This document shows positions 1 to 33,052 of a stretch of DNA of 33,052 nt, one piece after another (positions within the stretch are counted from its first letter, which is position 1; every line of letters begins with the position of its first letter). A program made the position numbers and the translations under genes. Origin of the DNA: Spirochaetia bacterium (GTDB taxonomy: Bacteria; Spirochaetota; Spirochaetia; Sphaerochaetales; Sphaerochaetaceae). The notes under the pieces are model-generated. The model saw only the letters and a list, made by a program, of their open reading frames with translations, did no database searches and was not told the origin of the DNA. The stretch covers positions 1 through 33,052 of the forward strand of contig RZYT01000005.1 in NCBI GenBank assembly GCA_009930195.1, given 5' to 3'.

Positions 1-132
1 GATGTCGTTGAACGCTATCCTCGCTCCGGCAGCCGCATACGCACTGGCGATCGCAAACCCGATCCCGTAGCTCGCACCGGTCACCCATGCTACCTTGCCC
101 TTCAGGGAAAACATGTCCATGCTCTTCTCCAT
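1..132 (-). CDS. kduD: SDR-family dehydrogenase, KduD-like, N-terminal part
   Basis: Only the first 44 codons are inside the window; the gene runs off the left edge. The translated start has a hydrophobic beta strand (GKVAWVTG) followed by the glycine-rich NAD(P)-binding motif TGASYGIG, which is diagnostic of classical short-chain dehydrogenases. It lies 4 nt after the kduI stop, and its GAGG ribosome site lies inside the end of kduI, so the two are translationally coupled. A second in-frame ATG four codons in is also possible. Next to KduI, the expected role is 2-dehydro-3-deoxy-D-gluconate (or 2-deoxy-gluconate) 3-dehydrogenase, the cytoplasmic step after KduI in unsaturated uronate breakdown. 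The SDR assignment is firm; the KduD substrate is inferred from context, and a gluconate 5-dehydrogenase is the main alternative. Confidence 0.8.
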   Translation of the reverse strand, partial: MEKSMDMFSLKGKVAWVTGASYGIGFAIASAYAAAGARIAFNDI

Positions 133-136
133 ACTC

Positions 137-979
137 CTACCTCAGCTCCTCGGTCGCCACCCAGTCCATGTCCGTGTACGTGCGGTTCTCCCCGCACATC
201 GACCAGATGAACGTGTAGTTGCTCGTGCCCACTCCGCTGTGGATCGACCACGACGGGTTGATCACCGCCTCCTCGTTGCCCACCATCACGTGCCGCGTCT
301 GCTGCGGCTCGCCGAACAGGTGCAGCAGCGCCTGCTTCTCGCGGATGTCGAAGTAGAAGTACACCTCCATCCTCCGCTCGTGCGTGTGCGCAGGCATCGT
401 GTTCCACACGCTGCCCTCCTCAAGCTGCGTCAGCCCCATCGACAGCTGGCACGTGTCCAGCACATCCGGGTGGATGTACTGGTTGATCGTACGCTTGTTG
501 CTGTCCGCTGCGCTTCCGGCGCCCACGTGCTTCGCCTCGGCGAACACGATGTGCTTGGCCGCAAACCGCTGGTGCGCAGGCGTGCTGCTCATGTAGTACT
601 TCGCAGGATCCGAGCCGTCCTTGCTCGACAGCGTCACCTTCCGGGTCCCCATCGGCAGGTACAGCCCGTCGAAGTGCACCAGGTCGTAGGTCACCCCGTC
701 GGCCTCGACCGTCCCGTCACCGCCGATGTTGATGATCCCGAGCTCACGCCTCTGCAGGAAGTAGTCTACCCCGAAGTCCTTCATCGCGTCGATGTTCTTC
801 TCCAGCTCCAGCTTGCCGGTCACCGGCATCGCCCCCATCGTCACGATCCGGTCGATGTGCGAGTACACCCCGCTGACCTCGTCCGCTGCGAAGATCCCCT
901 GGACCAAAAACTCCTTGCGCAGCTCCTCGGTCGTCATGTGCTTGAACGCTTCCTTTCCTGTCGAATACCGTATATCCAT
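137..979 (-). CDS. kduI: 5-dehydro-4-deoxy-D-glucuronate isomerase KduI
   Basis: This cytoplasmic isomerase converts 5-keto-4-deoxyuronate to 2,5-diketo-3-deoxygluconate during breakdown of pectin or other uronate polymers. The protein is 280 residues, essentially the family length (278 in E. coli). The four cupin zinc ligands can be read directly: H198 and H200 in PAHTHERRMEVY, E205 in the same stretch, and H247 in SWSIHSG. This is exactly the E. coli pattern shifted by two. The start is supported by AAGGAG 8 nt upstream of the ATG. The gene sits between a GntR regulator (24 nt upstream) and a kduD-like gene (4 nt downstream), and is probably one transcript with both. By eye it is clearly richer in G and C at third codon positions than the regulator beside it, which could mean high expression or separate ancestry. 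Confidence 0.96.
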   Translation of the reverse strand: MDIRYSTGKEAFKHMTTEELRKEFLVQGIFAADEVSGVYSHIDRIVTMGAMPVTGKLELEKNIDAMKDFGVDYFLQRRELGIINIGGDGTVEADGVTYDLVHFDGLYLPMGTRKVTLSSKDGSDPAKYYMSSTPAHQRFAAKHIVFAEAKHVGAGSAADSNKRTINQYIHPDVLDTCQLSMGLTQLEEGSVWNTMPAHTHERRMEVYFYFDIREKQALLHLFGEPQQTRHVMVGNEEAVINPSWSIHSGVGTSNYTFIWSMCGENRTYTDMDWVATEELR

Positions 980-1003
980 AGTCAGTTCTCCTTATGCTTA
1001 TAG

Positions 1004-1741
1004 TCATGTGGCCAAACACAACGGTTTGGCTATCGTTTCGATATGATCGAGATACTCCTTGATGGAACCTGCATCCGCAAAATACCCGGCCGAATCGGTG
1101 AGCAGGACCTGCCGCATCCTTCGCATACCGCCGAACAGATGGTACTGCACCAATTCGGCAATCAGCGTTTCGTCTCTCTGGGCAATGGCTTTCAGCAGAC
1201 ACGCATGCTCATCGACGATTTCCTGGAAATTGTGGATGCGCACGATGTCGAGCATCCTGAAGCGGGTGTAATTGACTTCCGCCTCCTGGATGACCTGCCA
1301 GATCAGGGGCACCTTGGTCTCATTGAACCAAATCTGGTGCAACTCCGCATCCAACGCGTAGAAGTATGCAGCCTCAAACCGAGGGCTTTGCAGCAAGATC
1401 TGTTGGTTGCGAAGCGTATGCTTGCACAGCTCCTGGGCAAAGGGATCAGCCTGGCGGGCAAAATCAACCACCACCTTGCTCTCCAGGACGATGCGCATCA
1501 GGATCAGCTGATAGATGTCAGAGAAATGCAGCAAGGTAGCCTGTGCACCTTTGTAGGGAACAAACTGCACAAGATTCTCCTCGCTCAGTCGTTCCAAAGC
1601 CGAGCGTACCGGGGTCCTGCTGGCATCAAACCGGTCACACAGCGACTGTTCCCTGAGGCTCTCCCCAGGCACAATCGCAAGGTTCAGGATCTCTTTGCGC
1701 AAAGTGGTGTACACCTGGTTGGTAACGTCTTTAGATCGCAT
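1004..1741 (-). CDS. GntR-family (FadR/FCD) transcriptional regulator of the kdu operon
   Basis: The N-terminal winged helix (about residues 5-70, with SRTPVRSALERL as the recognition region) and the C-terminal all-helical FCD ligand domain (about 80-220) define the FadR subfamily. Candidate FCD metal ligands are the D and H of ALDAELHQ, the H of VDEHACLL and the H of VQYHLFGG. I place the start at the ATG at 1741 (245 aa), not at an in-frame ATG eight codons upstream, because AAAAAGGAGG sits 6 nt before 1741 and would otherwise be coding. It is the first gene of the kduI/kduD operon, so it most likely senses a uronate catabolite. A TTGACA-type promoter and a GTATAC-centred palindrome lie just upstream, which suggests autoregulation. 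The ligand cannot be read from the sequence. Confidence 0.92.
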   Translation of the reverse strand: MRSKDVTNQVYTTLRKEILNLAIVPGESLREQSLCDRFDASRTPVRSALERLSEENLVQFVPYKGAQATLLHFSDIYQLILMRIVLESKVVVDFARQADPFAQELCKHTLRNQQILLQSPRFEAAYFYALDAELHQIWFNETKVPLIWQVIQEAEVNYTRFRMLDIVRIHNFQEIVDEHACLLKAIAQRDETLIAELVQYHLFGGMRRMRQVLLTDSAGYFADAGSIKEYLDHIETIAKPLCLAT

Positions 1742-1773
1742 CCCGAACCTCCTTTTTGTAATCATATTTATAA

Positions 1774-1785
1774 TTCGTATACAAA
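1774..1785. promoter_or_regulatory. Palindromic operator for the GntR regulator
   Basis: TTCGTATACAAA reads TTTGTATACGAA on the other strand, fitting TTnGTATACnAA. GTATAC-centred palindromes are typical operators of FCD-type GntR regulators. It abuts the -10 box of the regulator's promoter on the downstream side, covering the expected transcription start, which is the place for a repressor to block its own operon. The palindrome is seen; binding is inferred. Confidence 0.6.
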
Positions 1786-1813
1786 CTTTACCATAAACTG
1801 GGAATCATGTCAA
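1785..1813 (-). promoter_or_regulatory. Promoter of the GntR-kduI-kduD operon
   Basis: On the minus strand a perfect -35 TTGACA (1813-1808) is followed after 17 nt by TAAAGT (1790-1785), four of six matches to the -10 consensus. The first bases of the -35 overlap the end of the T-tract of the upstream sigma gene's terminator, so termination and re-initiation are packed into about 55 bp. Confidence 0.65.
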
Positions 1814-1839
1814 AAGAAAAACCGGACATCTCTGCCCGG
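1812..1839 (-). terminator. Rho-independent terminator of the sigma factor gene
   Basis: On the minus strand a 7-bp stem CCGGGCA/TGTCCGG (one G-U pair) closes a GAGA tetraloop and is followed by TTTTTCTTTT. It lies 34 nt after the sigma gene stop codon and insulates it from the kdu operon. Confidence 0.85.
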
Positions 1840-1873
1840 CTTCTCATCTATATGAATACACCCTCTCGGTGCT

Positions 1874-2752
1874 TTATGCAATGTAGCTTTCGACCATCTT
1901 GCTCTTGTTGGGAGCCCTGAGCCGTTCAATGGCCTTCTTCTCGATCTGGCGGATTCTCTCCTTGGTCAGGTTGTACAACTCCCCGATTTCCTTAAGGGAC
2001 ATGGGGTTTTTCCCATCCAAGCCGAATCTCAGCTCAATGATCTCCCGTTCCTTGTCACTGAGTGTTGCAAGCAAGCTGCGTACATCATCCTTGAGGGATT
2101 GGTCGATCAGCGAACGTTCAGGATTCTGTGTCTCATCTTCCAGGAAGTCCCCGATATTGCTGGCACTTCCATCATTGAAAACAGGAGCATCGAGGCTTAC
2201 AAGCTCCCTGCTGATGGAGAGCAGGTTGGAGACGTGCTGGGCATCAAAGCCTGCCAATTCCCCGATCTCTTCCATGCTTGGGTCTTCGGTATTCAGATCT
2301 TTCATCAATGAACGCTGGGCTTTCTGGATCTGCAAAAGCTCGTTGGTCCTGTTCAGCGGCAGGCGAACCGCCCTGCTCTTCTCATTGATGGCTTTCATGA
2401 TTGCCTGACGGATCCACCACACTGCATAGCTGATGAAGTGATAGCCCTTCTCCGGATCGAACTTCTCCAAGGCTGTCATCAGGCCGATGTTGCCCTCATT
2501 GATGAGATCGCTGAGAGGCAGCCCCTGGTTCTGGTACTTTTTCGCTACATTCACCACAAACCGGAGATTGGATTCGATCATCCGCTTTCGGGCAAACTCA
2601 TCACCCTGCTGGGCCCGTCTGGCCAACACCAACTCCTCTTCGGGAGTCAACAAGGCAATGCAATTGATCTCCTTGAGATAGATACTCAAAATATTTGCAT
2701 CGTCATATCCGCTGGTTTCCGTATTGGTAAGCATTTGGCGTTTGGCTTTCAT
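1874..2752 (-). CDS. Group 2 RNA polymerase sigma factor (sigma-70 family)
   Basis: A primary-like sigma factor of 292 residues without the long region 1.1 of a housekeeping RpoD. Region 1.2 is near residues 20-50. Region 2 contains NLRFVVNVAKKY, the core-binding DLINEGNIGL and the -10 recognition and melting stretch HFISYAVWWIRQAI. Region 3 spans about 130-190. Region 4.2 carries the -35 reading helix KEIGELYNLTKERIRQIE. The start is supported by GGGAGG 7 nt before the ATG. The length and architecture match RpoS/SigA-type alternative sigmas, for instance what is called sigma-43 in treponemes. As I recall, that gene also neighbours groES there, as this one does. Its promoter region has phased A-tracts. 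Which genes it serves cannot be read here. Confidence 0.92.
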   Translation of the reverse strand: MKAKRQMLTNTETSGYDDANILSIYLKEINCIALLTPEEELVLARRAQQGDEFARKRMIESNLRFVVNVAKKYQNQGLPLSDLINEGNIGLMTALEKFDPEKGYHFISYAVWWIRQAIMKAINEKSRAVRLPLNRTNELLQIQKAQRSLMKDLNTEDPSMEEIGELAGFDAQHVSNLLSISRELVSLDAPVFNDGSASNIGDFLEDETQNPERSLIDQSLKDDVRSLLATLSDKEREIIELRFGLDGKNPMSLKEIGELYNLTKERIRQIEKKAIERLRAPNKSKMVESYIA

Positions 2753-2818
2753 TATGTACCCTCCCTTGTGGGTGTTGGAAAGGTAAATGCAACAAGCGTG
2801 CCAACATTATTAATGAAT

Positions 2819-2920
2819 CTATAATTCTATATTTGTTATAGTTTTAGATATTCTGGAAAAATCAACTTGGCGAAAATTGCCAAAAAAAAGTGCCAAAAAG
2901 CCCAAAAAGGGACTCTTTTT
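2819..2920 (-). promoter_or_regulatory. Upstream region of the sigma gene: phased A-tracts and an inverted repeat
   Basis: This is the bulk of a 241-base gap. A-tracts are centred near 2874, 2885, 2897 and 2906, spaced roughly one helical turn apart, with another at 2857-2861. This is the pattern of intrinsically curved DNA or an UP element. Downstream on the minus strand is a candidate -35 TTGATT (2865-2860) with TATAAC (2840-2835) at a long 19-nt spacing, so I do not call the promoter itself. A perfect 6-bp inverted repeat, CTATAA (2819-2824) and TTATAG (2836-2841), overlaps this -10 candidate. The remaining bases (2921-2993) show no clear element. Confidence 0.4.
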
Positions 2921-2993
2921 GACACACTCAGGGAAATTCTCCTGCAATCCGGGTCATTCTGACACGGATGAACAGAATACAGCCGTTTCGGTG

Positions 2994-3449
2994 TTACCCG
3001 AACGACCAATGAAGCTCCTCTGATTCAACCAACCAGGGGAAATCGAGCTCAATCGAAGCGAACCAGCGACTGAGATTCTCCTTCTGGAATGCAAACTCAC
3101 TGTTCTGCAGCTCAATCTTGATCTGCTCATACTCCATTCTCAAAAAATCATGGATCATATCCCCTTCACTGAGGGAACAGCTGATGCACTTCTTCCCCAT
3201 CAGGTAGATGGCGAACTGCCGGCGGAAGAAGTCCAGCCAATCCTTGTCGGGACTGTGCATCTCATTGCCCCTGATCAGAAAGACATCAATGAAACAGTTC
3301 AGGCTGGGCGCCAGCTCCTGTGATTTGGCGAAAAGCGTTGCCAGATGATAAAAGTGCTTCCACACCTGCTCGCTGGTTGCGTCAGGAGAAAGGAACGGCA
3401 GTTCCCCCTTGATCATCAGCTGTCTTTCTGTAGTGTTCTTGCCATCCAT
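2994..3449 (-). CDS. Hypothetical protein, 151 aa, divergent from groES
   Basis: I do not recognise this family. The protein is mixed polar and aromatic, with no signal peptide or membrane segment. It has a C88-x2-C91 pair (KKCISC), a helix-rich centre and a tryptophan-rich C-terminus (RWF, FPWL, LHWSF). The start at 3449 is chosen because AAGGAAG lies 7 nt before it and because a good promoter (3478-3506) would put the transcription start at or beyond the other two in-frame ATGs further upstream. It is transcribed away from groES, with a perfect palindrome between the two promoters, so the pair may respond to the same stress signal. It could be a redox or metal-binding regulator because of the CxxC, but that is only a suggestion. 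Confidence 0.75.
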   Translation of the reverse strand: MDGKNTTERQLMIKGELPFLSPDATSEQVWKHFYHLATLFAKSQELAPSLNCFIDVFLIRGNEMHSPDKDWLDFFRRQFAIYLMGKKCISCSLSEGDMIHDFLRMEYEQIKIELQNSEFAFQKENLSRWFASIELDFPWLVESEELHWSFG

Positions 3450-3477
3450 ATACGCACTTCCTTTCTGTTCCATGCTG

Positions 3478-3506
3478 AATATAGTAATACCTCTTGATAA
3501 CGGCAA
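3478..3506 (-). promoter_or_regulatory. Promoter of the 151-aa hypothetical gene
   Basis: Minus-strand TTGCCG (3506-3501), 17 nt, then TATATT (3483-3478). The -35 matches four of six and the -10 five of six consensus bases. It gives a leader of about 20 nt containing the AAGGAAG ribosome site. Confidence 0.65.
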
Positions 3507-3529
3507 GGCTTAGGTGAGTTATTTTCACA

Positions 3530-3548
3530 GTGTGCACCATCTGCACAC
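3530..3548. promoter_or_regulatory. Perfect inverted repeat between divergent promoters
   Basis: GTGTGCA (3530-3536), 5-nt spacer, TGCACAC (3542-3548). It is centred almost midway between the -35 boxes of the minus-strand hypothetical gene and plus-strand groES, a typical position for a shared regulator. It does not match CIRCE (HrcA) or the CtsR heptad repeat. Binding is inferred only. Confidence 0.5.
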
Positions 3549-3575
3549 CCATATGTGTTGTTTTGGCAATTCAGC

Positions 3576-3604
3576 TTGCCTGTCTTGCCGCTTTTGACTA
3601 TATT
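3576..3604 (+). promoter_or_regulatory. groES promoter
   Basis: TTGCCT (3576-3581), 17 nt, TATATT (3599-3604). This is nearly the same promoter as the divergent gene's. A CTTGCC direct repeat (3575 and 3584) spans the -35. The predicted leader is about 60 nt. Confidence 0.6.
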
Positions 3605-3672
3605 AACGTAAGCGATGGCAGATGCCTCGCAAGTACACTACCACATTTACCTAATGGTTGGAGGAGAATACA

Positions 3673-3945
3673 ATGACCATCAAGCCTTTGGCAGACAGAG
3701 TATTGGTTCAGATTGAAGAAGTGCAGGAGAAGACCGCCAGTGGTCTGTACATTCCTCAGACAGCACAGGAAAAGACCCAGATCGGGGTTGTCGTAGCTGT
3801 TGGGGAAGGCACTGACAAGGTGAAGATGAGCGTCAAAGCCGGCGACCGTGTCATGCATGACAAGTACAGCGGAACCTCGGTGAAAGCCGATGGCAAGGAG
3901 TACCTGATTCTCAGCATGAAGGACATCCTCGCTGTAATCGAGTAA
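3673..3945 (+). CDS. groES: Co-chaperonin GroES (Hsp10)
   Basis: GroES caps the GroEL folding chamber in the cytoplasm as a heptamer. The 90-residue protein begins IKPLADRVLVQIEE and ends DILAVIE, with the mobile loop around residues 16-32 (EKTASGLYIPQTAQEK) and the dome/roof region near KAGDRVMHDKYSG. The start is the ATG at 3673 with GGAGGAG 6 nt upstream; an in-frame TTG at 3658 lies in that ribosome site. The gene stands alone: groEL does not follow, and a strong terminator lies 17 nt after the stop. As I recall, separate groES and groEL loci are usual in treponemes. No CIRCE element is present upstream. Confidence 0.97.
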   Translation: MTIKPLADRVLVQIEEVQEKTASGLYIPQTAQEKTQIGVVVAVGEGTDKVKMSVKAGDRVMHDKYSGTSVKADGKEYLILSMKDILAVIE

Positions 3946-3962
3946 AGGCGGTTGCATTCAGT

Positions 3963-3994
3963 AAGGTGGGAAGCAGTTCCCACCTTATTTTTTT
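3963..3994 (+). terminator. groES rho-independent terminator
   Basis: A perfect 10-bp stem AAGGTGGGAA/TTCCCACCTT with a GCAG loop, followed by A and seven T. The T-run overlaps the stop codon of the convergent dinG gene. On the minus strand the hairpin is followed by few T, so it is weaker in that direction. Confidence 0.93.
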
Positions 3995-6089
3995 ATCCGT
4001 AGAGGAAGTTTTCTATCTTGTCGCAGAGGCCTTGGCTCATCGTCTCCGGGTGATAGCTCTCCGGAAGTGCCCTGAGCATGTACACCCCGTAGTTCTTGCT
4101 CACCACCCTGCTGTCGAGAATGAGGACCACCCCTCTGTCAGAGGTGGACCTGAGCAACCTCCCGAATCCCTGCTTGAGCTTCATGGTCGCCGATTGCAGC
4201 GCCAACTGATAGAAACCGCTCCCACCCATCTTGTCGATCGCTTCACAGCGTGCCTTGAACACAGGATCGGAGGGGACGGTGAACGGCAACTTGGCGATGA
4301 TCACCAACCGAAGCGTATCACCCGGGGCGTCCACCCCTTCCCAGAACGAGGAAGTGGCGAAAAGAGTGCTGTCCTTATCGGCTATGAAGGAAGAGAGCAA
4401 GCTATACCGGTCCAGCTCTCCCTGGGCAAGCAAGGTAAGGTTTTCCTTCCCAAACTGCTGTTCCACCTGCGCTTTCACCCGCTTGAGCATCGCGTAGCTG
4501 GTGAAAAGCACCAGAGCCCCCCCTCCGCTGGAGAGTACCGCATTGAGAATGGTGGAACTCAGGTACTGCACATACGCATCCTCAATATCCTTTGCGGGGA
4601 GCGGGGCATCAGACGGAGTGAGCAGCATCACGCGGTTGGGATAGTCAAACGGAGAGAGGTAGGTCCCTTTCAGAAAGGGGCGCTCCTGATCATACGGAAG
4701 CCCCACCCTACTGCCCCAAAAGGCGAATTCATCATTCAGGTCAAGGGTGGCTGAGGTACAGACCACCGTCTGCAGCTTGGAAAAGACTGCATCCACCAGC
4801 AAGGGCGCGATGGAGAGGGGGGTGATGCGTACCTGGACGCTCCTGCTGGACCTGTGGGCCTCGGCATTGAACCAGTGGACCTCATCCTGCCAAACCGGAA
4901 AGTTGCAGAACTTCGAAAGCACCTCACTCATCAGTGCTATGCGTGATCCTCGCACTTTCAGCTCGTTGATCTTCCCATCGAGCTCCTCGGGAGCCTTGTT
5001 GTGCTCAAGAAAGGTGTTGATCTTCGCCGCCAGTCTGCCGCTGGCCTGCGACACCTTGGTGGCGGACTGTACAAACTCAGTGAGCCTGCCTTGGTGCTCC
5101 GTCTTGATGAGAACCGGCTGGAAATCATTCTTCTGGAACACGCCAAGCAGGTACTGGTCAAGTGTACCCACTTCCTGCATGAGCAGGTGGATATCGTCTT
5201 GGATCCTGTCGATCAGATCCGGCTCCGTACTGTATTCGCCGAGCTGCTCGAGCAAGGATTTGGAACTGTATCTCCCGTTTTTCTGGATGCGCCCTATCTG
5301 GCGAAGCATCTCCTGGGAATCGTACTCATCGGTGAAGTATTCGGTGGCATTTGCCTCGATGTTGTGTGCCTCGTCGATGATGAGCCGATTGAAGGGAGGA
5401 AGAATCATCTCCTCGTCATAGTCAATCCCGTTGAGGAACCGGCTCTGGGCATCGGTGAAGAGGAGATGGTGGTTGCTCACCACAATCTTCGCTTCCTTGG
5501 CCTTTGCCTTGGCCTTGAAGAAGAAACACTCGCGGAAGTATGCGCACTGGTGGTTGGGGCACAGGTCCCCGTCACAGCAGATATCCGACCGCAACTCCGA
5601 ACTGAGGCGGAACGGGACATCGGCGAAGAGGCCGCTCTCGGTTTGCTTGATCCACTGCCCCATCTGGTACAACTCGCTGTTCGGGTCCTGGGAGAGAAGG
5701 CTTGCTTCTTCCCTGGTTTGGACAAAGCGGTTGATGCAGACGTAGTTGCCCCGCCCTACGGCCAAGGCAATCTTGCAGTTCATGCCCAGAAACGAGAAGA
5801 GCATCGGAATGTCCTTCTCGTAGAGCTGACGCTGCAGGTTGATCGTACTGGTGGCGATGACGGTCCGCTCATCCGGACTTTGCATCGCATGGTAGAGAGC
5901 TACTGCAAGGTAGGCAAACGATTTGCCGATGCCGGTGCCTGCCTCTATGGCAGCCACAGCCCCCTTCTCATAGCTTTGGCGCACCAGTTCCGCCATGAGA
6001 AGCTGGCCTTCGCGATACTCATAGGAGGGAAAATGCTGCTCGAGCAACCCCTCCTTGTCAAAGATCCTATCGATGTCAAGCTTCGTCAA
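3993..6089 (-). CDS. dinG: DinG-family ATP-dependent DNA helicase (XPD-like, Fe-S)
   Basis: A superfamily 2 helicase of about 698 residues that unwinds DNA or R-loop structures 5'-3' during repair and replication conflicts. Motif I is AGTGIGKS (50-57) and motif II is DEAH (239-242). The four Fe-S cysteines are C118, C177, C182 and C188, as in DinG/XPD. Motif VI is QGFGRLLRS near the C-terminus. I choose the TTG at 6089 as the start, with AGGA 8 nt upstream; it overlaps the 3' end of the response regulator by 14 nt. An open frame continues 30 codons further but has no conserved residues and is overlapped by the regulator's HTH. It is the last gene of the murG operon. A poly-Q/YoaA-type paralogue is the main alternative name. 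Confidence 0.9.
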   Translation of the reverse strand: MTKLDIDRIFDKEGLLEQHFPSYEYREGQLLMAELVRQSYEKGAVAAIEAGTGIGKSFAYLAVALYHAMQSPDERTVIATSTINLQRQLYEKDIPMLFSFLGMNCKIALAVGRGNYVCINRFVQTREEASLLSQDPNSELYQMGQWIKQTESGLFADVPFRLSSELRSDICCDGDLCPNHQCAYFRECFFFKAKAKAKEAKIVVSNHHLLFTDAQSRFLNGIDYDEEMILPPFNRLIIDEAHNIEANATEYFTDEYDSQEMLRQIGRIQKNGRYSSKSLLEQLGEYSTEPDLIDRIQDDIHLLMQEVGTLDQYLLGVFQKNDFQPVLIKTEHQGRLTEFVQSATKVSQASGRLAAKINTFLEHNKAPEELDGKINELKVRGSRIALMSEVLSKFCNFPVWQDEVHWFNAEAHRSSRSVQVRITPLSIAPLLVDAVFSKLQTVVCTSATLDLNDEFAFWGSRVGLPYDQERPFLKGTYLSPFDYPNRVMLLTPSDAPLPAKDIEDAYVQYLSSTILNAVLSSGGGALVLFTSYAMLKRVKAQVEQQFGKENLTLLAQGELDRYSLLSSFIADKDSTLFATSSFWEGVDAPGDTLRLVIIAKLPFTVPSDPVFKARCEAIDKMGGSGFYQLALQSATMKLKQGFGRLLRSTSDRGVVLILDSRVVSKNYGVYMLRALPESYHPETMSQGLCDKIENFLYG

Positions 6090-7437
6090 TGTGGTATTCC
6101 TGGAGTTTTCTGTGCAAGGTCTTGCGTCCGATCCCAAGCACCTGGGCGGCTTTGGTCTTGTTGCCGGCACACCCGGCAAGCGTGGAGATGATCAACTGCT
6201 TTTCCGCTTCCGCCAAGGTCATTCCCACCTCGAGGGCCACCGTTGCGGTATTCTGGGCCTTGCCGATGTGCATCGGCAGATCCTCGACCTCGATGACATC
6301 GGTCCGGCACAATACTACGGCACTCTCGATGCAATTGCGCAACTCGCGGATGTTTCCCGGCCAATCGTACGCAAGCAGTGCACGCTTCGCCTGGTTGGAG
6401 AATCCTTCGATCCTGCGGTTGTTCTCCTCATTGAACTGGGTGAGAAAACTGGTCATCAGCAGCGGGATGTCATCCTTTCGTTCACGCAAGGGAGGAACAT
6501 CGAGATGGACGACGTTGAGCCGATAATACAGGTCCTCACGGAAGTTTCCCTTCTCGATCTCCTTGGGCAGATTGCGGTTGGTGGCGCAGACGATGCGCAC
6601 ATCGACGGTAATGCTCTTCTCCCCGCCGACCCGCTCGAACTGCCGCTCCTGCAGGACCCTGAGCAGTTTCACCTGCGTAGTGGCATCAATCTCCCCGATC
6701 TCATCCAGGAAGATGGTCCCCCCGTCAGCAAGCTCAAACCTTCCCCGTTTCTCCTTCACCGCTCCAGTGAACGAGCCCTTTTCGTGGCCGAACAGCTCGC
6801 TCTCCAGAAGGCTTGCGGTAAGCGCAGCACAGTGAACCTTGATGAACGGCCCCTTGCTTCGGTTGCTCAGCTCATGGATGGCATCAGCCACCAACTCCTT
6901 GCCCACCCCGCTTTCGCCGGTGATGAGCACCGAAGCCTTGGTGGGAGCCACCTGGCTGACCGTATCCATGAGGGCGACCATCTTCTGCGACTTGCCGATG
7001 ATGCGGTCGTAGCGGTTGCGGGCTTTCAGTTGCTCGACTTCCAGCTTGAGCCGCTCATGCTCCACATACAGGTCCGAACTGCTGATCGCCTTGTGCACCA
7101 CCAGACTCAGGCGATCGAGATCGACCGGCTTGGTGAAGAAGTCGATGGCTCCACCGCGCATGGCTTCCACCGCAGTCTCGATGGTCCCGTGGCCGGTAAG
7201 GATGATGACCGGCATCCTCGGATATGCGCTGCTGACCCGCTTGAGCAGCTCCTCTCCGCTGAGGTTGGGCATTCTCAGGTCGGTGATGACCAGGTCTATG
7301 CTCTCCTTGTTGATGAGCGCCCAGGCCGCCTGGCCATCCTCGGCGGTGAAAGTCTGATACCCCTCCAGTTCCATGGCCATTGCCAAGCCGCTTCTGATAT
7401 TCTTCTCATCGTCGCAAATCAGGACGCTACGCTTCAT
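6076..7437 (-). CDS. NtrC-family sigma-54-dependent response regulator
   Basis: A 453-residue three-domain regulator. The receiver domain (1-120) has acidic pocket D9/D10, phospho-acceptor D53 (VITDLRMP) and K103. The AAA+ domain (about 145-370) has Walker A GESGVGK (174-180), the sigma-54 contact loop GSFTGA (221-226) and the arginine-finger region RLNVVHLDVPPLRER. The C-terminal Fis-type helix-turn-helix reads NKTKAAQVLGIGRKTLHRKL. It activates transcription by sigma-54 RNA polymerase when phosphorylated, presumably by the kinase encoded just upstream, whose end it overlaps by 11 nt. GGAGG lies 6 nt before the start. The presence of the contact loop implies the genome encodes RpoN. Target genes are unknown; I found no convincing -24/-12 promoter in the window. 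Confidence 0.95.
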   Translation of the reverse strand: MKRSVLICDDEKNIRSGLAMAMELEGYQTFTAEDGQAAWALINKESIDLVITDLRMPNLSGEELLKRVSSAYPRMPVIILTGHGTIETAVEAMRGGAIDFFTKPVDLDRLSLVVHKAISSSDLYVEHERLKLEVEQLKARNRYDRIIGKSQKMVALMDTVSQVAPTKASVLITGESGVGKELVADAIHELSNRSKGPFIKVHCAALTASLLESELFGHEKGSFTGAVKEKRGRFELADGGTIFLDEIGEIDATTQVKLLRVLQERQFERVGGEKSITVDVRIVCATNRNLPKEIEKGNFREDLYYRLNVVHLDVPPLRERKDDIPLLMTSFLTQFNEENNRRIEGFSNQAKRALLAYDWPGNIRELRNCIESAVVLCRTDVIEVEDLPMHIGKAQNTATVALEVGMTLAEAEKQLIISTLAGCAGNKTKAAQVLGIGRKTLHRKLQEYHIDEA

Positions 7438-8620
7438 ACTGGGCCTCCGTCATACTCTCTCTGTCGAGTGCAAGCCGTTCACTCTTGGGAACGGGGAAGT
7501 AGAGGGTGAAGGTCGTCCCCTCCCCCTTCTTGCTCTGTACGGTGATATCACCGCGGTGTTCCTTCATGATCTTGTAGACCACCGTAAGGCCGAGTCCGGT
7601 CCCGGTGGCTTTTGTGGTGAAATAGGGTTCGAAGATTTTCTGCTGGACCTGCTCATCCATCCCGATGCCGTTGTCACATACCTTGACCTGAACCTGATTC
7701 CCGTCCAATCTTGCCTGGATGGTCAGCTTTCCCCCTCCCTCCATGGCGTTCATCGCATTCTTGATGAGGTTGAGCAGAGCCTGCTTGACCAGATGCTCGT
7801 CATACTCGAGCCTGGGAAGGGCTGTGGAGAAATCACGTCTGAGCTGCACCCGGTGTTCGCTGAGCTCAGGTTCCACAAACGAGCAGATCTCCTCCAGCGT
7901 CCTGACAAGCGGTCCCAACCTCAGGCGGGTGTCCATCGGCCTGACAGCAAACAGGAAATCCACCACGATGCCGTTGAGTCTTGAGATCTCCTCCTCAAGC
8001 ACCGCAAGGTATCGCTCGGCATCCTCGATGGTAAGACTTTCCTTGCGGGCGAAAGCCTTCCTGAGCAGCTGCACATGGATTCCCATTGCAGCAAGCGGGT
8101 TCTTGATCTCATGGGCAACACCGGCTGCCATGGTTGTCATGGAAGCAAGGTTCTCGCTTCTTCTGAGCCGTGCCTCATTGGCGTTGTGCTCAGTTACATC
8201 GCTGATCATGACAACGTAGGAAGCCCGTCCTTCCCTGGCCTTGTTCTTGTAGGCAAAAACCGTCACGGCAACCGTCTGCACATGCTCGCCTTTCTGGAAA
8301 GAGAACTCATTGTCCTCGTCGAGTTGCTGGTTGTGCACGCACAGGTCGATATAGTGAAGGATATGCTCATCAAGCAGGACCTTGGAAAGAGCCATTCCCT
8401 CATAACTGCTGAGGATGGTCATGGGTACGAGCTTTCGGCAGTTGGTGTTTGCGTATTGGACGGTGAGCCGCTCATCGGTGAGAATGACCCCGTCATGGAT
8501 CGACTCCAATACGTTCTCCAGCATCTGCACATCGCTGGCCAATCCTCCCAGGATATCTACGATCTGATTCCTATCAAGCTGGTCGATCTTGGAGATCGCC
8601 CGCTGGACAAATTTCTTCAT
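7427..8620 (-). CDS. Soluble PAS-domain sensor histidine kinase (NtrB/AtoS type)
   Basis: A 397-residue kinase without a signal peptide or membrane segment, so it senses a cytoplasmic cue. A PAS domain (about 33-145, ILTDERLTVQYAN) precedes HisKA with phospho-acceptor H170 in AAGVAHEIKNPL. The HATPase_c domain has the N box LLNLIKNAMNAM, the G1 box DNGIGM and the G2 box GTGLGL. It overlaps holB by an ATGA stop/start and the response regulator by 11 nt, which is strong evidence that they are a cognate pair and translationally coupled. GGAGG lies 4 nt before the ATG. The signal is unknown; its placement in an operon with murG, cvpA and dinG suggests envelope or replication status. Confidence 0.95.
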   Translation of the reverse strand: MKKFVQRAISKIDQLDRNQIVDILGGLASDVQMLENVLESIHDGVILTDERLTVQYANTNCRKLVPMTILSSYEGMALSKVLLDEHILHYIDLCVHNQQLDEDNEFSFQKGEHVQTVAVTVFAYKNKAREGRASYVVMISDVTEHNANEARLRRSENLASMTTMAAGVAHEIKNPLAAMGIHVQLLRKAFARKESLTIEDAERYLAVLEEEISRLNGIVVDFLFAVRPMDTRLRLGPLVRTLEEICSFVEPELSEHRVQLRRDFSTALPRLEYDEHLVKQALLNLIKNAMNAMEGGGKLTIQARLDGNQVQVKVCDNGIGMDEQVQQKIFEPYFTTKATGTGLGLTVVYKIMKEHRGDITVQSKKGEGTTFTLYFPVPKSERLALDRESMTEAQYEA

Positions 8621-9804
8621 TGTTCCTCCATCAAGCGGTAGTAAAGGGCCTCCAGCGTAAGTTTTGCATTCTGGTTGAACAGCTTGGCATTGCTGCTGGT
8701 GGTGTTCAGCAGAACAGAAAAACGCTGCATCCTATCCAAATTGATGATTTTTGCATGCAAGGCCTCATGAAACTCTTCCAGCAGGGCTTTGTACAGCAGC
8801 TCCTGGCTCTGCATCTTCTCCACTTCCTGGATCAGAAGCGAAAGTTCTGCAGAACCCAACTGGCGATGATACACTACCGACTCAGAGAGCTGGCGAGCCA
8901 ACTCCCTGCTTTTCTTCACATCCATACCTCCGCTTTCAAGATAGAACATTTCCAGACTGTCATAGTGCCGGTCCCCAGGATAGTACGGTTCAAGGTACGC
9001 AGCGAGGGCAGTCTCCGTAAGCGGGGGAAAGGCATAGCGGCGTACCCGGGAGAGGATGGTTTGCATGATTCTCCCCGGGTATTCGCTGATCAGAAAGAAG
9101 TAGGTGTCCTTTGCCGGCTCCTCAAGCATTTTCAGCAAGCTGTTTCTCGCAGAGGTGTTCGTATCCTCCAGGGCTTCGATGATGATGAAGCGCTTTCCGT
9201 CACCCATGCTTGTCTGGGATGTCCACTCCGAGAGGGAGCGTACCTGATTGATGCTGATCGTACTGCTCTTGCGTGAGGCTGCATACAGGCTCTTGAGCGA
9301 GCTGCGCAGCTCATCACTGATCTTTTTCGCTTCCTTGACATCCACATCACGCTTGCCGGCCAACTCCAGCAGTTGTTCGTTGAGAACCGAGGCTGCGTCG
9401 GACAGCGAGTTCTGGGACGCAGTGAGCGTTCCCCCAAAGAGAGCGGGGTGGTATTGCAGCAAGAGGGTCCTGATGCTGCGGATCACCAGATTCCGGGAAA
9501 AGTCGTTGGCAAGGCGACTGAAGGTGGCAAGGCTCGTCTCTATGATGCTGACATGGTCACGCTGGCTTACGATGACGACATTGCTCACCGAAAGGTTTGC
9601 AAACTTGCGGCAACTTTCGCACGAACAAGCATCCCTGCCCCCTTCGGTACAACTGAGGGCACGGATGGTCTCCAGGGCAAAACTCAGCCTGAGGCTGTAG
9701 CGTTCACCGCCGAACAGGCTCACCTGGCTGAAAGTCCCCCCCTCAATCTGGCTGCAAATCTGCTGGGCCATGCCAGGCTGGAAACGGGAAAGCTGTTCAA
9801 ACAT
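8617..9804 (-). CDS. holB: DNA polymerase III delta' subunit (HolB-like)
   Basis: This is the clamp-loader subunit that stays in the cytoplasmic replisome. The hallmark NSLLKMLEEP (221-230) of delta'/tau is present. A zinc module is formed by C52, C60, C62 and C65. The P-loop region at about 31-39 (FGGERYSLR) lacks a proper GxxGxGK, as expected for the non-ATPase delta'. At 395 residues it is longer than the E. coli protein (334), with an extra helical stretch around 120-185 rich in K, E and D. It starts 8 nt inside the end of cvpA and ends in an ATGA overlap with the kinase. It could be annotated as dnaX-like, but the missing Walker lysine argues for delta'. Confidence 0.9.
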   Translation of the reverse strand: MFEQLSRFQPGMAQQICSQIEGGTFSQVSLFGGERYSLRLSFALETIRALSCTEGGRDACSCESCRKFANLSVSNVVIVSQRDHVSIIETSLATFSRLANDFSRNLVIRSIRTLLLQYHPALFGGTLTASQNSLSDAASVLNEQLLELAGKRDVDVKEAKKISDELRSSLKSLYAASRKSSTISINQVRSLSEWTSQTSMGDGKRFIIIEALEDTNTSARNSLLKMLEEPAKDTYFFLISEYPGRIMQTILSRVRRYAFPPLTETALAAYLEPYYPGDRHYDSLEMFYLESGGMDVKKSRELARQLSESVVYHRQLGSAELSLLIQEVEKMQSQELLYKALLEEFHEALHAKIINLDRMQRFSVLLNTTSSNAKLFNQNAKLTLEALYYRLMEEQ

Positions 9805-10324
9805 GGGCTACCTGCACAGAGCTGGCAAACCAGTGAACGGTGTCGGGAACCAGGGGCCTGACGATGTTCAGGACAAACTGGCTTGCATCAAAAACTGCGG
9901 AGAGATCGAAGACCTCCTGCAACTCAAGGATGTAGATGATGACGGAGGCTGCGATCACCACTTCAATGACCCCCCAGAGAAAGCCCAGCAAGCCGTTGAC
10001 CGCCTTCAGGCCGGTTGCATTCAAGGCTGTTTCCAACAGGTTTCCCACGATTCTCATCAGGGCATAGCCGATGAGAAAGAGGACTATGAAGGAGAGCAAG
10101 GAGGCAATGACAAGGGGCAGCGCGAAAGACTGCGAAACGATATCCGCTATGATCTTCGTGAACATGAGGCCTGAGAAAAAGCCCACGATATACCCTGATC
10201 GGTGGCTGAATGCATCGGCAAAGCCTACCAAGGTATCTGCAATACCCCCGATGATGGCGAGGGCGAAGACAATGATGTCTATTGAGTTGAAATACACCGA
10301 ACCGATGGTCAATCCCCACTGCAT
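9797..10324 (-). CDS. cvpA: CvpA family inner membrane protein
   Basis: A 175-residue protein with four predicted membrane helices (about 15-30, 45-62, 70-93 and 105-133). It has the CvpA pattern: an early acidic IDIIVFALAIIGGI, a glycine/serine-rich GYIVGFFSGL and the amphipathic VNGLLGFLWGVIE. CvpA proteins are needed for colicin V production in E. coli and more generally affect envelope stress resistance; the biochemical role is unknown. AAGGAG lies 7 nt before the ATG. It follows murG by 11 nt and overlaps holB by 8 nt. The same murG-cvpA-holB-kinase order is, as I recall, also found in Treponema. Confidence 0.85.
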   Translation of the reverse strand: MQWGLTIGSVYFNSIDIIVFALAIIGGIADTLVGFADAFSHRSGYIVGFFSGLMFTKIIADIVSQSFALPLVIASLLSFIVLFLIGYALMRIVGNLLETALNATGLKAVNGLLGFLWGVIEVVIAASVIIYILELQEVFDLSAVFDASQFVLNIVRPLVPDTVHWFASSVQVAHV

Positions 10325-10335
10325 ATGCTCACTCC

Positions 10336-11400
10336 TTATATTTGCATCAACACGTGTGCGATGCGCTTTGCACTATCCCAGTCAGCACTTGCACCAAGTG
10401 CCTTTCCCATGCTTGTTCTTGCTTGCTCATCCTCAAGCAAGCCGAGGAGGGCCTCGGCAAACGAACCGTCACTTTCATCACCGTAGAGTACCCTTGCAGC
10501 GCCTGCGTTGGCAAGACGCTGTGCATTTTCCACCTGGTCCCCCCGGCTGTATGCCGAGGAGAGCGGAATGAGCAGGCACGCACAGCCGAACAGGGCAAGT
10601 TCTGCAAGGGTTCCTGCTCCTGCACGGCTCACCACCACAGTAGCATGGGCAAGCAATCGGGCAAGCTCGGTATCGATGAACGGCACCTTCCGATACCGCT
10701 CGGTTGCCGTCTCCTGCCCGTCCTCCCGGCCGCACTGGTGGTAGATGAACGCCTTTTTGGCAATTGCATCCACAGTATTTCGCACCAGATCATTGATCTC
10801 TGCCGATCCGCTGCTGCCGCCAAGAACCAGCACCAAGGGCTCACCGTCAGCCAAAAAGTCGGGTCGTTCCAATGTCTCTTTGTGCTTCGCCTGTTCGACC
10901 AAGGCCTTTCGGACCGGGTTGCCGCTTACAAACAGCTTGGAAGCAGGAAGCGTGTCAAAGCCTTGGTCATGGCTTACACAAACAGTACGCGAGAAATGTG
11001 CATTGATCCTGGTGGCAAGACCTGCGGTGGTGTCACTCTCGTGGCTGACGACCGGAATTCGCAGGACAAAAGCTGCCAGTACAGGAGGAACGGATACAAA
11101 GCCTCCCTTGCTGAACAACACATCCGGCCGGTGCCTTGAGAGAATACCGAGAGCCTGGAAAAAACCAAGGACAATATTTCCGATGTCCAGCACATTTCTC
11201 ATCGACCGGTACCGCCTGAGTTTTCCGCTTCGTATGGGAAAAAAAGACAGGCCTGCCGCTTCCACCACAGCCTTTTCACGCGCATTGTTGCGACCGATCC
11301 AAAAAGCCTCATAGGCAGGGCTTTCAAGCATCTGCTCATGTACGGCAAGGGCGGGATAGACATGACCGAGGGTACCTCCCCCTGTATAGCAGACAACCAT
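10336..11400 (-). CDS. murG: UDP-GlcNAc:undecaprenyl-PP-MurNAc-pentapeptide GlcNAc transferase MurG
   Basis: This GT28 enzyme makes lipid II from lipid I on the cytoplasmic face of the membrane. The protein starts MVVCYTGGGTLGHVYPALA, which is the N-terminal donor/acceptor loop (family GGGTGGHxxPA, here with L for the second-position G). It also has SHESDTTAGLATR and the C-terminal UDP-binding SRAGAGTLAELALFG. I choose the ATG at 11400 (354 aa, normal length). Its ribosome site is poor (GGAG only 2 nt away), and an in-frame ATG 13 codons upstream is an alternative. It is the first gene of the operon running to dinG and is divergent from secA. A 17-bp palindrome lies 43 nt upstream of the start. 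Confidence 0.93.
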   Translation of the reverse strand: MVVCYTGGGTLGHVYPALAVHEQMLESPAYEAFWIGRNNAREKAVVEAAGLSFFPIRSGKLRRYRSMRNVLDIGNIVLGFFQALGILSRHRPDVLFSKGGFVSVPPVLAAFVLRIPVVSHESDTTAGLATRINAHFSRTVCVSHDQGFDTLPASKLFVSGNPVRKALVEQAKHKETLERPDFLADGEPLVLVLGGSSGSAEINDLVRNTVDAIAKKAFIYHQCGREDGQETATERYRKVPFIDTELARLLAHATVVVSRAGAGTLAELALFGCACLLIPLSSAYSRGDQVENAQRLANAGAARVLYGDESDGSFAEALLGLLEDEQARTSMGKALGASADWDSAKRIAHVLMQI

Positions 11401-11442
11401 GGCTCCATGGTACCACGGTCTGGGAAAAACGACTACCATCTT

Positions 11443-11459
11443 TGTATCAATCTGATACA
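11443..11459. promoter_or_regulatory. Palindrome in the murG upstream region
   Basis: TGTATCA-ATC-TGATACA, perfect 7-bp arms with a 3-bp centre, lies 43-59 nt upstream of the murG start in the 176-bp murG/secA gap. The size and symmetry fit a dimeric repressor site; as RNA it could also form a small hairpin. No partner regulator is known from the window. Confidence 0.45.
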
Positions 11460-11520
11460 CTGTGGGTAGATTTGTCCCACCTTTTCTCACGAGTTTGACT
11501 TTTCTCCTTCCCAGAGAATG

Positions 11521-11550
11521 AGTATACTGGTAAGGAGGCTCTGCAGAGCC
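11521..11550. promoter_or_regulatory. secA/murG divergent control region: symmetric -10 and hairpin
   Basis: AGTATACT (11521-11528) is self-complementary, so a TATACT -10 candidate exists on both strands here. The matching -35 boxes are poor: TTGACT is 22 nt upstream on plus and TTGGCT 20 nt upstream on minus. AAGGAGG (11532-11538) is followed by the perfect 14-bp palindrome GGCTCTGCAGAGCC (11537-11550), which in the secA leader would fold over the G-rich end of this Shine-Dalgarno-like tract. The elements are visible, but their roles are inferred. Confidence 0.4.
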
Positions 11551-11576
11551 AAATACTTCCTGTAAGCGAGACATTC

Positions 11577-14342
11577 ATGGGAACGTCATTATTCACCAAG
11601 CTATTCGGCACCAAACAAGACAAAGACCTTCGTCTGCTTTTTCCCATCGTGGAGCAAGTCAACAAGGAGGAGGCTTGGGCTTCCTCGCTCACCGATGAGC
11701 AGTTTCCCCAGATCACCGAGGAGCTCAAGCAACAGGTGCAGAAAGGCGCAACGCTGGAGTCACTGCTGCCGAAAGCCTTTGCCCTGGCACGGGAAGCGGC
11801 TAAGCGCGTTCTTGGGGAGCGGCACTACGATGTGCAGATCATGGGTGCTGCTGTCTTGCATCAGGGGAAGATCCTGGAGATGAAAACCGGTGAAGGAAAA
11901 ACCCTCACCTGTGTTCCTGCCGCCTACCTCAATGCCCTTGAGGGCAAAGGGGTGCACATCGTCACCGTCAATGACTACCTCGCCTCGCGTGACGCCGCTT
12001 GGATGGGTCCCATCTATGAATTCCTCGGCCTTTCGGTGGGAACGATCCTCTCGGACATGGACAATGAGGCGAAACGATCCGCATACAGCAAGGATATCAC
12101 CTACGGGACGAACAATGAGTTCGGCTTCGACTACCTGAGGGACAACATGAAGTGGGCGCAGGAGGAAAAGATCCAGCCCAAGCACCACTACTGCATCATC
12201 GATGAGATCGACTCGATCCTGATCGATGAGGCCAGGACCCCCCTGATCATCAGCGGCCAGAGCGAGGACGACTCGAAACAGGTGATGGGTGCCCAGAAAA
12301 TCGCCTCATCATTGACCGAGTGTGAGAAGAACCATGAAACAGGGGACTACTATGAGCAAGACCCCCTCGCCCGCTTCGACAGGAATGCCCCTGCTTTCGA
12401 GGAACGGGGCGACTACAAGCTGGACGAGAAACAGAAGAAGGTCAGCTTCACCAACCAAGGCATGCAGCACATGGAAGAGCTGCTGAACGCACACCATGTC
12501 ATCAGCGGTTCCATCTATGCCGATGAGAACTTTGAGTATGTGCACTATGTGACCCAGGCGGTGCGTGCCCTCAGGCTGTACCATCATGACGTCGACTACG
12601 TGGTTGTCGAAGGACAGGTCCAGATCGTCGACGAATTCACCGGGCGCATCCTGCACGGGAGACGCTACAGCGATGGTTTGCACCAAGCCATTGAGGCCAA
12701 GGAGAAGATCAAGGTGCTTGGCCAGAACAAGACACTGGCCACCATCACCTTCCAGAACTTCTTCAGGATGTACGACAAGATCAGCGGCATGACCGGTACC
12801 GCCGATACCGAAGCACCCGAATTCCTGAAGATCTACAGCCTCGATGTCGTGGTCATCCCCACCAACAAGCCGGTCGTACGGGAAGACAATCCCGATCTTG
12901 TCTACTACAATGAGGAGTTCAAGTTCAAGGCGATCTGCGAAGAGATTGAACGGGTGCACAAAACCGGTCAGCCGATTCTCGTAGGTACGATCAGCATCGA
13001 GAAGAGTGAAATGCTCTCCGTACTGCTGCGCAAGATGGGCATCCGCCACGAGGTGCTCAACGCCAAGAACCACGCACGTGAGGCCATGATCATCGAGGAA
13101 GCAGGAGCCAAGGGTGCCGTTACCATTGCCACGAACATGGCTGGACGCGGAACGGACATCAAGCTTGGTGGCAGCCTCGACGCCCGTGCCAGGAAAATCT
13201 GCGGTACCGAAGCCAGCAGTGAGGAGATGGCTGCTGCCATCAAGCAAGCCTATCCTTCCTGGAAGCAGGACTACGAGGAAGTGAAGGAGCTTGGCGGCCT
13301 CTATATCCTGGGAACCGAACGCCATGAATCCAGGCGTATCGACAACCAGCTGCGTGGACGCTCCGGTCGCCAGGGAGACCCAGGGACCAGCCGCTTCTTT
13401 GTCTCACTTGACGACCCCTTGATGCGTCTCTTTGCCTCGGAGAACCTGAAAGGCATCCTGGGCAGGATCGGAATGCAGGATGGCGAGCCCATCGAGCACC
13501 GCATGCTTTCCAATGCCATCGAGAAAGCACAGAAACGGGTGGAAGATCGCAACTTCGAGATCCGCAAACATCTGCTCGACTACGATGATGTACTCAATGA
13601 GCAGAGAAACTACCTGTACACGGAGCGGGATGCCATCCTCGGTGACGAGCATCTCATCGAACGCGTACGGACAATCTGCCATGAGATCAGCGCAGATCTG
13701 GTCGATCAGGTGTTCTCCGATGCAAAGGAGAACCAGAAGGGGGCAAAGATTCTCTCGGAGATGCTTACCACCTTCCACCTGGAAGTCCCGGTACTCCCTG
13801 CCGAGGCAACAAGCGACGAGTACAAGCAGCATCTGAGGACATGCATCGACACCGAAATTGACCAGAAGGTAGCCCTGACCGGCGAAAAACCCTTCAATGA
13901 CTTCCTCAGGTTCAACTACCTCAGGCAGATTGACCTGCGTTGGCAGGACCATCTCACAGCTCTTGAAGACCTCAGGGATGCAGTGAGTCTGCGCTCCTAT
14001 GCCCAGAAGAATCCTCTGGTCGAGTACAAGGTGGAAGGCTTTGAGATCTTCACCGAGATGCTCGAGGGGATCAAGCAATTCATGGCCCAGACGCTTGTCC
14101 GTGTCCAGATCACCAGAAATGATGAGAGCTACCAGCGCAAGGCGCCAGCGAAGCGGACAATCGAGTCCCACTCTGCCCGGGGGGCGTTTGCATCAGAGTC
14201 CCAGGGTCCCAGAAGGGTCCAGGGTGGCGACCAGGTTGCTGCGGTCACCGTCAGGAGGGACCAGCCCAAGGTAGGACGCAACGATCCCTGTCCTTGCGGC
14301 AGCGGAAAGAAGTACAAGCACTGTCATGGCAAGAATGCATGA
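11577..14342 (+). CDS. secA: Preprotein translocase ATPase SecA
   Basis: This motor pushes unfolded preproteins through SecYEG. The 921-residue protein has Walker A TGEGKT (104-109) and the DEAD-type [16 protein letters not shown]. It also has the preprotein cross-linking domain and NBD2 motifs ([28 protein letters not shown]). The C-terminal zinc-binding SEC-C tail, [14 protein letters not shown], binds SecB or lipid in other species. The first residues ([15 protein letters not shown]) match the family's N-terminus, so the ATG at 11577 is right even though only a weak GAG lies 6 nt upstream. A good AAGGAGG is present but nearly 40 nt away, before a hairpin. The gene is monocistronic: a divergent promoter region precedes it and a strong terminator follows. 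Confidence 0.98.
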
Positions 14343-14349
14343 CAAAGGG

Positions 14350-14384
14350 GAGGCCGGACAAACTGTCCGGCCTCTTGCTTGTTT
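14350..14384 (+). terminator. secA rho-independent terminator
   Basis: A perfect 11-bp stem GAGGCCGGACA/TGTCCGGCCTC with an AAC loop, followed by TTGCTTGTTT. It lies between the convergent ends of secA and the NlpD-like gene and may work weakly in the other direction too. Confidence 0.92.
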
Positions 14385-14398
14385 CCCTGATGGAGTTT

Positions 14399-15502
14399 CT
14401 AGAAGAACTGTGCTGGATCGAGGGCGATGCCTGACTGCTCGATGCTGAAGAAGAGTGTCGGCCGCTCATAGGAAGTACCGCTGGTACCGATGCTGCCGAT
14501 GGTCTCTCCCTTTGCAAGGGTCATTCCGATGCGCACTTCCACGTTCTCCAGATGGTGATAGCTGGTCTTGTACCCACCCTCATGGCTGAGTACCACGAAC
14601 CGGCCCCTGCCCTTCACCTCATAGCCGGCATCCACCACCTGACCGGAGGCAGAGGCAACAACAGCGGAGCCATAGGATCCGACGATCAGGATCCCTTCCA
14701 GGCTTTCCTTGGTTCCGGTTGCCGGATTATCCACAGGCTGGCCGAACAGTGTGGTGATCGCACCGCTGGTGGGCTTCTGGAACTGGATGGGAGCCACATC
14801 GGCAAGCTGGGAGAGAGACGAGCTTGAGGTATCGGGGATGAAAATCTGCTGGCCGACCAGAATGTTCTCACTCTTGAGCCCGTTCATCTCCTGAAGCGTC
14901 TTCCAACCCAACGAAGGGCTGTACTTGCGGGCTATGGTGGAGAGCATATCCCCTTCACGAACCGTATAGAGCTGTCCATCACGATCGGGAATGCGGAGCG
15001 TCACCCCTTCCTTGATCGCCTGGATGTTCCTGATCTGATTCACGCTGATCAGCGTCTGGGTCTTCAGGCTGTAGAGAGCGGCAATGCTTGCCAGGTCCTC
15101 TCCTTCCCCCACCACATGGTCGATGAACTGTACAACCAGGGAGTTGGAGGGAGTGCGGGAAACAGGACGGTCGGAAAGTGAGCGGGCCTGGGTGTCGACG
15201 ACAGGGGCATCGGCAAGCGATGCAGCCTCTGGGATGGCAGCAGGTGCCGGTTTGACAACCTCCGGGGCATCGGCAATGGTCTCAACCTGGGGAAGCACCT
15301 CCCTGATCACTTCAGTCTTGGAAGGATCCTTGGCCCCTTGGGCCGGGAAGAACTGGTACCAGATCACAATCACCACTACACAGATGGCTATGCCCAGCGC
15401 GATGGTCCAGATCAGACCCCTGCTGGGTTTGGTTCGTTCCCCATCACGCCCCGATCTCCAAGAGGGACGTTCCTGCATATCATCATAGTAGTCTTTCGCC
15501 AT
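14399..15502 (-). CDS. Membrane-anchored LysM/degenerate LytM protein, NlpD/EnvC-like
   Basis: A 367-residue protein with a basic cytoplasmic N-terminus, one membrane helix (about 29-49) and a Pro/Ala-rich linker. It has two LysM domains (about 125-172 and 177-224) and a C-terminal M23/LytM fold (about 247-367). In active LytM enzymes zinc is held by HxxxD and HxH. Here the first motif is L268-E-G-I-L272 and the last is T349-L-F351, so three of three checked ligand positions are lost. Only H317 of the YxHL motif remains. This is the pattern of NlpD and EnvC, which bind peptidoglycan amidases and switch them on at the septum rather than cutting themselves. Its divergent neighbour is ftsI, which fits a division role. 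An amidase partner is not in the window. The activator role is an inference from lost ligands and domain order. Confidence 0.85.
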   Translation of the reverse strand: MAKDYYDDMQERPSWRSGRDGERTKPSRGLIWTIALGIAICVVVIVIWYQFFPAQGAKDPSKTEVIREVLPQVETIADAPEVVKPAPAAIPEAASLADAPVVDTQARSLSDRPVSRTPSNSLVVQFIDHVVGEGEDLASIAALYSLKTQTLISVNQIRNIQAIKEGVTLRIPDRDGQLYTVREGDMLSTIARKYSPSLGWKTLQEMNGLKSENILVGQQIFIPDTSSSSLSQLADVAPIQFQKPTSGAITTLFGQPVDNPATGTKESLEGILIVGSYGSAVVASASGQVVDAGYEVKGRGRFVVLSHEGGYKTSYHHLENVEVRIGMTLAKGETIGSIGTSGTSYERPTLFFSIEQSGIALDPAQFF

Positions 15503-15505
15503 ACC

Positions 15506-15534
15506 TCGACATTACCTTTCCTACATAGTAGTAT
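15506..15534 (+). promoter_or_regulatory. ftsI promoter, near-leaderless
   Basis: TCGACA (15506-15511), 17 nt, TAGTAT (15529-15534): five of six and four of six consensus matches. The expected start of transcription is about 15540-15542, only a few bases before the ftsI ATG. There is no Shine-Dalgarno sequence, consistent with a leaderless message. Confidence 0.5.
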
Positions 15535-15559
15535 AAAACAATCATGGCTACCAGTCCAA
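15530..15559 (-). promoter_or_regulatory. Promoter of the NlpD-like gene overlapping the ftsI promoter
   Basis: Minus-strand TTGGAC (15559-15554), 18 nt, TATACT (15535-15530). The -10 is good and the -35 is weak. This -10 shares five base pairs with the -10 of plus-strand ftsI, so polymerase cannot occupy both promoters at once. Confidence 0.45.
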
Positions 15560-17211
15560 AACACTCGTATATACGGTTCTTCACCGTGGTTGTTGCCCTC
15601 CTTTTGGGTCTTATTCTGGTCAGATTGGCATTTCTGACCCTCCAAGACCAATCTCAGAGCAAAACCTACACCAATCCTCAGGTAGCCTCGAAGGTGGTGC
15701 GGGGTACCATATATGATCGTAATCACCGAATTCTGGCAATACAAACACCCTACTGGGGAGTCTACTTCCATCTGAATTACATCAAGGACTTGCAGGTGGT
15801 GAGCGAACTCGTCGCCCCGTACGTGCAGATGAGTCCCCAGCAGGTGCAGGACAAGGCAAAACAATACACCACCTATGCACAGATCAAGGCGAGAATCGAT
15901 GAGGATCAGGTCCCTGCCCTCCTTGCAACCCTTGAAAAACATAAGCTCACCAAAGAGGTGACGGTGGAAAAGCGGCTGGGCAGAACCTACCCCGCCCTTT
16001 TCCATGCTTCCCAGACCCTTGGGTTCATCAACTCTGAACAAGAAGGCATCGAGGGGGTTGAGCTGAGCCAGGAACACTACCTCAACCCGTACCCCGAGGT
16101 GGGACAGGGAGAGGTCACCTATGGGGAAGACATCACCCTGACCCTGGACCTGGACATCCAGTATGCACTGGACGTCCAACTGCAGTTCATTGCAGACGAG
16201 CACAACCCCGACTATGCCATGGCCTTGGTGCTGGACGCCACCAATGGTGATATCCTGGGCATGTCCAGCTACCCTTGGTATGATGTGAACTCCCTCTCCA
16301 CCAGTACTGCGGTGCAAAGGAAGAATCATGCGGCAAACCTGCTGTTCGAGCCGGGCTCCGTCTTCAAGCTCTTCAGCTTGGCCACAGTGCTCGAAGCCGG
16401 GCAGGCAAACGTAACCGAGCCGTTTCTCTGTGACGGCTCCTACACCTTCTCCACCGGTTCGTCCAACGTAACCATCAACTGTACTGCACCCCATGGCTTG
16501 ATTGACCCGAAGACCATGATCGCAAAATCCTGCAACGGGGCAATCGTACACTGGGCGATGCAGACCGATGCGGATCTGTTCTATGAGACGCTCACAAAAC
16601 TTGGCTTCAATTCCAGCTATGACATCGGCCTCCCTTGCCGGCCCAGGGCTCAGATCGCTGAGCCATCCACGTGGTCCGGACGGTCACAGGCTACCATCTC
16701 GTTCGGTCAGGAGATGCTCGCGAGCGCCCTGCATCTAGCTGCTGCAGCCACTGCTCTCACCCAAGAGGGAGAACTTCTTCAGCCTCACCTCATCCTCAGC
16801 CGCAGTGATGCCGTAACAGCCGAGAAGACCTACCAGCGGGAGCGTACCGTCCTTGCCAAAGTTTTTTCCGGCGAGGTTGCCAAAACTGTACGCGCTGGCA
16901 TGCAGCAGGCCACCGAGGAAGGGGGGACAGGGGTGAAGGCTGTGGTTGAAGGTGTGGATGTAGGAATCAAAACAGGGACTGCACAACTGCTGAATCCCGA
17001 GACCAATACCTATGAGGACGGGACTGTTTTGGCTTCGAGCCTTGCCATGGTTCCCATCGACAATCCCCGCTACATCATCTATTTCGGAGCGGGAAATCCC
17101 AAGGGGAACACCATCTGGGGATCAAATATCGCTGGACCGGCCATCGCCAACGTGGTGAAGGCCTTGCTCAGCCAAGGAAAACTCGTGGCCAAGGATACTG
17201 AAATCCGTTAG
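15544..17211 (+). CDS. ftsI: Class B penicillin-binding protein, septal transpeptidase (FtsI/PBP2-type)
   Basis: This protein cross-links peptidoglycan in the periplasm, working with FtsW. The 555-residue protein has a short N-terminus and a membrane anchor (about 11-32). It has the pedestal motif VVRGTIYDRN (51-60) and a transpeptidase domain from about 190 with all three active-site motifs: S272-V-F-K275 (nucleophile serine), S329-C-N331 and K476-T-G478. ISFGQEMLAS (385-394) is also typical. There is no GT51 domain and no PASTA domain. It is not in its usual place between ftsL and murF; it stands alone here, divergent from the NlpD-like gene, and its stop overlaps the stop of the flhF-like gene by 4 nt. 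No ribosome site precedes it. FtsI is preferred over elongation PBP2 from its size and the ftsI-like motifs, but the distinction is not certain. Confidence 0.92.
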   Translation: MATSPKHSYIRFFTVVVALLLGLILVRLAFLTLQDQSQSKTYTNPQVASKVVRGTIYDRNHRILAIQTPYWGVYFHLNYIKDLQVVSELVAPYVQMSPQQVQDKAKQYTTYAQIKARIDEDQVPALLATLEKHKLTKEVTVEKRLGRTYPALFHASQTLGFINSEQEGIEGVELSQEHYLNPYPEVGQGEVTYGEDITLTLDLDIQYALDVQLQFIADEHNPDYAMALVLDATNGDILGMSSYPWYDVNSLSTSTAVQRKNHAANLLFEPGSVFKLFSLATVLEAGQANVTEPFLCDGSYTFSTGSSNVTINCTAPHGLIDPKTMIAKSCNGAIVHWAMQTDADLFYETLTKLGFNSSYDIGLPCRPRAQIAEPSTWSGRSQATISFGQEMLASALHLAAAATALTQEGELLQPHLILSRSDAVTAEKTYQRERTVLAKVFSGEVAKTVRAGMQQATEEGGTGVKAVVEGVDVGIKTGTAQLLNPETNTYEDGTVLASSLAMVPIDNPRYIIYFGAGNPKGNTIWGSNIAGPAIANVVKALLSQGKLVAKDTEIR

Positions 17212-18200
17212 GGCGAGGGGAAGAAGTGTGAACCGTCAAGGCTGAACAGCTTGAGACGGGGAACCAGAACCGATGCTTCTGCCTGGGAAAAGTCCTCCGG
17301 AATCTCCTGCCCATCCGCAACATAGAGCAAGGCAAGCTTGCTCTTGTCCAGGAAGGTGAGGATGTTGCCGATGGTACTGGTCTCATCAAGTTTGGTGACT
17401 ATCACCGAATCAAGGGCATGGGAGCCGAACTCCTCGTACTGGGAGAGCAAGTCGCCCACTTTCGCACTTGCATTGATGGTGAGGATGCGACTTGTCTGCT
17501 CCAGAGGCAAGACGGTAAGCAGGGCCTGAAGGTCCTGGCGCAAAAACTCATCCTTGATGCTGCTGCCGCTGGTATCGACAAAGACATGGTCAAACTCCGA
17601 AAGGGATGGCATGAGACTTTGCACCGCCTGGACCGAGTCAGCCTCAAAGAGCGGGAGGGAAAAATTCCTGCACAACTCCCGTACTTGCTGCACAGCTCCG
17701 ATCCGGTGCACATCAAAACTCAGCACCGCAACCTTGCGACCCTGATGTGAACGCAAAAAAAGGGCAGCCTTCACCAAGCTGGTGGTCTTTCCCACCCCGG
17801 CAAGACCGACCAGAACCAGAAATTTCCGGGCAACCTGGTCGGCAAAAGCCAACTCCTCAAAGAGACGCCGCACAAGCAGAATCTCAACCTCAGCCTTCTC
17901 AGATCCGCTTGCCAAGGCAAATTCCTCGGCAAGGGAGGGAGGAAGGTCATTCGCAAGCAGCAACGATTGCAAATAGGCGACTGCATCATAGGGTTCCTGC
18001 TGCTGAACCTCCTCTTCCTCGTTGGGCATCGGAGATTCGGCAACCAAGTAGAAGGTGATCCTGCACGCCTGCTTACGGGAGAGGGCGGAACCTTTGCTGA
18101 AATCCTTGCGTGTATGAACGCGCACTGCATTGCCGTACTCCCTACGGGCCTGGCGCAGTGCGCTCTCATAATCGGTGGATTCAAGCGTGAGGAATTCCAA
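17208..18200 (-). CDS. flhF: FlhF-like SRP-family GTPase
   Basis: FlhF places the first flagellar parts at the cell pole in motile bacteria. The 330-residue protein has a short N-terminal B domain, whose ALRQARREYGNAVRVHTRK is the FlhF signature, then a linker, then an NG GTPase domain. G1 is GLAGVGKTT (132-140). DVHRIGAVQQ (163-172) is the FlhF/SRP insertion motif. G3 is DTSGSS (209-214), where SRP GTPases normally have DTAGR. G4 is TKLDE (269-273). DGQEIPEDF is the closing loop. Loss of the G3 arginine may weaken hydrolysis. It starts 8 nt after hslU and ends the mraZ operon. No other flagellar gene is in the window. It may be a relic of a deleted flagellar operon or a protein with a new polar or septal role. 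FtsY and Ffh are excluded by the N-terminal domain and the absence of an M domain. Confidence 0.85.
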   Translation of the reverse strand: MEFLTLESTDYESALRQARREYGNAVRVHTRKDFSKGSALSRKQACRITFYLVAESPMPNEEEEVQQQEPYDAVAYLQSLLLANDLPPSLAEEFALASGSEKAEVEILLVRRLFEELAFADQVARKFLVLVGLAGVGKTTSLVKAALFLRSHQGRKVAVLSFDVHRIGAVQQVRELCRNFSLPLFEADSVQAVQSLMPSLSEFDHVFVDTSGSSIKDEFLRQDLQALLTVLPLEQTSRILTINASAKVGDLLSQYEEFGSHALDSVIVTKLDETSTIGNILTFLDKSKLALLYVADGQEIPEDFSQAEASVLVPRLKLFSLDGSHFFPSP

Positions 18201-18208
18201 AGGCCCTC

Positions 18209-19588
18209 CTACAGGATGAACTTCGAGAGATCCTGGTCCTGGATCACATCACCAAGCCGTTCATCCACATAGGCACTGGTGATGGTGATGCTCTGCCCGC
18301 TCAACTCATCTGCGCTGAAGGAGAGCTCCTCAAGCAACTTCTCCATGATGGTGAACAACCGTCTTGCACCGATATTGTCGTTGGAGGAGTTCACCTCATA
18401 GGCTATCTCGCTGATGCGACGGATTGCGGCATCCTCGAACTGGATCTCCACCCCTTCGGTCTTCAGCAACTCGCGGTACTGCATCGTGATGGCATTTGCA
18501 GGTTCTGTAAGAATCCGATAGAAATCGTCACTGGTCAAGTCATCGAGCTCAACCCGCAGGGGAAAACGTCCCTGCAACTCGGGAATGAGATCGCTGGGCT
18601 TGGAAACATGGAATGCACCGCTTGCGATGAAGAGGATGTGGGTGGTGTCGATGACTCCCCACTTGGTTGATACACTGGTTCCTTCGATGATGGGAAGGAT
18701 GTCCCGCTGCACGCCTTCACGGGATACGTCGATGCCGGATCCGCTGCTACCGCTCTTGGCAACCTTGTCGATCTCATCGATGAAGACGATGCCCATCTGC
18801 TCAACCCGTTCCTTGGCCTCGTCGATGGCGCGGTCGTTGTCAACCGCCTTCTCCGTCTCTTCCTCGGTGAAAATCTCTCGTGCCCGCTTCACGGTGAGCT
18901 TGCGGTTATGGGCTTTGCCATTGCCGAAAATCGAGCCCAGGCTCTGCATGGCATCCTGCAGCTCTTCCATATTCGGTTGTCCGAGCACCTCAATGCCCAC
19001 ACGCTTCCTGCTCTGTACGTTTATCTCCACCTCACGGTCGTCAAACTTGCCTTCACGAAGCATGCGCCTGAACCGCTCCCTCGTAACCTTCTGGCTGTCG
19101 GTGTAGGATGTGCCGACCTCGATGATATCCACCGAGGTATCTTCCTTGATCTGGGGAAGCAGAATGTCCAAAAGCCGTTCCTCCACCCGCTGGAACACCT
19201 TCTCTTGCTCTCGCTGTGCAAGCTCGGCCTTCACCTGCTGGACAGCAATGCTCATCAGGTCGCGGATGATCGACTCGACATCCCTGCCCACATACCCCAC
19301 CTCGGTGTACTTGGTTGCCTCAACCTTGATGAAGGGAGCATTGGACAGCTTGGCGATCCTTCGTGCGATCTCCGTCTTTCCCACACCGGTGGGCCCGATC
19401 ATGATGATGTTCTTGGGACTCACCTCGTCACGGATATCAAGCGGAAGCCGCTTGCGCCTGGTGCGGTTGCGTATTGCCACTGCTATCGTACGTTTGGCCT
19501 GGTTCTGGCCGATGATATATTTGTCAAGTTCGCTGACGATCTGGGAAGGCTTGAGCTCGTCAAGCTTCCTATTGTTTGTATGTTCCAT
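18209..19588 (-). CDS. hslU: HslU, ATPase of the HslUV protease
   Basis: An AAA+ unfoldase that feeds substrates into HslV in the cytoplasm. The 459-residue protein has the expected IIGQNQAKR start and Walker A GPTGVGKT (65-72). The pore loop lies in TKYTEVGYVGRD, the inserted I domain at about 110-240, and Walker B reads VFIDEIDK. Sensor 2 is GARRL, and the C-terminus is DLSKFIL, the tail that docks into HslV. It starts 3 nt after hslV. Downstream is the flhF-like gene, where other spirochaetes have flgB. Confidence 0.97.
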   Translation of the reverse strand: MEHTNNRKLDELKPSQIVSELDKYIIGQNQAKRTIAVAIRNRTRRKRLPLDIRDEVSPKNIIMIGPTGVGKTEIARRIAKLSNAPFIKVEATKYTEVGYVGRDVESIIRDLMSIAVQQVKAELAQREQEKVFQRVEERLLDILLPQIKEDTSVDIIEVGTSYTDSQKVTRERFRRMLREGKFDDREVEINVQSRKRVGIEVLGQPNMEELQDAMQSLGSIFGNGKAHNRKLTVKRAREIFTEEETEKAVDNDRAIDEAKERVEQMGIVFIDEIDKVAKSGSSGSGIDVSREGVQRDILPIIEGTSVSTKWGVIDTTHILFIASGAFHVSKPSDLIPELQGRFPLRVELDDLTSDDFYRILTEPANAITMQYRELLKTEGVEIQFEDAAIRRISEIAYEVNSSNDNIGARRLFTIMEKLLEELSFSADELSGQSITITSAYVDERLGDVIQDQDLSKFIL

Positions 19589-19591
19589 TGC

Positions 19592-20128
19592 TTACAATAC
19601 CTCTACGTGAATCGAGTCATCGGTGTAGATGCACAGCGTCGCTGCGATCTCCACACTCTTTCGTGCTATCTCACTTGCTGAGAGCGTCGGGCTTGCCTCA
19701 AGATAGGCCAGGGCTGCACTGAGTGCGTAATTCCCACCGCTGCCGATGCCGATGGCATCGCGTTCGGGATCTACCACATCCCCTGCCCCGTTGATCAAAA
19801 AGATGCGCTTGCCATCGCTGACCAGCATCATGGCCTCAAGCTGGCGGAGCTGCTTGTCGACCCTCCACTGCTTGGCGAGTTCCACTGCAGAACGGGTGAG
19901 ATCCCCGTTGAACTGCTTGAGCTTGGCCTCAAACAGCTCAAAAAGGGTGAAGGCATCTGCGGTGGTTCCGGCAAATCCGGTGATCACCTTGCCATCATAC
20001 AAGGTGCGAACCTTGTGCGCGTTCGATTTGAGAATGGTGTCACCGGCAGTAACCTGCCCGTCCCCTGCTATTGCCACATGTCCGTCCTTGCGGACAGCTA
20101 CGATGGTTGTTCCTTTGAAACTACTCAT
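19592..20128 (-). CDS. hslV: HslV, peptidase of the HslUV protease
   Basis: A proteasome-type peptidase of 178 residues. The start at 20128 has AAGGA 6 nt upstream and gives [16 protein letters not shown]; the open frame further upstream lies inside xerC and is not coding. Family motifs are [27 protein letters not shown] and [17 protein letters not shown]. Most HslV proteins start MTT with the catalytic threonine exposed by removal of Met. Here six residues precede the TT pair. This resembles CodW of Bacillus (MSSFHATT, from memory), which uses an N-terminal serine, or Thermotoga HslV, which removes a short propeptide. It overlaps xerC by 8 nt and is 3 nt from hslU. Confidence 0.95.
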
Positions 20129-21014
20129 GCTGCTTCCTTCCATGGGGGTGGCACGCCTCATAGACGCGAGCCAGCCGTTCTTTCGATACATGGGTATAGA
20201 TTTGCGTGGTGGAGATGCTTTGGTGTCCGAGCAGTTCCTGTACCAAGCGGATATCGGCCCCATTGTCCAGAAGATGGGTGGCATAGGTGTGTCTCAGCAC
20301 ATGGGGTGTAAAGTTCTTCTGCCATCCCAGCCTTCTTCCATATGTCGCAAACATACTACCAATGGTGCTCATCGGCAACTGTTTTCCACTGTTTGAGACA
20401 ATGAGATAGGGAGTGTCGAAGCGTTCATGCTTCATGCTCAGATACGAGGAGAGCAAGGATTGGGTGCGCTTGGTATAAAAGACGTAGCGCATCTTTTTCC
20501 CTTTTCCCAACACCCGTATTCTCAGTACATCGGTCTCGATATCCTGTTCCTTGATGGATCGCAGCTCACCGATGCGGCATCCCGTATCATAGAGCAGGCT
20601 GAAAACAAGCATGTCCCTGGCAGAACGGAAATCACACCACGGAAGACTGAGCAGATTTGCCACCTCACTGACACTCAGCACCGTAGGAAGATGGCTCTTC
20701 CTGCTATGTACGCTGATGAGTGCAAAGGGATTGGATGCACAGGTTTGCTGGCGTACCAAGGCAGCATAGAAGGTGCGGCAGCAGCTGATCTTTCGGTTGA
20801 CCGTCGCCTCCTGATATCGCTTTTCCTTGCTCATGTGACGGATGTACATGAGCACATCCTCACGCTGGACAGCACTGAGGGTGATGCCCAGAGCATGGAT
20901 GTACGAGGCAAACTGCCTCAGGTCGCGGCCATAGCTTGCGATGGTATGTTCGCTTCTGCCCCTCACCGTTCGTTCCGTCTCGAGAAAAGCCTGGACCAAA
21001 TCCTCATCAGTCAT
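20121..21014 (-). CDS. xerC: Tyrosine recombinase XerC-like
   Basis: This enzyme resolves chromosome dimers at dif with XerD. The 297-residue protein has an N-terminal SAM-like domain (about 5-90) and a complete catalytic set: R147 (TGCRIGEL), K171, H238 and R241 ([12 protein letters not shown]), H264 (LLGHQS) and Y273 (QIYTHV). The start at 21014 gives a normal N-terminus and an 8-nt overlap with dprA; the ribosome site GGAG is only 1 nt from the ATG, so coupling to dprA translation is likely. An in-frame start 15 codons upstream exists but lies in dprA. Which of the two Xer proteins in this operon is XerC and which XerD is assigned by position beside hslV and is not certain. Confidence 0.88.
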
Positions 21015-21882
21015 ACTCCAGACTATACCATGCTGAACCAAACCGATACAACGCATCACTGCTGGATGTCTGCCTCAGTTGCACCGATGAAGACCAGTCC
21101 AGGCTACAGGCAAGCTCCGCATAGCAAGAGAAGGTAGGGCAGCCCATCCCTACCAAGGCAAGACCACCCTCCCCCAATGTTGGGGATTGCAGTGCCTGTT
21201 CGTGCACATAGACATCACGTCCGGCATCCAAGGCTGCCGTTGCACACGCAAGAGCTCCCGAATGCAGAGGAGCCTGAAGCACCACCGTCACCAGACCCAG
21301 GGCCGTGGAGACGACATTGCGGGCAAGGCAGCGAAACGGAATGGCTTGGTCATCAGGCTCAAAGGGGGAGATGACATTTGCATGGGTGAGCAGGGAGTTT
21401 GCCTGGATGCGCTTGGTGGCAAGCCCTGCGTCACACACCACATAGCCGGGAGTCCCCAGGTCAAGGCAGGCATACAGGGCGGCCCTGTCACTGCCACGGC
21501 TGTTGCTGGTGACCAGGGCACACCCATTTGCCGAAGCCTCCAGGGCAAATGCATAGGAGAGTCTGGAACCAAGGCCGTCAGGGTAGCGAGTACCGCAAAG
21601 GGTGAGCAGGTGGTCGGAAGGCTGGGGAAGCTCTCCTGTGTAAAGAAGACGAAACGGTGGGTTCTCAAGCTGTGCCAAGGTTGCCGGATAGCAGCTCATG
21701 CCGAAGAAACAGGCCTTTGCCTTTTCGTCGGACAGGAAGCTGAGCATGCGATGAAGTCGTGTCCTGTCGTTTCCCAGTCGCCTGAGCAACGACGGGAGCG
21801 AGGGATCCTGGCGTACCAGATGCAATTTTTCTGCAGTGGAGAGCCTCAGCAGGCTGATGGCAAGCAAAACGGAGAGCTTCAT
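21007..21882 (-). CDS. dprA: DprA/Smf-like DNA processing protein, divergent
   Basis: DprA loads RecA on incoming single-stranded DNA during transformation. The 291-residue protein has the Rossmann-like DprA fold signs, but each motif has drifted. VGSR is LCGTR (95-99) and SGLAxGIDxxAH is [12 protein letters not shown] (127-138). The RNR motif is CLARNVVS (185-192), and SGSLITA is HSGALACAT (207-215). It has an N-terminal helical stretch but no recognisable C-terminal winged helix. It lies between a TSUP membrane protein and xerC, the position of smf in other spirochaete division clusters. It follows TSUP by 32 nt with a poor ribosome site. It may still bind DNA or RecA, or may have changed role. 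Confidence 0.82.
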
Positions 21883-21914
21883 ACCAGAGAAGCTGTGCAG
21901 GATGCACCTTTGCT

Positions 21915-22658
21915 TCAGAACATTCCCACCACCACCTTGAGCAGCAGGATCGCAAGGACGAAGAGCATGACCGGCTTCACCACCTTCACTCCGACAGTCA
22001 GGGCAAGGCTGCTGCCCAGATAGCCACCGACTATGGCGCTGAGAGCACAGGGAATGGCGATGGAGAAATCAATGACCCCATGCCGAAGGAAGACTGCCAA
22101 GGCAGCCACATTGGAAGCCAGATTGACCACCCGGGCCGTTCCGCACGCCTTCAGCAGATCCAAACCCAGCACCGAGGTGAAGATCAGGGTGAGAAACATG
22201 CCGGTTCCCGGCCCGAAAAAGCCGTCGTACATGCCCATGACCAAGCCGGTACCCATGCCCAAGAGGACGACAAAGAGCTTGGAACGACTCCTTGCCTGCC
22301 CGAAGTCGGGCTTGAGCATCATGAACAGGGCAAGGGCTGGGACAAGGAACACCAGCAGATAGTTCAGGTACGTGGAAGCATACCGGGTTGCCAGCAGCGA
22401 GCCGAATCCCGAACCGAGAAAGCTGAAGACGATGGCCACCACCCCGACCAGAAGGGAGACCTGCGAATGGGCCAGATAGCGGATGGATGCGATGAGCGTA
22501 CCGCTGGAAGAAGCAAACTTGTTGTTTCCCAACGCTGTCTGCGGGGGAAGCCCCACCGCAACGTACGCGGTGAGGGTTATCAAGCCACCGCCGCCGGCAA
22601 TTGCATCGACGAAAGAACCGAAGGCAATGATGGGGCAGAGCAACCAGAGGATACTCAT
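21915..22658 (-). CDS. TSUP (TauE/SafE) family membrane transporter
   Basis: A 247-residue polytopic protein with about eight membrane helices in two repeats. Each repeat begins with the TSUP signature region: FVDAIAGGGGLITLTAY (16-32) with ALGNNKFASSSGT, and GMYDGFFGPGTGMFL with RVVNLASNVAAL in the second half. Relatives export sulfite, sulfoacetate or other small sulfur or organic anions; the substrate cannot be told from sequence. The gene begins in an ATGA overlap with xerD and is followed by dprA. It has no obvious link to division or recombination and looks like an insertion into the ancestral xerD-dprA order that was then adopted by the operon. Confidence 0.9.
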   Translation of the reverse strand: MSILWLLCPIIAFGSFVDAIAGGGGLITLTAYVAVGLPPQTALGNNKFASSSGTLIASIRYLAHSQVSLLVGVVAIVFSFLGSGFGSLLATRYASTYLNYLLVFLVPALALFMMLKPDFGQARSRSKLFVVLLGMGTGLVMGMYDGFFGPGTGMFLTLIFTSVLGLDLLKACGTARVVNLASNVAALAVFLRHGVIDFSIAIPCALSAIVGGYLGSSLALTVGVKVVKPVMLFVLAILLLKVVVGMF

Positions 22659-23548
22659 GACGGATCCTCTTCATTCTTGTGGAATCGTCGATAGGCGTCC
22701 TGCAAGACAGTGGTGTCCACATGGGTGTAGATCTGGGTTGTCTTGATGTCACTGTGACCGAGCAGTTCCTGTACACTGCGCAAATCCGCCCCACCCTCAA
22801 GCAGATGGGTGGCAAAACTGTGGCGAAGCGTATGCACCTTTGCCTCGATGTCGGTAAGTCCTGTGTAGGTCATGAACCGCTTGTAGAGTGCCTGACGGGT
22901 GAGCTTGTGTCCCCTGCGCCCGACAAAGAGAGCCTTCTCCGAGCGTCTGGCTCCAACCAGGAGGGGACGCACTTCATCCAGATAGGTCTTCAAAAACGAC
23001 TGGGCAACCTCCCCAACGGGCAGGATTCTCATCTTGTCCCGCTTGCCGAGCACCCTGAGGTACCGAATCTGATAGTCATTCAGCTCAAGGTTGCATGCCT
23101 CGCTGATCCTGAGGCCGCACGAGTAGATGAGCTCAAAGATGGTACGGTCACGAAAGCCCAACGCATCGGAGGTGTCGATGCTCTCCAGCAAGGTTTCCAC
23201 CTCCCTGAGGGAGGCTACCTGAGGAAGCGGAACAGGGTGATGGGAGCGCGGAATCTGCAGGACAGGGTTGTCCATGCGGACTTTTTGCAGCTGGAGATAG
23301 GTGAAGAAGGAGCGAAGCGCGGAAAGCAACTTGCCGACACTGCGCTCGCTGAGATCTCTCGTTTCCACCTGCATCTGGATATAGGACTCGATCTCGTGGG
23401 CTTGTATCGTCTCAAGCTGTGGATGCTGCTCCAGAAGCAAGCGCACCTCGTGCTCGTATACAGATTGCGTCGCCTCGCTGAGGCGACGCTGCAAGCCGAG
23501 ATAGTCCCGATACTCCTCAAGCAGGAGCAGAGAGGCAGGATCAGGCAT
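22655..23548 (-). CDS. xerD: Tyrosine recombinase XerD-like
   Basis: A 297-residue site-specific recombinase. An N-terminal core-binding domain (about 5-90) is followed by the catalytic domain with R147 (SCGLRISEA), K169, H239 and R242 (HTLRHSFATHLL), H265 (LLGHSDIKTT) and nucleophile Y274. It starts 2 nt after the ftsZ stop and overlaps the TSUP gene by 4 nt. With the xerC-like gene about 1.6 kb downstream it forms a recombinase pair in the same transcript as ftsZ, linking dimer resolution with division. No dif-like site was found in the window. The XerC and XerD labels could be swapped. Confidence 0.88.
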   Translation of the reverse strand: MPDPASLLLLEEYRDYLGLQRRLSEATQSVYEHEVRLLLEQHPQLETIQAHEIESYIQMQVETRDLSERSVGKLLSALRSFFTYLQLQKVRMDNPVLQIPRSHHPVPLPQVASLREVETLLESIDTSDALGFRDRTIFELIYSCGLRISEACNLELNDYQIRYLRVLGKRDKMRILPVGEVAQSFLKTYLDEVRPLLVGARRSEKALFVGRRGHKLTRQALYKRFMTYTGLTDIEAKVHTLRHSFATHLLEGGADLRSVQELLGHSDIKTTQIYTHVDTTVLQDAYRRFHKNEEDPS

Positions 23549-23550
23549 GT

Positions 23551-24795
23551 CTACTTGTCGTCCGGCTTGTTGCGTGAGTAGCGCAAGACCGCAGGAATCG
23601 TATAGTCGTTGCTATTGGTGTTCGGTCCCTTGCCAAGTTGCTTCTGCAAGTCCTGCCAGCGGTTCACCTGGATCGCACCTACATCGCTCTCCTCTTCCGA
23701 CTGCTTCTTGGCTGCAGGAGCACTCTCGTCTTCCTTGTGCTCGCTCACCTTTGCCGAAGCATAGCGTCGCTTCACCATATCCATATCGGCAAGCTCTGCA
23801 CCCACAACATCTTCCTTGCGTTCAAAGCCTGTAGCAACCACCGTCACCTTGATGCGGTCCCCAAGTTCGGGATTGAAGGCCTGCCCGGCGATCACCAGGG
23901 CATCCTCTGCACACTTTTCGGTGACCAGCTCCACCACATCCTGATACTCCTGCAAGGTGAGGTTGTCACTGCCTGCAAGGTTCACCAGTACGCTCTTCGC
24001 CCCTTCAATGCTCGCATTCTCAAGCAGGGGATTGTTGATCGCCTGCCGTGCAGCATCAACGGCACGGTTTGCACCCTCACCAAAGCCGATACCCATCAGG
24101 GCATCGCCCTTCCCTTTCATGACGGTGCGCACGTCAGCAAAATCGATATTGATTTCACCCGGCTCGGTGATGAGCTCGCTGATGCCCTGCACTCCCATGT
24201 ACAACACCTCGTCGGCCATCAGGAAGGCCTGCTTGATCGGGGTGTTGTTCTCCACTACCTTCAGCAGGTACTGGTTGGGGATGATGATCAGGGTATCGAC
24301 CTGCTTGCGCAGCTTCTCGATGCCTGTCTGGGCAAGCATCAGTTTCTTCTTTCCTTCAAAGGCAAAGGGCGTGGTAACCACGGCGACGGTCAAGGCATTG
24401 CAGCTCTTTGCAATCTCAGCCACCACAGCAGCCGCACCGGTACCGGTACCTCCCCCCATACCCGCAGTGATGAAGACCATGTCGGCATTCTCAATTTCTC
24501 GACGAATGTCCTCCTTGCTCTCCTGGGCGGCCTTCTCCCCAACCTCGGGAATACCTCCGGCTCCGAGACCTCCGGTCAGCTCCTTGCCGATTGGGATGCG
24601 GATTTGTGCATTGGATCGCTGGAGGGCCTGCATATCGGTGTTCATGGTGACAAAATGCACCTTCTTCAAGCCGCTGGCGATCATGCGGTTCACCGCATTG
24701 CCACCAGCTCCACCTACCCCGATCACTTTGATGATCGTGGAGGTGGCCTGTTCGTCCTGGACCATATCCTCTACTTCAAACATTCCAAAATCCAT
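23551..24795 (-). CDS. ftsZ: Cell division GTPase FtsZ
   Basis: A tubulin-like GTPase that forms the Z ring. The 414-residue protein has IKVIGVGGAGGNAVNRM (22-38), the tubulin signature GGGTGTG (114-120), the T7 synergy loop around NIDFADVRT, a variable acidic linker (about 345-390) and the C-terminal conserved peptide YTIPAVLRYSR that binds FtsA and ZipA-like partners. It follows ftsA by 27 nt. It is a normal FtsZ with no missing key residue. Confidence 0.98.
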   Translation of the reverse strand: MDFGMFEVEDMVQDEQATSTIIKVIGVGGAGGNAVNRMIASGLKKVHFVTMNTDMQALQRSNAQIRIPIGKELTGGLGAGGIPEVGEKAAQESKEDIRREIENADMVFITAGMGGGTGTGAAAVVAEIAKSCNALTVAVVTTPFAFEGKKKLMLAQTGIEKLRKQVDTLIIIPNQYLLKVVENNTPIKQAFLMADEVLYMGVQGISELITEPGEINIDFADVRTVMKGKGDALMGIGFGEGANRAVDAARQAINNPLLENASIEGAKSVLVNLAGSDNLTLQEYQDVVELVTEKCAEDALVIAGQAFNPELGDRIKVTVVATGFERKEDVVGAELADMDMVKRRYASAKVSEHKEDESAPAAKKQSEEESDVGAIQVNRWQDLQKQLGKGPNTNSNDYTIPAVLRYSRNKPDDK

Positions 24796-24822
24796 AGCCT
24801 ATTCCTTTGCCCTGCGGCTCTT

Positions 24823-26070
24823 TTAGAACAATGTCCTGAAAAAATCACGGAGCTTTGAGGATGCTCCACCCTCTTTGCGCCGTACCCGATCCTTGCGGGC
24901 CTTTGGAGAAGATCCCGTCTCACGGACTTTGCGCGCTTCGCTCTTGAGCAGCCCCAACACCGTGGTGTACTGGGGACTGATGTAGGAGCGGTCCAAACCC
25001 CCGATAGCCTCGGGAAACCCCAGACGAGCCGGAAGCCGGAAAATCTCGCTGGCAAGCTCGGTAACACCGCTGAGCAGCGCTCCACCCCCTACCAACACCA
25101 CACCGCCTCCGAACGAACCCTGCACCTGTGCTTTCTCAAGGTCACTTTGCAGGCGGGAGAAGATCTCTGCCATCCTGGGCTCAATGACCTTGCTCAGTTC
25201 TTTCTTGGGCATCTTGATCGGAGGAAGCCCCCCGACTTGCGGGATGAGGATCATATCCTCACTGGAGACCGAAGGGACATAGCTGTGTCCGCTCTCGCAT
25301 TTGATCTGTTCAGCTGCGGCACGAGTCTTGTTCAGGATATAGGCAATGTCATTGGTGACAGCCTCCCCTCCCAGGTTCACCCCCCCGGTGTATACCGGAG
25401 ACCCATTGGTATAGGCAATCATATTGGTGATGCCGCTGCCGATGTTGATGAGGATGGTCCCCATCTCCTTCTCTTCACTGCTCAGTACAACTTCACTGTC
25501 TGCAAGGCTTTGCAGGACAAGACGTTGCACCGAAAGTCCGGATCGCTGGATGCATTTTCGTTCATTCTGGCAGATGGCCGACGAAGCGGTTACGATAAGC
25601 ACGCGACTCTCCAGCCGGTGCCCAAGCATATCAATCGGATCCTTGATGCCCATCTGGCCATCTATCTGGAAGTCCTGCACCAAGGTATGAAGTATTTCCC
25701 TATCCTGGGGAAGCTCGAAGGCCCGGGCAACCTCAAGAGATCGGAAGATGTCCTCACGCTTGATTTCCTGGTCCTTGCTGTTGATCCCCACCACCCCGGT
25801 ACTGGGGATGCCGATGATGTTCTCCCCCCCGATGCCGATGATGACTTCACTCATCTCCGCCCCTGCCTGGAGCTCAGCCTCATTGATCACCGTCTGGATG
25901 GTTTTCAGTGTCTGTTCAATATTGACGATTGAACCGGCACGGACTCCCTCGCTCGGATGCTCACAGATGCTGTCGACCATCAACTGGCCTTCACGGCTCA
26001 CCGAGCCGATTACGCATCTGGTCCGGCTGGAGCCGATATCCAGTCCCATCAACATTTTATCTCCAGCCAT
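24823..26070 (-). CDS. ftsA: Cell division protein FtsA
   Basis: An actin-like ATPase that tethers FtsZ to the membrane. The start at 26070 is chosen because a G-rich AAGGGGG lies 8 nt before it; the open frame extends 50 codons further but overlaps the ftsQ end and is not FtsA-like. The 415-residue protein has the phosphate-1 loop GLDIGSSRTRCVIG, the phosphate-2 loop LINIGSGITN, VLVGGGALLSGV and the adenosine-binding region. The C-terminal basic amphipathic helix SSKLRDFFRTLF is the membrane-targeting sequence. It lies between ftsQ and ftsZ as usual. Confidence 0.96.
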   Translation of the reverse strand: MAGDKMLMGLDIGSSRTRCVIGSVSREGQLMVDSICEHPSEGVRAGSIVNIEQTLKTIQTVINEAELQAGAEMSEVIIGIGGENIIGIPSTGVVGINSKDQEIKREDIFRSLEVARAFELPQDREILHTLVQDFQIDGQMGIKDPIDMLGHRLESRVLIVTASSAICQNERKCIQRSGLSVQRLVLQSLADSEVVLSSEEKEMGTILINIGSGITNMIAYTNGSPVYTGGVNLGGEAVTNDIAYILNKTRAAAEQIKCESGHSYVPSVSSEDMILIPQVGGLPPIKMPKKELSKVIEPRMAEIFSRLQSDLEKAQVQGSFGGGVVLVGGGALLSGVTELASEIFRLPARLGFPEAIGGLDRSYISPQYTTVLGLLKSEARKVRETGSSPKARKDRVRRKEGGASSKLRDFFRTLF

Positions 26071-26098
26071 TACAGCAACCCCCTTATGGTCGGTCTCA

Positions 26099-26854
26099 TT
26101 ACCTCTGCACCAAGCCCTCTTGATAGAGGTCGTATCGCCTGGTCGGCGAGCTGAGGAAGGAAAGCGCATCCTGTTGGTCCTGCTGGACCACAAGCATGGC
26201 TGCTTGCACAATGTGTGCACCCACAGGCTCCCTCACCCAAATCTGGGCATTCAGGGACGAGAGTTCCAGAACCATCTTTCCAAAGCTGTTACTACTATTA
26301 TTATCGTATTTTATCCTAGTTATCAAGGTAGTTTTGCCTTCAAGGGACCGTGCCAACGCCATTACCTGGGCAAACCCCTCATCAATTCCATGACGAGCCA
26401 TCATCCGGGCATAGGAAAGGGGAACCTCAATGGTGAGCACGACCTTCTTCCAGGAAGGGACATCCCTGCTGTCAAGCATCACCAAGCTCTCACCGGTCAC
26501 CAAATACGAGTCTTGCCCATCCTCTCCTTGCACCAAAGCCAAGGCATCGACAAGGGTCAGGTCAACCATCAGGGTGGAAGGCAGGATCCGTTTCAGCTTT
26601 GCTTTGGAGACCGGCCCATAGGCTTCGAGTTTGGCCTCTTGCTTTCCGAGATTCATGGCAAAAAGGGAGGTTCCCACCATTGCTGAGAGATACTGGGCAA
26701 CCTCAGCGGGAACCTGGGCGCTGCCTTGGTGTGCCGCCACCTGCACAGAGCTGATCATAAACTGGGGAACGGAGCGCAGGGTGAACAGCAGCAGCAACGC
26801 AAGCAGCGGGAGCAGCAAGAGGACCATCTTGGTCTTGATGCCAATCCCTTTCAT
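26099..26854 (-). CDS. ftsQ: Cell division protein FtsQ/DivIB
   Basis: A single-pass membrane protein of 251 residues that links the FtsWI synthase to FtsL. It has a short basic cytoplasmic start, a membrane helix (about 9-27), then a POTRA-like domain beginning near FMISSVQVA, followed by a beta domain. Sequence identity to known FtsQ is low, as usual for this family, so the call rests on the topology, the size and the position between ftsW and ftsA. GGGGG lies 7 nt upstream of the start, which overlaps the ftsW stop by 4 nt. A short run of AT-rich codons (KYDNNSSNS) stands out from the GC-rich surroundings. Confidence 0.85.
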   Translation of the reverse strand: MKGIGIKTKMVLLLLPLLALLLLFTLRSVPQFMISSVQVAAHQGSAQVPAEVAQYLSAMVGTSLFAMNLGKQEAKLEAYGPVSKAKLKRILPSTLMVDLTLVDALALVQGEDGQDSYLVTGESLVMLDSRDVPSWKKVVLTIEVPLSYARMMARHGIDEGFAQVMALARSLEGKTTLITRIKYDNNSSNSFGKMVLELSSLNAQIWVREPVGAHIVQAAMLVVQQDQQDALSFLSSPTRRYDLYQEGLVQR

Positions 26855-28086
26855 GATCGTTCCCCCTCGTCGGGGAACAGGATTGCCTTGCGCTCCCCCT
26901 CATCAAGTGAACTTTTCTGCAGGGGTATCTTTCCGCTGCTGATCAACAGGATACGATAGAGGATCGAACAGGATGTCAGTACAATGAAGAGGTTCGTGCC
27001 CCCTTGGCTGAAAAACGGCAAGGGTATGCCGGTGGGGGGAAGCATGGCTGTCACCACCCCCAGATTCAGGATAGCCTGGAAGAGAATCATGCTTGTAAGG
27101 CCAAAGGCCGTGATGCTGAGAAACCGGTCACGGTCACGCATTCTTGCCGCGGCATTGTAGCCAAGAATTGCAAGCATGGCAAAAAGGATCAGGACAAACG
27201 CACAGCCGGCAAGCCCGAGCTCCTCACACATGGACGCAAAGATGAAGTCACTCTGCACTTCGGGAAGCAAACCAAGCTTGTAGGTTCCATTTCCCAAGCC
27301 CACCCCGAACAGTCCCCCTTTCTGGATGGCCTTCAGGGAGGTGGTGACCTGGTAGTTCATGCCAACCGGGTCAAGGGAGGGAAACAGGAAAGACACGATG
27401 CGCTTGACCCGATACGACTGGGAGAACAGGCCTACCAGCGCGGGGGGAACGAGGAACGCAAACATGATGAGCAAGGTGGATATCCTCAGTCCGCTGGCAA
27501 GCATCAGGGAGAAGGAGATTGCCAGGAAGAGAGCGGCGGATGAGTAATCACGCTGCAAGAAAATCAGCAGCGTCATCCCGATGCTGACAAGAAACGGCAG
27601 AAGGAAACGGCGCAAAAGCGACTGGTTTGAACGGTCGAACCTGAAGTAATAGGCATAGAAAAGCACCAAGGCAAGCTTTGCAAACTCCGATGGCTGGAGG
27701 GAAGGAAGCGGCCCTATCTGCAACCAGCGCCGGGAACCAAGACGTTCCTGACCAAAGGGGGTGAAAAGGGTCATCAGCAGTAGAAGCAGGGAAACCAGGA
27801 GAATGGGATAGCTGAACATCTTGATCCAGGAGATCGGGATGAACCGAATGACCACAAAGACAACCAGGGCCAAGGCAACGAACATCAGCTGACGCGTCAG
27901 AAAGTAATGATGCGGAAGATTGTGGATGAGCGCCTCGTTGTAGGAAGCACTGTAGAGCATGATCAAACCGAAACCGGTGATGAGCACCACCACACAAAGA
28001 AATGTGAAGGGGCTGAAATTTCCCCCTGCTTCGACCAAACTCTCCGTCTGTTGCTGATAGTCATCGAATTCCCTTCGTATATCCAT
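26851..28086 (-). CDS. ftsW: Septal peptidoglycan polymerase FtsW (SEDS family)
   Basis: This enzyme polymerises lipid II at the septum with FtsI. The protein is 411 residues from the ATG at 28086, which has AGGTGA as ribosome site and avoids overlap with mraY; a longer frame by 15 codons is possible. About ten membrane helices are visible. SEDS marks are GSRRWLQIGPLPSLQPSEFAK-type loops, the catalytic aspartate region LQRDYSSAA (family QxDxGTA) and the late loop MLPPTGIPLPFFSQGG (family LPFISYGG). The Y to Q change in that loop and SSA for GTA are unusual. The partner ftsI is encoded separately about 10 kb away. Confidence 0.94.
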   Translation of the reverse strand: MDIRREFDDYQQQTESLVEAGGNFSPFTFLCVVVLITGFGLIMLYSASYNEALIHNLPHHYFLTRQLMFVALALVVFVVIRFIPISWIKMFSYPILLVSLLLLLMTLFTPFGQERLGSRRWLQIGPLPSLQPSEFAKLALVLFYAYYFRFDRSNQSLLRRFLLPFLVSIGMTLLIFLQRDYSSAALFLAISFSLMLASGLRISTLLIMFAFLVPPALVGLFSQSYRVKRIVSFLFPSLDPVGMNYQVTTSLKAIQKGGLFGVGLGNGTYKLGLLPEVQSDFIFASMCEELGLAGCAFVLILFAMLAILGYNAAARMRDRDRFLSITAFGLTSMILFQAILNLGVVTAMLPPTGIPLPFFSQGGTNLFIVLTSCSILYRILLISSGKIPLQKSSLDEGERKAILFPDEGERS

Positions 28087-28091
28087 GGCAT

Positions 28092-29027
28092 TCACCTGGA
28101 GAGCAGCAAGGATGCTGCCCCGAACAACCAAGAGACCAGAATGAAGGAGATGACAATGCGGTTCTCCTTCACCCCCTTCAGCTCATATGCGTGGTGCAAG
28201 GGTGCAATGGTGAACACCTTTTTCCCGAATCTTCTGATGGAGATGATCTGGATGAGACTGCTCGCCAACTCGACGAGAAACAAGCCGCTTGCAACAAAGA
28301 GGGCAACCTCGGCCTTGAGCAACAGGCCACTTATGGCAAGGTATCCTCCCAAGGCATGACTGCCGCAATCCCCCATGAAATACTTTGCCGGGCGGCGATT
28401 GAACCAGAGGAACGCCAACAGGGAACCGAGCAAGGCAGGAGATGTTGATTCGGAGCGCTGGACCGAAAACAGGATGATCAACAGAAGCATCGGCAGGCTC
28501 GACCCTGCTGCCAGAGCATCCAGACCGTCGGTAATGTTGATTGCATTCACAAAATACAAGATGTACAGCAAGGCGAGGAGATAGTAGGCAGGACCCAGCG
28601 AAAGCGAGGCAAACCCAAGATCGAGCGTGGTGTCGATGAGGCCATGCTGCTTGAGAATAATCAGAAGAAGCAGGGCAGCCTGCACCTGCAGGGCCAGCTT
28701 GAGCAGCGACGGAAGCCCATCACCATTGCTGGAGGTCTGCTTGAGGCGGTCATCCAAAAATCCCACCAAGGCAAAAAGCATGAGGCCGAGCAGAGGATAC
28801 AGGACCGTCGGAGAGGCAAGGTGCGGATCGGACAAGGTCACGGCAAAGGTCCCCAAAGTGAAGGCCACGCCCCCGACCACCGGCGTCCCCTGCTTGGATG
28901 CGTGCACCTGCCGCAGTTCGGGCTTTATCGCCACAGAGCTTCTCCCCACCAATGACAAGAGAACCTTCGAGAGGACGAAGGTCAACAACAACGAGGCAAG
29001 CAATAGGATCGAAAACCTGCTAGGCAT
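28092..29027 (-). CDS. mraY: Phospho-MurNAc-pentapeptide transferase MraY, with unusual motifs
   Basis: This enzyme transfers phospho-MurNAc-pentapeptide to undecaprenyl phosphate to make lipid I in the inner membrane. The 311-residue protein (short for MraY) has about ten membrane helices. The metal motif GFLDDRLK (D92, D93), NAINITDGLDAL (161-172) and MGDCGSHALGG (218-228; family MGDTGSLALGG) are present. The late loop is APLHHAYELKG (275-285), where typical MraY has HHH. The third histidine is Ala280, the T of the GDTG motif is Cys, and the L is His. It overlaps murF by 8 nt, and its AAGGAGG lies in a small CCTCC-AAA-GGAGG hairpin. A WecA-like transferase is the alternative, but gene context and the HH motif favour MraY. 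Confidence 0.9.
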   Translation of the reverse strand: MPSRFSILLLASLLLTFVLSKVLLSLVGRSSVAIKPELRQVHASKQGTPVVGGVAFTLGTFAVTLSDPHLASPTVLYPLLGLMLFALVGFLDDRLKQTSSNGDGLPSLLKLALQVQAALLLLIILKQHGLIDTTLDLGFASLSLGPAYYLLALLYILYFVNAINITDGLDALAAGSSLPMLLLIILFSVQRSESTSPALLGSLLAFLWFNRRPAKYFMGDCGSHALGGYLAISGLLLKAEVALFVASGLFLVELASSLIQIISIRRFGKKVFTIAPLHHAYELKGVKENRIVISFILVSWLFGAASLLLSR

Positions 29028-30405
29028 AGGAACGCACCCTCCTTTGGAGGAAGGGTATCAGCCGTTCCATGCCGACCGATCTTGAGGCTTTCAGCAAGTA
29101 GAGATCCCCACTCTTGGATTGGGTTCCCACTTCCGCTTCCAGATGGGAAAACGATTGGGTGTAGGAGACTTCTCCTGCATACGGTGAGTGCTTGAGGCAG
29201 TAGGCCGCCTCTTCCATCTCCTCGCCGTACAGGTAGGCTTTGCTGAAGGATGAGGTGGAAAGAATATCGGCAATGCTGCGATGTGCCTCGCGTGAGCATT
29301 GGCCAAGCTCTTTCATGGGACCAAGCACCACTTTCTTTGCTCCACCCCAAGAGAGGGAGGAGAGGTAGCGAAGGATGCTGGACGTCGAGTCAAGACTGGC
29401 GTTGTACGAGTCGTCGACGATGGTAACCCTGCTGCGATGGACAAACGAGCGGCCATGCATCGGCTCAAAGCCCTCCAGGGCGTGAGCGATTGCAAGAGGA
29501 TCTGCTCCCAGGTAGGCTCCCACCCTGATGGCACCAACCACATCTTCCAGAAGGTGTCTTCCCACTGACCGGATCCTGAATGTCTGTCCTCCATAGGAGA
29601 GCTGCCATCCCTCGAGACCCAGGTCCTGGGCCTCGATGTCGTTGGCGCTGTATCGGCCAAGGGCCACAGAAGCCTGCTTCTGGATCAGATCGAAGTGCTT
29701 GCAGTCCCTGCTTACAAAGCCTGCTTTCAGTTCAGGGTGGAATATCCTTGCTTTTTCGCTGGCAATCGTCGTTTCACTGCCCATCTTTTCCAGATGAGAG
29801 ATGCCGATGTTCGTCAGCACCGCGACCGAAGGCTTGAGAATGGAAACCATCCGGTCCATCTCCCCTATATGGTCGATTCCCATCTCAAACACACCATACC
29901 TGCTCTCGCGTCCCAGGCCGAAAATGCTCAAGGGAAGTCCGAATTCGCTGTTGAGGTTGCCGGGAGTCCTTGCTGTCGGTCCCAAGACGCTGGTGATGCG
30001 GGCTATCGCTTCCTTGGTGGTGCTTTTGCCACAGCTTCCGGTGATACCCACCGTCTGCAAGGAAGGTATGAGACCCAGGTAGGAACGGGCTAATGAGTGC
30101 AAGCTGGAGAGTACATCGTCACAGCCCAAGACTGCGATGGAAACTTCCTTCAGCGCACGCTGTACCTGGGCATACGGGACAACCACAGCACTGGCTCCAT
30201 TGGCCTGTACCTGTGCAAGGTACGAAATTCCGTCAACCTTCTCTCCCTTGAGAGCAAAAAAGAGCGAGCCGCTCGTGCACTGTCTGCTGTCAATCTGCAC
30301 ATTGGTGATGCGTGCATCAGAGCCACGCAGGCACGTTGCATTGCAAAGCGATGCAATGCTGCAGGGATCGAAAGCAAACTGTGCAAGCTGCTGGCTATCA
30401 GTCAT
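29020..30405 (-). CDS. murF: UDP-MurNAc-tripeptide D-Ala-D-Ala ligase MurF
   Basis: This cytoplasmic ligase adds the D-Ala-D-Ala dipeptide to make the UDP-MurNAc-pentapeptide. The 461-residue protein has the Mur ligase N-terminal domain (about 20-105), the P-loop GSCGKSTTKE (family GSxGKTTTKE), NLNSEFGLPLSIF, the EMG motif in FEMGIDHIGEMDR, and the C-terminal DDSYNAS signature. AGGAG lies 6 nt before the ATG. It overlaps ftsL by 8 nt. murE, murD, murC and ftsI, which flank murF in many dcw clusters, are absent here. Confidence 0.95.
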   Translation of the reverse strand: MTDSQQLAQFAFDPCSIASLCNATCLRGSDARITNVQIDSRQCTSGSLFFALKGEKVDGISYLAQVQANGASAVVVPYAQVQRALKEVSIAVLGCDDVLSSLHSLARSYLGLIPSLQTVGITGSCGKSTTKEAIARITSVLGPTARTPGNLNSEFGLPLSIFGLGRESRYGVFEMGIDHIGEMDRMVSILKPSVAVLTNIGISHLEKMGSETTIASEKARIFHPELKAGFVSRDCKHFDLIQKQASVALGRYSANDIEAQDLGLEGWQLSYGGQTFRIRSVGRHLLEDVVGAIRVGAYLGADPLAIAHALEGFEPMHGRSFVHRSRVTIVDDSYNASLDSTSSILRYLSSLSWGGAKKVVLGPMKELGQCSREAHRSIADILSTSSFSKAYLYGEEMEEAAYCLKHSPYAGEVSYTQSFSHLEAEVGTQSKSGDLYLLKASRSVGMERLIPFLQRRVRSYA

Positions 30406-30745
30406 ACGTTCTCCTGGACACCATGATCACCGCCTCCGCCTTGATCGGCTGGAAGGCGATATCCTCTTTCCACGCACCCTCTACCAGTTGCTCAGGCATG
30501 GAGAGCTTGGAGATGCCTGCCAACAGGACCTGCCTCTGCTCTTCCAACGCCTGACGGTTTTCAAGCAGAGTCTGGTATTCAATCTCAAGACTGCGATTGA
30601 CCCCTCTCTGCCAAAGTGGGACAAAAATGGCAGCCATGACACAGAGCAGCATCATCAGGACAACCAACTGTTCGATGCGCACGAAGCGGCGGCTTCGCTG
30701 AACTGGTCGTTGTTTGAGATCTGTCGTGTACCAATCGTTACCCAT
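30398..30745 (-). CDS. ftsL: FtsL-like division protein
   Basis: A bitopic membrane protein of 115 residues with a basic cytoplasmic start (about 1-25), one membrane helix (about 26-46) and an extracytoplasmic coiled coil rich in L, E and Q (about 50-80). FtsL proteins are poorly conserved; the call rests on this topology and on the position between rsmH and murF. It would bridge FtsQ and FtsWI. It lies 10 nt after rsmH and overlaps murF by 8 nt. The ftsI gene usually found next is missing. Confidence 0.75.
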   Translation of the reverse strand: MGNDWYTTDLKQRPVQRSRRFVRIEQLVVLMMLLCVMAAIFVPLWQRGVNRSLEIEYQTLLENRQALEEQRQVLLAGISKLSMPEQLVEGAWKEDIAFQPIKAEAVIMVSRRTYD

Positions 30746-30755
30746 ACCCCACTCC

Positions 30756-31646
30756 TTATCGCTTCTCGATAATCCTCAGCTTTGCACTTCTGCTTGCAGG
30801 ATTCTCCTCCCGTTCCGTCTCACTGGGAATCAGAGGCTTTTTGGTGAGAATCCTGATGATGGGATGCTCACCCTCCCCCAACTCCTTGAACAACCATTTG
30901 ACCTTGCGGTCCTCCAGGGAGTGGAAGCTGATGACAGCCATCCTCCCTCCGCTTTTCAGTGTCCGTATCGCTCCCTTCAGGGCCGGCTCGATGCGATCGA
31001 GTTCCCGGTTCACCTCAATGCGAATTGCCTGGAAGCTCCTCGTCGCCGGGTGGATGTGCCCGTATCGGTAACCTGAGGGAACAGCCTTGTAGATGATTGA
31101 GGCCAACTCCTCACTGGTGGTTATCTTTCCGGTCTTCCGACGTTCCACGATTGCACGGGCAATCCTACGCGAATAGCGCTCCTCGCCAAACTGGTAGATG
31201 ACATCGGCAAGCCGTTCTTCCTGGTAGCCGTTCACCACATCGAGAGCACTGATGGGGGCTGTCTTGTCCAGACGCATGTCGAGCACCTCATCCTTGCGGA
31301 AGGAGAAGCCCCGTTCGCTCTCCTCGTAGTGATAGCTGGAAATGCCGAGGTCAAAAAGCACCAGGTCGAAAGAGTTCTCCTGCTCGCCGGCAAAAAAGTC
31401 GTCAAACCAGATATTCATCGGTTTGAAACGCTCGCCGAAGCTTTCCATACGCTTGATGGCTTTCTGCTGGATCGAACTGTCCCGGTCCAGACCGATGACA
31501 GTCAGATTGGGATGGGTGGAGAGGAAGAGATGGGTATGTCCACCCTCCCCACAGGTACAGTCAACCATGACAGCCGGGGTGTCCTGGGGCGGTTTCAGAT
31601 ACTCAAGGATTTCCTGTCTCATCACCGAGTAGTGGACGTATTCCAT
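30756..31646 (-). CDS. rsmH: 16S rRNA m4C1402 methyltransferase RsmH (MraW)
   Basis: An S-adenosylmethionine-dependent methyltransferase that modifies C1402 in the decoding centre of 16S rRNA. The 296-residue protein has the early HYSVMRQEIL, the SAM loop VDCTCGEGGHT, GLDRD, FDLGISSYHYEESERGFSF, HPATRSFQAIRIEVN and VISFHSLEDRKVK, all family signatures. I choose the ATG at 31646, which overlaps the mraZ stop by one base (TGATG) and has GGAGG 7 nt upstream; a TTG one codon earlier is also in frame. Confidence 0.97.
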   Translation of the reverse strand: MEYVHYSVMRQEILEYLKPPQDTPAVMVDCTCGEGGHTHLFLSTHPNLTVIGLDRDSSIQQKAIKRMESFGERFKPMNIWFDDFFAGEQENSFDLVLFDLGISSYHYEESERGFSFRKDEVLDMRLDKTAPISALDVVNGYQEERLADVIYQFGEERYSRRIARAIVERRKTGKITTSEELASIIYKAVPSGYRYGHIHPATRSFQAIRIEVNRELDRIEPALKGAIRTLKSGGRMAVISFHSLEDRKVKWLFKELGEGEHPIIRILTKKPLIPSETEREENPASRSAKLRIIEKR

Positions 31647-32101
31647 CAAAGATCCTCCCTGATCATCTCACTGAGGGACTGTGCAGCATCGAGGAACTCT
31701 CCCATGCTCTGGCTCAGGTAGCGTTCATACTCCGCCCTGTTCCACAGTTCCAGATAGTTGCCGGTGCCCAGAAGGACCGACTCTTCCTTGGCGGACAAGC
31801 CCACGCTCTCCCTAAGGCTTTGGGGAATGTTGATCCTTCCCACCTTGTCAAATTCACAGAGTTGGGCTGGAGCTATCATGCCTCGCTGCAAGATCCTGAG
31901 CTTTCTGTCAAACATGGCCCCCGGACCGCTGATGATGGTATTTTTCAATTTCTCAAAATCGGAAGGAAGCATGAGCCAAAGGCAGGTTTCCAGGCCTCGG
32001 GTCACATACAAGGCCTCCCCTTCGAGTGCCGATCGCAGTCTGGAGGGGATAAGGATGCGACCCTTGTCGTCTATGGTGTTGTAAAATTCACCAGTCAACA
32101 T
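31646..32101 (-). CDS. mraZ: MraZ transcriptional regulator
   Basis: An AbrB-like ring-forming DNA-binding protein that represses its own dcw operon. The 151-residue protein has two swapped-hairpin repeats, each with the DxxGR motif: DDKGRILIP (about 11-19) and DKVGRINIP (about 86-94). AGGA lies 7 nt before the ATG. It is the first gene of a run of sixteen, and its own promoter overlaps an array of four TGGGA-like repeats spaced exactly 10 bp, the known MraZ target. That fits direct autoregulation of the whole operon. Confidence 0.97.
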   Translation of the reverse strand: MLTGEFYNTIDDKGRILIPSRLRSALEGEALYVTRGLETCLWLMLPSDFEKLKNTIISGPGAMFDRKLRILQRGMIAPAQLCEFDKVGRINIPQSLRESVGLSAKEESVLLGTGNYLELWNRAEYERYLSQSMGEFLDAAQSLSEMIREDL

Positions 32102-32140
32102 GCCACGTTCCTACCTTTATGCACCATTTTTGGGATTTTT

Positions 32141-32175
32141 TCCCACTTGTATCCATTAATGTACACTTCTTCCCA
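32141..32175 (-). promoter_or_regulatory. MraZ box array
   Basis: On the minus strand the pentamers TGGGA (32175-32171), TGTAC (32165-32161), TGGAT (32155-32151) and TGGGA (32145-32141) are spaced exactly 10 bp apart. MraZ in other bacteria binds TGGGN repeats separated by 5 nt. The two outer boxes are perfect and the two inner ones degenerate. Confidence 0.75.
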
Positions 32176-32186
32176 CCACAGCACAA
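32158..32186 (-). promoter_or_regulatory. mraZ (dcw operon) promoter
   Basis: Minus-strand TTGTGC (32186-32181), 17 nt, TACATT (32163-32158): four of six at each box. It overlaps the first two MraZ boxes, and the expected transcription start lies at or near the third. Expected leader is about 50 nt. Confidence 0.5.
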
Positions 32187-32200
32187 CCGAACATTCTCGG

Positions 32201-32217
32201 CTTTGATTGGTTCAAAG
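32201..32217. repeat. Inverted repeat upstream of the mraZ promoter
   Basis: CTTTGA (32201-32206), TTGGT, TCAAAG (32212-32217): perfect 6-bp arms. It lies 15 bp upstream of the mraZ -35 box, where an activator could bind. The rest of the gap up to 32283 shows nothing else that I recognise. Confidence 0.3.
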
Positions 32218-32283
32218 ACAAATAGTCCGCACCCTTCGCTTAACAGGTGTAGACCAGTCCAAGCCGATTTGGGAAGCGGGCGG

Positions 32284-32317
32284 AAAAAGAAACCCCTCTC
32301 CTGCTTGAGGAAAGGGG
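32284..32317 (-). terminator. Terminator of the GH57 gene
   Basis: On the minus strand a 10-bp stem CCCCTTTCCT/AGGAGAGGGG with one wobble pair and a CAAGC loop, followed by TTTCTTTTT. It separates the glucan enzyme gene from the mraZ operon. Confidence 0.9.
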
Positions 32318-32338
32318 CTGAATGGTAGGATAGCTGTG

Positions 32339-33052
32339 CTATCGGTTGGGATTGAAAATGTTGTAATCGATGTCGCTGAAAATGCTGTTGCGTTTCTCGG
32401 CTTTCACCAACCATTCGGTGTTCACCGCATTTTTGCACATGTTCCCATAGACCACATTGAAATTCTTCAGATGGTCTTTCAAACGCTTCTCAGCATATTC
32501 GGTGCTGCTCTTGTTGAAGAGAATGAAGGGCCAGTCGCTCGCCATGGCAAGCAGGACTTCACGCGCGGCCTGGTTGAGGAATCTCTGCTTGAGGCTGATC
32601 TGGTCGCTGAACCGCTCGGACAACTCTTCCATCCGTTCGATTGCCTTGTGGATGTGCCGGTATGTCCAGGCATTCGACCCATCGAGCCAGACTGCACTGT
32701 AACCGCCCTGTCCCCACGAAGAGAATGCAGGTCTTGCAGTCTGCAAGGTATGACCCTCCTTGGAGAGGAACGTTGAGGGAGAGGTCAAACTTACCGATTG
32801 TCCGCTGTCGGCAACGAGGCGGATGACCTGCTCGAGCCAGTCGATGCCCTCAAACCACCAGTGGCCGAACAGCTCGGCGTCAAAGCCAAGGGTAAACAGC
32901 GGAGAATGCTCCATCGCAGGGGCAAGAGAGGCACTCTTGCTGGTGAGATTGTAGAGGAAGTTTTGTGCATGTTCACGCACTTTGGCCTGGGCAAGTCCAC
33001 GAGTATAGGGAACCTTCTGATCGGTTTGCCCGGTAATCGCCCAGTACTTGTA
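32339..33052 (-). CDS. GH57 1,4-alpha-glucan branching enzyme, C-terminal part (DUF1957)
   Basis: The last 237 residues of a gene that continues beyond the right edge. The stretch begins YKYWAITG and contains GFDAELFGHWWFEG, the GH57 conserved region 4. In archaeal and cyanobacterial GH57 branching enzymes this region carries the catalytic acid aspartate. It is followed by the helical DUF1957 C-terminal domain, rich in W, H and F. The enzyme makes alpha-1,6 branches in glycogen in the cytoplasm. The catalytic glutamate lies upstream, outside the window. Other GH57 activities such as 4-alpha-glucanotransferase are possible, but the ELFGHWW motif together with DUF1957 favours branching enzyme. 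It has a strong terminator and is not linked to the division genes. Confidence 0.85.
   Translation of the reverse strand, partial: YKYWAITGQTDQKVPYTRGLAQAKVREHAQNFLYNLTSKSASLAPAMEHSPLFTLGFDAELFGHWWFEGIDWLEQVIRLVADSGQSVSLTSPSTFLSKEGHTLQTARPAFSSWGQGGYSAVWLDGSNAWTYRHIHKAIERMEELSERFSDQISLKQRFLNQAAREVLLAMASDWPFILFNKSSTEYAEKRLKDHLKNFNVVYGNMCKNAVNTEWLVKAEKRNSIFSDIDYNIFNPNR

Follow-up and report, generated by a model that had tools for sequence, protein, structure and literature searches.

LytMx, a gene on the reverse strand of the DNA analysed here (a window of 33,052 nucleotides from a Sphaerochaeta genome), encodes a membrane-anchored protein with two LysM domains and a LytM domain that carries no zinc ligands. 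Considering (i) the linkage and co-distribution of LytMx with ftsI and ftsW, (ii) an N-terminal motif that it has in common with FtsW, and (iii) its presence in relatives that possess neither an amidase nor the genes of wall synthesis, we propose, with a probability of roughly 0.6, that LytMx is a non-catalytic LytM component of the FtsW–FtsI division complex. The original prediction, made from the window alone, had been an NlpD/EnvC-type activator of a cell wall amidase.

LytMx and its genomic surroundings

The features of the protein and of the neighbouring division and wall genes are as follows; relatives whose wall-synthesis genes are missing are called wall-less for short.

14399–15502, reverse: LytMx, membrane-anchored LysM–LysM–degenerate LytM protein, 367 amino acids (open reading frame, Pfam, zinc-position alignments)
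15476–15487, reverse: N-terminal motif YDDM, residues 6–9, presumed cytoplasmic; also at the FtsW N-terminus
15350–15421, reverse: single transmembrane helix, residues 28–51 (hydrophobic sequence; pLDDT 75–79 within an otherwise poor model)
14987–15118, reverse: LysM 1, residues about 129–172 (Pfam LysM)
14834–14968, reverse: LysM 2, residues 179–223 (Pfam LysM), the most conserved part in walled species
14414–14698, reverse: LytM/M23 domain without zinc ligands, residues 269–363 (Pfam)
14687–14701, reverse: HxxxD position, L268...L272 (alignments)
14450–14458, reverse: HxH position, T349-L-F351 (alignments)
15503–15543, no strand: 41 bp separating the LytMx start from the divergent ftsI start (open reading frames; its promoter-like sites are consensus matches only)
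15544–17211, forward: FtsI-type class B PBP with SVFK, SCN and KTG intact (Pfam, motifs)
10336–11574, reverse: murG; wall-less relatives have no murG in the cvpA–secA interval
23551–24795, reverse: ftsZ, kept in wall-less relatives
24823–26220, reverse: ftsA, kept in wall-less relatives
26099–26854, reverse: ftsQ-like gene, kept in wall-less relatives (divergent, missed by blastp in a few)
26851–28131, reverse: FtsW, catalytic Asp (PEVQSDF) intact, FDDY motif near the N-terminus at 28057–28068
28092–30405, reverse: mraY and murF; wall-less relatives have this cluster without exactly these two genes

The LytMx ATG is preceded by a GAGG-type ribosome site, and Pfam matches the product to LysM in two stretches (E 1.7e-20) and to Peptidase_M23 at residues 269–363 (E 3.1e-20). 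We read the zinc positions by alignment to EnvC and NlpD of Escherichia coli MG1655 and to active spirochaete M23 proteins. The catalytic residues of an M23 endopeptidase (HxxxD, HxH) are absent, and the catalytic-type histidine of the YxHL motif (H317) is still present. The original prediction had read leucines at both ends of HxxxD and T and F at HxH, and the alignment places these same residues there (L268, L272, T349 and F351); the domain order it gave, a membrane helix, two LysM domains and LytM, agrees with the open reading frame, the Pfam matches and the predicted helix. It was also right about a spirochaete host, as near-identical loci come from Sphaerochaeta, and about a catalytically dead domain, a state that extends to relatives: the zinc site is absent from all of the approximately 80 homologue loci read across the order. 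The predicted full-length model (10-row alignment) has a mean pLDDT of 45, with about 25 in the LytM part, and the LytM domain modelled alone has a mean of 34, confidences too low for either model to be used.

A sequencing or assembly artefact was ruled out as the source of the zinc-less state because independent genomes show it identically. L004, from another genome of the species, has a copy that is 99.7% identical and equally zinc-less, and the gene is under purifying selection. The notion that LytMx is the sole LytM protein of its genome had to be softened, since a second M23 protein (L185, L186, L187) occurs in close relatives and in a complete genome of this species. This protein is unrelated to LytMx, membrane-attached, without LysM and with an intact HLHF motif; it was not found in the window's own assembly.

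LytMx sits between secA and the oppositely read class B PBP gene, with flhF-like, hslUV, xer and dcw genes nearby. The divergence from ftsI that had suggested a division role is thus real: the two reading frames start 41 bp apart, and the secA–LytMx–ftsI arrangement is conserved across the whole order. The FtsI-type PBP is the only transpeptidase-domain gene, and FtsW the only SEDS protein, found in this genome. On the other side of ftsI, and beside it across the order including the wall-less members, lies a gene for an FlhF-like SRP-family GTPase (17208–18200, reverse) that scores below the FlhF cut-off; the order is reportedly non-flagellated. The genes secA and LytMx converge, and between their ends a strong hairpin of 13 pairs (14348–14376) resembles a terminator for secA.

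Descent from an active peptidase

Of 119 genomes of the order, 104 gave LytMx in a protein search. Searching the phylum with a profile and checking neighbourhoods located a divergent LysM-M23/ftsI pair in other spirochaete families as well (f2, f3, f4, f6, f7 and f8), two of which, f2 and f7, also have secA adjoining the pair. The ftsI-linked M23 proteins of these families retain an intact H-D-H-H-H zinc site in all 27 sequences examined, and an unrooted maximum-likelihood tree splits the zinc-less proteins of the order from all others with supports of 84–100. Since the ftsI-linked counterparts elsewhere keep the zinc site and the zinc-less group separates in the tree, these sequences indicate an active spirochaete M23 peptidase, with ftsI as its neighbouring gene, as the ancestor of LytMx, and a single loss of the zinc ligands at the base of the order.

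Zinc-less LytM regulators are already known (EnvC, NlpD, ActS and DipM), and the accepted view of degenerate LytM proteins is that they act as switches of amidases that cut the wall. By its deduced descent from an active ftsI-linked enzyme, LytMx is convergent with NlpD, EnvC and DipM and is a member of neither the NlpD nor the EnvC family. LytMx reaches no NCBIfam cut-off of these families (ActS 72 of 375 bits, NlpD 55 of 311, EnvC 36 of 270). The NlpD/EnvC-type label therefore holds for the degeneracy, which in EnvC is of the same kind (K..V and S.Y, compared to L..L and T.F in LytMx), but not for family membership. LytMx furthermore lacks the coiled coil and restraining arm of EnvC, its N-terminal half consisting of the transmembrane helix, a linker and the two LysM domains, and it lacks the lipobox of NlpD, which reads N, D and R, H at the zinc positions and so keeps one Asp and one His.

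By E-value, the best NCBIfam match of LytMx is DipM (NF050804, 9.5e-26), although at 91 of 900 bits it is far below the cut-off. DipM of Caulobacter combines LysM repeats with a catalytically inactive LytM domain (PMC10336132), and the two proteins are alike in having tandem LysM domains followed by a dead LytM domain and a division role. They differ in that DipM is soluble, periplasmic and has four LysM domains, whereas LytMx is membrane-anchored, carries a cytoplasmic motif, is encoded beside ftsI and is kept where autolysins and wall genes are missing. Closest by descent are the active LysM-M23 proteins of the other spirochaete families (L157, L160, L162, L166, L167, L174), which have the same place at the side of ftsI and the same LysM–LytM layout, but in which the H-D-H-H-H site is intact and not, as in LytMx, gone. 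SpoIIQ of Bacillus-type spore formers is a zinc-less M23 structural protein. It parallels LytMx in using a LytM domain for protein contacts and not for hydrolysis, and it matches LytMx weakly in NCBIfam (6.3e-10), but it belongs to sporulation, has no LysM and has another partner. What appears to be new in LytMx, judged by these comparisons, is its separate origin, the combination of a membrane anchor and a cytoplasmic motif, and its retention after the loss of wall genes.

Loss of amidase and wall genes in relatives

The genome of the window encodes an N-acetylmuramoyl-L-alanine amidase, as an activator would lead one to expect: a single Amidase_3 enzyme with its catalytic H, E, H and E residues present. 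The original prediction had further proposed looking for an AmiC-like amidase with an autoinhibitory helix, and the enzyme does have an insertion. Amidases controlled by such activators have a blocking helix with a Glu latch, an HxD zinc site and an interaction helix, and Asp135 of AmiA is an extra, fifth zinc ligand of the autoinhibited state (PMC10268282). All 30 amidases of the family carry Asn at the position of AmiA Asp135, and their insertion, compared with that of E. coli AmiA, contains no conserved Glu and no Glu167-type latch. The insertion is shorter than in AmiA (about 39 residues in the enzyme of this genome, about 48 in AmiA, 9 in CwlV), and the best NCBIfam match of the enzyme is CwlD, not an AmiA/B/C equivalog. 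Some regulation of the amidase through the insertion is possible, while E. coli-type autoinhibition is not evident from the residues.

Families were counted in 71 genomes of the order with a completeness of at least 93%, the genome of the window (92%) being counted as well. Amidase_3 occurs in 42 of these genomes, M23 (LytMx) in 68 and the FtsI pedestal in 69. LytMx thus does not occur only where the amidase occurs: it is kept in 26 of the 29 amidase-less genomes, so that 26 of the 68 LytMx-bearing genomes are without any Amidase_3. Genome by genome, the amidase disagrees with LytMx in 26 cases and the FtsI pedestal in 1 of 71; the 26 genomes are related and count as two independent losses. 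Since these genomes have LytMx and no Amidase_3, their gene content indicates that amidase activation cannot be what retains LytMx there.

The 29 amidase-less genomes fall in six genera (g3, g5, g9, g10, g15 and g16), the 26 that keep LytMx making up g3, g10, g15 and g16. None of the 29 has a transpeptidase domain (PF00905), a MurA above the cut-off or a MurJ-grade match, and Mur-ligase matches are reduced to one or two weak ones, compared to the usual five or six. The 26 are without MurA, MurC–F, MurG, MraY, MurJ and every transpeptidase domain. In the wall-less genomes murF and mraY are gone from the dcw cluster and murG from the cvpA–secA interval, in an otherwise fixed gene order. Incomplete assemblies were ruled out as the cause of the missing amidase, as the genomes are at least 93% complete, the wall genes are consistently absent and the gaps are at fixed places. 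Because of this absence of wall genes, observed in MAG-type assemblies, the 29 amidase-less genomes probably belong to bacteria without peptidoglycan. A tree of FtsZ, FtsA and RsmH makes g3 the sister of the walled genus g6 (support 100) and sets g10, g15 and g16 apart, which argues that wall genes were lost at least twice.

As a group, g3, g10, g15 and g16 (L052, L058, L060, L111–L119) together with g5 and g9 have apparently lost peptidoglycan synthesis and kept a trimmed dcw cluster. Bullifex porci, a relative, has muropeptides and murA–G and is without homologues of PBP1a, PBP2 and PBP1C (PMC7738495). For S. coccoides, one transpeptidase is encoded in all (PMC4423922), and this fits our finding of one class B PBP in the walled members. 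The literature searched, which covered subscription journals poorly, did not mention wall-less Sphaerochaetales or a retained division module.

In the ten dcw clusters that we read from g3, g10, g15 and g16, ftsZ, ftsA, the ftsQ-like gene and ftsW stay in order, FtsQ being too divergent for blastp in a few wall-less genomes. FtsW is matched in all 26 genomes of these genera at 25–32% identity. For FtsW of E. coli, the role of D297 has been described and activation has been placed at the interface between ECL4 and the FtsI pedestal (PMC8765783). The equivalent Asp is replaced (by E, S, K or P) in most of the wall-less FtsW sequences examined (L111–L119), and some g3 members keep it. Wall-less FtsI (L052, L058, L060, L050) is reduced to the membrane helix, the PBP_dimer pedestal and terminal strands, with the stretch from SxxK to KTG deleted. 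LytMx lies beside this stub, and LysM and M23 matches are present in all 15 wall-less LytMx proteins scanned. Three g3 genomes that seemed to be without LytMx have a strongly diverged copy in place. In a subgroup of g3 (L176, L177, L178), strongly diverged LytMx frames are longer, at 512–525 amino acids, and still adjoin the FtsI stub. LytMx is lost in g5 and g9, which have the smallest genomes: g5 retains FtsI as a 238-residue remnant and a very weak FtsW, and in g9 these two are missing as well.

LytMx is under constraint with and without a wall, its dN/dS being 0.052 in a walled pair (the window and L033) and 0.075 in a wall-less pair (L059 and L071). The constraint is distributed differently between the domains. 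The mean pairwise identity of LysM2 is 0.62 in walled members, 0.34 in wall-less g3 and 0.50 in the other wall-less group, whereas that of LytM is 0.44–0.46 across all three groups (0.44 in both the walled members and g3). As LysM2 drifts while LytM conservation is unchanged after wall-gene loss, these identities indicate that constraint on the LytM domain, unlike that on LysM2, does not depend on peptidoglycan.

A proposed role in the FtsW–FtsI complex

The N-terminus of LytMx, on the presumed cytoplasmic side of the helix, follows the pattern M-x-[RK]-[DNE]-x-Y-D-D-[MY]. FtsW proteins of the same genomes (the window and L111–L119) carry FDDY, YDDF or YDDWNFMG near their start. A [YF]DD sequence followed by a hydrophobic residue is found near the start of 50 of 56 distinct LytMx proteins and 11 of 15 FtsW proteins, and in none of 515 proteins from 22 neighbouring gene families; the YDD motif is likewise absent from M23 proteins of other orders. 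Present in LytMx and FtsW and nowhere in the 22 families, the motif suggests a link between the two proteins and a common cytoplasmic partner.

Four readings of LytMx can be weighed against these data. As a classical amidase activator, it would bind the regulatory insertion of the single Amidase_3 in its LytM groove and pull it from the active site during daughter-cell separation. The genome has one catalytically intact amidase with such an insertion, every amidase-bearing genome has LytMx, the degeneracy is EnvC-like (RPSLYF in EnvC, RPTLFF in LytMx), and DipM, with the same LysM–LytM layout, binds AmiC via its groove (PMC10336132). We nevertheless consider this unlikely as the principal function, given the 26 genomes that keep LytMx without an amidase, the Asn that replaces AmiA Asp135 in all 30 family enzymes, the lack of a conserved Glu latch and the CwlD affiliation. 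What survives of the activator prediction is the dead LytM domain, the division context and the presence of an Amidase_3; in walled species, LytMx may have the additional job of activating the one amidase, with which none of the data conflict.

Less probable still is a non-catalytic sensor or tether, in which LysM and the dead LytM cleft would bind the septal wall (or another periplasmic glycan in wall-less members) and link the inner membrane mechanically to the envelope with no direct role in FtsWI. The membrane anchor, the long linker and the two LysM domains in all wall-less members scanned would suit such a protein, but it is LysM2 and not LytM that relaxes after wall-gene loss, and the cytoplasmic motif in common with FtsW points to the divisome. 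It is very improbable that LytMx is left over, in decay, from the ancestral endopeptidase beside ftsI and has been retained by chance or because it sits at the secA/ftsI promoter region: the zinc ligands are lost and the gene is gone from the smallest genomes, g5 and g9, but dN/dS values of 0.05–0.08 between near relatives reveal purifying selection, the full-length frame is open in more than 100 genomes and the LytM core is conserved in all three groups. Neighbourhood and shared motif point to the FtsW–FtsI complex without proving one, and we prefer membership of LytMx in this complex. Genus g5, which has an FtsI remnant and a weak FtsW but no LytMx, counts against it, and a function independent of FtsWI could also account for the retention of LytMx in wall-less lineages.

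As a component of the FtsW–FtsI complex, LytMx would act as follows. The YDD motifs of LytMx and FtsW would bind the same cytoplasmic division protein, FtsA and FtsZ being candidates, and the pseudo-active-site groove of the LytM domain would hold a periplasmic protein segment, most likely the FtsI pedestal or FtsQ/FtsL. By this groove contact the FtsW–FtsI complex would be kept at the constriction. In species with a wall, the LysM domains would additionally bind septal peptidoglycan and may link the state of the wall to FtsWI.

A wider proposal, to which we give somewhat less than even odds, is that two lineages of Sphaerochaetales lost peptidoglycan yet divide by a stripped divisome of FtsZ, FtsA, FtsQ, dead FtsW, the anchor and pedestal of FtsI, and LytMx. 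These proteins would represent a wall-independent mechanical module inside the wall-synthesis complex, and LytMx would belong to it as a constitutive subunit.

The active site alone is insufficient to name zinc-less LytM proteins amidase activators. The set found in walled Sphaerochaeta is minimal, with one SEDS protein, one class B PBP and one Amidase_3, and in wall-less relatives LytMx is kept after the amidase and wall genes are gone, alongside an FtsW that has mostly lost its catalytic Asp and an FtsI from which the transpeptidase domain is gone. The comparison of walled and wall-less members thereby makes it testable which parts of the divisome are mechanical or structural and which only make wall.
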